From Hysterium pulicare CBS 123377 (Eukaryota > Ascomycota > Dothideomycetes > Hysteriales > Hysteriaceae): a DNA stretch of 64,000 bases. A model generated the notes under the pieces. The model saw only the letters and a list, made by a program, of their open reading frames with translations. It searched no databases and was not told the DNA's origin. Shown here piece after piece: positions 1 through 64,000 of this stretch. Both the position numbers and the translations under genes were made by a program. The stretch covers positions 1 through 64,000 of the forward strand of contig AJFK01000068.1 in the NCBI GenBank assembly GCA_000467715.1. Direction: 5' to 3'. The stretch's first letter is position 1, and each line of letters begins with the position of its first letter.

Positions 1-465
1 ATCATCATCATCATTATCGTCGTCGTCGTCGTCATGCCCCATCAACTGCTTGTAAGTGTCCAAAGTCCAGCTCCCCTCTTTCAGCTTCGCCATGTCTGCA
101 TCCCAAACAAACGTCTTTCCTATCACCTCCACTGCTCCTTCCTTCCCCTTCCCTTCTCCCTCCTTACCCATCTTAACCATCACAGTAATAGGCTTGTAGG
201 CTCTCGTCTCATAATACTGCAACTTAGCCTCCTCTTCAGGGTAAATTTCACACGCCATCCCTTTAATCTCTGCAGTCGGATCATCGGATGGCACGAGCGC
301 TGGGAAAGGGCCCCAAAGCATGATTTTGTAGCCGGATAGAGTCGTGGGTCGTGGAATAGGCGGGGGGAGATACATCGGCCGCTTGAGGACGTCGGCGAGT
401 TGGGGTGGGTAGGTGAGGGAGCCGTAGAAGAAGTAGAGGGTGGGCTTTGGAGGACTAGAAGTCAT
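1..465 (-). CDS. gamma-glutamylcyclotransferase-like (AIG2/GGCT fold) protein, 3' end outside window
   Basis: The minus-strand frame is open from ATG at 465 to the window edge (155 codons, no stop), so the C-terminus is missing. Residues 11-17 read YFFYGSL, the nucleotide-fold signature of the GGCT/AIG2-like family. It is followed by a conserved-looking GYKIMLWGPFPALVP stretch and an EIYPEEEAKLQYYET segment, which matches the acidic region that carries the catalytic Glu in this family. Members cyclise gamma-glutamyl amines or peptides in glutathione turnover; the substrate here cannot be told. A lysine/glycine-rich loop (around residues 105-115) and an aspartate run at the cut end (about 11 Asp in the last 13 codons, encoded by GAC/GAT triplet repeats) are unusual additions. 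The family call rests on motif and order only. Confidence 0.75.
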   Translation of the reverse strand, partial: MTSSPPKPTLYFFYGSLTYPPQLADVLKRPMYLPPPIPRPTTLSGYKIMLWGPFPALVPSDDPTAEIKGMACEIYPEEEAKLQYYETRAYKPITVMVKMGKEGEGKGKEGAVEVIGKTFVWDADMAKLKEGSWTLDTYKQLMGHDDDDDDNDDDD

Positions 466-1105
466 GTCGGCGGTATTTAGGTGATAGGTTGGAGATCGAG
501 ATAAGGCGCTCAGGGATTTCCCGAAATATTTATTTTCGAAAAAGTGAGGCCCAAAGTAGCGATTTTCGAGCTTAGGAGGTTTGTTCTGGAAGGCAAGCAC
601 AGCTTCTTGCTGGTTGTTTCCTTTTATATAGCTAGGAGTTGCGCTTGGTTGAGACTTTGGTTTGGCCCTGACTCATTCAAACTTATTTTGTGGATACGCC
701 AGTCAATGACGGGATCATACGTATTATATGCATTAAGAACTTCGAGATGTTGCGGGTACTGGGAAAATCATTGCGCTGGTTTGAGTCAGTGAAATCATTG
801 AAAGATACTTAGATATCATGCTATGTTAAAAAGGAATGGGAAAAGGCCGAATTGTTGATATGGACTTCAGACAGTCCAGGCAAAATCTCCCATAGAGACT
901 CACAAGGTCAGATACCGACCATGGTTTATCATTTGTAGATGACTTCGTAAGATTGATTCCGTCACCTACTAGCCATGGGTCAGGGAGGCCAGAATCGCGC
1001 TTCGTACTGCGCCACGCAATACACACTGCTGAGCGAAGTGCTCCATTAACCTTCTGAAGCTTTGCTTAGGCATTGACATTGGTCGGACTACCAAATGCCC
1101 CCATA
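466..1105. other. intergenic, no gene seen
   Basis: Lies between the start of the GGCT-like gene and the 3' end of the reductase gene. Short frames on both strands show no recognisable motif or splice structure. It should hold the promoter of the GGCT-like gene. Confidence 0.6.
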
Positions 1106-2094
1106 TTACAACAAGCCCGGAATGATTGCTTTCCTATTGCCCACCTTGTCTTTCCCAAACTTCTTTACGTACCATCTCTTCCCCTGTAGAGCCCTAGGTA
1201 GCATAGTCGTGATCTCATTCAGCAGGAACGCCCTCGCGGGCACACAATGCCATCCACCAACCATCCAAAACCCGGCCCACTCAATCCACTCACACAAGTA
1301 ATGCGCATACAGCACATACTGAAATAATCCGTTCTTCGGCAACATATACACCTTGTCGACACTCTGCGGTGGTTTTCCCAGCTTCTCTGCCTCCTTGCGT
1401 TGGCGACGGTCGGCTGCGCGTCGAATTTCACGGAGATCGTCGTCATGGAATATGTTGGCTAAAAGACCCCATCCCCAGATTACGAGGCCGATTTCCATCA
1501 CGTAGAGCCTCCCGGCCCAGTCGTAGACAGTTGTGGGACCGTGCCCTGCGAGCCAGCCGCCGAGGGAGATGGCGTTGAAGAGTTGGAAGCAGAGAGCTAA
1601 GAGCCATACCAATGGATGTATAGGTGACATGCTTGGATTGAGGACGAGGGGGGCAAGGAGGGCGCGGTAAATGTAGTGAATAGTCTGATGTTGGATTAGC
1701 ACGACTGATCCACGTGAGGTTCGCGAAATGGAGCACGCATACAAAGCATGCAGCCATTGTCCAGTTGCCCCATGGCAGCTCCGAGAGTCCTTGCTCTTTG
1801 GGAAGTGTAGACATGATATAGAGCAGCGTGATAAAGCCTGGCGCTTCCATCGTCGCCCATCCAATCTTGCCTGGTATGTTGAAGCGCGACTCTACAGATG
1901 TCTTGCCTTGCCCGTACCAGTCGAGAAGCCATTGGAAAGCAGTTATCTATACGCGCAGTTGAGTCAGTCGGTTGCTTTGAGACAAACGCAAGGGCGCTTC
2001 CAGAGCTTCTTACTATGGGGAAGAACTGCCATAACGAAACCACGAGCTCCCAATTCTCGCGCGACGGAGGAAGCCAATTCTGAATAATCGCCAT
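1106..2094 (-). CDS. 3-oxo-5-alpha-steroid 4-dehydrogenase family membrane enzyme
   Basis: Three exons (2014-2094, 1743-1946, 1106-1684), both introns phase 0, give 287 residues, the usual size of this family. The start MAIIQNWLPPSRENWE is followed by WQFFPI, then a WLLDWYGQGKTS segment spliced in exactly at the first junction. The C-terminal third holds the family core: HYLCEWIEWAGFW, NEITTMLPRA, then WYVKKFG and the terminal IPGLL, matching the NADPH-binding end of steroid 5-alpha reductases. Several hydrophobic helices are visible, consistent with an ER membrane enzyme. The family reduces a C-C double bond next to a carbonyl or in very-long-chain enoyl substrates; the actual substrate is unknown. 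The second intron contains a good TGCTAAT branch site. The frame upstream to 2294 was not used because the family consensus starts at MAIIQN. Confidence 0.85.
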
Positions 2095-2858
2095 TGTAGC
2101 GAGTTTGGTGTCAAGGAAATAAAGTGCGCTCAGCACGTTGACAGTGTGAAGGATTCCACGTCAACATCATCGTAGCGTGGTGTTATGGGTAAATCGAACA
2201 CAAAAATAAGTATAGTGGTGAGGTCATCACGCGCTAAGCCGGTGAAAGCTCCGAGTGTCAACTTGCTCTCTCCATCGCCAAACGAAAGCGACATTTTGCT
2301 CGGCGCTCAATTTTGTATTGGAGTATTGCTGAAGATGTAGTCAGGAATCAGGCCCAAAGGGAATCAGATGTCCATCATCAACTCCAGTACTTCCTGTGCC
2401 GCATCTGACATGCATGCCAAGGTGTCCCTTATCGACGATTTAGTATTTATTCTCAAGGTACCCATCGCGAGCTTCTTTTGGAGGTCTTTTCTTTGATTTT
2501 GAATATTTAATCCTATACTTTTTCGTTGGGGCGCTTGACTCTGTCATGTTCTCAAATCTATCATCCTACCCGTTTCCATCGTCATTATCCTCCGCCTGGA
2601 TGAAATATATGGCTGCCATTATTCTTTTTCCTGACTACTATAAAGCAGAGATAGAGAGAAAGGATTGATATCGGTAGGGTCTATGGCAGCAAAAACGCTT
2701 CGATGCGTAACACAAAGACTGGGCCAACCATGCAAAAGAAAAGGAGGCGAACGGGATACATCAACGTTAACACAGCATCCACAAAATGTTAGTTATGTCT
2801 GCATTTCATACGCGATATACACCTCATCCATCTGGGGTTAAGAAGTCTCATTCGCTCT
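2095..2858. other. intergenic, no gene seen
   Basis: Promoter side of the reductase gene and 3' side of the hydrolase gene. A short minus-strand frame starting at 2294 exists but carries no family motif and was not joined to the reductase. Confidence 0.55.
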
Positions 2859-4108
2859 TTACAATCCATTATTACCCAAGAAATCAGTTATAACTCCATA
2901 GGTACCAGTAGCGTTGTAATGCAGATTCATCCCGTGTCCCGTCTTTTGCTGGATATACACCTCGAACGGCTTAGCAACCGAAAATACCAACGGCGACAAA
3001 GAATATGGCCCATCAATAATACCATCACAGTCCGCTCCACAGAAGATGAGATCCGAGTCACCGGAGATGATCTGGTTCCACAACATTAGCATCATTCATC
3101 CTACGATCCGCAACGACGAGCAGCAAGCACGATAAAGCAGAGAAAAACTGAACTCACTAAGACTGGCTTTGTAAAATTCGCAGCTGGTATCGGCACCGAT
3201 CCAAACGTCAATAGTTCCCCAATAGTAAACGGCCACTTGCCCTTCTCCGCCGTGTCCAAAACCTCAGGATCGAAGTACGGATAGGTCAAGAAGGCGTACT
3301 GGTTATAATGCTTATCTCCCCATGTCAAATACCCGCCCGAGTACCCTTTGGACCTCTCTGGCTGGTTCTCACGCGCGAGATGGTACGCAGTCGAGATTTG
3401 GAACCAAGATACCCAGGTCTGGTTGTGCGAATACCCGGTCAGAATGATGCCATCCGAGAGTTCTGGAAGGGAGGCAGCGAGGCCGTTGGTGAGGAGTGAG
3501 CCGAAGGAGTGTCCTACATGAACCACCTTCTTGGGTACGGGAATATGATCACCTAGTTCCCCAGCTTTCAGGAGGGTAGTGATCTGGGCGAGAATTGCGA
3601 GTTCGACAGGCGCTTGCATCTCGGTATATGGATCCGCATACTGGCTTTCTCCATTCCCGAGCCGGGGGTAGGAAAGTGTAGCATACCCGGCCTGGGTTGC
3701 ATAGTCGATATAATTGTACGACGCGTTGCCGAAACTCCAGTAGGATTTGTCGAAACCCAAACCGTGTGTCAGGACTTGGACCACATCGTTTTTCTTGTAC
3801 GAGCTGGAGGGTGTGCAGTATGTTGCGCTGATAGAGAACGTTTTGGTCAGGTTGGTGGGTGGGCCGAGCAAGAGAGAGATGTCTGGATTTGCGTCGCGCT
3901 TGGTGCCTTGCAGGAGCACTTCGGTAGCTAAATAGCCATTCTCGAAGGGAGGAATGAGGACAGGGTATGAGGGAGCAGTGACTTTGATCGGAAGGGTCAA
4001 GTCAACACAGTGCGGAGCAGAAGTATTGGACCAATGGGCGAAGGCAAGGGCCGGGAGGACAAGCAAAGAGAAACGTGAGAAAAGCATCTTCACCCTCGGA
4101 CCGGTCAA
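2859..4108 (-). CDS. secreted alpha/beta-hydrolase
   Basis: Two exons (3158-4108 and 2859-3071) join in phase 0 at a GTGAGT donor and a CCAG acceptor behind a TGCTAATG branch site, giving 387 residues. ATG at 4108 is the most upstream; Met8 (4087) starts a clean signal peptide, MLFSRFSLLVLPALAFA, and may be the real start. The nucleophile elbow reads VGHSFGS, the oxyanion region LTHGLGFDKSYWSF lies about 60 residues earlier, the acid is likely the Asp in ISGDSD just after the intron, and TGHGMNLHYN near the end supplies the catalytic His. Many NxS/T sites support secretion. Paired Cys (CGADC) after the intron fit an extracellular esterase/lipase-like enzyme. The substrate cannot be inferred. 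Confidence 0.85.
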
Positions 4109-4712
4109 TTGAGCTTGAGCAGACTAATAAAGCGATCGGTTATTTCAGCAGGCACCGCTCGAGTTTTTATATTCCCTCCCCATTCCAAATCGTCAAAAGT
4201 CATTGTTCGTATTTCAATTTCGCCTTTTATACCAGAACCGCATATCCTACACTTCTCATCATCTAGATTTGAAATAGTGTACCTGCATGCCCCCAATATG
4301 ACGGAGTTCCCGGCACTTATATCAAGTACTGGACCACATAGGTAATTACTGAGAATGGAAATGCGCCAAGAAGCTCACCCATCCGCCGACATCCGTACGT
4401 AAGCAAAAGCATCTTTACTCATCAATCACAGGTCGCACCGAGATAGCAATAGACTGGTAATGAAGAAGTCTGAATACCCGGGTAGACATATTTTGTGGCT
4501 GCGAGTGCTTAGCCTAGCTCAAATAAACGTGCGGCTGTGATATGGCTGCTATGGCTGCGTGGTTGAAAGATAGGAAGCATGCAACTTCGCTTCCGACGCC
4601 AGTATCTAGCTAGCAGGTACATCACGTTGAGTCGGGTCTCACTTAATTGGTTCAATTAAGTGTTTTCTAATCCGATCAGCCTTTGAACCTTTCGAGAGTT
4701 TTCGTTCGTTGG
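4109..4712. other. intergenic, no gene seen
   Basis: Upstream region of the hydrolase gene. Short frames on both strands carry no motif. Confidence 0.5.
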
Positions 4713-5178
4713 TCAAATTGACCGCTTCTTGCTTAACTTTTCGTCCGCATGGTCGACCAAAGCGATTTTGACCTGGATACGCAAACCCGTTTTCTGGTAA
4801 ATCTGCTCGTGGGCTGCAACTTCGAAATCAACATTAGTAATAATTCGCTGGACAGTCTCAAACTGAATGGTAGCCTCATTGAAGGGGTTATTCATCAAGG
4901 GTGTATCTTCGATAGCGTTCACGACAGTGTCTGTGACAGGGAAAGGAGACAACCACTTTTCCTTTCGAAGAAAAGCCAACGCAAGAGATGTCAGTACCAC
5001 TTTATTCGCTTGTAGGCAAGAACTTTCATCATAATACCAAAGAACGAAATACTTACTTCACGCCGACAAATGATTCGCGAGCATCTCGTGGTTCACTAAG
5101 ATCGAAGTTCGAGCTCGAGACGATGTATGGTGCATTTGTCAACTTTTGCGATCTTTCAAACGCTCTGGGAATTCGATT
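4713..5178 (-). CDS. possible coding exons of an unrecognised gene
   Basis: Two minus-strand stretches look coding although no ATG-initiated frame covers them. The first (5057-5178) is bounded by a CATTTAG acceptor and a GTGAA/GTAAGT donor and reads like NAPYIVSSSNFDLSEPRDAR. The second, open from about 5050 to 4713, contains FEVAAHEQIYQKTGLRIQVK and ends in a lysine-rich tail. They could be exons of a small gene whose first exon is missed, or a remnant. No family was recognised. The alternative is chance open frame between the kinase and hydrolase genes. Confidence 0.2.
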
Positions 5179-5276
5179 CTAAATGTTCAGTGCCCATACC
5201 TATACAATATCAAACCCAGCAAGCTCGGTCAGAATACCGAGTAATCCAAGAACATCACGGGGACGTTTCCGTCCGC

Positions 5277-6203
5277 TCAGACTGAACCCGCCATATCTGA
5301 TCCTTCCCTCTCTTGACCCTCGCCTACTCCTTGACTCTCTGGAGCCCAGTCCTTGTCCTCCCTACTGACAACCATCTCGTGAACGTCCAGCATTCCGTCC
5401 ACAATCTCCTTCCCATTGACAAGATCATTCTCATCGGCTCGCTTTCCAGCTTCCTCTTCATCTTTGGCGATGCCAGCCTTAACATGCCTGGAAACCAATC
5501 TCCTCCTAGCGACGTCGAAATCCACTTTGACAAACCACAACTCATCCATTAGTTCTGCTGCATCCTTCCACGGCGACTCGTTGAGCGAGAGGTAATTCCC
5601 CTCGAATAAAATAACCCGGACACATGGCGCAATAGCTATATCGTCTGCGACGGGATCTTTAATCGAATGATCGAAGCTTGGCGCGTAAAGCGTTTGTGTC
5701 TCCGGTGCTAGAGGTTTCCGGAGGCCTTTTACTAAAGTGAGGAACGATTCGGCATCGAAGGTGAAAGCTGCACCCCGGCGAGCATGCGCGGAGACTGGAT
5801 CTGGCATTGCAGAGAGTTGAGCGCGTGTCAGGTGATATCCGTCCATTGGAATGAAAGCCGCGAGAGTGTTATCATTGGATGTGCCCGGGGACTGCTGTTT
5901 ATGAAGGGAGTTGATGCGCTTGGAGATTCTTGCGGCAAGAGTCGTTTTGCCTAGTGAAATAAGATATCAGGATAGCCATATTGATATGGAGAGATGGGGC
6001 GATCATTTCTAAAAGCACAGATTGAAGGTACCTGAACCGGGTATGCCAGATACTGCAATGAGCAGCCGACGAGATTTTGGGGTGTCTTGATACTTCTCTG
6101 GGAGAAACCAGTCAACATCTAACACTCTTTTGCTAACGGCAATGTGAGCTACATGTGACTTACCCCATGTCTTTTTGACTAGCCTTTCAACCTGCTCTTC
6201 CAT
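5277..6203 (-). CDS. P-loop kinase of the uridine kinase/phosphoribulokinase superfamily (Yfh7-like)
   Basis: Three exons (6164-6203, 6032-6097, 5277-5950) give 259 residues. The Walker A motif GIPGSGKTT (residues 31-39) is built across the second intron, which sits between the Gly codon's first and second bases, so the splice is well supported. Downstream are FIPMDGYHLTRAQL (the substrate-binding Asp-Gly-Tyr-His region of uridine kinase-type enzymes), then APSFDH, VILFEGNYL (Walker B-like) and LVSRHVKAG (lid arginines). This layout is that of the fungal Yfh7-like and pantothenate/uridine kinase branch, an ATP-dependent phosphotransferase of unknown substrate. The first exon is only 40 nt. 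The C-terminal tail is acidic and less conserved. Confidence 0.85.
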
Positions 6204-7184
6204 CTTTGACGGTTACTTCCTGTACCCGTAGAGCGGCTTTAGAGGGACTATGTAAATTCAGAATGCATGGGAGAAATTGTCCGCAGGTTGTCGGCCTCAC
6301 GGCTTGCTTTTCATGTCGGTCTCCCGCCCCGTGGGATTGTGTTTCTGATGTTGCGGGGCTGGAGCGGGGCTTGTCTGACGTCGGTCGCGGGATCTACTGC
6401 CGTTGTAGTGGATGTAAGATGTGTTCGTAAAAGATATTTTCATCTATCTTCCAATCCGATAGAGGATTGGAGAACAGAACCAATGATAGAGAGCAGCATG
6501 TCTTGCCATAAGACCTTTTCCTTTTTCAACCCGCAAACAGACACCAGCTTCAGGCCAAGGCTCATTATTCAAATCAGTATCTTAGATAAACTAAGCCCTA
6601 AAGTGAGTACAAAGATTCCGCAGGATCTCGTCACGGCTCTGATCCTGCCCGGCTTTTGTTCGTCGCTGCTCGAGTAAGAGAATATTCGGGAGCTCTTTGA
6701 TCAGCGGAATGGTCTTAATTCCGTGATTGAAGCGCCAAGTAACATTGTATAGGTCTTACTAAGAGGTAGAGTCTACCAGGGAGGTATTCTAAATGAGGCT
6801 TAAAGAGAGTTAGGCTCTTTGGTTAGCGGATGAAGATGAGAATTCTGGAGAAGTTTCAATTAGATTCTTAGGGCTGAATACGCGAGTCATGGACCTTGAA
6901 CGTGATCTTCATCTCCCGACAAAGTTTGGACAAATCATCACCTTCTATTACTCCATCTTCCACCCTCCGAATTGCGTCCTGCATGCATGTCGAGCCTTGC
7001 CCGTTGATGACTAGTATATTTAGTTATTCACGATTATGCTGTAGGGCTCTGCCACGTCTTCAAAGCTTGAGGATCGGAGTGAACCCTTCCAATCGGGGTT
7101 TCCAAGCAACTTCAGTCGACTTCTACGGTAGTAGAACATGATCTTCTTCCAAGAATCATCGCTCATCAGTTTGTAGAACGTACC
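6204..7184. other. intergenic between divergent kinase and TatD genes
   Basis: Nearly 1 kb shared upstream region of two divergently transcribed genes. Frames of 60-136 codons exist on the plus strand but show no motif, no splice logic and biased composition, so none is called. Confidence 0.5.
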
Positions 7185-8394
7185 ATGTCATCTAGCATCT
7201 CCGCACCTACGCGGTTGAGTGCGGAAGTCGCTGAAGAGAAAAAGGAGTTGAGATACGTCGATGTTGGTCCGCGAACAGTTTACGCCTAGCATCAACATTC
7301 AGCTAACAAAGCATAGATCGGCATCAACCTTGGAGATCCTGTATTTCGAGGGAACTATCATGGAAAGCAGAGCCATGAAGATGACTTCAATGATGTTCTG
7401 CAAAGAGCCCTCAACGTAGGCTGTAAAAAGTTTATGGTCACCGGCTCAGATCTCAAGGAATCTGAACACGCTTTGAAGATAGCAGAAGACCATCGTTCGT
7501 ACCGCCGATACGCCTTCCAAAGGCTGTGTTTCATGCTAAACTTTCATAGCCGGAGTCTGCTACGCCACGGTCGGCGTACATCCCTGCTCCGCAAAGCATT
7601 TTGACAGCTTCCCAGGCGGCCCTTCAGCTCTGTTATCCGCCCTCGGTGATCTCGCAAAGACATCCAAAGCAACGGGACATGTTGTAGCGTTTGGAGAGAT
7701 AGGTCTAGATTATGATCGCCTATTTCTGACACCAAAAGACCAACAGTTGAAGTACTTCGAAGCTCAGCTTAACATAGCCGTCGAGGTTCAGCTACCTCTC
7801 TTCCTGCACTCACGAGCGGCGAGCGAAGACTTTGAACGGCTACTAGGAGCTCGGTTACCTGAGCTCCCAAAGAAAGGCCTTGTTCACAGTTTCACGGGCA
7901 CCATCGAGGAAATGCAACGAATGGTGGATATGGGTCTTGATGTGGGAGTCAATGGCTGCAGTATGAAGACGGAAGAGAACATCGAAGTAGTCAAACAGAT
8001 ACCTCTAGAGCATCTTCAGATCGAAACAGATGGACCTTGGGTAAGTACTTCGACGATATTGATAGCTAAATTGTACTCACGCCTTGCTTTAGTGTGAAAT
8101 GCGCCCGAGTCACGCATCCGCCAAGTTTCTGAAAGACGCACCACCACTTTCAAAGGCCGTGAAGAAGGAGAAATTTAGTAAAGGGATGATGGTCAAAGGA
8201 AGGAATGAGCCCTGTACGATACCACACGTGGCATATGCGATCGCGAAGATCAAAGGCATACCGGTTGAGGAAGTGTGTGAAGCGTGAGTATTTATCCTCT
8301 ACCAATCCGAAAAAGAAGGATTCATCTGATTATTACATGCAGGGCTTGGCGGAATTCAGTCAGAATGTTCGGCTTGGGAGAGACTCTCGAGTAG
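7185..8394 (+). CDS. TatD-family deoxyribonuclease (TATDN1 type)
   Basis: Five exons (7185-7262, 7317-7494, 7550-8040, 8093-8283, 8343-8394) give 329 residues. The order of motifs follows human TATDN1 closely: VDIGINLGDPVFRG (the first exon must end at GAT 7260-7262), KKFMVTGSDL, YATVGVHPC, VAFGEIGLDYDR, LPLFLHSR, LVHSFTGT, GVNGCSMKTE and IETDGPWCE. The Glu of GEIGLD, the His of FLHSR and VHSF and the Asp of ETDGPW are the metal ligands of the TIM-barrel metallo-hydrolase. The family are 3'-5' exonucleases linked to DNA repair and apoptotic DNA fragmentation. The last intron leaves a 52-nt final exon ending RMFGLGETLE. The donor of intron 1 (GTTGGT) is atypical but is the only one that keeps the frame. 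Confidence 0.9.
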
Positions 8395-8908
8395 ACTGTA
8401 CTAATGGACATATTCAACACCACATAGAAGCACACACAACAAATGCGAATGTCCTTTCAAAGACCCTGAATACTCCTTTACATATCGCCCGCTAGCTTCA
8501 GCTAGAATCATGATAACATGCATGTCAGCAAAGGCATATGGCGATGCTAGACAAATCACGGACATGCTGTAAAGTATACGAAGCTAGGGACTTACTCACC
8601 CGATTGTACATCTGCCTCAATCCCTAGACGTCAAATCAAAAGCTCTAAAATGTATTCCCACCAAGCTAAAAACAGACTGCAACATTTTCGTTTAGGGTCC
8701 CGTTCGGTTCCCCTCTCCCGAATCGATGACTACACTACGCAGCCGACACTAACCCCAAATATCTCCACACAGATCAAGTTCCAGGAACATGTAATATATA
8801 ATGGGTTCTACAAATAAATCATAGTACGAGCACCGATACATTTATCAAGTTGACTTTGGGCATTCTAGTATAGACGACGAATTTGCTGGAACTGCACTCG
8901 ATTTCACA
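8395..8908. other. intergenic, no gene seen
   Basis: 3' flank of the TatD gene and promoter of the FAD monooxygenase. No coding pattern. Confidence 0.55.
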
Positions 8909-10339
8909 ATGGAGATGCCTAACCACAACACTAAACTTCCCATCGTGATTGCAGGAGGGGGATGCGTGGGTCTATTCCTCGCATTGCGATTATGCCAATC
9001 GAGTATCGAGAATAAAGTAATTGTAAGTCGAATCTATTCCTCTTCAAAAGCCACAGTCTACCTTACACCCTCTTGAGCCTTAACGCCATCACCCAAGCCC
9101 TCGTTATCAGACATCAAAAGGACCAGTGGAACCATGTTAGACTAACCACCTAACTTCCCATCCAGATAATCGAACCCACCGCAATAACAGACACAACCGA
9201 CACGAAATCAATGGCTCATCAGCCTTTCATATTCCCCCACTTCCACCAGGCAAACCTAATGCCCTCTCTCTCCGCCGCCGGCGTCTTCTCATCTGGCATC
9301 TGTTTCCGCAAGTCTCCCACTCACTCCAGCAAGCTGCTAGCCAGCAAACGCTTTTCCTCTGATGAGAAAGGCCAGCTACTTCTCCCGCAGTGGAAGTTCC
9401 AACAGATTCTAATTGAAAAGGTGAGGGAGGCTGGAGGGGAAGTAAGGATGGGGTGGAGAGTTTCGGGGTTCGAGGAGATGGGCGATAGGACGGTTGATGT
9501 GAGGATTGAAGAAGTTGCGGGAGGTGGGAGGGGGGAGGCGGTGCAAGCGATTTACCTCGTAGGTGCAGACGGCGCTCATAGTACTATCCGCAAAGCACTG
9601 GATATTCCCTTTGAAGGCGAGACTCTGGATGCGCAGCTCGTTGCTACGGATATCATCTATCCTTTCGATGCCTATGGCTTCTTTGATGCGAATTTTGTCG
9701 TGGATGAAGAGGATTATGGTCTCATTGGCCGCATTGATAGGAATGGGTTGTGGAGAGTCAGTTATGGTGTCCCAGGTTACTTGACCCACAAAGAGATTCA
9801 TATAGGCCTAAAGGAGAAGATCGAGAAGATGTTGCCGGGGAAGAGGCCGTTCGAGTATGAGATCAAGAGGGTGGCGCCGTATAAAGCGCAGCAGAGATAT
9901 GCAAGGGAGTTTTGGAGGGGGAGGGTCGGGTTGGTCGGAGATGCGGCGCATCGTGAGTGATTTAGCAATCCCTTTTCCTGGTTTGGTGGGTAGAACAAAA
10001 ACAAATGAAGCTGATCATATCACTACAGTAACAAACCCCTACGCCGGTCTCGGACTAGCAACCGGAATCATGGACGCTTCATCACTAGCAGATGTGCTCG
10101 AATCCGTACTATATCGAGGTGCATCAGAGACCTTGCTGAAAGAGTGGAGTAAAGATAGGACAGAAAAGTTCTTGAAAGTTGCAGATTCAATGTCTAGAGC
10201 GGCTTTCGCAAGAGTGAAGTCTTCTGATCCGGATGCGCTGGTGGAAAAGGATCCGATGCTGAAGGCCATGAAGGCTGGGAAACCGATGCCGACCCCGAGT
10301 TTGTCGACGGAGGCTAAAGCACTCAGAGCTTTCATATGA
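8909..10339 (+). CDS. FAD-dependent monooxygenase (PHBH/UbiH-type)
   Basis: Three exons (8909-9022, 9166-9952, 10029-10339) give 403 residues. The dinucleotide-binding fold is at the N-terminus, VIAGGGCVGLFLALRL (residues 13-28). The DG motif reads LVGADGAHSTIRKAL, and the second FAD-contact motif GDAAH is split from LTNPYAGLGLATGIMDA by the last intron, exactly as expected for class A flavoprotein aromatic hydroxylases and salicylate-type enzymes. Such enzymes use NAD(P)H and O2 to hydroxylate or epoxidise small aromatic or polyketide-like substrates. A second in-frame ATG lies at 8915. There is no signal peptide, so it is probably cytosolic. The neighbours (TatD DNase, Met-tRNA synthetase) are unrelated, so it is not evidently part of a biosynthetic cluster. 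Confidence 0.88.
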
Positions 10340-10621
10340 TAAAGAGTGATAGTAGCAATGTTAATAAAGATTCCCCAGCCATGGAAAGTGGGGAAGTGGG
10401 AAAGTCTTAAAAACTAGGATTTTTTACATTCGATCAGGCAACCCGTCATGTTGAATCGTGCTGTCCACCGCGCGGGTATCTATCTTTAAACTCCAGCCCA
10501 AATTCTTTGTTGTTGAGATACATTTTCTCGTCGCACCATCTAAATACACTCTTTTCGATGCCTACAACCATCACCTACAATACTTTGTAACAGTCCTATG
10601 CACCTAACCATGCGTACCCAC

Positions 10622-12681
10622 TCAAGATGACTGTAGGGACACTTGCTTGACTCCGTCGCTAACCTCCTCCAAAGCGGTCTTATCTGCCGGTATCTTCCCC
10701 TTTCCACCTTTTTCATTGGCCTCGACACCGGCACCAACTTGCGACTCCGCTTTCCTCGCTTTCTTCCGTTCTTTCTCAGCCTTCTTTGCTGCTGCTTTGG
10801 CAGCTTTTTCTTCTTTGGCCTTCCGCGCTTCCTCTCCTCCGAACATCTCTCGCCACTCCGTCTCTTTCTCTGGCTTGATATTGCTAAAGAGGTAGGCTGC
10901 TTGGCCAATAATGTGGCCGGGTTCAATGCTACTTGCTTGCCAAACATCAGGGATGATAAGAAGCGGTTTGTTCAGTTGCTTGAGGATGAGATCGCAGGTA
11001 TCGGGCCTATTGGGTGGTCAGGCTTGGTGGGTTCAATGATAATACGATAGGACAACTTACATGTAGGGTTGTATCAAAGAAGCCAGCAAATGAATGTGGT
11101 TTGTCGCCATTCCCACAACAGCCGCGCACTTCTCGGGCTGCTCCGTTGCAAGCTTATTGTCGATTCGGTTATCTTGAAGAAGCTTGTTCCCAAGGTAAGA
11201 TATTTTCATGGCGGTAGAAAGTGCCGCCTTGATCTTCACTGCTTCTGCCTCTTCAATGTAGACTGCTAACGCGGCGTTAACTTCCTTTTTGTGCTCCTTG
11301 AAGTACTCCTCGGTGTACTTGTAGTCAGGGATTTTCGAGTCGTAGATCTTCGAGTTGACGAATTTGATTACTCTGTTGACGAAGTTGCCTAAGTTCTTGA
11401 GGAGCTCGTTGTTGTTTGCTGTAATGAGGCCTTCCCATTCAAACTCGCTATCTCCAGTTTCTGGCCTCCTGGATAGGAGATAATATCTCCAGACGTCTGC
11501 AGCGATTCCCGTCGCTTCTGCGTTATTACCAAACACACCTATTCCTCGCGATTTGGAGAATTTCCCATGTTCGTAGTTGAGATATTCCGTTGTGGAGAGA
11601 GTGTTCAATTGTGTCCAGACATCTTTCGTACCAAGTTGACTCGCAGGGAAGACAACAGTGTGGAATGGAACGTTGTCTTTACCCATGAATTGGTAAAGCT
11701 TGACGTGTTCTGGGTTTCTCCACCACTTCTCCCAGTCTTCGGTATAGGTAGCTGTGATTGAGACATATCCTATACAAGCATCAAACCACACATACATAAC
11801 TTTATCTTCGTAACCGTCTAGAGGTACCGCAGTTCCCCACTTCAGATCCCTCGTTATTCCTCGAGGTCTCAATCCTTCCTTTAACCAAGATTCGGTGATG
11901 TGGATGCCGTTCGATGACCACAAGCCCTCCTTTGAAGACTTTTGGGACCATTGCTCCACCGCTGATTGTAATCTATCCAAGCATAGATAGACGTGCTTGG
12001 TTTCTCGAGGTATTGGTGTCGCCCCATCCAGCTTGCATTTGGGGTTGACTAGCTCTAAAGGATCCAGCAAGTGTCCACACTTATCACACTGATCGCCTCT
12101 TGCGTCGGGATATTGACAGAGTGGGCACTCTCCTTCAACGAATCTGTCCGCTAAGAAACTCTTGTGTGTTTCGCAGTATGGCTGTGTGGTGATTTGCTCC
12201 TCTAGGTAATCGTTCTTGTAAAGCTTTGTGAAGATATCTTGGGCAATATCGGTCTGTTGTTTTGTCGGCGTTCGACCAAAATGGTCAAATGAGATATTGA
12301 ACCATTTATAGACTTCCGAGTGTAGCTTATAATACTTGTCGCATAGTTGTTGAGGCGTAATACCTTCTTCGATAGCTTTCGTTTCGGTGGCAGTACCGTA
12401 TTCGTCTGTGCCGCAAATATAGAGAGTGTTATAGCCTCGCGCGCGAGCATATCGAGCGAAAACATCAGCAGAAAGTACACCTAGATTCTCCCACGTTAGT
12501 CATGTCACGGACTATGATTGAGGTTATTCTTTCGACCGCCATTGCTCGAGAGTGGGATCTTACTTCCAACTATATTGCCCAGATGGGGAACGTTATTGAC
12601 ATATGGAAGCGCTGAAGTGATGAGGATATTCCTCTCGCCATCGACGGGCAGGATCTTCTTGGAGGGTTGCTCAGCGGCCAT
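10622..12681 (-). CDS. MES1: methionyl-tRNA synthetase, cytosolic
   Basis: Three exons (12564-12681, 11061-12480, 10622-11006) give 640 residues. Class I hallmarks are present: the HIGH-type motif as PHLGN in [13 protein letters not shown] at the N-terminus, and the KMSKS loop as [12 protein letters not shown]. The zinc-knuckle region reads CPLC then GDQCDKCG, and [14 protein letters not shown] plus the long helical anticodon-binding domain ([15 protein letters not shown]) follow. The enzyme attaches methionine to initiator and elongator tRNA-Met in the cytosol. The C-terminus lacks an EMAP-II-like domain and instead carries an Ala/Lys/Glu-rich helix (about residues 560-600), likely for RNA or partner binding. 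The frame upstream of the ATG stays open for 34 codons without another ATG (see findings). Confidence 0.93.
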
Positions 12682-13033
12682 GCTCGTGGAGCTTTGTCCG
12701 GCAGAGTTAATAGGAAGCGATTCGAGGAAAGGTTCGAGGTAAGACGCGAGGTTGAGCTTACGGAATAGGGGGTTTATACTAATTCAACTCGAGTCCGGGT
12801 GATGAATGATCTTGTAGAAGCATGCGTGGTGTTCGATGGAGTTTTATGGCAATTGTGAGTCAAAGTACACCTTGTGCCGACGTATTCTGGAGCTGAAGCT
12901 CCGAGTGCCCCTCATCGACGCCACAGTTACGTGAGCTATTGCGCCACAGCACCTTCACCACGACTTCATTCTCTCAGCGGCCTCGAACAACTCCTCATGT
13001 CAAAGACTTAGGGAATTCATCTTCACCATCGCC
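12682..13033. other. divergent promoter region
   Basis: Short region between the MetRS start and the F-box pseudogene. It includes the open but ATG-less frame that extends MetRS upstream to about 12783. Confidence 0.5.
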
Positions 13034-14464
13034 ATGACTCAACTTCTGCATCTTCCTACAGAATTACTCCTTCAAATTATTTCGCACATCACCGTGACTG
13101 AGCAAACGGCGATATTGTTGCGTCTGTGTAGGTCCTCAAAACGATTATGCGCAATTACTCAACCAACTCGTTTTCGGGAACTGAGCACTGCCCTATGCAC
13201 GAGATATCGGTATGATGTGGAGAAGCCCGCCCCTATACGCCCGTTGATATCGTTCACACGTTCTATCATTGAGCGTCCCGACCTGGCTCCAAAGGTCAAA
13301 ACACTAGACATCCAAACTTAAGGCCTTCGATCGGACCAATACGACTATGGACTTGATGAAAAGTTCTGCCTTTCAGAAGAGGATCTTGACCTTTTTATCC
13401 ATGCAACACCGGAGCATATGAAGCGTACCTCTGCTTGGCAAGAAGGGATTGAGAATGTCGAAGCTTACTTTTTTATTGAGCTTCTTATCACACACTTGCC
13501 ATGTGTTGAAGAGCTAGCCTTCATCGCGATAGGCGAAATGCCGGAGTCCATCCTGCAGCTCCCTGGGAGAACAATTGCATGTTTGTCCACCAGAATCAGC
13601 GAACCCGTCCTTTCAACGCTCAAAGTCGTAGATTTAAAGCCATGTTCATTGGAGGCAAGGCTCAGTATGGCAAACTTTGCCCTTTTTCTTACTCTGCCGA
13701 CGTTGGAAACGTTTTCCGCTTCACAATGTTATGGCGGCATTGACAGCCTCCGGGCAGGTCCCTTCAACTTCCCACCGAGGAGCTTGAACGTCAAGCATAT
13801 CACACTTGAACAGTGCTGTCTAGATGCGACCTACCTTGAGGCCCTGATGACTGCATGTGGGGGTCTGGAAACGTTCTATTACAAGGCATTTTATGACTAC
13901 TTCACAGGCCCGTCTTCTTCAAGTACCCCAGAAGATTTGTCTGCAGCTCTGCAGCATCAGAAACACTCTCTACAATCATTGAATGTTTGCTGGCATTTCA
14001 CCAACTTGGGGGACGATGACATCGACTTCGACCTACCTCTTGCTAGCAAGCGCCATATGTTTTGGTTGCACGAACTCGAAAAGGTGACGCGCATACGTGC
14101 AGAGTACTAGAGGATAGTGCAGAACTTGAACCAATTGCCAGCATTTCTAGAGGAACTCGTGCTCGTACGCTGCCGGCATCTCGAACCCGAGCAGCTTACC
14201 GAGCTTTGTGAGCTCAAACGAAGTAGACATCCATCGCTGAAAAGAGTTGACGTTCAGGTTGGTGGAATGGATGGCAAGTTGACGGAACTTGCTGCCCCCT
14301 TTGGTGGTGCATGGGAGCTGTATGAGGACGATATGGGCCGCTCGTTAGACAGAATCAGGATCCCAGACCCAGACCTTGATCTTTGTTTATCATTCAACAA
14401 AAGACTTGACGATGAGCTTTCTGATACCAGAAATACTGCATCAAGCTGTCCAACATGTTCATAA
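13034..14464 (+). pseudogene. F-box/leucine-rich-repeat-like protein, interrupted by two in-frame stops
   Basis: A single plus-strand frame runs from ATG 13034 to a stop at 14462 and would encode about 476 residues, but it is interrupted by TAA at 13319-13321 and TAG at 14108-14110. The N-terminus LLHLPTELLLQIISHI is an F-box, the Skp1-binding motif of SCF ubiquitin ligases. The rest has leucine-rich-like segments (ELAFIAIGEM, LNVKHITLEQCCL, LEELVLVRCRHLEPEQL). Both stops are one C-to-T change away from a Gln codon (CAA, CAG), and the protein sense continues smoothly across both. No GT..AG pair of plausible length removes either stop. It is therefore most simply a recently inactivated member of the large fungal F-box family. 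A shorter 95-residue product from the first part is possible. Confidence 0.8.
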
Positions 14465-15029
14465 TGTTCAACTGATCGCGGCGGTCGACGGAAGTACTAA
14501 ATTCCACGCATCACGTGATCGTCAATTTCAGCCACGACTCACCCCCGTACATTCGCCCACACCGCCCTTTGGCATAATCTTTTGCCCGACGACCTCGAAG
14601 CTTACCCTCGTTCTATTGAGGTCGTTTTCCGTCGCTGAGATTCCATTACTCTGCCATTTGGCCACTTGGCCCTCTTTTGCTCACGACCGTGTACATGGAC
14701 TTTGGCATTGATTGCAACGTTGGCACTTCCTTCGTAAATGGAAAAGCTTCTTCAACTGAATAAAGCCATGCCCAAACTGGAGGATCTCGCTACGGAAGTC
14801 AACCTTTGCAGTTGACCTGGAACGAGCAACCAGAAAGAGAGAGCGCGTCGTTGCTAGCGAATTCAGACTTATGTTCTCCGCTATTAATCATCTTCAAGCC
14901 AACGCTTTGTTGCAGGCATTGTACCGATATAATGCTTCAACCTCTTGACCTCGCGGCGGAGCTAGTCTCTCACGTTCTCTCCCAATTTGATGCGGCAATG
15001 GGGTTTTAAGGTTGTAAGGTGGTATGTTA
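14465..15029. other. intergenic, possible F-box-like scrap
   Basis: Only short frames. One starting at 14931 reads MLQPLDLAAELVSHVLSQF, loosely F-box-like, and stops at once; it may be debris of a second F-box copy. No gene is called. Confidence 0.3.
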
Positions 15030-15118
15030 AGAAACAGCTATAACTGAAAAGCCCCCCTTTCCGCAGAATAATAAGAAAAACAGCTATAATCGAAACGCCC
15101 CCCTTTTTCGCACAATAT
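15030..15118 (+). repeat. two-copy direct tandem repeat, unit about 44 bp
   Basis: Two near-identical units lie head to tail. Each has an AAACAGCTATAA core, then a GAAA(A/C)GCCCCCCTTT block, then a C-rich/GCA end with an AATA tail. The copies differ by a few substitutions and small indels. No function is evident; it marks local duplication in this accessory stretch. Confidence 0.75.
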
Positions 15119-15325
15119 AAAGAATTCCATCACTCTGAAGCAACCTTCGCCCTAGGTACCACATGCTTCCACCCTGTATCCGTCACTGATTGTGTACACA
15201 AGCTGGTCGCACGTATCCGCTTCGCCGATATATACTTCCGAGCTTTTCCTGCAGACCAATCTAGTGAAAGTTGAGTAGAACCTAAGATATCCGGAGAATC
15301 AGTACATCCTCTTCGAGGAACGCCC

Positions 15326-15690
15326 TCAATACTCCGAAGAGCACGAACTAGCCATCGCCCCGAGCTCTATCGCTTTCCTTGTGCACTCTCTTGCTTTGGC
15401 TTCCCATTTGAAATTCTTCGACTGCTTGTCCCTTCGCTGAGATGCCTTTAGCTCTTTGATGGTTGCACAAGCTTCGTTCGCGCGATCTTGATATTTCTGG
15501 GCTTGTCTCCTGTAACGTCGGGCCTCGTCCTCGCATCAGCTGTTTGATTGGTATATGTAGATGTCGAATGTTGTTTAATGTCAAGTAGGTCTTGATGTCG
15601 GGTGGTGTTTGATGACGGCCGGTGATGATTTTGGGTGTGGATGCGTGGGAGTCGAATGTTGCTGAACGGAAAAACTCTGGAGAAGCTCAT
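15326..15690 (-). CDS. candidate small coiled-coil protein, frame uncertain
   Basis: Minus-strand positions 15529-15326 encode 67 residues ending in a stop, rich in Arg, Lys, Glu, Gln and Ala with a helical pattern (ARRYRRQAQKYQDRANEA, then KWEAKARECTRKAIELGAMA). It reads like a real coiled coil. A TGA lies immediately upstream in this frame, so an intron or frameshift must join it to an upstream exon. ATG at 15690 (MSFSRVFPFSNIRLP) is in a different frame, and no convincing donor links them. It may be a broken gene. Confidence 0.3.
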
Positions 15691-18038
15691 TGATATTCTT
15701 TATACTGCTCAGTGTCTAGCATCTTACATCAAAATATGTCATATCAGTTCTCCTCTTCGGTTCAACTCATTGCACTGTGAATACATCCTTAGTATTTCCC
15801 CCATTAATTCATGAACAATGCACTCGAATTTCTTTTCATAATCACGACATACTTCGGCACCTGAAGCATCGTTGGGGTATATGGTTTAGTTTCTCCTGGG
15901 TCAGGCAGCGACAATGAAAATGCTTCAGTCGTATTTAAGGATAGGAGGAAGGAAGTAGAGACGTAGTTGTGGTCAAAAGACCCCGACCCTGGAGGATATG
16001 AAGTTCCTCAGCACCCTTGCGAGAACACGACTACCAGCTATGTCATGATGAATAAGATTTATGATTTACTACTCCGCTATGTCATATTCCTCGAAGATTT
16101 CGTTGTGGGGAGGGAAGGCTATGCAGTAAGCCTTTGCTGTTTCTCGAGCACACCGATTCATAGTTCTAGCTTCAGTAGCGATGAAATCCACATGCATTTG
16201 CCTAACAAAACATCCATTTGGTGCAGCGCGTATGCCATGAAGTTGGGACGTTGGTCGAGGAGTATTGTGAAATTGCCAACGTCGGCATGCTCGGGCTGAG
16301 GTCGCACGACAATCTGCTCCGTATCAAATAAATTCTCGCGTATCTTCGGCTAAGTAGCTCGATCTCCGTAGTTCGATCTCGGGTGTCAAGGTGTCCGTCT
16401 CGCTCGATTCGGGCCGTGACATCCTTCCCATCCAATTCCTGCTCAAAAACATTATTTGGTACGCTAAACAATCCGTAGCGTGAGAACGTACTGTGAAACG
16501 AATTGAGGCCCCAACATTGGGCCCATGAACTTCAAAATGAAATGAAGATTGTACCATGGATCCGAGCCTGACTCAAAGTTTATTCTTGTTGATTACCATA
16601 CATCGTGAAATTCGGAACGCATCGTTCGCGTCTGAGTCCGGCCGAATCTAAGGGTCATATGTTCTGAGAACTTGATAGTTTTAGTATCTCATTGGTTTAA
16701 TGATGAGAAGAGCGAGAGTGGCAATCCATAATCCTCAATGTAGCTCAGATGTCAATGGTTTATCGCTAAGAAAATTGTCAGCAGCCTCGCTTTCGTCTAC
16801 GCCAGTTCGGGCGTTCATGAACAGCACCGAAAGGAACATGTCGTCTTAAGTGAATGTGAGGAGTCTAATGGCGACTGGGATTCTGGAGGAAGTTGTTGGG
16901 TGCCTAGCCGCTCAATTCCTGAGAGTGCATTGAGAAGAAAGTGGAACCGTCATAGGAAAAAAAAAATTTGCAGCAGTAAAGAAGCCATCCTCGCCAGGCT
17001 GGTCCCAAGATGCCCGTTCCAAAGGATGCAACCACCAATTCGGCCCGCAATTGAACATGTGCCCGCGAACATCCCACATGCCCTACTCTCCACACCCCCT
17101 GCATTGATTCATCTGTGCGTGCAAGCAGTATGCAGTAGATACCTGAAAATGGATGTGCTGTATGCATGGCAATGTTGGTCCAAAACACTGGGTCTAAGAA
17201 GATCAGCTCTTCCAAACCTGCACATAGATAGCTCGAACATATTGCACGAGGCCCGAGCCCATCGTGTACCAGATATGGCCTTCAAGCTCCAATGTTTCAT
17301 GTCGAGCTCGATGCTTCTGGAACGCTATCTGAGGTGTGTCATTAGCTTAAGGTGCGGCTCAAAATGCCGCGTATCGCGAACCATTGGAACCCTCCCGAAT
17401 CGTTGGAGCCGCTAGCGCGAACCGCGCGCTGTCTTTCAATTGCTGTTGCCTGGGCTCCAACAGTTGGTACCAGCAGGAAGATCCAAGTCGGAAGGGTCAA
17501 TTCAAGCTCTGGAGAGGGTGCTCAATTCCAGATGCCCCCGTTCGCCTTCGCAATTGAAGGCAGATACCTCTTTCACGGTTCTAAGAGGCAGAGGTTTTAG
17601 TTTTAGCAGGTCCTGTATTTAATATTAGAGCTGAAGCTAAAGGTAGAGGCCTAAGGAAACAAGGCTTGCGAGGAAGCTTCTGGTCGACCTACACTCAGGG
17701 ACGTGGGCGCCCTTAGGGCCTGTTCCCATAGTTCAATCGTTCCGTGGAAAGCATCCAGACAATATACGTGCTTGTGGAGTGGGTCTTGCTTCAGGACCGT
17801 ACCAAAAGATGTACCCAGAGGCCATAAGATTTAGGAAAGCGCGTGATAGCCTTAGAAGGTATGAGCAGTATACTTCTGAAGTCCCAATATAAAAGGGGAA
17901 GCCGCACTTGGCCTACAACCCAGCATCACTCGCACTTTCTTTTGCAAGACCACAGCCCAATCCTTCATACTTCTGCAAAAGATTTTAAGCCTTCATTTAA
18001 ATCTTCCATCTCCCAAGCATCCTTTTTCTACCCTCAGT
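15691..18038. other. gene-free stretch
   Basis: About 2.3 kb with only short, compositionally random frames. One plus-strand frame at 16900-17415 runs through an A9 tract and has no motif. No transposon termini or repeats were recognised. Confidence 0.5.
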
Positions 18039-18701
18039 ATGGCTGCTCATCTGTCAAGCAATTGGAGAAGTCGTTCTGCTCCCCCGTCGACATGCTCAAA
18101 ATCGATGTCGCCCGAGTTCGATGACATCGTTGTAGGGAGAGTTTACCTCTTGCCTACAAACGTTCATGGGGCTTCAATGATTCATAGCCAGTCCTTTCGC
18201 AAAGATGGTTTTGGGCACCCCATTGTTGTACTCGCCAAGGATAGGCAGGGGGAAAATGGCAAGGGAACGATCACCTTTCTTCTCTGCACCACATTTAACA
18301 ATGCGAACTCAATTGACGACAAATGGTACCGGAACTGCCTCGAGCAGCGCCGCTGGTGGTACCAGATTGAACACCGTACCGGAGAAAAAGAGTCACATGA
18401 TGGGCTACCCCTACTGGAAGTGGAAGCAAGTTCTAACATCATGCCCAAGCGGACCTGGGTAAGGAACAACGAGGTTTGGAAGATTGAGCCGTCAAATCTC
18501 CAAGTCTTTTTCCCTGACAGAAAACCTGTGGTCTTGACACCAGCTGCGGTAAATACTTTGAAGGAAGCCTGTGGGATTCTGACGACGCCGACGCCGACGC
18601 CGACTCCTGCTCGACCAGTGGTCCAGTTTCGCAGGTCGTGGCCCGCATCAAACGGCCAGGCAAACAGCGCTTTCAGCTGGCGACAAGGCTCTTCTTTCTA
18701 A
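18039..18701 (+). CDS. unrecognised protein, single copy of a local repeated domain (family copy 1)
   Basis: An intronless frame of 220 residues starts at ATG 18039. Residues 31-165 form one copy of a domain shared with the two plus-strand genes at 21.3 and 23.7 kb: a beta-like opening VGRVYLLP, then GHPIVVLAKD, a strand ending LLCTTF, then GLPLLEVEASSNIMPKRTWVR and WKIEPSNLQVF. The C-terminal tail is a (Thr-Pro)n run encoded by GACGCC/ACGCCG repeats (18584-18606), followed by a Ser/Gln/Arg-rich end. There is no signal peptide or membrane segment, so it is probably intracellular. No known family was recognised. A CT-rich stretch precedes the ATG, as in many fungal promoters, supporting expression. 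Confidence 0.65.
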   Translation: MAAHLSSNWRSRSAPPSTCSKSMSPEFDDIVVGRVYLLPTNVHGASMIHSQSFRKDGFGHPIVVLAKDRQGENGKGTITFLLCTTFNNANSIDDKWYRNCLEQRRWWYQIEHRTGEKESHDGLPLLEVEASSNIMPKRTWVRNNEVWKIEPSNLQVFFPDRKPVVLTPAAVNTLKEACGILTTPTPTPTPARPVVQFRRSWPASNGQANSAFSWRQGSSF

Positions 18702-18759
18702 CTCGGTCCCGCACTCCGACTTCCGACAATGCCCTCATCTTTCTTCACCCCTCGCCCCA

Positions 18760-19070
18760 AAGCTTATCTCGCATCGGTCGCCACCCCCGACAGCTTCATG
18801 TTAAGTGAGCCCAAGACCAACGCCCCCAGTTTCTGGTGCTCATTGTCAGCGATCGGAACGCCGAGAACTATCGACGCACGGCCACTGACTTCTCTCCTCA
18901 CCTCTCGTCATAACACATTTCTGCATCGGACCGACACCCCCGACAGCTTTCAAGCAGCGAGCTCAAGAGCCGCCAGCACCTCTCTTCATCTCTCGTCATC
19001 AACAATATCTCGCATCGGGCCGACCCCCCCGACAGCAATTGGACAGCGAGCCAAAGAGCCGCAGAAGGAC
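18760..19070 (+). repeat. degenerate tandem repeats, three imperfect units
   Basis: A block of the type TCTCGCATCGG-(C/T)CGACCCCCGACAGC followed by a (G)AGC(G)AGCC(A)AAGAGCC-like segment recurs near 18765, 18920 and 19008, with CTCTCGTCAT between copies. The copies have drifted in sequence and spacing. They lie just downstream of family copy 1 and encode nothing recognisable. Confidence 0.5.
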
Positions 19071-19118
19071 GAGCACTGCTCTGGATTTTGGTGGTGATGA
19101 TGGGGCAAGTGGAGGACT

Positions 19119-19161
19119 ATTTCGTTTTTTTTGTTTCGTTTTGTTTCGTTTTGTTTCGTTT
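19119..19161 (+). repeat. period-10 microsatellite (TTGTTTCGTT)n
   Basis: Three perfect 10-base units preceded by a related TTTCG/T8 stretch. Simple sequence in non-coding DNA. Confidence 0.85.
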
Positions 19162-19778
19162 GTATTTGGATTGGTTGAGTATCTTGAATGGAGTTGGTGT
19201 CGCTATGACTGGGAACACCTATAGTTATGAATGTTAACGTGTTCCATGTTTCTGACAATGTGCCTTTCCTCGTCGTGATCGTGATCACTGCCTATGAAGC
19301 CCCGCTGTCTCGGGTGGCGAGGTCCCCTAGACTCCGCGCGGTCTGCTTTTCAACCCATTGATTGCAATGTATCATAGATCGTTTGAGCTCGGGGGCAAGC
19401 GTCAAGGAGGGGTCAATACCGGAGCACTATGCTGAAGGAAATTGAGGCTGTAACAGTAGTTTTTTTATAAGCAGGAAAAGGGTAAGTGGAGATTCTAGAG
19501 GTTTTCCTTGACTGTAGGATTTGGTAAGTATTCTCGCCCCCAGCCCCTTCCGGTGCAATCGGCCTACGTAGACTGTTTGGGCTCTGTAAACCTTCTCAAA
19601 GCCAGTTGCCATCTTGGAGCCAATTTAGGATGTAGCACAGTAGGCAAGCCTCGAGTGGAAGGGCTGGTAAAGGGATAGGGTCATAAATAGCGAATCTGCT
19701 TTGGCTGGCAACGAGATGTGCGTACAATATCTTGTTAGGATGAAGCGATCGGAGGGCTTCCGGCCCTTTGCGCCTCCT
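19162..19778. other. gene-free stretch
   Basis: No motif-bearing frame. A minus-strand frame near 19700 may be the tail of the neighbouring decayed coding sequence. Confidence 0.4.
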
Positions 19779-20240
19779 TCATATGCTGTCGCATACCTTT
19801 GATGTTGTTTGCCTAGCCAGTTTGTGCTCCGCCAAAGTCGTTGTAACGAAAGAGCGACCGAGCACCTTCCAAGAAGACACTGTCGCAAAAGCTTTGATTA
19901 GTATGCATGAGCGCTGAGATGACCTTTCTCTCAACCTATAGCTACTTCTCTGTGGACAATTGAGCCCATCAGCAGAAGTTCGCCACAATCGATCAAAGCA
20001 TTCAAGTTGCGCGAAGGCCATCGAAAGCCATTGGTCCCCGTCAACCTCTGTCAGTCTAGCTGAAAGCCTGGGTTGCGGCTTGTTATCAATGGCTTTAGAG
20101 CCTTTGAATAACTCGTATTCGAGTTGCAATTTTTGCCTGTAACGAGCTACAGGCATTTCGATGGAAGCGACATAACTTTCTAGGCACTCTCGGATGTTTT
20201 CTAGAGTAGTATCTTGATCCATCCGGTTTAAGCTTTGCAT
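19779..20240 (-). CDS. candidate hypothetical protein, possibly decayed
   Basis: ATG at 20240 opens a frame whose first 90 residues look like genuine protein (acidic/helical: LENIRECLESYVASIEM, RYRQKLQLEYELFKGSKAI, FAQLECFDRLW). After that the composition turns random. Coding-like sense resumes in another frame about 80 nt later (FLEGARSLFRYNDFGG), suggesting an intron or a frameshift. No family was recognised. It lies between members of the local domain family but shares no motif with them. Confidence 0.3.
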   Translation of the reverse strand: MQSLNRMDQDTTLENIRECLESYVASIEMPVARYRQKLQLEYELFKGSKAIDNKPQPRLSARLTEVDGDQWLSMAFAQLECFDRLWRTSADGLNCPQRSSYRLRERSSQRSCILIKAFATVSSWKVLGRSFVTTTLAEHKLARQTTSKVCDSI

Positions 20241-20659
20241 ATTTCACCGCAGCCACCGGGGAAATGGATGCTCATGTCTTCATGAAGCTGGTTGCAGGCT
20301 GAACGGTACAGGGTGCTCCAAATCATTGTGAAAGAACGATTTAGATCGCATGGAAATTCTTGATGTTCATCCCATAGCAAGAAGCTCCTAGAAGGGTCCA
20401 GATGAAGACCTCATTCCAAGCATCAACATCGCAGATAATTCTAGAGGTGGACCAGCGAACCGATACAGCAGCAAACCGGTAGGCTATCATCACAGCCTTC
20501 CTCCAGCTCTCCAGGAGAGTAGAATCGTTTCACTCTCTCGTTCTGGTGTGGAAATCACGAGCAATAGTCCCCAAGTTTCGTACCAATATGCCGAGGAGCA
20601 GTAGGACGAAATAAAGGGCCAAGGGTGACTTAAGGATAGGCTAAGTGGCCATGCTACTT

Positions 20660-21277
20660 TCAGCAAGACGGCACGCTCAATATGGCCGTTCGCAAAGGGA
20701 CAAGCCTCAGCGAAGGACGAGCACTGGCAAGTATACGAGTCGTAGATTCTGTGACAGGATTGTCGAAGCTAACGGTGAAGGTTAGCGTAAGACTCCGTCG
20801 GGATCCAGACGGTTTTGATGCCTTGGTGCTTGGTGATGATACAGGTTCCCCAAGGGACAGAAGTAGTGACTCCACGTTGAACCGAACATTCACGCAAAAC
20901 TTCTCCACCTTCGGCCATTTCACGTGCCAGCGGCGTTTGATGGATCCTATGACCGGATTCACTCGAGCAGGTATCCCCTCACGTCCGAGTAAAATGTACC
21001 GACGCGTCTGTTCCCAAATACATCTGTATTTCGAACCACAACCACCCGAATACCTCCTTTTCAAAGAACAACCAATCTTTCATGTGTAGGCTCTCCTTTC
21101 ATAGAGTACGAACCTAGGTTGACAAAGGATTAGATCTTTTCTGCATCTGTCCACGTACTCTGGAATTCTGAGGTCGATAGGCTCCATTTGGTTTCGGTCA
21201 TTAAACAGTAAGTCGCACCTCAGTTTGTAACGCGGTTGATTGATGCTCACGTCGTGGCCAGAAGCGTTTCCTGACAA
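20660..21277 (-). pseudogene. decayed minus-strand coding remnant, unrecognised
   Basis: Protein-like segments occur in two frames. One reads RYKLRCDLLFNDRNQMEPID from about 21240 and resumes lower down as RRWHVKWPKVEKFCVNVRF. The other frame in between gives MKDWLFFEKEVFGWLWFEIQ near 21080. The switches and stops suggest at least two disruptions unless unseen introns explain them. No family was recognised. Confidence 0.3.
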
Positions 21278-21321
21278 GACCTTGAACCGCTTGGTGTTGT
21301 TGTACCGCCTCGAGTAACGCC

Positions 21322-22707
21322 ATGGGCAGTAATAGAACTCAAAGACTAGTCAACAAGACCATCCGTCAGGGTGACCTGGCTCGAAACTTTAACCCACCCC
21401 CAACCAGTTATTCATGTGAGTATTTCAAGATCCATTCACCCCCCGAATCAATAGTAATGGTGATACAGCGGCCGTGTCAGGGCCAAAACCAATCAATGGA
21501 TTCGTTCTCACCAAGTCCCCGTCCCTCAGCAACGAAAGTATCTCGTCTCTCAGCAACGAAAGCATCTCGACCTCTGATCGAATGGATAGCGACGAAAGTA
21601 AGTCATTCTGGTAGACGTCACCTCTTTAATGCCATTGCTAACTGTATTGATAGTGACTATGGCGGAGCCTCAAGTTTTTGATAGTCATAGAGTTCACCCT
21701 GGAACAATCTACTATTTACCACCGAAAAATGAGATTGATTGGTCCTCAATAATCCTCGATCAACTAGAAGACCCGAATGCGTACGCGCACCCGGTCTTAC
21801 CGTTTCAACTCGACAAGGACGGCACCACCTGGTTTGTACAAATCACGACATCCTCATTTGACACTCCAGAGCGTGAGGGGCTGTCCTTGCGCATTGGGGA
21901 CACCGAGCAAGACGAAGGCTCCAATGTGCTCCGGTTGGCCAAGTCGTCCCCTGCCATGCCACAGCGTTCTTGGGTAAAGCTCGGTGAACGCTTCAAGATC
22001 GAGGGTAGACACCTCCAAGAATGGTGGTTCGGCGTTTCGCTCCATATAAGCGGGAAGAGGAAGATTGAAGAGCGGCTGGAATGGCTGGAGATTCAGCAAA
22101 ATCGCCCAATCTACCGCCCTCGTTGGCGCAACCTATACAATGTCAGGCCCGGGACCGTTTTGTATCTAAAGAATCGGCCTGGTGCACTAACTCATGGCGG
22201 CCCAGTTGTCATCGTGGACAATTCCGATACCCATTTCAGGTTCCTCAGGATCACCTCCTTCGCGGACTCAGAGCTTTGGCAAAGCAACCAAGGTAGCGAC
22301 GAAACCCACATCCTAATGAGGAGGCTATGCCTCGCGATCAGCAATGCAGACTGGACCCGGAAGGGTCATGATAAAACGCCGGTGATATTTCTGGAGAAGG
22401 GTAGCCCTTCAATGAGAGATGATTCCTTCATTCAGTTCCGGTTGAAACAGTGGGCAAATATCGAGTACTTCCAAACTTGGTGTTGGCCTCCAGTCGTTCT
22501 CAAAGAAGATTCGGTGCAGAAGATCTTGGAATATTGTCCAGTACATCCGTCACGAGATCGGGCTAAATGCGAATTACTCTGCGAGGCAAAGATCCTGGAC
22601 TTGGAGTTGAAAATATGTAAGTGGACCCCGATTCTGAAGCATTTCGTCCATTAGACTGACATCAAATAGATGCCAAGAACCGGAGACCAGGGAGCGATGT
22701 GGTATAG
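21322..22707 (+). CDS. unrecognised protein with two tandem copies of the local domain (family copy 2)
   Basis: Four exons (21322-21415, 21469-21597, 21654-22616, 22670-22707) give 407 residues, all junctions GT..AG and in frame. The first intron ends at ACAG 21468, the second has a GCTAACTG branch site. The N-terminal part (about 1-85) is Ser/Asn-rich and likely disordered. Domain A (about 88-210) opens HPGTIYYLPP, then HPVLPFQLDKDG, VQITTSSF, VLRLAKSSPAMPQRSWVK and FKIEGRHLQEW. Domain B (about 237-380) repeats the pattern as RPGTVLYLKN, GGPVVIVDN, FRFLRITSF, then a looser second half ending PPVVLKED. No catalytic motif, signal or membrane segment is visible. The shared pattern with neighbours shows local duplication. 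A shorter start at the Met of TMAEPQ (21659) is possible if the first exons are UTR. Confidence 0.65.
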
Positions 22708-23673
22708 CACGAAAATACTAAGGAGAGCACAGATGGAGTAGAGACTGGGTGATATGACTGGAGTTACCGTGATTGTTTGCATTGTTGACCCGATAGACGT
22801 CTATCTTTTCATGGCTGGAGGAGCAACGTCCACAGAATCAATTCTGAATCGAGAGGCGTGGTCGCCTGTCCGTCAAAGATACTCGTGCAGGTTTGTTTTT
22901 CGTCCTCTTCCACGTAATGTTGTGAGTTACTTGTTTCGGGATATTCATCACAGGCGTTGCCTTGTATAACCACAATGTTGTCTGTCACCCCAGCGATATC
23001 AAAATGCTCTCAGAACGGTCCAGTGCCTTCATTGTCCTCTTCCGTAATCATATTTGTATGGAAGTCCGGTCTTCAGATAGGGAGTTTTAGAATAGCCGGA
23101 AACATTTCGCTGCTGGCATCTCGTCATGTTCCGGATTCGAATCACACCATCTCATTCACTTGGGCTCGGGAAAGGTGAATTCACCAACCCCGCATTGACC
23201 TCTCTCCTGCCCCAAGGCAACAAGCAAATTTTCTATTCCCTCTTCTTTTCTCACGATCGCGCCACTCGTTCAACACTTCGTTGCTTCAAGCGTTGCCCGG
23301 TGCTCTCAATCTCAATCTACTGCTTTGTGTCGCGAAAAGCCTCGCGGAGCCGTAAGCTAACTATTGTTTGTAGTCACCGTCGGATGAAAGCGATTATTTT
23401 GTGGAAGCCTTTGCGAACGACCGAGTGTCAAGGCGTAGGAACGTTGCGAAGGGACAACCTCTTCTTTCACAGAAGCTTTGCGGACGCTTTCTGGGAACCA
23501 CAACCTGTCTAGTAGGAACAAATCTTCAGCGACGTCGAAAGGCCGCTCGAAACCTTGTCTCTTTCTTTTTGCTGATACCACAGAGCAGGGCCCCAAACCG
23601 TGTCTCTTTGCCTTTGATTGAGACCAGAGAGACCATTCAGTCTCTCCAACACTCACTTGTTCAACATCACCTT
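22708..23673. other. intergenic and likely 5' leader of family copy 3
   Basis: No separate gene seen. From about 23190 the plus strand is CT-rich (TTCTTTTCTCAC, CTCAATCTCAATC), a common fungal promoter/transcription-start pattern. The frame of copy 3 stays open upstream to 23401 but that part lacks family resemblance. Confidence 0.5.
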
Positions 23674-25449
23674 ATGTCTTCGAAATCGCCTGTCAACATG
23701 AATCCTCAGCCAAAACAACTTCCAAACGCTCTTCGCGAGACCGAAACCCTCCCAGGACATATACTCTTTCTGCCAGGTAGCGAACAGATCAGAGCAGATT
23801 CAGTTATTTGGAAGCAAGCCGATTCCGAATCATGCTTCATGCACCCGGTGCTGATCATAGGCCTATCAGCGGACAGGAACTACGTCCACTTTCACCTCCT
23901 GCTCATACTCCGTGGTCAGACACTCGCCAAAGCACGAAGTAGTAGTTTCGTCTGGCCTCAGTATCTGATGATTGATAGAGGTTACACACATCCTTTGGAC
24001 GAGGTCTTTGAGAGGACGAGTTTGGGGGAATATTCAGATTCACTGCCAGAGAAGTTCTGGATTCACGTGAGACGAATGTATAGAATTGAACGCCAGTATC
24101 TGCGCCAATATCCCGGCCAGTTTGCAAGGAACATATTTCTGAGTGATCCTTCCCTGGCTCAGGTCTATGCGCGAGGCTTGCTTCATCGTCTTCATCCGCC
24201 TGTTATGACGCGCTGCCCAACAAGCCACCTTCCGAAGTTGCAGGTGGGTTGCATTTATCGACTTTGTGAGCGTCCCAACACTTCTTCGATGCTATGGCAA
24301 CAGATTACGAATGACTTTGAGCGTCCTCTCGGACATCCCTTCCTCATCACCCAGATCTTCGGCACCGGAGAGATCGTACAAGGATATCCGCTGACGACTT
24401 TCGGAGAGAAAGCAATAAGCGAACGTTACGCCTTTCCAGGGCCTCACACCGAATGGATTCGTGGTCAATACTTGGTGATCGAAGGTAGCGATGCACAGAC
24501 GCATGATGACCTGCCAGTCCTTCGACTCGGGACTGGTTCACGGCAGATGCGAATGACAACCTACGTCCACGTACAGAAAGCATACGTGGTCGAATCATTG
24601 CATATCGTCGCATGGTCTAAAGAACCGGTCTTTCTGGAAGAATGTGATTGTGAGATCATTGAGCGGTATTCGCGGTATCTTGCTCAAAAGAAGAGCCCAG
24701 CTGCTGCCTTGAAGGCGATGAGGTGCGAGACTGAGGATGTCAGTGGGAAGAGTACGAGTATTCGGTCCAATTCGGTGGTCCCAGGACCTCGACCAGTCCA
24801 ACAACAGTACCAAACCGAGAATTGGGCATCTCAGCAGACAGTGGTGCATCCTTACACGCCCAGCGCGCACCCATTATGCCTTTTCGGCCCATACGATCAA
24901 TATCCTCTCGCACCTAACGCATCGCAGTTCCCCGCTTATGGTGCGCACGCCTTGCAGCAGTTCGGACTCCAGACTTCTTTTGGCGACAGCAATCAGTTTC
25001 ATGCATTCACGTCCCCTTACACCCCGAGTCCGGACAATTTAAGCCAACTGCAGACTCGTCGTGAGCGTGGGGACATGATGGTAAGATTCGCGACACATTC
25101 TGCAAATCGATTTGCATTCAACGCGGCGGCGGACGAGTTTGTGCCTGGGCGGATGGTAGAGAACATTGCCCCAAATATGAATAGGAAGGAGTTTGGCAAG
25201 CAGGGAATGAGCGCTTGCTCGTCTAGACTTTCCGCGTCTTCGAACAAGGAAAATGTGGAGCCGTCGGCTTTTGGAACGAGCACGAGCAACATTGTTGAGC
25301 TGAAGGATGCCAAGAAGACAGAAGCAGAGATCACAAAAGAGGGAGAATTGGAGAAAGAGGAGGAGTCGCATAGTCGGGGGAATGTGCTCGGTGGGACATG
25401 GATTCTCGAGAGAGTTGGGAAGAAATCGAAGTGGGTTTACAAATGGTGA
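23674..25449 (+). CDS. unrecognised protein with two tandem copies of the local domain and a long disordered tail (family copy 3)
   Basis: Intronless; the likely start is ATG 23674 (MSSKSPVNMNPQPKQ), 591 residues, chosen because the open frame above it is Arg-rich and unlike the family. Domain A (about 26-165) opens LPGHILFLPG, then MHPVLIIGLSADRN and VHFHLLLI. Domain B (about 190-330) opens VGCIYRLCERP, then GHPFLITQIFGTG, YPLTTFG, LPVLRLGTGSRQMRMTTYVH and VVESLHIVAWSKEPVFL. Residues 340-560 are Pro/Gln/Tyr/Asn-rich low complexity. The end turns charged (KKTEAEITKEGELEKEEE) and closes with GGTWILERVGKKSKWVYKW, an aromatic/basic tail. There is no signal peptide or transmembrane span. The function is unknown. 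Confidence 0.7.
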   Translation: MSSKSPVNMNPQPKQLPNALRETETLPGHILFLPGSEQIRADSVIWKQADSESCFMHPVLIIGLSADRNYVHFHLLLILRGQTLAKARSSSFVWPQYLMIDRGYTHPLDEVFERTSLGEYSDSLPEKFWIHVRRMYRIERQYLRQYPGQFARNIFLSDPSLAQVYARGLLHRLHPPVMTRCPTSHLPKLQVGCIYRLCERPNTSSMLWQQITNDFERPLGHPFLITQIFGTGEIVQGYPLTTFGEKAISERYAFPGPHTEWIRGQYLVIEGSDAQTHDDLPVLRLGTGSRQMRMTTYVHVQKAYVVESLHIVAWSKEPVFLEECDCEIIERYSRYLAQKKSPAAALKAMRCETEDVSGKSTSIRSNSVVPGPRPVQQQYQTENWASQQTVVHPYTPSAHPLCLFGPYDQYPLAPNASQFPAYGAHALQQFGLQTSFGDSNQFHAFTSPYTPSPDNLSQLQTRRERGDMMVRFATHSANRFAFNAAADEFVPGRMVENIAPNMNRKEFGKQGMSACSSRLSASSNKENVEPSAFGTSTSNIVELKDAKKTEAEITKEGELEKEEESHSRGNVLGGTWILERVGKKSKWVYKW

Positions 25450-26275
25450 TTGTTGAGAAAGCAGAATTGGAACTATGTGTGCGTGTCTGGAGATTGAACA
25501 GAAGTCTGAGATGGGATCGACTTCAAATCAGGCGAGAGAAAGTACGTTTGTCTGATTATGAAGATGTACAATGGAGTAGTTGAGACTGCAAAAATGCGAA
25601 CAAAAATCACAGAATCAAGAGAGAATTGCACGATGGTTGACATTGAGTGACGAAATACCGCGCTTTGAAAAAGGGGTACTGACTGGGCGCTCTAACCCTA
25701 TTCCGTCACGGCTTGACCAAACAATCCATATATATGAATCGAGGCCGAATATGAGTGCCTGACACTAATATGAGAAATGAATAGACGATGATGGATGTAT
25801 GATAGTCTTGATAGACGGGAGATGTGAGATGTGAGATGTGGACGGTCCTGAGGTTCTGGAGTCTGTTCTTCCCTCTTTCGGAGCGGGAGGCGGTGCTACC
25901 TATGCTAAATCGGGCAACGCGTCGTGGTTCGGGGATTACCCACAACGACGCGGGATCGGTGGGGGTAGTTCAATCTTCAATGCGAGTACTCTTTGGCACG
26001 AGCTTCAGAGTTAGGATATGTATCATGGTGTGGGTGGCTAGGTAATCCCACATTCTCCCGTGGTTCGGAGAGGAGGGGAAGGCAAGCAAAAGAGAATTGT
26101 GGAAGAGGATTCAGAAATTGAAAAAGAGCTGTGGTGGAATCGTAATTCATATGATTCATAACAGTAGGGCTATTTACAATAATCGGGTCCTCATTCCTTT
26201 CCAATACGAAGTCGAGACAATCATCCACTGACAAGTCAAAACGGTCTAGTATACAACGACATCGATAGCAATAAT
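25450..26275. other. intergenic, convergent 3' ends
   Basis: Lies between the stop of family copy 3 and the stop of glutamate dehydrogenase. Short frames only; contains a small GATGTGAGATGTGAGATGTG simple repeat near 25820. Confidence 0.55.
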
Positions 26276-27864
<1,589 letters not shown>

Positions 27865-28094
27865 TGTGTAAATGAAGCAATTGGGGTATCTAAAAAGCAA
27901 TGGACAGGATTCTCACGGCAGATGGGAAGCTGGAAGGTATGATGAGTGCAGAGAAAGTGGGCGGCGTGAGGGAAATAAATAGTACGAAGAGGGTTATGTT
28001 GGCGGGGTCTTCAATGCTGTCACGCTGATGTGAAAAGAAAAGCAATGGCGAGAGCTCGTAGCTGGACAACGTCAGAGGTCCAGGGCGAGGCCCT

Positions 28095-28346
28095 TGATAG
28101 GTATCCGGATGCATTAGACATTTTTGGAGGTGTTTGGTTGGCCATTGGCTCCCACCCGAGCGAAGCCGCTCCGCTCTCTCCCAGATTTTGCCAGACGCAG
28201 ACCATGGAGTCGTCGATAGGAGATAAGCTCTGCAGCCAATTGCGGGAGTCGTCCGGCGGTCTCACGGGAATGAATTACATGGCCGACCGTGTCAAATTTT
28301 CTCGCTGGAATGCGCCGGTTACGTACAGTTTAGGGCCGCGGGATAA
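28095..28346. promoter_or_regulatory. GATA-factor and CCAAT sites upstream of gdhA
   Basis: Within 230-490 bp upstream of the gdhA ATG (27864) lie TGATAG (28095-28100), CGATAG (28214-28219) and AGATAA (28221-28226). All fit the HGATAR consensus of the AreA/NIT2 nitrogen regulator, and the last two are adjacent. A weaker GGATAA is at 28341-28346. ATTGG at 28144-28148 is a CCAAT box in gdhA orientation. Sites read from sequence; their use is inferred. Confidence 0.55.
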
Positions 28347-28612
28347 GGGACGTGCGCCTAGCCGCGAACATGGCCGCGAGGAGGTGTGGCTTTTCTGCTC
28401 GCGCTCGCGGGCAAGCCTGCATGTCTCACACACGAACTCCCACGGCACCTCTCACACAGCTTTTCGCCAATTTTTCTCTCCAAATAGATCCGATCGGGCG
28501 GGTCGCAGCCCTGCAGAAGCCACGCCTTGACTTCCCCTCCCCCGTGAAAACACCACAAACCTTCTGTCTGCTGAACCCCCACGTCCCCTCAGCTGTTTTC
28601 TGACCCCTCCGG

Positions 28613-29763
28613 TTACGGACAGTCAGTAGGATCCCAGTCTGCAAATTTTCTCGTCAGAACGTTGTCAGCTCTTCCGACGCCCACCTTTGGAAATCAGGAG
28701 AGATCTTTGGGGGTTGCCTGATCACAGTGCTTTTGCGAGGAGAAGAGGTGCAGCTCACCGGTCACTAGATACTCGTCCAATCCATCCATCGCCTTCATGT
28801 CTCCCTCCTCGATCGAGAACCCCCCGACATTCGCGTTCTCGGCAATCCTCCCTTTCTTTACGCTCTTAGGCAGGGGAACATAGTCGTGTTGTAGGCTCCA
28901 TCGTACCAACAACTGGCCTGGGGTGCAAGAGTACTTCTTAGACAACGAGACAATGGTTGGATGCTTCATGCGAAGTGCCCGGACCAGAGGGGCATAGGCC
29001 TCGACGACAATGCCATTCTCTTGACAGAAGCTGGCGATGTCGGTCCGGGTGTTGAATGGATGGACTTCAATTTGGTTCACTGCGGGCATAATCCGAGGCT
29101 CTGATGCAATCAACTCCTGGAGCTGAACATGGTCAGCTCGCCGAGGGTAGCAGGTTCTCTGCCATCTGAAGAGCTTACGTGTTTGACACCATAGTTGGAA
29201 ACTCCACCAATTCTGATTTCGCCATCTTCGACTGCATCTTCGACTGCCCGCCAGCTATCCAGTCTTGCCCTTTTCCCGCCATACGGAGAGTGTAGGAGAA
29301 ATAAATCGATATAGCCGAGGCCGCATTCCTTGACCGATTTCTTGATAGACTTCCGAGCTGCATCGTATGTAGAATTTGATGCTAACTTGGATGTAAAGTG
29401 GATATCCTCACGCTTCAAGCCGGTCGTATTCGCTTCACTCGAGAGGAAGTCCAGGATAGCTTGTCCGGATTCTCTCTCATTATGATACATCTGAGCGGAA
29501 TCGATTCTGGCACACAGATTCACCGTCAATAGTCTGATCTAGTCATGCATATCCCTGCGTCCACATACGCTCGATAACCAGCCTGCTCCTGTGAGATAAA
29601 CCTTTGTGCTTGGGACACTCAGAAAGCATACCTCTAGCGCCCAGCGCACCGCTTGGGAAGTCTCATGACCACTTGTAAGGTACACACCAAGATGGAGCCG
29701 TGGAATAGAGAGGCCATTTGCAAGCTGGATACGGTTAATTGGGGGCAATTGCTTGTCGTACAA
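28613..29763 (-). CDS. aldo-keto reductase (AKR), start unresolved
   Basis: Exons 29632 and above, 29569-29582 (14 nt), 29179-29506, 28759-29122 and 28613-28638 reconstruct an AKR of about 280 residues. The catalytic tetrad is visible: Asp in AIDSAQMY, Tyr in the same motif, Lys in HFTSKLAS and His in [10 protein letters not shown]. Further motifs are [26 protein letters not shown] and [10 protein letters not shown], and the last 26-nt exon adds the typical fungal ending TDWDPTDCP. Such enzymes reduce aldehydes, ketones or sugars with NADPH in the cytosol. The first exon frame ([20 protein letters not shown]) is clear from 29763 but begins at a TTG; no in-frame ATG exists before the next upstream stop, so a further upstream exon or loss of the start is likely. 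The 14-nt exon is needed to make LEAGYRAIDSAQ. Confidence 0.85.
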
Positions 29764-30214
29764 CGATAAGACATGCCTTAATCCGGGAAGCCAGCGAGAA
29801 AGACTGCTGGGTCATCTTGCATGCGGCTGGGAATAGATTGGTCTACCGAGTGAGTTATCAATCGATAAATGTAGGGCACTCGGAGGAAAGGCCAGAACAG
29901 ACAGGTAGAGATTAGATGGTGACAGTGAAGTCGCACAAAGGTCAAGCCCAAGGAGTTGCTCGGGTACATTACCCCATGACGTGCCCGCTCGCTTCCGCGC
30001 TGCAGGGAGACGACACACTCACTACTTAAACCACTGTGCTGGGATTGAGGCAAATGTCTTGCAGGTGGACGCCCACTAAAAAGTGCGGCACGATGGTTGA
30101 GATGGCTGTGCAACGTACAGTCTGCTATCTAATTTCAGCTGGCGTCGAAATCCTACGCGTTTGAGCCCTAGCAGAGCGTGACTAGGTATGGCTGCGGTGA
30201 CGTATCGATTGAAT
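29764..30214. other. upstream of the AKR gene, may hold its first exon
   Basis: The AKR frame needs an ATG from here, but no clear exon with a good donor could be picked. Otherwise no coding pattern. Confidence 0.35.
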
Positions 30215-30924
30215 CTAATGGATCCATGAGCAAATGAGAGATGCTCGATGCAATCCAGTGATCGACTGGTGTTGCAACGCTGTCAGGGTCAGGAAGAGGG
30301 GCCATTCCCCCTCGCTTGGGAGCTCATCTGCTTCCAACATCGCAGTTCGAAGGCCCAGTCTCTCATACTTCACGAAATAGGAAACATCATGCAAACCATG
30401 CTCGTCGTCGCGTAGAGGAAGGATGACAAAGGTAGAAGAACGGGGCTGCTTGTCCCTGACATGAGGTCGAAGTCCAGGCCTCGTCGGCGCCGCCGGTCCT
30501 CGGCATGAAGCGATAAAAGCTTCCGCCAGGATACGGTCCCGCATCCGGGGTATCGTGTAAGTCATCATCGACAGAAGGGTCCATTCCTTTTTCCGTGGAG
30601 GGGGTGAGAGTGCAGCTGAAAGAACACAGCCATCTCTCTGAAGGCCACTATAGATGCCTCATTGGCCGGAATGCTGGATGTAGAGCCCGAAGCATTCGCA
30701 AGCCTCAGGCGGGCAAAAACTGGGGTGGGGACGATTGTACTGCTCCCTACATGGTTCAGCCCCTCGCGACATGGCGACAGAACTGCAAAGCCACACTTCC
30801 AGGGCAGACCTCCCGCTGGCGGAAGCATTCACCATCGCAATTGGCCCCTGTTCTTTGATTGTACCCCGGTAGCGATCCAACCAGGGAGGGAGTGCCGAGG
30901 AGGCCATGTGCGAGTCGAGGCGTG
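30215..30924 (-). CDS. doubtful hypothetical gene, several frames
   Basis: ATG at 30924 starts MASSALPPWLDRYRGTIKEQ, which looks like a real N-terminus. A last segment ends VKYERLGLRTAMLEADELPS before the stop at 30215, and other protein-like pieces (FREMAVFFQLHSHPLHGK) lie in a third frame between. A multi-exon gene is possible but splice sites were not convincing; a decayed gene is equally likely. No family was recognised. Confidence 0.22.
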
Positions 30925-31309
30925 ATTTTCGACATGGATGGTTTTGGAATACATATGGGTTCAACACGGCTTCAATAAATGCTGTAGGAGGCGCCCGAAG
31001 CCACGGCTTGAGCTGTAGAGCATGCCGCTTTCACTTTCAAGTCCTCTCGGAATATAAACACTGCAAGACTTCCCCCATTCTGCAAACAATTGCCTCGCAA
31101 GTCATTAGCACTTGCTTTCGTAACCATTCCTCTCTGGCTGGGATCCACTCTATTCTGTAAACCTTTCAAGCCCCTTCTGGCCTCGAAGTTTTTTCCCACC
31201 ACAGTCCTTCCGCACCCGCGTTATGTAAGTAGTAAAGTACAATACATCCTGAAGCAGGCTCCGTCTGTTGACCAAGCTAACTTTGCAGTCCCTGCATTAG
31301 CTACATGCA

Positions 31310-32059
31310 ATGTCTTTCTTTTCGGGTTTCCCAAACAACGGTTACCCATCTTATCCTCCAAGAGGCGGGCCGTTCACAGGAGCCAGCTCTTCGTCGGAGG
31401 GCTCTGCAGCACCAGGCATGACGGACAATCCTCAATTCGACATCTTCGAATGGCACCCCGCGTACCAAAGCTGCCAGCGCTACTTCCTCGACCACGCCCA
31501 ACACGATGGGAGCGTTCAAGCTCTAGCCGCACTCATCAACATCTGTTTACCTTTCCAATGGACGGCGAACCCAATAATGAGCTCCACCGGACAAGGCCCT
31601 CATACGGCCGGACCCGCATCATACAATCTTCCTTGGCCGAGGCACGGACCAGTCCCGTCGTCGCAGCGCCAACCGGCACCGATGTGGGTTTCGTTAGTCC
31701 CTTACATTCGACGCTTAATCGTCACGGGCTTTGATAGAGAAGGTGTTCTTCATGGGTTCTTTGGAGATGACTGGCGGAAGGGGATCGGGCCGGTGCAAGA
31801 ATGCGAACGGCGCAACTTCCTGTTCGCGGCAAAGAGCGTTGGATGGGCAAAAGTCAAATACCAGTACGACATGTCCCCACACGAGTCAGTCCCCTTCCTG
31901 AAGCCTCTGCAAAACGTGCAGCTGGTGGAAATCGAGGCTGCCGAGAAGACATGGAGTCAGTGGCTAGCAATGGAGGATTGGATGGTCGGACCTCGAGCTC
32001 CCGAGATTGACGATCCGACTCAAGAAGGTTCGGGTTCGGGGCGCGCACGGGAGTCTTGA
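31310..32059 (+). CDS. conserved fungal protein of unknown function
   Basis: An intronless frame of 249 residues from ATG 31310 (context GCAATGTC). The N-terminus is Gly/Pro/Ser-rich. The core has YQSCQRYFLDHAQHDGSVQA, LAALINICLPFQ, WVSLVPYIRRLIVTGFD, HGFFGDDWRKGIGPVQECER and VPFLKPLQNVQLVEIE, a well-folded-looking alpha-helical protein with many Trp and charged residues. I recall similar uncharacterised proteins in filamentous ascomycetes but know no function. There is no signal peptide or membrane segment. An out-of-frame ATG at 31305 overlaps the start and could reduce translation. The leader has a pyrimidine-rich CTTTGCAG at 31281-31288 that could be a 5'-UTR intron acceptor. Confidence 0.8.
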   Translation: MSFFSGFPNNGYPSYPPRGGPFTGASSSSEGSAAPGMTDNPQFDIFEWHPAYQSCQRYFLDHAQHDGSVQALAALINICLPFQWTANPIMSSTGQGPHTAGPASYNLPWPRHGPVPSSQRQPAPMWVSLVPYIRRLIVTGFDREGVLHGFFGDDWRKGIGPVQECERRNFLFAAKSVGWAKVKYQYDMSPHESVPFLKPLQNVQLVEIEAAEKTWSQWLAMEDWMVGPRAPEIDDPTQEGSGSGRARES

Positions 32060-32127
32060 CTTTGTGCTTGGAGTAAGGCGTCGGAATTTAGCTTACACTC
32101 GCTTGGACAGGTAAGCAAGCATGGAGT

Positions 32128-32180
32128 GGGCATGGGAATGGGCATGGGAATGGGTCATGGGAATGGGTCATGGGTCATGG
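32128..32180 (+). repeat. GGGCATGGGAAT-type minisatellite
   Basis: Four to five units of GGGCATGGGAAT / GGGTCATGGGAAT / GGGTCAT lie in the 3' flank of the conserved protein gene. Non-coding tandem repeat. Confidence 0.85.
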
Positions 32181-32728
32181 AACGGCAAAGGCGTTGGATA
32201 TCATTGTTGATAGGCAGCTCAAGCTGCCAGGCCCTCATATAGCAGGCCTCAATAATAATCTATGTATTTCAAATAGATAGTGGCAAGATCTAGGATTTCT
32301 GGTGATGCATTTGATGAAATGGAAGATCTCATTCCTCCCTGTATAGGTGAAGATGTTCGTCCTCGACAATGCTAAGTTGTAGGCGAGGCCTCGGAAAGAA
32401 CTCCGGCCACAGCTGCATCGTACGGACCAGCAAAAGAGGCATAATTGCCGAGCATGTGGCATTTTAGACTAGAAACTAGACGCCGCCATACTTCAGCCTC
32501 ATCCTTCTCCTCCTTGTGTCAAACAAAACGCAAAACACCAGCCACCAGCCCCTAGCCCCAGCCCTTTGCTCTTGTAGCCAAGAAAGGCCCTGGCGATTGA
32601 TCGTCGGGTCCGAGCAGTCCCTGCTCCTCGCTCCGGCACCTCTACCCTCCACATGCACGCGCCTCAATAATACTTAGCTCTCAAAGTGACAGATGTCTGG
32701 CGCTTCAAGCCGTCTCTCTTAATGGATC
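32181..32728. other. intergenic, no gene seen
   Basis: Promoter region of the Med5 gene; only short frames. Confidence 0.55.
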
Positions 32729-35700
32729 ATGGATCCTTCGCTGAAGGAGTGGGCCATTTTCATTGATCGCTGTCTCGAACGGCGTATTCGAGCTGACCTC
32801 TTCGAGTCGGCCGCCACGCAGCTCTATTCCAGGTCGCCGATACATGGACGAAAGCTCGCGGACCTGCTTCTACGTCCCCGTTCAGCTTCAGCAACCTGCC
32901 TGGATCCGCGCATCATCGTTTATTTTGAGGGGCTTTTAGCATTGAAGAAACTCAATGCCTCGGACGTTCTCAAGGCTGCATTCAAGTTTTCTCGAGATCA
33001 TCCACTTAAGCCGGGAGACGAGGGGATTCCATCAAAAGAGCACCCAGCACAATGGCAGAACCCGTCCGAGTTAGAGGAGATCATCTTCTATCGACTCCAG
33101 AAGGTATTTGCGGCTGTTGATCGACCAATCCGCAATGGTGAAGCGCGTGATACGTTGGCGATCGTGTCACAATGGATGTCTGCAATGGTAACAGCCCACA
33201 CGAGCGACTCAATGATCCAAGCCATGGCTGGTATCCAACAACAACCTCAACAGCAATCCATCAATGTAAGGGAAGGCCTTGGGGTGCTTGTCGTCAGCCT
33301 TATCGAGAATGTTAAGATTATTGAATATTTGAACAAAGAGTCTTTCAAGGGTCAGTCGTTTCTCGTTTACCCAATATATCATTTTACTGTCTTTTGTAAA
33401 GAAGAAGGACATTTCGTATTCTCATTGTTGCTAGTCTGAATTTGTGGACTTTGACTTGATGCTCACGCCGTGATTAGAGATTCGGAAGAATTTTGCTCAA
33501 TCCTTATCGACTTTCATTCCATTCCTAGCCCAAACGTCCCTGCAAATCTCCGACCGGCTGCAGATGTCGCAAAAGGATCATGATTTGCATGATAATTCCA
33601 TGACAGGTCTCAATGGCGAGTCTGGCGAAAACGGCCTTGACGTTGCAGCTCTCCAATTAGAGGCTGTCATTGATCTGGCCCCTATCAACACGCGAGCTGG
33701 TCTCTATATTTTTGTCAATTCTCTGGTATGTGAAGAATCCGCTTATTACAGTATCGAAATATCTTACTTACGTGGAAAGCTTGTGGGACGCCCTCTCACG
33801 GACGACCTCACAATCATCAACTATCTTCACTCTCGATATAAGGTAAGCTAGACACTATTAACAGTCATGTGGACTATGCTAATTGCGGTAGACTGATAGC
33901 CAAAATAGCATGGCTACAGATCTGGTAACTGCTGCTTTCGACGTACTATCGAATGCGATGTACCGAAGCGAATCCAGCCAGACCATGTTCTCTTTAAAGT
34001 CATTCCTAGTTAACAAAATCCCCACACTACTCACACAACTACAACCATCTATTTACCCCTTGACGACCGAGTTTTGTATTACTCAGGCTCTAAGTCATGT
34101 AGATCCGCACGCATTTCCAGCTTTTTCGCAGGGCTTTGACGATATGACTGGTAGCAGCAACGCCCTATCTGACGTTCGACAAGACTTTCTCAATGCTTGC
34201 GCCCTACACAACCTGATCCCGGCAAATATTGTTGAGCGTCTGCTAGGGGAGACGCCAATGCAAGGTCCTCCCGAAGCAAAATACGTGAAAGCAGACCTGC
34301 TGAAACAATGCAAAGACAACTTCGAGAAAGTGAACATGTTTATCGACGAAGTAGAGAATTTAGACGGAAATGGAGGGGCCATCGTCAGTGCGGTGACGGA
34401 GGTACAAATATCCTTGACTCAGTCATGTGACACTTTGCTAATCCAAATGCAGTTCATATCGCATCTTTGTGAAACGCAGATGACCATGTATCTCAAAACG
34501 ATTTGCAACTCGCTTTCCAGAAAGCCAAAGGCGTTAGACGTAATGCTTCAGTTCACCTCGCCGACCAGTATCCTCAGACCGCTATGTCAGTTTCTGGATG
34601 AGTGGAGATATGATGGGGACCAAGGTAACTTGCTTGGGAAGGTTGCAGAAAGTTGTAGCTAAATCTAGACAGGAGAATACCAGCCCATCTACGACGAATT
34701 TGGAGCAATACTTGTCTTAATCATAGCATTCGTTCATCGATATGATCTTACCTATCATGATCTAGGCATCAGCCATGATTCGTTTGTTGCGCAGCTGCTG
34801 GAAAGAGGTCACATCAGTCTGGCGCCGGACGAGTTGACCGAGGAGCAAAGCAAGCATCTCGGTAGTTGGCTTCGCGGCTTATTTGGAGGCACCGATGAAG
34901 GCATTGGTGATGAGCTAATGTCTTCATGTCGACCACAGGAGTTTTATCTGCTAGTGCCAACGTTATGCAGCCAGACTGTTTATGCCTGCTCCGAGGGTGT
35001 GCTTTCATTTGATGCTGTGAAAGGAGGATTGGAATGTGAGTATCATCATACTGTGAGCCAGGACCCGCTGATTGAAAGATTTAGATCTCCTGGAAACCTT
35101 TCTTCTCCCCTCATTGGTAGGCTCGCTGACTTGGATGGCCTCGCACGCCATAAATCAGAACCACCAGGACCTGAACATCCTCATGCAAATATTTCACAAG
35201 CTCATCCGACCAACGTCAATATCGGGCGAAGCGCAAGCTATGCATGCCACTATTCTGTCCATTCTTTCGAGCCGTCTGGAAAAGTGCTTCCATACCGTCC
35301 GCCGCCGCGAACCCTCCCGCAATGACATCGAACCGCTCCTCGAAGCCATTAAGGGTAATCTCAACTATGAGCGCTCAGCTTACGCCTCGATTACGGAACT
35401 CGAGCAGTGGACGAGCACACCCGGGAATACACTTCGTCTGTCCATTCGCAATACCATCCGTGACCTCTCTATTTGGTCTGCTACAGGTAGTCTACAGCTC
35501 ACGCCACCGGGATACACTCACCGCCAATTGTATACCTCTCTAAAGCTCCTAGGCGCGCATAAAACCCTACGCGCAATCATCGACGAAGTAAAAGCACAAA
35601 CAGACGCAGGCAATGGCGCCGTAGCCCTCGACATCGCCACCTCACTCATCTGCGCCCCAAGCACAGAAAACAGTCCTCTCTCCATCGACTGGCTGACAAG

Positions 35701-36235
35701 TCCTATCCCAGCACCCGCGCCACCCCGAACAAGGATGAATCTGCGCGAAATGCTGAAGGTAGAATTCGACAGTGCGTCCGGCCTCGTAATGCAAGACCCC
35801 CTCGCGGCCGAAACAATCGCCCGCCTCCACCGCAGAGTCGAGAGTCAACTAGCCGTCGCCAGCACCACAGGTCTACAAACCGCTCCACTCGGTCTCGACA
35901 CTACAGGTGTTGACATAAGTGGCGGCATGGGGGTAGACGGCCAGATGCCGGATCTCGACATGAATGCCGTGAACGATGCTGCGGCGGCAGCTGCGGCGAT
36001 GGGCGCTGCCACTGGAACTGATGCAGATCAACAGGCTCTACAGAGGGAGTTGGAGCAACTGGGCTCCGGGACAGGCGCTGGACTGGATCTGGGAACGGGA
36101 GTTGGAGGAGCGGGGGATATGTCGGGGTTGGAAAGCTACAGTTTGAGTACGAATCTGGATATCGATATGGATATTAGTGGGATGGGAATGGGGGATGATG
36201 ATGATGCTTGGGGTTTGGATTTCGATAATATGTAG
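32729..36235 (+). CDS. MED5: Mediator of RNA polymerase II transcription subunit 5 (Med5/Nut1)
   Basis: Six exons (32729-33350, 33478-33725, 33780-33842, 33892-34624, 34673-35035, 35085-36235) give 1059 residues, normal for fungal Med5. The N-terminus MDPSLKEWAIFIDRCLERR and blocks such as LEEIIFYRLQKVF, GLGVLVVSLIENVKIIEYLN, NSLLVGRPLTDD (made by joining exons 2 and 3), QPIYDEFGAILVLIIAFVHR and LLETFLLPSLVGSLTWM are the helical repeats typical of this tail-module subunit. Med5 works in the nucleus as part of Mediator, linking activators to polymerase II. The last 130 residues are Gly/Ala/Asp/Met-rich low complexity, probably disordered. The donor of intron 1 (GTCAGT) and the acceptor of intron 2 (GAAAG) are a little weak but are required by the frame. 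Confidence 0.93.
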
Positions 36236-36742
36236 ACGAAGAGGAGGCTGGCGTTCAGGTGTTGGAAAGTTTCTTTCTTCTTGCCATTTCAATTCGGGAG
36301 TGCGACCTAGGTAACCAATTAGTCATCAAACATCCCCCACATAGTGTCGATTGCTTTTCAAATGAAATACTATAATACGATATCTGATGGTGGGAGGACC
36401 TGCGTATGGATGTATTACCTCGGCATCCAATCACTATGCTATTCCCTTTGATTCTCGGACTTGCGGGCGGGGTACAGATCTTACAAACGATACGTTCCAC
36501 ACCAGACGGCGTGGACTCGCAGTGCATACAAGTATCTGGATCAAATATTTTTCGTTTTATGCACATATCCTTCTCCATCTCCATACACGTTCCCTTTCAA
36601 GAAGTAGCAATCCTCGTACTTGTCGAACCTTAAGATCATCCATCCAACCGTCCACCCGCTCGCTATATCAGCATTTGAGTTCGGCAAGAAGTAAAAGAAC
36701 TAATTCTAGAATAAAAACCTAGAGTTCAGATCTACAAAAATC
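36236..36742. other. intergenic, no gene seen
   Basis: 3' flank of Med5 and promoter of the short-chain dehydrogenase. Confidence 0.55.
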
Positions 36743-38145
36743 ATGCCCTACGATCTCAAAGGCAGAAACGTCCTCATAACAGGCGGTTCACGGTAAATTT
36801 AAAAACATCTCATCATCTCCTTATTCCTATGCTCAACCTCACCCACATATATACTCCAAGTGTCCCAAATCATACCAACTTTCTCCCTGGCCTTCCTACT
36901 TACCAATCCATTATTCCCTTCCTCTTCTGTGTATTTCACAGTCACCCTCGAGTAGAGTCAGTTCCTCATCTCTAACATCACACACGCAGCGGTCTCGGCG
37001 AAGTCCTATGCCACAGTTTCGCCCGCGAAGGCTGCAACATCGCAATCAACTACTTCAACCGCGTAGAAGCCGCCAACGAAGTGCGGGATAGCGTGGTGCA
37101 GAAGTATGGCGTCAAGGCGTGCGTTGTGAAAGGGGTGAGTAACTACCACCTACCAGAAAACGTAAGCAACTAAAAGGAGGTTAGGATGCCGGCGTAACGG
37201 CGGATTGTAAGCGCTGTGTTGAGGAGACGATTCAGGAGTTTGGGGGGATTGATGTTGTGATTGCTAATGCGGTGAGTTGATGATGTTCCTTCATTGTGTA
37301 TGGGACGTGGTCTATGTGTACAGGTCGTTTAAGGTTATGACTCTACTCTACGATCTGCATCCCATCATTTCCAACTGCATATTTGTTTAGAGTCTCTGAG
37401 AACATCCGGGCTAATGCACATTCCTCGCTTACCCAGGGCTGGACGAAATTCTCCGAATTCGACGATCTAGACGGCCTAACGGAAGACGAATGGGATAAAG
37501 TATAGCCCTCTCTATTGCTCTATCTTCCTCCGTCGTTCACGATATTAACCCCATGCAGTGCTGGAACACCAATGTGAAAGGCCAACTAGCGCTTTTCAAA
37601 GCTGCGCTGCCAACTTTCAACGCAAATCCAGAAGGCGGCGTTTACCTCATCACCTCCTCGGTAGCAGTAAGATAGATCTATTCTACGTATTTCGGTTGAT
37701 GATGCTGATTTTTGATAGGGCGTGGTCCAAAGTGGATCTTCAATGGCCTACTCTGTGACTAAAGCCGCGCAGTTGCATCTGATGAAGTGTCTTGCGAAAG
37801 GTCAAGGACCAAAGGTCCGAGTGAACGCCGTGCTGCCCGGGTTGCTGCTGACGGAATGGGTGAGTCTATATACCGTTGCACAGTCTGCCCGGGGTTGAAA
37901 TCTGATTGACGGTGACTAGGGCTTGAAATATGGATCCGAGGCAATCGAGGCTGTAAAGAATGAGGCTGTTTTGAAGCATGAGACAGACTTGGACGACTGC
38001 GCCAATGCTTTCGTGATGCTAGCGAAGAATACGTCGATCACGGGGATGAAAATCCAAGTTGGTGAGTTCGATAGTAATTTTCCTGTTCCGTTGGACGTCG
38101 GTTCTAACTTGTGCAGATGCCGGTTTGGCAATTCAGACGCCTTAG
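36743..38145 (+). CDS. short-chain dehydrogenase/reductase
   Basis: Eight exons (36743-36792, 36990-37134, 37185-37271, 37437-37499, 37559-37666, 37719-37859, 37920-38061, 38117-38145) give 254 residues, the classical SDR length. The cofactor motif GGSRGLGE is formed across the 197-nt first intron. It is followed by IDVVIANAG (NAG motif), the catalytic Ser in YLITSSVAG, YSVTKAAQ (YxxxK) and VNAVLPGLLLTEWG. The terminal MKIQVDAGLAIQT is typical of NAD(P)-dependent sugar or polyol-type SDRs. It is probably cytosolic; the substrate is unknown. It is unusually intron-rich for a 254-residue protein. Stop codons of this gene and of the transacylase gene face each other only 80 bp apart. Confidence 0.9.
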
Positions 38146-38225
38146 AATCGTTTCATGGGGTGGCGTTGTTGGTCGTAGGGAACGGACATTAGAAGTTTTG
38201 CGTTGGTCGAAGAAGGATAACAGGG

Positions 38226-39510
38226 TCAATCCTCACCCGCTTGTTCTGTAGCATCCAGTGCCTTGACAACTTCTTCCATCTCTTTCGGCGATGTGATACC
38301 CCAGACCCCACCTCCTTTGACTGCACCCTTCATGCCCACCTCTTTGCCCACAAGATTCCTTCCAACCTTGCCTGGTCCGATACCAACCCATCTCCTCACT
38401 TTCTCCTCCTGATCCAGGTATCTCACCGAACTCCACCACCTTACTGTCTCTACACATTGTCTCGCCAATAAGTCCTTCAGCTGTTCCTTCGACTGGAACG
38501 GTCGCCCGGTGACGTTGGAAACACAAGGCATTCTCCCAGGCCATGTGATTATATCCTTGCCCTCTTCCGTAGGTTGATGCAGTATTTTCTTCAACGTCTC
38601 CTGCGCCGGCTTCATCAACGGACTATGGAACGGACTATCACTCTTCAACCGGACGTGTCTAGGATCATGACCACCAAACTGCCTCAGGTTCGTCAAAAGC
38701 GTATGAATCCTCTCAATGCTCCCGCTCAACACGATCTGATTCTTCGAATTGATATTCGCGATAAGGACTTGCTCCACGGCAGGTATATCGTGTCCGGAAT
38801 CAGTTTTAGAGCCGGCGGATGAGAGTCCGAGAAAGTCATTCACTGCGGAGACAAGGGACCGCATGTGTTCTTCGCTTTCGCAGACCAAGGCCACCATGCC
38901 GAACTCGCCACCTTCTTGCTCGCGCGCTTCGTTGGAACATTGTGCCATGACCTCCGCTCGTCTCCTCACCAGCTTCAAGGCATTGTAGAAGCTCAAATAG
39001 CCTCCCACCACCAGTGCCGCAAATTCCCCTAATGAGTGCCCTAATGTGATGTCTACCCGCTCTTCCGTCTTGAACCCGAATTCCTGCTCCATGACTCGGA
39101 GGATCAGGATCGAGGTGGCCATGATGGCCGGTTGTGCGTTTTCAGTCTTTGTGAGCTCAGCATTCGTGCCAGATTCTATGATGCGAGTGAGAGGGTAATT
39201 GAGGACGGAGTCGATCTCGTCGATGATGGGTTTCGTTGTGGTGGGGAAGGCTTCGAGCCATGGGGTCAGCATTCCGACTCGTTGGACACCTTGGCCTGGA
39301 GGAACGTCAGTAGTTGAGATGAACAGGATATTCTTGACTGCTGTTTGAGACTATCTATGTACCTGGAAAGAAAAGAGCAGTGCGTGGCCTCTTCACTGGG
39401 GTAGCGGAACTGCTCATCCATCTTCCACAGCTCCGGCAACACGTCGAAGGTATCCGAGCTCGAGACATGTTTGACGTGGGCGTAAAGGCGCGCAATCCGG
39501 CATTTGGCAT
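38226..39510 (-). CDS. MCT1: malonyl-CoA:ACP transacylase, mitochondrial (Mct1/FabD)
   Basis: Two exons (39363-39510, 38226-39295) give 405 residues. The junction builds TALFFPGQGVQRVGM, the FabD signature. The active-site serine is in LGHSLGEFAAL, the partner His region is SDSPFHSPLM, and VLSGSIERI and RWWSSVRYL follow. The first ~40 residues (MPNAGLRAFTPTSNMSRARI, then Arg/Ser/Cys-rich) have no acidic residue and look like a mitochondrial presequence, pointing to type II fatty acid synthesis in mitochondria, where Mct1 loads malonyl onto ACP for lipoic acid and respiratory assembly. Start 39510 was chosen as the first ATG after an in-frame stop; Met15 and Met32 are alternative starts. Confidence 0.9.
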
Positions 39511-40163
39511 TTTGAAAATGCTTCAGGGTGGTATGGAGCACATGAGTACCGAAGTTGGGGGGCGGTTTTGCGGGATTATGCAGCTGTTTGGTGGAGATGA
39601 GGGCTGTCTTTGGGGTTGGCTTCCCTCGGCTGCGCTGGAGCGTGGGGTTTTGTCCTCCACCGGCGACGAAAATGCTTTTCCGACATCGAAATGCGCGGGA
39701 GAGGCAGAGGACAGTATAAGCAAGTCACAAAATCGCGCAAAGAGGCAGATGGTATAGTCTTGCATTCTTGCATCGTCATTACCTAGGTTCCATCTAAGCC
39801 CTGTCCTCTATTTGGCCATGTACATCATCGTCGTCATGTCCCTGACAACATTGGTAGCTCTGTGCAATATGAAAACGCCCCGAACGCTCTACAACATCCA
39901 TTTCCAATTGGTACAGTCTAGAACGGAGACGGAGAGTCGTACAGAGAATAGGCATGTACAGCAAAACGTCCAAAGATAGAAGTCCGTCAACTCCTGGATA
40001 TATAGCAAAAAGGTGTGAGGTGGAAGTTTTGGACAATTATACTTGAAGCAGAACGAGAACAGGAGAAAAATGTACAGACAAAGTATAAGGGCAATCGAAA
40101 AAGAATACTAATACTGCATCAGCAAGCTTGCAAGAATCTATAAACTGAATGTAGTCCAGGAGT
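39511..40163. other. intergenic, no gene seen
   Basis: Promoter of the transacylase gene and 3' flank of the SPX gene. Confidence 0.55.
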
Positions 40164-42962
40164 CTAAAGACCAAACACCCATTTCAGCAGGAGGATGTCT
40201 GCGATCACTACCGCTGTAGTTATTACCAGCACGGTGCCCTGGTGAATCCAACTCAGCCTCTCTGTTCGAGTCCGCATACTCGTGAGTGCAACGAAAAGCA
40301 GGAACGCATCGCACACAGAACCGAATAGAATGGCTGAGTCGACAATGCCCCTCTCCTTCCTGCGGCTCGTGCCAGTCATAATACCCAGAATACCAACAAT
40401 GACGACGGAAACCGCAAGGCAGATCGAATAGAGTCGAAGCTTGACCATCTCACGCTCATGCTGACGTTGCGCAAGGGCGGTGAGGAAAGTCTCGCGTTGG
40501 CGGGCTGACTGTCGGCGGATGGATTCCAGCGTGCGATGGTCTTGTTTTGGATGTCTAAGTGTTCGGAACAGGGAGCTAAAGTATCCATCTCGAGAGGCAG
40601 GAGGAGTACTCTCGGTCGATGAGGAAGCAAAGGTACCGTACTCTGCTCTACTCTCTTCGACATCGCTATCGGGGTATTCGCCGTTCTGAGAGTTACCCAG
40701 GAGGGATTGTTCTTCCTCGTCGACCTTGACAAAGTGAAACAGTTGCTTTGTTTTGCGGGCCCATTTCATTACCGTGTCGCGTCCGGGGAAGTTCACGGAT
40801 TCATTCGGGTCGAGGTAAATATAGTACCCTTCATCCTCAGAGCCATCTTCAGGGTGGTCGTACTCATTCCAATAGCCTTGTGACTGTTGTTTTGGCTGCT
40901 CGACTTGCTCTGACGATGTTATATCGGCAATGGACCTTCTCGGCCTCTTTCTGGATGACTTCATCGACGAAGGTTGGATTTGAAAACTCTCTGGTCCGGA
41001 TGTAGCCGATGATTCGGCATTCTGAGTCGTAGTGTTGCTAGTCTGCCCATCTGTCTCGGAGACTGTAGAAGCTGAATTGTACTGTGGTGTAACAGGTCGG
41101 GAAGAGAGCGTAGTAGTCTTTGGCCGTCTTTTAACTGGTGCTGGAAGTTTACGAATATCTTCGGCCAGTTTTGGGAGCCAAAACGGTGCAGACATTGACT
41201 CGGGTTTGCAGCAAGCCCATACGGCATGCGCTTCGATCGAGAATCCTCGTACTCGCTCCAGTAGATGACTTCTGTCCAGGACTTTGATGAGTTCGATCGC
41301 GTTGTCGCCTTCGCTCCGGACCTCAAGGACGGCGTGAGGGAATTGTGATGAATCAGTACGAGCTTTTAGCATCCAGTCATTCTGCACTGTGTCGCCTAGA
41401 AGAGATCCCTTCATAATAATCTCTCTATCCAAGGTAGCCCAGAGACCATCGTCTTCGTAGTTTTTGAGGCCGACGAACCTTGTTCTTCTTGCACAGGTTC
41501 CGGCTATCGGTCGTATTTGTTTACGCTCGCTGAGCCATTGACGAACTGCCTCGACATCTTCAGGTGGACCCTGTTCCGAGACCCCGTTGCCTTCAGCCGA
41601 AGTGATAGATGTATCGGTAGCAAGGCGGGAGATAAAAGGTTGAGTTGTGTCGAGGAAACTTTCGAGTTTTTTCCGCTTTAATTTTGCGATTTTGATGTTT
41701 CCCACGGGTTCTACATTTGTGGTTGATTCAAAGCCGACGATGACAGTGGCCTGCCCAGCTGATATCCATCTGACGTTGCCGGCCGCTCTGGCTCGGAAGG
41801 AACCTGTTGCCTGTTCAATGTCGTCGATGGTGCTCGCATTTTGCATCTTAGCAAAATGCTCCGGTTCATCAAGAATAATAAGGCCGGTGTCGTCTTCATT
41901 ACCATAACTAACAACATCATTCACCTGTGTCGAAGACCGGCGACGCAAAGGTGTTCCCGTTGGTGAACTTCTAGGCGAGGCCTGGTTCTTGTAGAGCCGC
42001 ATGTGTTGGAGTAATAAAACATGTACCTCGAGGATATGATCGGGGTGTATCCAATAGGTGGCTCTACGTCCGCGTGATCCTAAAGGTACTGTTGACAGTG
42101 CAGTATCATAATCGGCTCCAGACCCCTCGCCAATAGTTCTAGTAAGTCGCCAAGATGTCGTCATTGATTGCTTTCCATCCTGGTCAACGGATGTTGACAG
42201 AGCTGTAGTAGATTCTGAAGAAGAAGTCGAAGGTCGGGGCTTAGTTGCGGCTTGGAATGGCGCTCTGACAGCCTGTAAAGCATCTATGTACTGATCCAGT
42301 AGATATCCCAAATCAAGCTGGAAAAAGCTGTCAGGCCTATCAGTGACATCGGATTTGAAGCGCTGCTCGAGGCTAAGATCATTGGTCCACTTCTTATATT
42401 TCTTAAGCAGCTTGTTGAAGCCTATCCGTTGAGCATTTCTGAATCTTGCAAGAGATCGTACTTCCTCGCCAGCTCTAGAGGAATCATTGTGAGTGTTGGC
42501 CCATGACCAGGGGACTTAGCAGACTTACTTGCTGATATCAGATTCATAGTTGGCATACTTCTGGAGAATCTTTGCGCGTTGTGGAGCGGCCGTTGCAGTG
42601 AAAGGTGGGCGCGCTGATAGTGTTGCGAGCTGTTTAGTCATGTGGGCGAGGCGTCTCTCGAGTTCACCACTTTTGCATTTCACGAAAAGGTTGATGCGAT
42701 CATGTTGTTCACGTAGGACTTGGAAAAAAGACTGTCCGAAAGCTTTTTCAGTGGTCTCGCCTTGACCGGGGATTGATACGGCTTTGCCGGTGCCTGGTGT
42801 TGTGTTTTCCTTGATAAGACGTTTAAGTAGATCATAGTCGATGTTGTCTGTGGGAGAATTGTAAGTTGAGCCGCATTTGGGTTGATACAGAAGATGGGCG
42901 CGGGACTTACAATGGCCCCATTCTGGTATTGAACGCTGCCTGAGCGTGTCGCCGTACTTCAT
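40164..42962 (-). CDS. SPX-VTC-DUF202 protein, Vtc5-like
   Basis: Three exons (42911-42962, 42529-42847, 40164-42474) give 893 residues. The N-terminus MKYGDTLRQRSIPEWGHYN (the Tyr codon is spliced) and DYDLLKRLIKENT, with later FNKLLKKYKKW, form an SPX domain that senses inositol pyrophosphates through its lysine cluster. The centre has a VTC-like triphosphate-tunnel region (DGLWATLDREIIM, FPHAVLEVRSEG, LIKVLDRSHLLERVRGFS), followed by a long Ser/Thr-rich linker with a KSSRKRPRRS basic patch. The last ~110 residues hold three membrane helices of the DUF202 type. This order is that of Vtc5, a vacuolar-membrane subunit that stimulates polyphosphate synthesis by the VTC complex. A catalytic Vtc4 role is less likely because the central domain is divergent. 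Confidence 0.88.
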
Positions 42963-45594
42963 AATACAGCGAAGGCAAGGCTACAAACAGGGGTTGGGTT
43001 TACAAGACGATGCAGTTGTTTGCACTTGGTTGTAGTGGCTGTAGAGTCGAGAGTGAGTGGCAATGGTTGTGGGCAGTGAAGCCATGATATAACAATCGAA
43101 TGCGCGGTGACAGGTGGAGACGAACAGTTTCTCCCGGGCCCTAGCCAAGCACCAAAGCGGTATACCAAGCTTTTGGCAATGCCGGTGCTGGGCAAGATAA
43201 GAAGACAAAGAAGCGCAAACGGCTCCAAAGCGATGCAGGTGGGAGGAGAGAGGAAGTCTACCTGGCATGATGCAGATGCAATGGCAAGTAGGCAGTTGCA
43301 GTAGATTCCATCGAGGTTAGGCCGTGGTTGCCGCCAGAGAGAAGCAGAGGTGCCGTTCCCAGTCAGCCAGGGACGCAGACAAATTTTAGACGCTAGCCAC
43401 CCCCAATCTTGATTCCTGGGGAGCTAACGGCCATCGTCACCGACCTTGGAATGGTTCCCGTTCACCAACCATCTATCAATCCATCACTTCACCAATCTCC
43501 TCGCATCTCTGTCGTCAATTGGTCTGCTTCCAGCCCAATTGAAGCGTTGCGGATCCAAGCTGTATTTCGTATTGCGTGCTGCCATGCATAGCGAAGAAGT
43601 CGTTTCCAGCTTGCCCCGCTCGGAGCATGGGACAAGCTCGGAATCAGCGGCATATGCTTCTTGACAGTCAGGTGTGGAATGTGCAATTGATGCCGCTTGC
43701 ATAGAACAGTCTTCAGTATGGCAAAATCCTGTCAAGTCGACGTTGGCTGGGCCTCCTGCATTAGTTCCCTCTGCATTCTCACCAGAGTTATTAAAAAATT
43801 CTTTCTTTTACGTATTTGCCTCCCTCTTGCGCCGTTTTCCCTCACGCGACATGTACCAATTCTCTGCATGCAGCGTCCAGGATCAAAATCGCACATACAT
43901 ACCGATAAGCATGACTGGGATCATGGGCGAGGAATGCTATTCCATCTTCAGACAATCTGCCATGGATCGGTGGGCCATAAGAACAAAAGTCTTTTCGTCC
44001 TTTTCTGCATGTTGGTATCCTCCCAGACGCGATTGTGAGTCCAACGTCGTCGACTTAGGCCCCTGCATTTGAACAGACCTTTTATGATTGGCCATAGCAG
44101 CGCCTCAACGTCGTAGAGCGCGATGCCGGAGGTTCTGCTCCATGCAAGTGGGCTCATGCGGTCCAGAAACGATCTTCTCGCGGGCACTTCTCAGTCTGCA
44201 TCCACAGGACACACCAGCATATCGAATGGTCAGGCGATAGCTCCGGTAAGGCGACCAGCAACGATAATCCGGCGAACTGCATATGAACCCGCCCACACGT
44301 CCTTCGATGGAGAGATTGATGGATTTGATGGAGAGGTTGATGGACATGTCGACGCACGAGACTGTGGTGATTGATTTTGGGTGTCCCGTACGCGCGCAGT
44401 CCTGTGGTCCCAAATGTTCGGATAGGCCTTCCCTCGCATCCGCTTCCCCGCTGCATGCCTTCTGATGCTTCCCACTCAACTTCAATCCCAGTTACCGAAC
44501 AATGAAGCTCGCCATCATCCCATTGCACACCGGCCATTGGGGTCTTCGCTCGCCGTTCAAGTCTGCTTAATCCTAGTGTCTACGAACGGCAAGTGCGGTG
44601 CGGCCTGACGCATAGGGAAAGTGCTGACAGAGGACCGCCGGGCCGACACCTCGGGATCAAGAACCCTGGCTCATCTACGGACTGCGAGTATGAGGCTGTG
44701 TTGAGCGGCCATTGCCTGTCTGGAAACCTTTGCCAATGGACGAAGTTGCTCGTTGACCGTGTCAGAAAACAGTGCCGATTCGGGAACTTCTTCAATAACG
44801 TTTCATCCGAGTCAGAAATGCTCGTGAAGGGCCCAAAAGGACTCTCATCACGAGCTTGAATTTCTACAAATCTCTTGCCTCGTCCAGCAGTGCACACTTC
44901 CCTTCATCGCCTCCGCTGACTTGCAGAACCTGACACATGATCGTCCCCGACCGTCAATCACCAGTTTGCCATAGTCCGCGGAATACTCGGGTCCACTGCA
45001 TTTAACAAATTCATCTCCCAAGGCTATTTTCGCTGACATGGAGCTAGACTCTTGCTCTAGTCATTCGAGAGGGCTCTCCAATGCATCTCCCACGCATTTC
45101 CTAGGAATTGCTGTCCGCCTATTCACTGTCGGGAATAACCACCCTTGTCCTTAATTCTGTCTCTTACCTTTTCGAGATTCGAGAGCATTCGGCCCGCATG
45201 CATCACGGCGGGTTAAAAGACTTGCAGCCACCCCACCTTTCAGTCACGGAGATTTCTCAGTCTTCGATCGTCCCACCAACTACTCTGATAACGGCAATCC
45301 CATGGTTGGCCGGAAACCAACATCAGTTCGTTGGACGATCAACACCCCAGATTATGATTATGATTGTTCTGTACTTCCATACCCCGCAAACTCGACCATG
45401 TCCTCCCGACGGCAAAGTAACATGGTAAACCGAAAGTCCCATGTTTCCACCATGCCGATATCGCCGGGTGCAAGAAACGATAGGAGATGCTTGTCGTCGC
45501 TGATAAGAATTATTCTGGCGGCCAGTCAGAAATGGCGAAGGCCATCTACGCATCCCGAATATGCTGTCGTGTCGGATACTAGCCATGGATAGCG
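42963..45594. other. gene-poor stretch, promoter of the SPX gene at its left end
   Basis: About 2.6 kb without a supportable gene. Frames up to 132 codons on both strands overlap one another and carry no motif or splice logic. A short GATGGA-rich repeat (ATTGATGGATTTGATGGAGA) sits near 44310-44345. No transposon ends seen. Confidence 0.5.
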
Positions 45595-45660
45595 AGGAAG
45601 AAATCGTGGAACACCTTTGCTAATCGAGCCTGCCAAAAAGCGTTCCACGACTTCTTCCTC
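45595..45660. repeat. inverted repeat, 18-bp arms, 29-nt spacer
   Basis: The left arm 45595-45612 (AGGAAGAAATCGTGGAAC) and right arm 45642-45659 (GTTCCACGACTTCTTCCT) pair with a single mismatch (17 of 18), with one more G-C pair outside. In RNA this would be a stable hairpin. It is not followed by a T-run, so it is not a simple terminator. It could be a hairpin for small RNA, a protein-binding palindrome or the end of a small element. Confidence 0.85.
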
Positions 45661-45835
45661 CATGCTTGATAGGCACTTTGAGCGGACCATCTCTTCTTAT
45701 CAATCAACCAAGGATGCATTCCAACCTTCTAACCACTAACACGTGATACACAACAGGTGAGGAAAGAACTTCAATGTGAGGAGACAAAGGTTTGAGTATT
45801 TGATATGTTCTATATATACAGAGAACTTAATCCGA

Positions 45836-46063
45836 ATGAGCAGTCCTATCCCCCAATACGCTCTCCTCGACTTGAGAACATCGACCCTCGCCTTCTCCCT
45901 CCCGTCGGCTCCTCCTAGCGATTACCCTCCATCAACTCCTCATACTTCGTCCAAGATCTCACACCACCCAATGGCCTTGATTGGAAGTTGGATGTTGGTA
46001 ATCGGATTCTTATACACTTGGGTTGTGGCTTGGTTTTGTATGGAGCACGAGGTGGATGACTGA
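45836..46063 (+). CDS. possible small membrane protein
   Basis: ATG at 45836 opens 75 residues: MSSPIPQYALLDLRTSTLAF, a Pro/Ser-rich part, then one convincing transmembrane helix (MALIGSWMLVIGFLYTWVVA) and a short acidic end. A further exon may follow: the next frames around 46130-46340 include a second hydrophobic segment (AIVIAVMRALLIRPSFFAV). No family was recognised. It may equally be chance. Confidence 0.35.
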   Translation: MSSPIPQYALLDLRTSTLAFSLPSAPPSDYPPSTPHTSSKISHHPMALIGSWMLVIGFLYTWVVAWFCMEHEVDD

Positions 46064-46337
46064 AGAGTGGCATGGACCATATCGTAGTGTCGAGGTAGAG
46101 ATGCCGCGGATACGTAGATGGACCGCCTGTGTTGAGGAGAGGATACCTGGTAGAAGAGAGCATGAACAAAGCCTTGCCGGTCGCCCCTGTCGAAGGGATG
46201 AAGCGTCCAAGTGCAATCGTGATTGCAGTCATGAGGGCCTTGCTTATCCGACCATCATTCTTTGCCGTTTCCATTCAACTTGATCCTTTCTCTCATCTTC
46301 CCCTGCTCATCGCTTCTTTCCAACTTTCTCCTCCAAC

Positions 46338-46811
46338 TCATGGCTGAGACTGGGCATCCCAATCCAAACCCGAGACCATAGGCGAGTACATCTCCGGTGC
46401 CGGATGACTGGTCACACTAGTCACACCCCTCGATGCTGCAGGTCTCTGGCTCCTCCCTCCATTCCCTGCAAGATGCGGCGGTAGAGCAGTCGGTCTCGAG
46501 GCCATCATCCCAGACATTCCTGAACCACTCGGTGTACCGGGCATCCCTGATTGCGCACCGAACGTGTAAGGCGACGATGGCGATGGTGAAGAAGCCGAGG
46601 ACATGGATGATAGAGATGTTGAGCTTGGGCGGGAGGAGGGGGGACTAGAAGAGCGGGAGGGCGAAGAATGGGACGAGGAGGTCGTGGAATATGTTTGTCG
46701 GTTTCCTTCGGATTGGTAGCCTGATGTTGCGAGGTCGGTGAGGGTTTCGGAGGCGATCTGGAGAGGGTTGAAGGGGAAGGAAAGGAAAGAGGCGGCGGAT
46801 TGTTGAGGCAT
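46338..46811 (-). CDS. Ser/Pro-rich small hypothetical protein
   Basis: ATG 46811 gives 157 residues. The first 35 (MPQQSAASFLSFPFNPLQIA) look structured, followed by a long Ser-rich low-complexity region (many SSS, SPS, SSM) and a Gly/Met/Pro-rich part ending VSGLDWDAQSQP. There is no signal peptide or membrane helix. Compositional constraint on this strand, and an upstream region free of other genes, support a real gene, probably intrinsically disordered. Function unknown. Confidence 0.6.
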   Translation of the reverse strand: MPQQSAASFLSFPFNPLQIASETLTDLATSGYQSEGNRQTYSTTSSSHSSPSRSSSPPSSRPSSTSLSSMSSASSPSPSSPYTFGAQSGMPGTPSGSGMSGMMASRPTALPPHLAGNGGRSQRPAASRGVTSVTSHPAPEMYSPMVSGLDWDAQSQP

Positions 46812-49800
46812 TTTGAATGCTATGGTTTAGAATAGTGAGGTGGTATAGATACAAGTAGAAATGTGGTTGATTTGTCGACTCTGGTCTGTGTAGAAATAAA
46901 TCCCAAGTTTAGTCGATGAGACTATGATATCTGAACGGAATAAATCTTTTGGCTCTGGATCTAGAATAGACTGGGAGTGTCCGAGAGATTTAATATTTGG
47001 AGAATAAGATAGAAGGCGTCGTGCTGAAGCTAGCGAGCTGCTGAAGTTTCGTACTCGCCGAATATATATGCGTTGCTGAAAGCCGGTGGAGAGCTGAACT
47101 ATATTGAGGCTGAAATGAGAGGAGACCTGAGCATGTCCGAATACCAAGCCTGTTCCGAGTAAAAGATCGACTCTGCACAATGAAGCAGCAAAATGGCTTG
47201 CCTGGATATCAGACGTATATAAGTAACAGCGAGCAATGGGAGCCAAGAACGTGTACGTGAGAAAGCACTGTTTTCGCCAAGTCGCACGCCACAGGCTTGA
47301 GATCCGTAGTGCGGGTTAGGACAAGAATTTAGGATTCAGCCATGTTTCAATGGAGCGACGCGCCCAACGAGAATACCGGCAGCCTCGTGTTGGTATGAGA
47401 CTTCAGAATAGGCTACCTGGGCGTAGAGAGACATCGGACATTTGGTTAGCAGGTCTGCCTTTCTCTCGTTTTCCTCTCGTTGAGCTTGCGGATAATCTTT
47501 TTCACAAAGCGTTCATGCCCACTTCCCCAAACTAAGCTATTCCGCGAAGGCCAAGACATTCAGTGACCTAAGAAAGGGCCTTACCTGGTGCCCTGCGTAA
47601 CGAAGAGAAGCTTACTGGCTACTGCTTGAACTGCGGAAGGGAGCAGAGACAGAGTCTGAGCATTGACGTATTGGCCTTTCTTCACGCAAAAGAAAGATGA
47701 CCCTCAGGAAACGGAGTATTTCTCGGCCGAATCTCCGCCGGTGAGTGGTCAGTTTGAAGCCAAACGTTTTGCCAAAAGTTGAAGATCACGAACCCCGGAT
47801 TCGGAGATGGGGCTCAGAAGGGGCCCAAGCAGTGTTGGAAATTGCATAGAAGCCCTCGAAACGCTTCCTGAATGTTTCTAGAAATTCTTCGCGAAACCTT
47901 CGAACATAGACGAGTAAAGTAGCACCTTGGCATCGGGTTAGCTCAGGCCCTCGAAATCCTTTCCGTTGCAGATTGTGGCTGAGAGGCGCTCACCAACCCA
48001 GATCTGAGGATTGAAGGTAGCGATCCGTCGAATCGGAAGCGGACAGCTTACGTTTCAGAGTCTGTCGTATTGACGATCACGTTGGATTTAGGCCAGGTAA
48101 GACGTAGAACCGGCGACCAAGATTCTTTGGCGTTCCAGAGCCAAGAAGTCTAATCCAGGCACACGTCAAGTAAGAAATAAGCAGAAGCCACGGTAACCGC
48201 TACCGTAATCCAGGTGAGCCACGTCCAGGTCCCTCTCCTCGATCAGAACTTCAAGATAAGCTTTTCCTCTGGTGTAGATGGTGATGAGAGAGGTAATATC
48301 CTTAATTCTGAGCCCTACCAATCAGATAGATGCCCACAAGCTATAAATACCCGGCCGAGAGGCTGTAGAAGATACCGCATTTCGCATTTCGCATTTGTCA
48401 GTGGGAGGAGATGGCAAGTTCATGGAGAAGTAAAACTAAACATGTCATCATGTCTCTGCCAACATGTCGAGGCATTGAGAAGAAGTGTAACAAGGTGCAG
48501 TTAGTGAAAGACTCCAGACGCGCCTCAGCCTTACCAATAGGAAGGCCGGGATCTGAAATGGTACTCGCAGCCTCGAAGCCTCGCAGGTCGATGCTTAATT
48601 CAATGCCGAGTCCCACCGGCACGTTGAACACAGATCCCACGATGGAAAATGGTAAAACAGTCATCGTGCGCATATGAAGGGTGCAGTGGGTTCCTGGGCT
48701 GAATTCCGGGCTGAAGCTTGTGCGCGGATGAGCGGCGCCTTCGAGAACGCTAAAGCTTGCTGCCGGACTTCTTCAGGGTACATGCGAGCTGCCCTACTGG
48801 AGCGCTCGATGGCTCCGTTCGAAACAAGGCATAGTGTCTTCCATACTGGCTACACAATGACTGAGCAATGTTCATTCAATCCCTTTTTGGCTGTCAGCTC
48901 GGGGTTTGACGGTGGGGCTGATTCAGCTCAGCACAACTACTAATCGGGCCACCCAGTGCCACGGCTGTGGACGAGCTCTCCATCTTGGTAATCCTGGGTC
49001 TTGCACTCGAGCGAGAAATGAGGCCGTCCATGATTTCTGCACATCTCATCGACGACCGGAATTCCAAAGGAATTGTGTTGGGGGCCGCGTGCAAGTCCCA
49101 GCTGGCGCCCACAGCGGAAGGTTATTTCGCCATTTTGTCACGCGCATATTCCTTGCATACCTAAACGATTCTCCTCGTGTTCGTTCGGATCTGTTAAAGT
49201 CCTGCGGAGCTGCTACTGTGAACATCCGAGCTCACTCGGTTGCTGGCAATATTCCACTCGGACTTTCATTTTCTCCGCTGTTCCAGACAAGAATTGATCT
49301 GAGATAGCTAAAATTACTAGAGATCATGCATCTCGGGCGAGAACGTTTGACTCACAACAGCAGGCAGAAGCTATTCGAGCTCGGCCAGCATCAGAGCAAA
49401 CAGACAAGAAGATCCTGCAGTAATGGACTTCGTCTAGCACGCAACGGCCACCTCGAATCAATCAAAGACCGTAGACTTGAAGTAGGGATAGCACAAGTAG
49501 ACTTGATGATGAGGAAAAGCCAGTTTGAGGATTATGCTCCGAAATCTCCCGGCCGTATCATAAACCTATCATAATACGAGCTTCAATCTTGACAAGCTTT
49601 TCATCGTTAATGCGTCGTAGGATCGCCTTCGCAATGCAGTCAGAACGTGGTAAGGGAAACAATCCAGCTTACGACCCAAGTGAGATGCCGAAAACGAGCT
49701 GCCCTGCTTGGTAGCTTCCGATCGTGAGAGGATGAAGACGGAGGGTCGGAATACCTGAGTTGGTGGTTTCGTCGACAGGTGGACCTTCCCAGAGATGTGT

Positions 49801-51490
49801 CTACCTCAGCACTCGTGCTTGGTTTCCACTTCTGAAGTGTTGTACGCCGCGCTGTCAAACTTGATCATCCTCCATTGTGACCGATTTTGTGGACAATTCT
49901 TTTGGCCCCCATCCTTCCAGCGTCCTTTTATATCGCAGCATTAGGGAGGGAGTTCTGAAAATGGTCAAATTAACCTTATTTATGCCATTAAGGCAACCAT
50001 GAGAGCCAAGATTCCTTCTTTTGTTAGAGAACGGCTGAGTTGTATGCACGCTCTTTGACGGGAATGGAACCGCTTCCCTTGCGGTACATTGACACACCTA
50101 TCATCTATCGTTGTGGGTTTCGGCTCAGAGAAAGCCTTGTCGGCTGCGGACTCAGACAATGTACCGTCGTCAGAGCCATCGTCAGGGAAGTTCACTATCT
50201 GATCCGGCTCTTCACCCTCTTCTTAGCTAGCAGAGTCTGAGCTCATAAGCATATTTATCCTAGTCCGTCGTTGAGAGTATCTTCATCTCCGTCATCTGTT
50301 TGATTGGTTGCAACTTCTAACAAGCCCTCGCGGCGGCTATTCGAGCGTCTTTGTGTTCGCTCGGATACGGACTAAAGCTCTGATAGAATTGGCTTGTTAC
50401 TTTGCCGATTCCACAGCTCGTGCACTAGACGTCGTAAGCAGTTGAATAAAGAGGTAAACAGGGTTTCGTACTAAGAGATACTAATCTATTCATCAGCAGC
50501 TGTTCCTAGAGACTTTCCATCCTCCCTTGAAGAGAGGTTCAAAGTCGATCCGATGAAAATCTCCTCAGAAATCTCGTGCAGCTCTCCAGACGACGACATT
50601 TAGACATCGCGACTTGTTGATGTTAATTTGGCCGTTAAATCGACGAATTGATTAGCAGCATCTGCAACACCAAGGGCTGAAGCTTGATCCATATTCGAAA
50701 CGATAGCAAGGATCCTGTTAATCGTAGAGCCCGATCACTCTTTGCATGCCGGAGAGGAGGGACTATGCTGCTGTACTCCCCCAAATCAAGCTCCAAGATA
50801 GACGCCCCGAAGATGTGCGCACGGGATGAATCTCAAACCAGATTGTTGCAGTTTAGGGATATCGACCCTGCGAAGCAGTACAGCAGTGGCCAAATCAACG
50901 AGCTGTTTGTGGTTGTGGGAGGTTGCCTGGGACTCCGGTCCTCTCTGCCTTGTGAATCATCACGACTGTTGGCTGTATGAGGCTGAGGGGCAGTTTTTCG
51001 CCGTGAATCGTTCGATAGGAATCAAAATGTAGATATTGTTAGCCGCCTATGCTGGAAGTGTGTAGAACAGGATGTAACCAAGTTATTTAAAATCGGTTGA
51101 GGAAGTTGTGGCAAATTTAGTACGGCTTACCTAAATAGGATGGGTGTGGAAACATGTTGCCAATAAGCTATTGTTCCTTTTCAGGGGTATATGTAAGGCT
51201 CTGCAATGTATTATGGAGGACACAAGTTGTGAGCTGATCACATATGCCTATTCGTCAGCTAGTGGTTCATTCCAAGCATGTCTTGACACATCTGCACGAC
51301 GGTTGTTGAGACCTTTCTGGGCGATCGTTATATGCGCCGAATCGACACCTGCATCAAATCACGACAAGAACGCTAATGATAACCCCAACATACCGCAGAA
51401 CTGGCTTCTAAAAGAAGTTACCCTTTTCATTATACAACGCCAATGCATACCGTACAAAGCGACCAGAACCCCATATTGCTGCATCCGCAT
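46812..51490. other. gene-poor stretch of about 4.7 kb
   Basis: Contains only short frames on both strands without recognisable motifs. The least random piece is on the minus strand near 48600 (VFNVPVGLGIELSIDLRGFE), too short to call. No tRNA, repeats at ends or transposase-like frames were found. It may hold decayed sequence or non-coding transcripts. Confidence 0.45.
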
Positions 51491-52359
51491 TCAAGTGAGC
51501 TTCTGCTTAATGAAAAAAGCCCGCAAATGCGACAACTGCCATGCACATGTAACCCCTAGAACTGCTAGTTGTATCAATGTCCACCGCACAACTCTCGCGT
51601 TTGTGGATTCGGACTGATCTCTGAACTCGGCCTCGCGTTCCTGCAAGTATGCATGAGTTAGCATCCAACTGAAAGCGAATTTTTGCGGTCCACGAGTATG
51701 CCATATTGGATGTACGCACTCTTTGGAATATTTGTTCTCGTCTGATATCGTTCAATCTTCCATTCAGATCGACAACCTTTTGAACGATATCATCGATCTT
51801 GCCCTTGTCCGTGCTTTCAATCTTGCTTGTTTCGCCAATAGCCAAGTCCAAAGTGAACTTGATGCTACCCTGAGCTTCACCGTGTGGAAACCAGCCTCCG
51901 CCGGGTTGTACGCCTTGAGGTGTAAAGCACAATTGATGCTCGCCCGAGTCGGCAGCGGAGAAGGTGAATCGGCCTTTGGAAGCTCCTCTCTGGGCAACGA
52001 CACGGTGATAATTGTCGAAAACCTCCTCGACACTGATGAAGACGCCCAGCTCTTCCCTTGGTTGGAATGACTTCGAGGATTCTTCGTATTGCTCTAGATG
52101 GTAGTGGCCTGCAAATATTAGTCAAACTCCCCGTGGTGAGCGACCGGCACAATGGCAAAGGTAGCATAGCGCGGAGACAAAACAGCCATATCAAAGGTCA
52201 TGACATACCCACTACTAGAGTATCCTTCGGTAATTCCTCGAAGAAGCACTTTGGGACTTGACCGTCGATGTAGAAGTAAAGGGCCTGGGAGGGGAGAGCC
52301 AGGGCAGCGAGTAGTAAAAGAGAAAGCATACGTAATGCCGACGGTGAGCTCCGCGCCAT
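51491..52359 (-). CDS. p24/emp24 family ER-Golgi cargo receptor (Erp1/5/6-like, alpha type)
   Basis: Three exons (52209-52359, 51720-52108, 51491-51640) give 229 residues, the standard p24 size. A signal peptide ([16 protein letters not shown] within the first 27 residues) leads into [21 protein letters not shown], whose Cys pairs with the second Cys in [11 protein letters not shown] to form the GOLD-domain disulfide. The coiled coil [20 protein letters not shown] is completed by the second intron, then [19 protein letters not shown] runs into one transmembrane helix. The cytosolic tail ends FFIKQKLT, with the FF motif for COPII and a lysine-containing end for COPI. KDTLVVGHY favours the alpha subfamily (Erp1, Erp5, Erp6). 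These proteins package GPI-anchored and other cargo into ER vesicles. Confidence 0.93.
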
Positions 52360-53094
52360 GTTGTGCTGGACGTGGTGTTGGGGGAGTGAATAGCTTCGTC
52401 AAGCACTTGGACAGATTATCGTCAATAATGTCGAAACCGTGTCGCCAAACTTGGTTCTATTTAGGGGTTAGCCATGCACGTGACACCCCTCTCACCTCCA
52501 GCCCCCTTTCCACAGCTACTTTTGCACAGTATTTCTCGGACAACGTCTAAGAAGTCCTTTACTTTCTACATTTGCATACTCTTTCGCGCCCTCCAACAAT
52601 GAATACTGTCCAGAAGGGTCCGATGCAGCTTATCTCAAACCAACTCGACTCCTTATGCAGCTTTCAACTGGTGCGGAGCAAACATCTCAGAAACACGCGA
52701 TTGAGGACTAACTTTTACCACATGCCTTCCACCCGGATATCCCCCTGAGGCTGGACACGTGCTCGCAGACCTCAAGAGTCGAGTCAGCATTCAATGCCCA
52801 TCTTTCTGGCTGGCTTTATCCTCGCTAATACAGACCCCGCACCGGGGAAGCCCTCCTGGCGTGGCAGAGCTTGGGGTTTGGCTGATCAAGTCTGGGTAAA
52901 CAAACTAGCTATCTTGCATGGTTTGGATTGTTCTTCCCACTGGCAAGCTTCCAAACCTCCAGAGACAAACTTTGTCAAGTCAAAATCCTGTTCGATGTTA
53001 GACTCATTGCATCCAATACTGCAATCCATAATTTATTGTATAGCATACCCGAGAACCGATCTGTACCTAGGTATATAGGTCAAAAGATAGCCTA
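52360..53094. other. divergent intergenic region
   Basis: Upstream DNA shared by the p24 gene and the short-chain dehydrogenase; no gene seen. Confidence 0.55.
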
Positions 53095-54092
53095 ATGTCA
53101 CTATTCACAATTGACCCATCAAACCTCACCTCCTTGAAAAATAAAACTATCCTGATTACCGGCGGTTCATCCGGCATCGGTCTTGCAACAGCAACCCTCC
53201 TCTCAAAGCTCTCGCCATCAAACAACCTTGCTCTCCTAGACCTCCGCCCACCACCATCAACATTCAAGCATGAACCCTCGCGCCTTCTATTCCACCCTTG
53301 TGACATAACCTCCTGGACCGAACAACGCGCTGGCTTCGAAAAGGCATACGCCAAATTTGGTCACATAGATGCCGTATATGTCAATGCAGGTATCGCTGAA
53401 TACGAAGACCAATTCTTTACAGATCATCGGGATCAGGATGGGAAGCTCAAAGAGCCAGACCGAAGGGTACTGAACATAGATATGGATGCCGCAAGCGATA
53501 CGACTAAGCTGGCAATCCACTATCTAAGGAAGAATAAAGAGGGTGGGCAGATCGCTATAACAAGCAGTCTGGCGGGGTATTTAGCAAGTGCAGGAGCACC
53601 TCTTTACAGTGCCGCGAAGCATGGTATGCCTCCTTCCGCTATCTTACACTCGAAATTACAAAAGATGGCTGACAAGGGCATATAGGTGTCGTAGGCCTCA
53701 TGCGCGCTCTCAAACAAGAAACAGCCAAACTCAACATCTCCATCTCGGTCGTAGCCCCTGCCATAACTGTAACCCCAATTATCTCCACCGGCAACCGCGA
53801 GAGTGGCAAGTCACCCGAAGTCTATGCCGCCGAGATGGCTCGTCAGGGGGTGCCTATCAACAAGGCCGAGTCGATTGCTCTGGCAGTATGTTGGCTCTTC
53901 GATCAAGGCATGGCGGCCAATGGAGCGGGGATCTTTGTGCAGGCGGATAGATTCACCGATTTGGAGAAGGGATTGGCGAAGACGAGGGAGGCTTGGATGA
54001 GTAAGGAGATGTTGGATTTGTTTCGGGGTGGGAGGAAGGCGCCACTTTTCCAAAGATTGGATGGCGAACATCCGTCAAAGCCTAGCCTGTGA
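53095..54092 (+). CDS. short-chain dehydrogenase/reductase (15-hydroxyprostaglandin dehydrogenase-like)
   Basis: Two exons (53095-53623, 53686-54092) give 311 residues. The Rossmann motif TILITGGSSGIGLATA is at residues 18-33, CDITSW marks the cofactor-Asp region, VYVNAGIAEYE is the NAG motif, ITSSLAGYLASAG holds the catalytic Ser, and YSAAKHGVVGLMRAL is the YxxxK helix, joined across the intron. IDAVYVNAG and VAPAITVTPI fit the NAD-dependent alcohol dehydrogenase branch related to 15-PGDH. It oxidises a secondary alcohol or reduces a ketone; the substrate is unknown. It is intact, unlike the neighbouring ligase and cyclase genes, and could have been part of the same catabolic set. Confidence 0.88.
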
Positions 54093-54206
54093 ATTGACCG
54101 GTAATGATAGAAATAATCCTTTTTGCGTGAAAATCGCAGTATTTGGGGAATCATCACGAAATTCTATCTAGACGCCAGTAGTTTGCTTCGAAACGAAGTC
54201 ATGCCT

Positions 54207-56035
54207 TCACAAACGCGCTTTCCCATCTCCTATCCCAGTCTCTTCAATTACTTCCAAGTCCCTCTGCGCCCATTGCCTCAAAAATTTCCTTTGAATCTTT
54301 CTCCACTCATCAGCTTCGGTATTTCTGGAACGAACACAACACCACCGCTCAGCTGCTTGTGCTTAGCTACACGGGGCTTGATCCATTCTTGGACTTGCTG
54401 TGGCGTTAGACGGTCTCTTGCGGGTTCCGCTACCTTGATATATGCTCTAGGTCTCTCGCCCGTAGATCTGCAGTTTTGTCAACAAATGCGAGAAATGTGA
54501 AATGAAGACGTACAAGTTGATCCCCACAACAGCAGCATCTTCGATATCCGGGTTTTCGATTAAAGCCATCTCAAGCTCGGCGGGAGAGACTTGTAATCCG
54601 TTGACCTTGATGAGTTCCTACAAAAACAGTCAGAAAACCCCCCGTTTCTGCTGAATACTTCTGGTTCATAGATTCAGCTGACCTTCTTCCTATCCACAAT
54701 CCACAGGAATCCATCCTCGTTCATCTCCCCAACATCCCCGGTCTTCAGCCACCCACTTCCAAACGTATCCTTCGTGGCCTCTGGATTCCTCCAGTATCCA
54801 ATCGCAATCTACGGACCACGCACATATAGCTCTCCTCTTTGGCCACTGGGGACCTCCTTCTCTTCATCATCTACCAGCATGACCTCGGACGCTGGCATCA
54901 GCACTCCAACACTGCCAATGGGTGGTATCTGGTCAATTGGCACGCCTGTGACAGCACAGGTTGTCTCGGACAACCCCCACCCCTGTGTAATTCTTATCCC
55001 AAGCTTTTGCTCAACTTCGTGCTGGAGATCACGACCCAGCGGCGCTGCTCCGCAGAGGATTTCTCTTACACTGCTGAGATTGTAGTTGGAGACTTCAGGT
55101 CTTTTAGAAAGCATCACCATGATTGGTGGGACGGTTTGCATTCGCGTTATCTTATGTTTTTGGATTAAGCCAAGGTATTCTTCTAACTGGAAAGCTTTCA
55201 TAATTTGGTTGGGTATTGAGCACCTTGTGGCGATGAGAACAGCGTACGTTTGGCCGTAGGCGTGGTAGAGGGGGAGAAAGCCAAGCCATCGCTTGGAGGA
55301 GTCGTACCCATATATTGAGATTATCTGCTTGACATTTTAGATGAGATTGGAATGGGTCACTGCTACCCTTTTAGGAAGACTAGTGGTCTTGCTTTGCGTA
55401 AGTCATTGAACAAGAAAACGGTAGCTAATTCATACTTAGAAGAAAAGTTTACTGTTCTAGCATGTTTGCGCGATTTTTCTTTGGTGAATGATGGCCATCG
55501 CCAGTTTTGGGCTTCTTCAGGTGTTACCATAATACTTCGCCAGTCCTTGAGGCTTTCAACAGCTGCATTTTCCGTGTCCGAAAGCAGGAATATGCGGAGT
55601 TTTGGGACACCAGACTGTGCTGCAGCTGGAAGCGCGGTCCCTATCAGAGACGGATGAACGAGAAATATCTTAGGCTCAACTGTCTTAATTTGATGCGCCA
55701 ATTCTACACAGTATTAGCAACTCTTTTCCGGATATTCCTATACAGACCAAGGACGTACCACTGACAGTGAACGCTGGGCTCGCTCCAGAAAACGCGACAC
55801 CGAGACAAACGGTCCCTAAGTATGCTACCGGAACGAAAATGTGATTTGGAGTGAAAACGAGAAGTGAGTCTCCAGCTACAAGCCGCAACTTTTGCAGGCC
55901 GAGACCGACTCGTTTGACCCAAGGGACCAATTGTTTCGGAGACAGAGAAACATTGTTATCGGAAGCATCAATCCACAAAGGTTTGTCAGAAGGAATTGAG
56001 CCTTCAGGAAACAGGAAACAGCCAATCGAGAATGT
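54207..56035 (-). pseudogene. 4-coumarate-CoA-ligase-like adenylate-forming enzyme, disrupted
   Basis: Minus-strand segments follow the whole ANL ligase fold: FPEGSIPSDKPLWIDASDN, SLLVFTPNHIFVPVAYLG, KTVEPKIFLVHPSL, LGFLPLYHAYGQTYA, MQTVPPIMVMLSKRP, ILCGAAPLGRDL, ITQGWGLSETTC, LKTGDVGEMNEDGF, IVDRKKELIKVNGLQVSP (after a short intron) and VFVPEIPK. Breaks are TAA at 55337-55339 just after HSNLI, TAG at 54809-54811 after YVRGP, and a frameshift near 54300 before the final KIQRKFLRQW. The first two could come from Gln codons by C-to-T. The adenylate motif SSGTTGLPKG is degraded (only TTSLPKRV after a poor splice), and no in-frame ATG precedes the first exon. The intact enzyme would activate an aromatic or fatty acid as CoA thioester. 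Confidence 0.85.
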
Positions 56036-56771
56036 TGCATTCTGTCACCTCAAGATCTTGTCGGTGCGATCTGATTGGCCTGCCGAGAAGCGTTGGAAGG
56101 AAGACGTTTGGCAAAGCTTGATAGTAATATAAAGCGAAAAGAAGAGATTGTACGACTTTATGAAATCGGAATATTTAAAGATTGGAACTGTATCGAGGTT
56201 AAGATAAACTAGTACATCACGTTCCTGGCTAGTAGCTTGGTTCGATCGAAGATGCCCGCGTGTTAGCAGCAAAGGTCAGTAGGTTATCGTTTCCCATTAA
56301 GAGCTTTCTATCTGGCCACCTAGCTTCGTAAAGCTGCCAAGGTTGAATGAGATGTAAAGTATGACTACCTGAAGGTCAACCAGCTATGAGCTCTGATACA
56401 CAATCATGGTGTCGAATGGGCTAGAGTTCGTTCATGCTGGGAGCTGCACACGATTCAGACTAAGCTCGGACGATAGCCGAGGTGCTCTTGCGGGGATATT
56501 TCTGGGGGAATTTGGGTCATCTGCAAGAGCTTAGCAAATTTTCGACTTTTTATTTGACGATCGTCGATTCTTTTCGTGCTGTGCGCTTGTGCTGGAAAAT
56601 GATAGCCCATACTTTTCCCGGTAACCGTAACGCGAAGATATGCAATATCCTTAAGCTTATTGCATGGAGAGCGAGATTTGTAACTCAAGCCACTTTGATA
56701 CTCTGCTTAGACTCATTAGATCATATTTGTCACTGAGACGTGCAAATAGACTCTATTTCTTATTGGCCATC
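56036..56771. other. divergent intergenic region
   Basis: Between the ligase pseudogene and the cyclase gene, which point away from each other; no gene seen. Confidence 0.5.
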
Positions 56772-58138
56772 ATGCATGCATCCGATTTGCCAGATTGGAA
56801 AGATATGCCAGCAGTCAAGGGAATGCCGTGAGAAGAATCGATTTGTAGTCCTTGGTGATCGAATGAACTGACAGAGCTCTGCAGCCATGGAACCGCATGG
56901 GGCTTGTTCGACAAGGATGGAGTTCGAGATGAGGTGGGGACATTGAATTTGTTGACCCCGGAGGTGGTGATGAATGCAAGCAAGGAGATCAAGACCGGAA
57001 AGAGTGTAGTATTGAAGTAAGATATCTGCGCAGACGGATTCCCACAGAAATCCAATTGACACTGTCTGCGATAGCTGGGGCCTCGAAAATGTCAGTGAAC
57101 CAGGTTTTGGGCGTTTTGTGCCAGAGCATAAAATAATCGACTGGAGAAAAGTTGGAGAATACTACTCATATGATGATGAGATAAGAATGAATCCACAGTC
57201 CGGTAAGCAGGCCGATTTAGTTTGGTATTCTAGCATGGACTGACATGACGACAGGCAGCCAATGGGATGGACTGCGTAAGCCAACACAGCAATTATTGCG
57301 AGTAGTGAAGAGAGTCGATAATAACATCCAATATCAGGCCATTTCGGACACACCGAGACGGGCTTATACTATAACGGAGTCCACCATGATGAACTATTGA
57401 AAACGAACCGCATTGGAATAGACCGTGAGTGAACTCCCAGCAAAAATTCAATCTACCCGAGTTACTTATCACCACCAAGATTGGAGCAAGAGAGGAGGCA
57501 TCGTAGGAAGAGCAGTACTGCTTGACTACTGCTCGTATGCAGAACGACATAGTATCGAGTACAATGCGATGACTCGTCATTGCATTAAGGTTGCTGATCT
57601 GGAAGCGATTGCAAAGGAGGAAAATGTAACATTTCGCCCAGGAGATTTGCTGATTGTTCGAAGTGGTTGGATCAAATGGTATAATGAACATGACAAGGAG
57701 GATAGAGTTAAGTATATCCAAAACGGAACGGAGTATATGGGTGTAGAAGGCTGCGAAGAATCAGTGGAGTGGCTTTGGAACCATCACTTTTGCGCAGTCG
57801 CGGGAGACGCAATTGGTTTCGAGGCATGGCCTCCACAGCTTCCTCGTCGTAAGTCTAGTCTTGTCTTTGTTTGTTGTTGGATTACAGGTTCTGTGATGCT
57901 GACAGTGCCTAGGTATTCATAATCACATAGCGCTCTGGGGAATGGTAAGCAGATACCAACAACATTTCCGCTTGAGGATTTGTCTGACGTGCTTTCAGCC
58001 AATTGGAGAACTGTGGACCTTGAAGAGCTTGCAAAAGAGTGCGAGAGGCAAAAGCGGTGGAGTTTTTTCTTCACGAGTGCTCCACTGAATATGAAGGATG
58101 GAGTGTCGAGTCCACCGAACGCGCTTGCAATCTTTTGA
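56772..58138 (+). pseudogene. putative cyclase / kynurenine-formamidase-like (PF04199 type) with a late frameshift
   Basis: Eight exons can be laid out: 56772-56827, 56885-57016, 57075-57202, 57255-57275, 57338-57424, 57480-57848, 57913-57944 and 57999 onward. They encode SDLPDWKDMP, HGTAWGLFDKDG, LNWGLENVSEPGFGR, SQWDGLRHFGHTETGLYYNG, RGGIVGRAVLLDY, EYNAMTRHCIKVADLEAI, GDLLIVRSGWIKWYNEH and GDAIGFEAWP, all conserved in fungal cyclase-family proteins. The Asp/His metal site (QWDGLRHFGH) is intact. In the last exon, PIGELW is followed by a one-base loss near 58015. The ancestral frame EELAKECERQKRWSFF..NALAIF continues to 58138, whereas the actual frame stops at 58086-58088 with about 23 foreign residues. 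The enzyme may be dead or tolerate the altered C-terminus. Confidence 0.82.
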
Positions 58139-58850
58139 TCAATATCTTGGAATGGCCTTGAGTATGACTCTACCTGTGTTGGGAGGGAAATGGATAGATG
58201 CATTTGGTGAGCGAAGATGATGAGAGGTTTGGCAGAAAGGCCGCAATTACTTTCCTCCTGGCGCCATGGATCGGTTCGGGTTGCCAGATTGAAATCGACT
58301 ACCTTGTACCCTTCAACCCTTCATCAACAAGACACCAATGCCATCTGCCCACAAACATCCGTGTCGTCACACCTTTCCTCTCAAGCAATTTCCTTAAAAG
58401 TTCCTAACAGTCTGATTGCGTTGTTCCGACGTGATAGCTTGGCATGTAAGTTATCGACGTCGAATCAGACGAGTCAAGATTTGAGATACCTTGGTACTCG
58501 AACTAGCGCTCAACTTTCACCCCGGACTGCCATTCCCCTCGATAATGCTCCACACGAGGATGATCTGGGGTAGTTTGACTCGACACATAGAGTACTCATC
58601 CGGAATAGCCCAGCCAATCTCGTGGGGAGACATGACTCGGAAATGATGAATGTCTATCAATGCCGAACATCCAAGGGATTAGATGCAAAACACACTTGTG
58701 TCATGCATCATGACAATGGGGGGGCAATCGTTTCCCGAAAGATCGAAATCAAGATGTTTGAACAAATAGACTGCAGGTGAACCTTTTCATGGGTCTCATC
58801 TTCGTTCTCCAAGTATTCGTCCCAAGCGCTCTTCGTACAATACCGTAGCC
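58139..58850. other. intergenic, no gene seen
   Basis: Promoter side of the transporter gene; short frames only. Confidence 0.5.
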
Positions 58851-60775
58851 ATGTCTCCTTTAGCAGGGGTGCGGAGGCAGCGAATCAATGCGTTCAATGT
58901 CTTCATACTATGCTTTGTTGGCTTGGGATCCATGTCGTATGGCTACACAGCATCTATCATCGGAACGACTCTGGGTGAGTATTTCATGTACAGAATGAGA
59001 ATCACGGACTGAACCGGTTTGTTAGGACAACCATCTTTCATTGAATACTTCCAGCTTGATACTAGAAGTAACGCTACAGGTCTTATCTCCACCACGAATG
59101 GATTATTTCAAACGGGCGGTGTCATAGGGACTTTACTTCTTCCAATCGTTTCAGACAAGTATGGCAGAAAATGGGGCATTGCAATTGTAAGCATCGATCA
59201 AAAATTTCCAGCTTTAGCACTAATATAGAGCCTAGAGCGCCATCTTAGCTATCACATCTGGTGCTGTCCTCGCAGGCAGTACTAGCATTGCGGAATTCAT
59301 AGTCTTCCGCTTCATTGCTGGCGCGAGTGCATTCATGGTCCTCGCAGCTGTACCAGTGAGTAGTACTTCCCGTAACGAACAATATAATATCCCTAACCTT
59401 GTAACAGATATGGATGAATGTAAGCGTCTTTTAAAAACTGAGACTAAATCAGACCTTAACCATTTCCTTCCTAGGAGGTTGTCCCGGTCAAGATGAGAGC
59501 CGGACTTGTCGACATCCACGCTGTTCTACTCATTTTTGGATACACTGTTCAAGGCTGGGTGGGTTTTGGGTTCTACTTTTGGAAAAACGGTCAGACTTGC
59601 CCCTCATCACACTATTGGATTGCTCCCATGTGCTCACGGGTTGGATAGGAGGAGCGAACACTTGGAGACCCCCGCTAGCACTGCAATGTGCTTGGCCCCT
59701 CATGCTCCTCTGTGGATTATATTGGATACCAGAATCCCCAAGATGGCTCATCATGAATGACCGTATTGAGGATGCTAGAGCTATACTTGACAGGCTTCAT
59801 TCTGATCCCAGCGATCCCGATAACGAATATGCAAGGTCCGAGTTCTATCAGATTCGAAAACAAATCGCCATTGATAGGACTCTGCCTTCTTCATGGATGG
59901 ATATTATCAGAAAGCCTTCGTATCGTAAACGAGCTTTAATCGCGATAGGAACAACCTTCTTCATCCAGTGCTCCGGTGTACTCGTAATCAACAACTACGG
60001 GCCTACACTCTACAAGAATCTAGGATTTAGCCCTGTTAAGCAACTACTCTATCCTGCGGCCTGGTTAACATTTGCGCTTGGCATCAATATCATGGCCATC
60101 GGTATCGTGGACCGTTTTCCCAGAAATAAGTACATTGGTGTTGGAATTTTAGGGTGCATGGCCACTCTTGTCGTTGAAGCTGCTCTAGTCGCCAATTTCG
60201 GTGCCTCGAACAATAAGGCTGCATTGCAAGCCGCTGTAGCAATGTTCTACATCTTCCAGATACCCTACGGATTCTGTCTTGACGGTATGCAATCAGTGGA
60301 TCTAAAACATAGGTTGCAGAGCTAATAATTTCTAGGAACTCAATTTGCATATCTGGGAGAGATCTTCCCAACCCATCTCCGCGCGAAGGGGGTGTCCCTT
60401 GGTGTTGCAATGATCTCGCTCACCAACATCATGTGGCTCCAGGCTGCGCCAACAGCTTTTGTGTAAGTAAAAGAAGTCCGTAGATGAATCCCACGCTAAC
60501 CTGTCTACAGTACCATTGGGTGGAAGTTCTATCTCGTATTCATCATTCCTGGCACTATCGGCGGTCTCATTGTTTTCTTCTTCTTCCCCGATACGAAAGG
60601 ACTCCCTCTCGAAGAAGTGGCTGCTCTTTTTGGCGATGAAAATGAAGTTGCAGTTTACCAAAGAGAGATTGATATCCATGGGAATGAGATCGTTGACCAT
60701 CATGCGATGGCCAAGGAAAAGCATCAGGTTCAAATGGAGGATATTGCAAGTGGTGACGAGCAGAACAGGGTGTAG
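58851..60775 (+). CDS. MFS transporter, sugar porter type
   Basis: Eight exons (58851-58974, 59026-59186, 59236-59355, 59408-59419, 59475-59589, 59649-60284, 60336-60462, 60511-60775) give 519 residues with about 12 membrane helices. Sugar-porter signatures are in order: GYTASIIGTTLGQPSF in helix 1, SDKYGRKWGI after helix 2, IWMNEVVPVKMRAGL before helix 5, GGANTWRPPLALQ, WIPESPRWLIMNDR at the end of helix 6, GTQFAYLGEIFPTHLRAKG, and PDTKGLPLEEVAALFG at the C-terminus. It probably sits in the plasma membrane and imports a sugar, polyol or other small polar compound by proton symport. The frame is intact. Exon 4 is only 12 nt (IWMN). It neighbours the cyclase and ligase pseudogenes, so it may once have supplied their substrate. 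Confidence 0.9.
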
Positions 60776-61128
60776 TGGAGCTCGTAGCTTGTAGGCTCGT
60801 TCATCAAGGCTAAGAACCTGAATCAAACATGGTTTTGTCAAGACCATATTCATGTAGCATTTCGAAAATGTATACTGTAGTAATTCAGATGTGCATTCAA
60901 GGCATCCGTTCAGAAACAAAGTGAAATACAAGTGGTTGGAAAACTCAATAGAGACAAGTGTGCCGGCACCCCATGAACGACTTCACGTACGTGACCCGGA
61001 GTTTGGCCGCCCTTGTCGCAGAGCACCTCAACCTCGAAAGTTCGCGACTTCCATAACTCCATCACTAACTCACAACTTCGCTCCATCTCGAAGGCCCGGC
61101 CATCGCATATCCTCAAGCATATCTCGCA
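60776..61128. other. intergenic, no gene seen
   Basis: 3' flank of the transporter gene and promoter of Swc4. Confidence 0.55.
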
Positions 61129-63182
61129 ATGGCGAGCTCTCGAGATGTGCGGGATATGCTTGGACTAGCTGCTGGCGATGCCCAGAAGCCCGCAGTGCAG
61201 AAGAAGCCCAAACTAGCTGCTCCGCAAAGGAAATTTCGTACGTCCAACTGCTCCATACACTGCTACATATTGCAGGACTGACGTCTGGTATTTATAGAGG
61301 GTGTCGCCCGCGAAGTTGCGGCTCTGTACGGCGAACGTCCACCCCCGGTCGCCGTCTACGAAGAGAAAAAGACATACAGGGCGAAGAGGCAGAACGCGGG
61401 ACCGGCGAAAAAATGGTATGGGATTGTTTGAATAAGATGAGATATCTATGACAAAGCTGACGGACGTGTAAATTTAGGATTGAACAACCTTTTACCAATC
61501 CAGCGCGAAAAGATGGACTCGTCCTCAAGCATTGGCGGCGCAAACCCGGCCCACGCGTGCATCCAGCCAACACCGACGATACATCCATGCTGGTGGATGA
61601 GAGCGAAATCCAGGACCCACAGATAGAGACCGAGTATGAATATGCAAAGTACAACGTCCAGGTCGAAGTGCCCACTTTCACCGACGCGGAATATGACTCC
61701 AATCTCCAAAGTGATGACTGGAGCAAAGAAGAGACTGAATATCTTCTGGAAATGATTAAAGATTACTATCAGCGCTGGACTATTATACAAGACCGCTACG
61801 ACTTCCAACCGCCTGCACAAGCCGAATCTTCTTCGCAAGACTCCGCAAATGGAGTGATTACCAATGGCGAATCGCACGCGCTGTCCACGCTCCCATTTGC
61901 GCCTCCCAAATCTCGGACCATCGAAGACCTCAAGGCTCGTTTCTATGAAATCTCCGCAAAGCTAATGAAACTCCGAATCCCAGAGGTACAGATGGATGCA
62001 GACCAATATGCGCGTTACGAAATCCTAACGAAATTTGATCCACATCTCGAACGAAGCCGGAAACACCTCGCTGCGGCGCTTATGAGCCGGAATATGGATG
62101 AAGTGAAAGAGGAAGAATTCCTGCTAACTGAGTTACAACGCATCAATATGGCGGCGAACCGACTGGACGCCGAGCGAGCCGAGTTGCGTGAGAGACTCGA
62201 ATCACCGATCACGAATCAGAGCTTAGCGGGTGGCATGGCTCAATTCCAATCTTCTCAGGCTCTCACTGCTCTATTTACACAATTGTTTCAGCAAGATCGA
62301 AGCAAGAAACGGGCATCTGGGTCTGGAGGAGGGAGGTTATCGCTTTCTGCTACGGATATCATTGGGACGCCGACGAATGGTCATAGTCAGCAACTCAGTG
62401 GATCTGCGGCAGCAGCACGGAGGCAGAGTATGGCACAGCATGCCGTCGCTCAGCAACCCATTCGCACTCTAGCCCCTGCTATGGAACAGCGCTTCAACAT
62501 CTCCACCCACGATCGTCTCACTTCCGGTGTTACTTTCGGTTCCGACAAGTTGCTTAAGATGCGCCAGGCGAAGAGTAATGTGCAAACGCAGAAGATCGCA
62601 GGTGCGTTAGCGCAGCTGAATGTCTCTGAAATCATCTCCATCCCGACCAGCAAAGTGGGCGAGGTATTTGAAGGATTGATTGGGAAAGTCGGCAAGCTGC
62701 TTGATGTGAGGAAGGTCAGAGAGAAAGAGGAGAATGAGCGCAAGATTTTGGAAGCAATGAAGGCTGGGCCGAATGGGGAAATTAGTAACGACGAGAAAGG
62801 CGAGGGTGTTAAGATGGAGGAGAATGATGAAAATGATAGGGAAGATGAGGATGAGGAAGAGGAAGAGGCTCAGGATGATACTCAGATGCAGGATGCCGAG
62901 GACTATGAGTCACCGGATACAGAGGATGCCGATTCCGACGAGCCCGATATTGAGGGGGATGCAGAAGAAGACGAGGGAGAGGAAGATGAGGACGAAGATG
63001 CAGAGGGAGAAGACGCTGAAGACGATTCTCCTTCGCCATCTATTCGGCAACCATCCGAAGCAATCAGTACGAGAACAGGAGGTGGCCGTGGCTTAACTCC
63101 TGCCGTCACCGGTGGACATAAGCGAAGTGCAAGTGTCTTGAGTACCACGAGCAGTAAGAGCACTAAGAGGGCTAGGAAATAA
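61129..63182 (+). CDS. SWC4: SWR1-complex protein 4 / NuA4 subunit Eaf2 (DMAP1 family)
   Basis: Three exons (61129-61237, 61298-61415, 61478-63182) give 643 residues. MASSRDVRDMLGL is the typical Swc4 N-terminus. VAREVAALYGERPPPVAVYE and FTNPARKDGLVLKHWRR are the conserved block before the SANT-like domain (about 155-215: DDWSKEETEYLLEMIKDYYQ, then RWTIIQDRYDF), which binds histones/chromatin. LKARFYEISAKLM and a coiled coil (LTELQRINMAANRLDAERAE) follow. Swc4 is shared by the SWR1 complex, which deposits H2A.Z, and by the NuA4 histone acetyltransferase. Residues about 430-600 are extremely acidic (Glu/Asp runs), and the end is Ser/Lys-rich with KSTKRARK as a possible nuclear signal. Introns 1 and 2 are 60-62 nt. 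Confidence 0.94.
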
Positions 63183-63588
63183 GGAGGTACCAGCAACCTC
63201 TTGGTCTTGCGTCATGCGGAAGTGCTGGAGTTCTGGGGCATTATTCGACGATGAGGTTGTCGCATGTCTCTCCCGGGTTAGGATTAAAAGACTCCATTGT
63301 CAGGAATAGGAATATGGGTTCGGATTCTTGCATAGCGCCGGCGTGAATGTTTTTGGTCGAACCTTACAGCACATTGCACTTTGGGTCAAACCGACAATTC
63401 AAACTATGTTTTACTATGAATTTTTAGTGCCCATCAACACCACAACAAAAATATTTGGTTGCCACTGCTTCCAGAAGTTTTAAATGATTATTTCAGCGCC
63501 TATCGCACATGTTGCCCATTATGTAGACTCATTTGAGATTGATGAAAATAATCGAAGCTCCTCGCTCAGTCCACTTCATGGATTGGAT
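63183..63588. other. intergenic, convergent 3' ends
   Basis: Between the stop of Swc4 and the stop of the right-edge gene. No gene seen. Confidence 0.55.
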
Positions 63589-63999
63589 TCATGTATGACG
63601 AATAGTCGAGGAATCTCTCTTCAGACACGATGCAACAAACCTCTGGAACTTTTTACCGTCTTTTGCACGTAATCGCTGACTTGCTGTTTGAGTGTCCACT
63701 TCCTCATTGTTCTCAAGCTCTGGTGTAATGGCTGTCATCACGCCTCCATCACGCTCATTATCAGAGTCTTCCACGAAACAGTCTTTGACATCTGCTCGCT
63801 TCCTGAGCGGCGGTGAGCAAATATCCCGCTGCGGCAGTCTTTGCTCATCGTCCAGGTCATTCCAATCAGACGCTCGTTTCCTCGATTGAAATTGCTCGGG
63901 CTCCAACTTTAGGTTTGCAACGCTAGTGAACACGGTATCCTGTGTGGTATCTGATGATATACTCGAAGCTGACGCAAAACCTGCAGCATCCGAAACGTC
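63589..63999 (-). CDS. unrecognised protein, C-terminal part only (5' end outside window)
   Basis: A minus-strand frame is open from the right edge to a stop at 63589 (136 residues). It is hydrophilic and likely disordered: DVSDAAGFASASSISS, LKLEPEQFQSRKRASDWNDL, then CSPPLRKRADVKDCFVEDSD, and a basic end (QRLRAKDGKKFQRFVASCLK). LKLEPE could be a sumoylation-like site, and the two basic clusters (RKRAS, LRKRAD) could be nuclear signals. This suggests a nuclear regulatory protein, but the family cannot be told from this part. Confidence 0.6.
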   Translation of the reverse strand, partial: DVSDAAGFASASSISSDTTQDTVFTSVANLKLEPEQFQSRKRASDWNDLDDEQRLPQRDICSPPLRKRADVKDCFVEDSDNERDGGVMTAITPELENNEEVDTQTASQRLRAKDGKKFQRFVASCLKRDSSTIRHT

Positions 64000-64000
64000 A

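What the first reader, a model, noticed from the sequence alone, without database searches (positions are those of the whole stretch)
18039..25449. Local family of three genes sharing an undescribed-looking domain in five copies
Seen in sequence: three same-strand genes (18.0, 21.3, 23.7 kb) carry one, two and two copies of a ~130-residue pattern. It runs Gly-x-(Ile/Val)-(Tyr/Leu/Phe)-x-Leu near the start, then (Gly/x)HP(Val/Ile/Phe)(Val/Leu)(Val/Ile), a strand ending (I/L)(T)(T/S)F, then LP(L/V)L or VLRL, then Met-x-x-(Arg/Thr)-(Ser/Thr)-(Trp/Tyr)-Val, and finally (F/W/Y)-x-(I/V)-E with PV-x-L. I do not recognise the domain. Inference: tandem gene duplication followed by internal domain duplication and divergence, in an accessory region with decayed genes around it.
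Basis: partly seen in the sequence, partly recalled or inferred. Interest (0 to 1): 0.82.

Follow-up and report, generated by a model that had tools for sequence, protein, structure and literature searches.

The report
Fungal gene trio with bacterial-toxin fold
Three neighbouring genes in a fungus carry five diverged copies of a domain that the family libraries tried do not recognise but that is predicted to fold like the bacterial RNA-cutting toxin MazF, with a histidine where the bacterial enzyme has its catalytic arginine.

Summary
Five copies (one, two and two per gene) are homologues: leave-one-out profiles score each at 30.7-52.9 bits; the best of 500 shuffles per test scores 3.1-5.9. 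Pfam, NCBIfam, PADLOC, PHROGs and PDB-sequence searches gave no significant match. The family looks undescribed, but the fold does not. AlphaFold models of two copies (pLDDT 72, pTM 0.71 and 0.72, five-sequence alignments) match MazF/CcdB toxins: rows 1-9 for c1 are MazF, and all 50 listed rows for c5 are toxins of this kind. Profile comparison with bacterial MazF/PemK beats all column shuffles in five alignments, with probabilities from 7 to 79%. In all five, fungal His-Pro falls on MazF Arg29-Pro30; fungal Thr falls on Thr52 in two and one residue beside it in three. Best reading: an intracellular fungal branch of the MazF fold, probably RNA-binding, possibly RNA-cutting, whose fused domains may act as a one-chain dimer. 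Activity, the dimer and spread in fungi were not tested. The proposed order of duplications is not supported; trees are unresolved.

The parts
18039..18701 (+). gene 1: 220 aa, one predicted MazF-fold domain, PT-repeat tail; no intron needed
18120..18593 (+). domain copy c1 (His-Pro codons 18216-18221; LLCTTF strand)
   Evidence: AlphaFold model of this copy; Foldseek
21582..22707 (+). gene 2 as modelled: exon 21582-21597, intron 21598-21653, exon 21654-22616, intron 22617-22669, exon from 22670 to the stop at 22705-22707; 338 aa, two domains
   Evidence: GTAAGT donors, TAG acceptors, branch-site-like CTAAC and CTGAC read by eye; not confirmed by transcripts
21680..22093 (+). domain copy c2 (His-Pro and ITTSSF both present)
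22130..22558 (+). domain copy c3 (Gly-Pro at the His-Pro place, His two residues earlier; ITSF present)
23674..25449 (+). gene 3: 591 aa from the first in-frame ATG, two domains and a long tail rich in Pro/Gln/Ser (by eye) without Pfam match
23737..24192 (+). domain copy c4 (His-Pro present; Thr of strand 3 absent)
24211..24687 (+). domain copy c5 (His-Pro and LTTF both present)
   Evidence: AlphaFold model; Foldseek

Best explanation
The five copies are a fungal branch of the MazF/PemK/CcdB toxin fold (a small SH3-like beta-barrel with a C-terminal helix). The proteins show no obvious signal peptide (by eye) and are probably intracellular. The most likely way of working is that the barrel binds single-stranded RNA in the groove that MazF uses, with the conserved His (in place of the catalytic Arg) and the Thr/Ser at the MazF active-site positions. 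At least the copies that keep both residues (c1, c2, c5) may cut RNA. In genes 2 and 3 two domains are fused, one keeping both residues and one with one of them lost or displaced, which fits a one-chain version of the MazF dimer with one working and one supporting half. Shown by computation: homology of the copies; predicted fold; alignment of His-Pro with the MazF catalytic Arg-Pro and of Thr with Thr52 or its neighbour. Inferred: RNA as ligand, cleavage, intramolecular dimer.
For: Homology of copies. Two AlphaFold runs on different copies and Foldseek over 350,542 PDB chains: c1, rows 1-9 of 50 listed are MazF (probability 0.96-1.00, best E 7.7e-3); c5, all 50 listed rows are toxin or toxin-antitoxin entries, 46 of them titled MazF/MazEF, CcdB or CptIN, the other four MoxT, a B. 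cereus mRNA interferase and two S. aureus toxin entries, which I take from memory to be MazF/PemK (best E 7.2e-4, probability 0.99-1.00, target TM 0.56-0.72). BFVD: rows 1-4, 6, 7 and 9 are named PemK or endoribonuclease; rows 5 and 8 are unnamed. hhalign of the five-copy profile against 36 bacterial MazF/PemK sequences beats all 300 or 500 column shuffles in each of the five alignments for which shuffles were run. In all five, Gly falls on Gly10 and His-Pro on Arg29-Pro30; Thr falls on Thr52 in two (the best-scoring one included) and one residue beside it in three. Bacterial columns: G10 35 of 36, R29 35 of 36 (the other is His), P30 35 of 36, T52 32 of 36 (Ser in 4). Fungal copies: Gly 5 of 5, His 4 of 5 (c3 displaced), Pro 5 of 5, Thr/Ser 4 of 5 (hand-read). 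That Arg and Thr are the catalytic residues, and that Lys or Ser can stand in for them in natural MazFs, is from passages of PMC7354611 and PMC11130411.
Against: No Pfam PemK match for any copy even at E 10. hhalign probability is 7-22% in all alignments of the five copies but one, which gives 79%; single copies give 0.2-1.6% and subsets of two or three copies 0.9-6%, scores of the size that shuffles also reach; the hand alignment beats the best shuffle only narrowly (23.4 against 22.1). AlphaFold confidence is moderate: for c1 one of five models exceeds pLDDT 54; for c5 two of five exceed 70. For c1 no Foldseek row has E of 0.001 or less, and from row 10 on most listed rows are other proteins (BAH domains, ribosomal proteins). 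Sequence identity in the toxin rows is 5-14%. The catalytic Arg is replaced in all copies, the Gln at column 77 (30 of 36 bacterial sequences) is not kept (by eye), c2 and c5 are acidic (pI 5.3 and 5.9 against 8.5 for E. coli MazF), and no antitoxin-like partner was seen. The dimer idea was not modelled.
Confidence: 0.5

Rival explanations
1. MazF fold kept as a non-catalytic scaffold: the barrels bind a protein or nucleic acid (as CcdB binds gyrase instead of cutting RNA; recalled) and have no nuclease activity.
For: Catalytic Arg replaced in all copies, c4 without the Thr, c3 with the His displaced; acidic c2 and c5; CcdB also appears among the Foldseek matches; the long tail on gene 3 suggests a binding role (inference).
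Against: His-Pro and Thr/Ser stay at or next to the active-site columns in three of five copies (c1, c2, c5) although the copies have diverged to 18-27% identity with c1, which suggests that these positions matter.
Confidence: 0.38
2. Fold misassigned: another SH3-like barrel (BAH, KOW-type ribosomal protein) that a shallow-alignment model makes look like MazF.
For: From row 10 on the c1 search lists BAH-domain and ribosomal proteins among others; the alignments hold only five sequences; hhalign probability is mostly 7-22%.
Against: The c5 search lists only toxins of the MazF/CcdB/CptN kind in its 50 listed rows; profile comparison exceeds all shuffles in five of five alignments and puts His-Pro on Arg-Pro in each.
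Confidence: 0.08
3. Recent horizontal acquisition of a bacterial mazF gene, now decaying.
For: The fold is otherwise known to me only from prokaryotes and their viruses (recalled). Third-position G+C of the three genes (0.54-0.58) is lower than that of the one comparator, the neighbouring glutamate dehydrogenase (0.68).
Against: No tblastn relative among the pattern-matched stretches of GTDB (13 stretches, gene 2 only) or IMG/VR (1, 5 and 0 stretches), and none of c1 in phages or plasmids; likely spliceosomal introns in gene 2; five very diverged copies in open frames.
Confidence: 0.04

Closest known systems
MazF/PemK/Kid type II endoribonuclease toxins (Pfam PF02452)
   Same: Predicted fold; Gly of strand 1; x-Pro of strand 2; Thr/Ser of strand 3 (on or next to the catalytic column); C-terminal helix
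   Different: Catalytic Arg replaced by His (displaced in c3); no PF02452 match; longer domain; fused tandem domains in a eukaryotic gene with likely introns; no antitoxin gene seen
CcdB gyrase poison
   Same: Same fold superfamily; appears in the Foldseek list for c5
   Different: MazF ranks above CcdB (first CcdB at rank 34); a gyrase poison is not expected to have a target in a fungal cytosol or nucleus (established knowledge)
CptN/ToxN type III toxins
   Same: CptIN entry 4rmo appears at rank 21 for c5
   Different: Type III toxins have a repeat RNA antitoxin upstream (recalled). Two short arrays lie here, 24 bp x 2.1 at 21520-21569 just before gene 2 and 89 bp x 1.9 at 18892-19062 after gene 1; neither was tested as an RNA, so this stays open

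Membership tests
MazF/PemK type II toxin family (PF02452) | Match to the Pfam PemK_toxin profile | tested here: not met
   no PemK row for the three genes or any of the five copies at E up to 10
MazF/PemK type II toxin family (PF02452) | MazF/CcdB beta-barrel fold | tested here: met
   on models of two of the five copies, of moderate confidence
MazF/PemK type II toxin family (PF02452) | Catalytic Arg at the start of strand 2 | tested here: not met
   His in 4 of 5, Gly (or a displaced His) in c3; bacterial set 35 of 36 Arg, 1 His
MazF/PemK type II toxin family (PF02452) | Catalytic Thr/Ser at the end of strand 3 | tested here: inconclusive
   4 of 5 copies have T(T/S) there by hand reading, c4 not; it falls on Thr52 in 2 of 5 profile alignments and one residue off in 3 of 5; bacterial set 36 of 36 Thr or Ser
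MazF/PemK type II toxin family (PF02452) | Cognate antitoxin gene next to the toxin gene | tested here: inconclusive
   three open frames between genes 1 and 2 have no Pfam match at E 0.001; other frames around the genes were not scanned for antitoxins
MazF/PemK type II toxin family (PF02452) | Sequence-specific RNA cleavage, dimer | not testable with these tools

The most novel reading that the evidence does not exclude
A eukaryotic clade of MazF-fold ribonucleases in filamentous fungi that uses His in place of the catalytic Arg and has turned the MazF dimer into a single chain with one active and one degenerate half, working without an antitoxin gene, for example in RNA-based stress, antiviral or self/non-self responses.
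Probability: 0.2. Interest if true: 0.82.

Novelty: new variant of a known kind. Interest (0 to 1): 0.57.

Why it matters
MazF-type toxins are described as prokaryotic (recalled; the nine searches for a fungal or eukaryotic one, named under Tried and rejected, showed none in their listings). A duplicated fungal family with this fold, with the catalytic columns partly kept, would mean that a toxin-antitoxin fold was taken into use in eukaryotes, and it would give a testable activity to proteins that Pfam leaves blank. The fused, asymmetric tandem would be a natural test of how the MazF dimer divides binding and cutting.

Tried and rejected
Searches for relatives: IMG/VR with c1, gene 2 and gene 3 and GTDB with gene 2 gave no confirmed relative; phages and plasmids by tblastn with c1 gave none. 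These collections are of viruses, prokaryotes and plasmids, so distribution among fungi stays unknown. Weak family rows (zf-PARP 0.15, HGTP_anticodon2, DUF6158, class GN sortase 0.048, phrog_22314 0.041) were rejected as chance: each hits a single gene or copy and they disagree with each other.

Trees of the five copies do not resolve the duplication order (four alignments, bootstraps 26-50). A hand-made motif alignment did not improve the MazF profile score (12%) over the best MAFFT alignment (79%); both are reported.

Papers: ten full-text searches, listings cut to 10-20 rows in some (20 of 28, 10 of 18, 12 of 4,035 and 12 of 174; none of the 12 rows held PemK). Nine of them, all but 65, looked for MazF/PemK in fungi or eukaryotes; I saw no report of a fungal MazF/PemK domain in the listings. 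PMC2446400 (passages) says that no sequence meeting all its criteria is eukaryotic but that its looser categories hold eukaryotic ones, fungal among them, for ParE and Doc; the passage is cut, so a MazF entry there is not excluded. PMC12699882 mentions MazF only in its reference list. PMC2701414 and PMC7180214: passages only.
Full report
Setting. The window is from a fungus by its contents: Med5, VTC, glutamate dehydrogenase, methionyl-tRNA synthetase, an acyl transferase, a sugar transporter and a SANT-domain protein (Pfam; 13 of 20 open frames scanned there have a match). That it is a filamentous ascomycete is my inference. No genome is held for it, and the sequence collections on hand hold bacteria, archaea, viruses and plasmids, so relatives in other fungi could not be looked for.

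Observation. The three genes and five copies are as described. Each copy, left out, is found by a profile of the other four at 30.7-52.9 bits, with the best of 500 shuffles per test at 3.1-5.9 bits; in the six-frame translation of the whole window (465 segments of 60 aa or more) the five-copy profile finds only these three genes, the next match having E 2.2. Pairwise, 8 of 10 pairs are significant on their own; c2-c3 and c3-c4 are not. The frame of gene 1 would not be striking by length, so its case rests on homology. Gene 2 has a good two-intron model that gives 338 aa; gene 3 gives 591 aa from its first ATG.

What the domain is. The copies have no significant match in Pfam, NCBIfam (one row at E 0.048), PADLOC, PHROGs (one unnamed row at E 0.041) or PDB sequences (7, gene 1; 20, profile). 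AlphaFold with the five copies as the only alignment gave moderate models for c1 (pLDDT 72.3, pTM 0.71; the other four models 37-54) and c5 (72.1, 0.72; the others 54-71). Foldseek against the PDB put MazF in rows 1-9 for c1 (of 50 listed, 411 in all; best E 7.7e-3, none at 0.001 or less; below that BAH-domain, ribosomal and other proteins). For c5 all 50 listed rows (360 in all) are toxin entries, 46 titled MazF/MazEF, CcdB or CptIN (best E 7.2e-4; target TM 0.56-0.72). The viral library gave PemK or endoribonuclease names in rows 1-4, 6, 7 and 9.

Independent check by sequence profiles. I pooled 111 bacterial MazF/PemK sequences, found from E. coli MazF and the Pfam profile, and kept 36 below 70% identity. 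The five-copy profile scored 25.6 (21%) against them, with 0 of 300 column shuffles reaching it (best 20.6) and the reversed alignment at 12.1. Over three other alignments of the copies it scored 25.2, 35.6 and 21.4 (20, 79 and 7%) against shuffle maxima of 21.2, 17.7 and 18.6 (300 each), and with a hand alignment 23.4 (12%) against 22.1 (500). Remaking the bacterial alignment changes little. Single copies give 0.2-1.6% and subsets 0.9-6%. So the sequence link is consistent but weak by itself; the fold result carries the case.

Active-site columns. In all five profile alignments the fungal strand-1 Gly falls on MazF Gly10 and His-Pro on Arg29-Pro30. The first Thr of c1's CTTF falls on Thr52 in two (the 79% one and the hand alignment) and on Thr53 in three. 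In the bacterial set these columns are Gly 35 of 36, Arg 35 of 36 (the other one His), Pro 35 of 36, Thr 32 and Ser 4 of 36. In the fungal copies: Gly 5 of 5; His 4 of 5 (c3 has Gly there and a His two residues earlier); Pro 5 of 5; Thr/Ser 4 of 5 (c4 none), by hand reading. The MPKRTWV motif of c1 resembles LPKRSWV of one bacterial member (L084). Published work names the strand-2 Arg as predicted general acid/base and the strand-3 Thr as a possible transition-state stabiliser, and notes Lys and Ser at these places in two natural MazFs (PMC7354611, passages; also PMC11130411, passages). A His could take the acid/base role; this is inference. Each two-domain gene has one copy with both residues (c2, c5) and one with one of them absent or displaced (c4, c3).

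History. There is no RIP-like skew. A broken F-box gene ends 3.6 kb before gene 1.

Mechanism and limits. Shown: a local family with a predicted MazF fold. My odds: about 0.9 for the fold, about 0.35 for RNA cleavage by copies with both residues. Untested: RNA binding, dimer in one chain, expression, spread in fungi. I do not file it as a PF02452 member, since the profile match and the catalytic Arg were tested and not met; it works, if it works as proposed, like a MazF.

Noticed in passing
window 13034-14464 +: F-box-like gene with LRR-like remainder (LRR row only at E 0.091), one reading frame broken by two stop codons at 13319 and 14108: decayed or mis-sequenced.
   Followed up: partly
window 18892-19062 (weaker copy from 18739): 89-bp tandem repeat, 1.9 copies at 82%, just downstream of gene 1.
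   Followed up: no
window 21520-21569: 24-bp tandem repeat, 2.1 copies at 92%, just upstream of the modelled start of gene 2; not tested as an RNA.
   Followed up: no
L102 (bacterial PemK-family locus): A bacterial family member with His-Pro in place of Arg-Pro, the same change as in the fungal copies; a possible natural model for the His variant.
   Followed up: no
window 24700-25449 +: Gene 3 C-terminal half, without Pfam match, ends in a compact Trp-rich stretch after a low-complexity region; it may be a separate short element.
   Followed up: no
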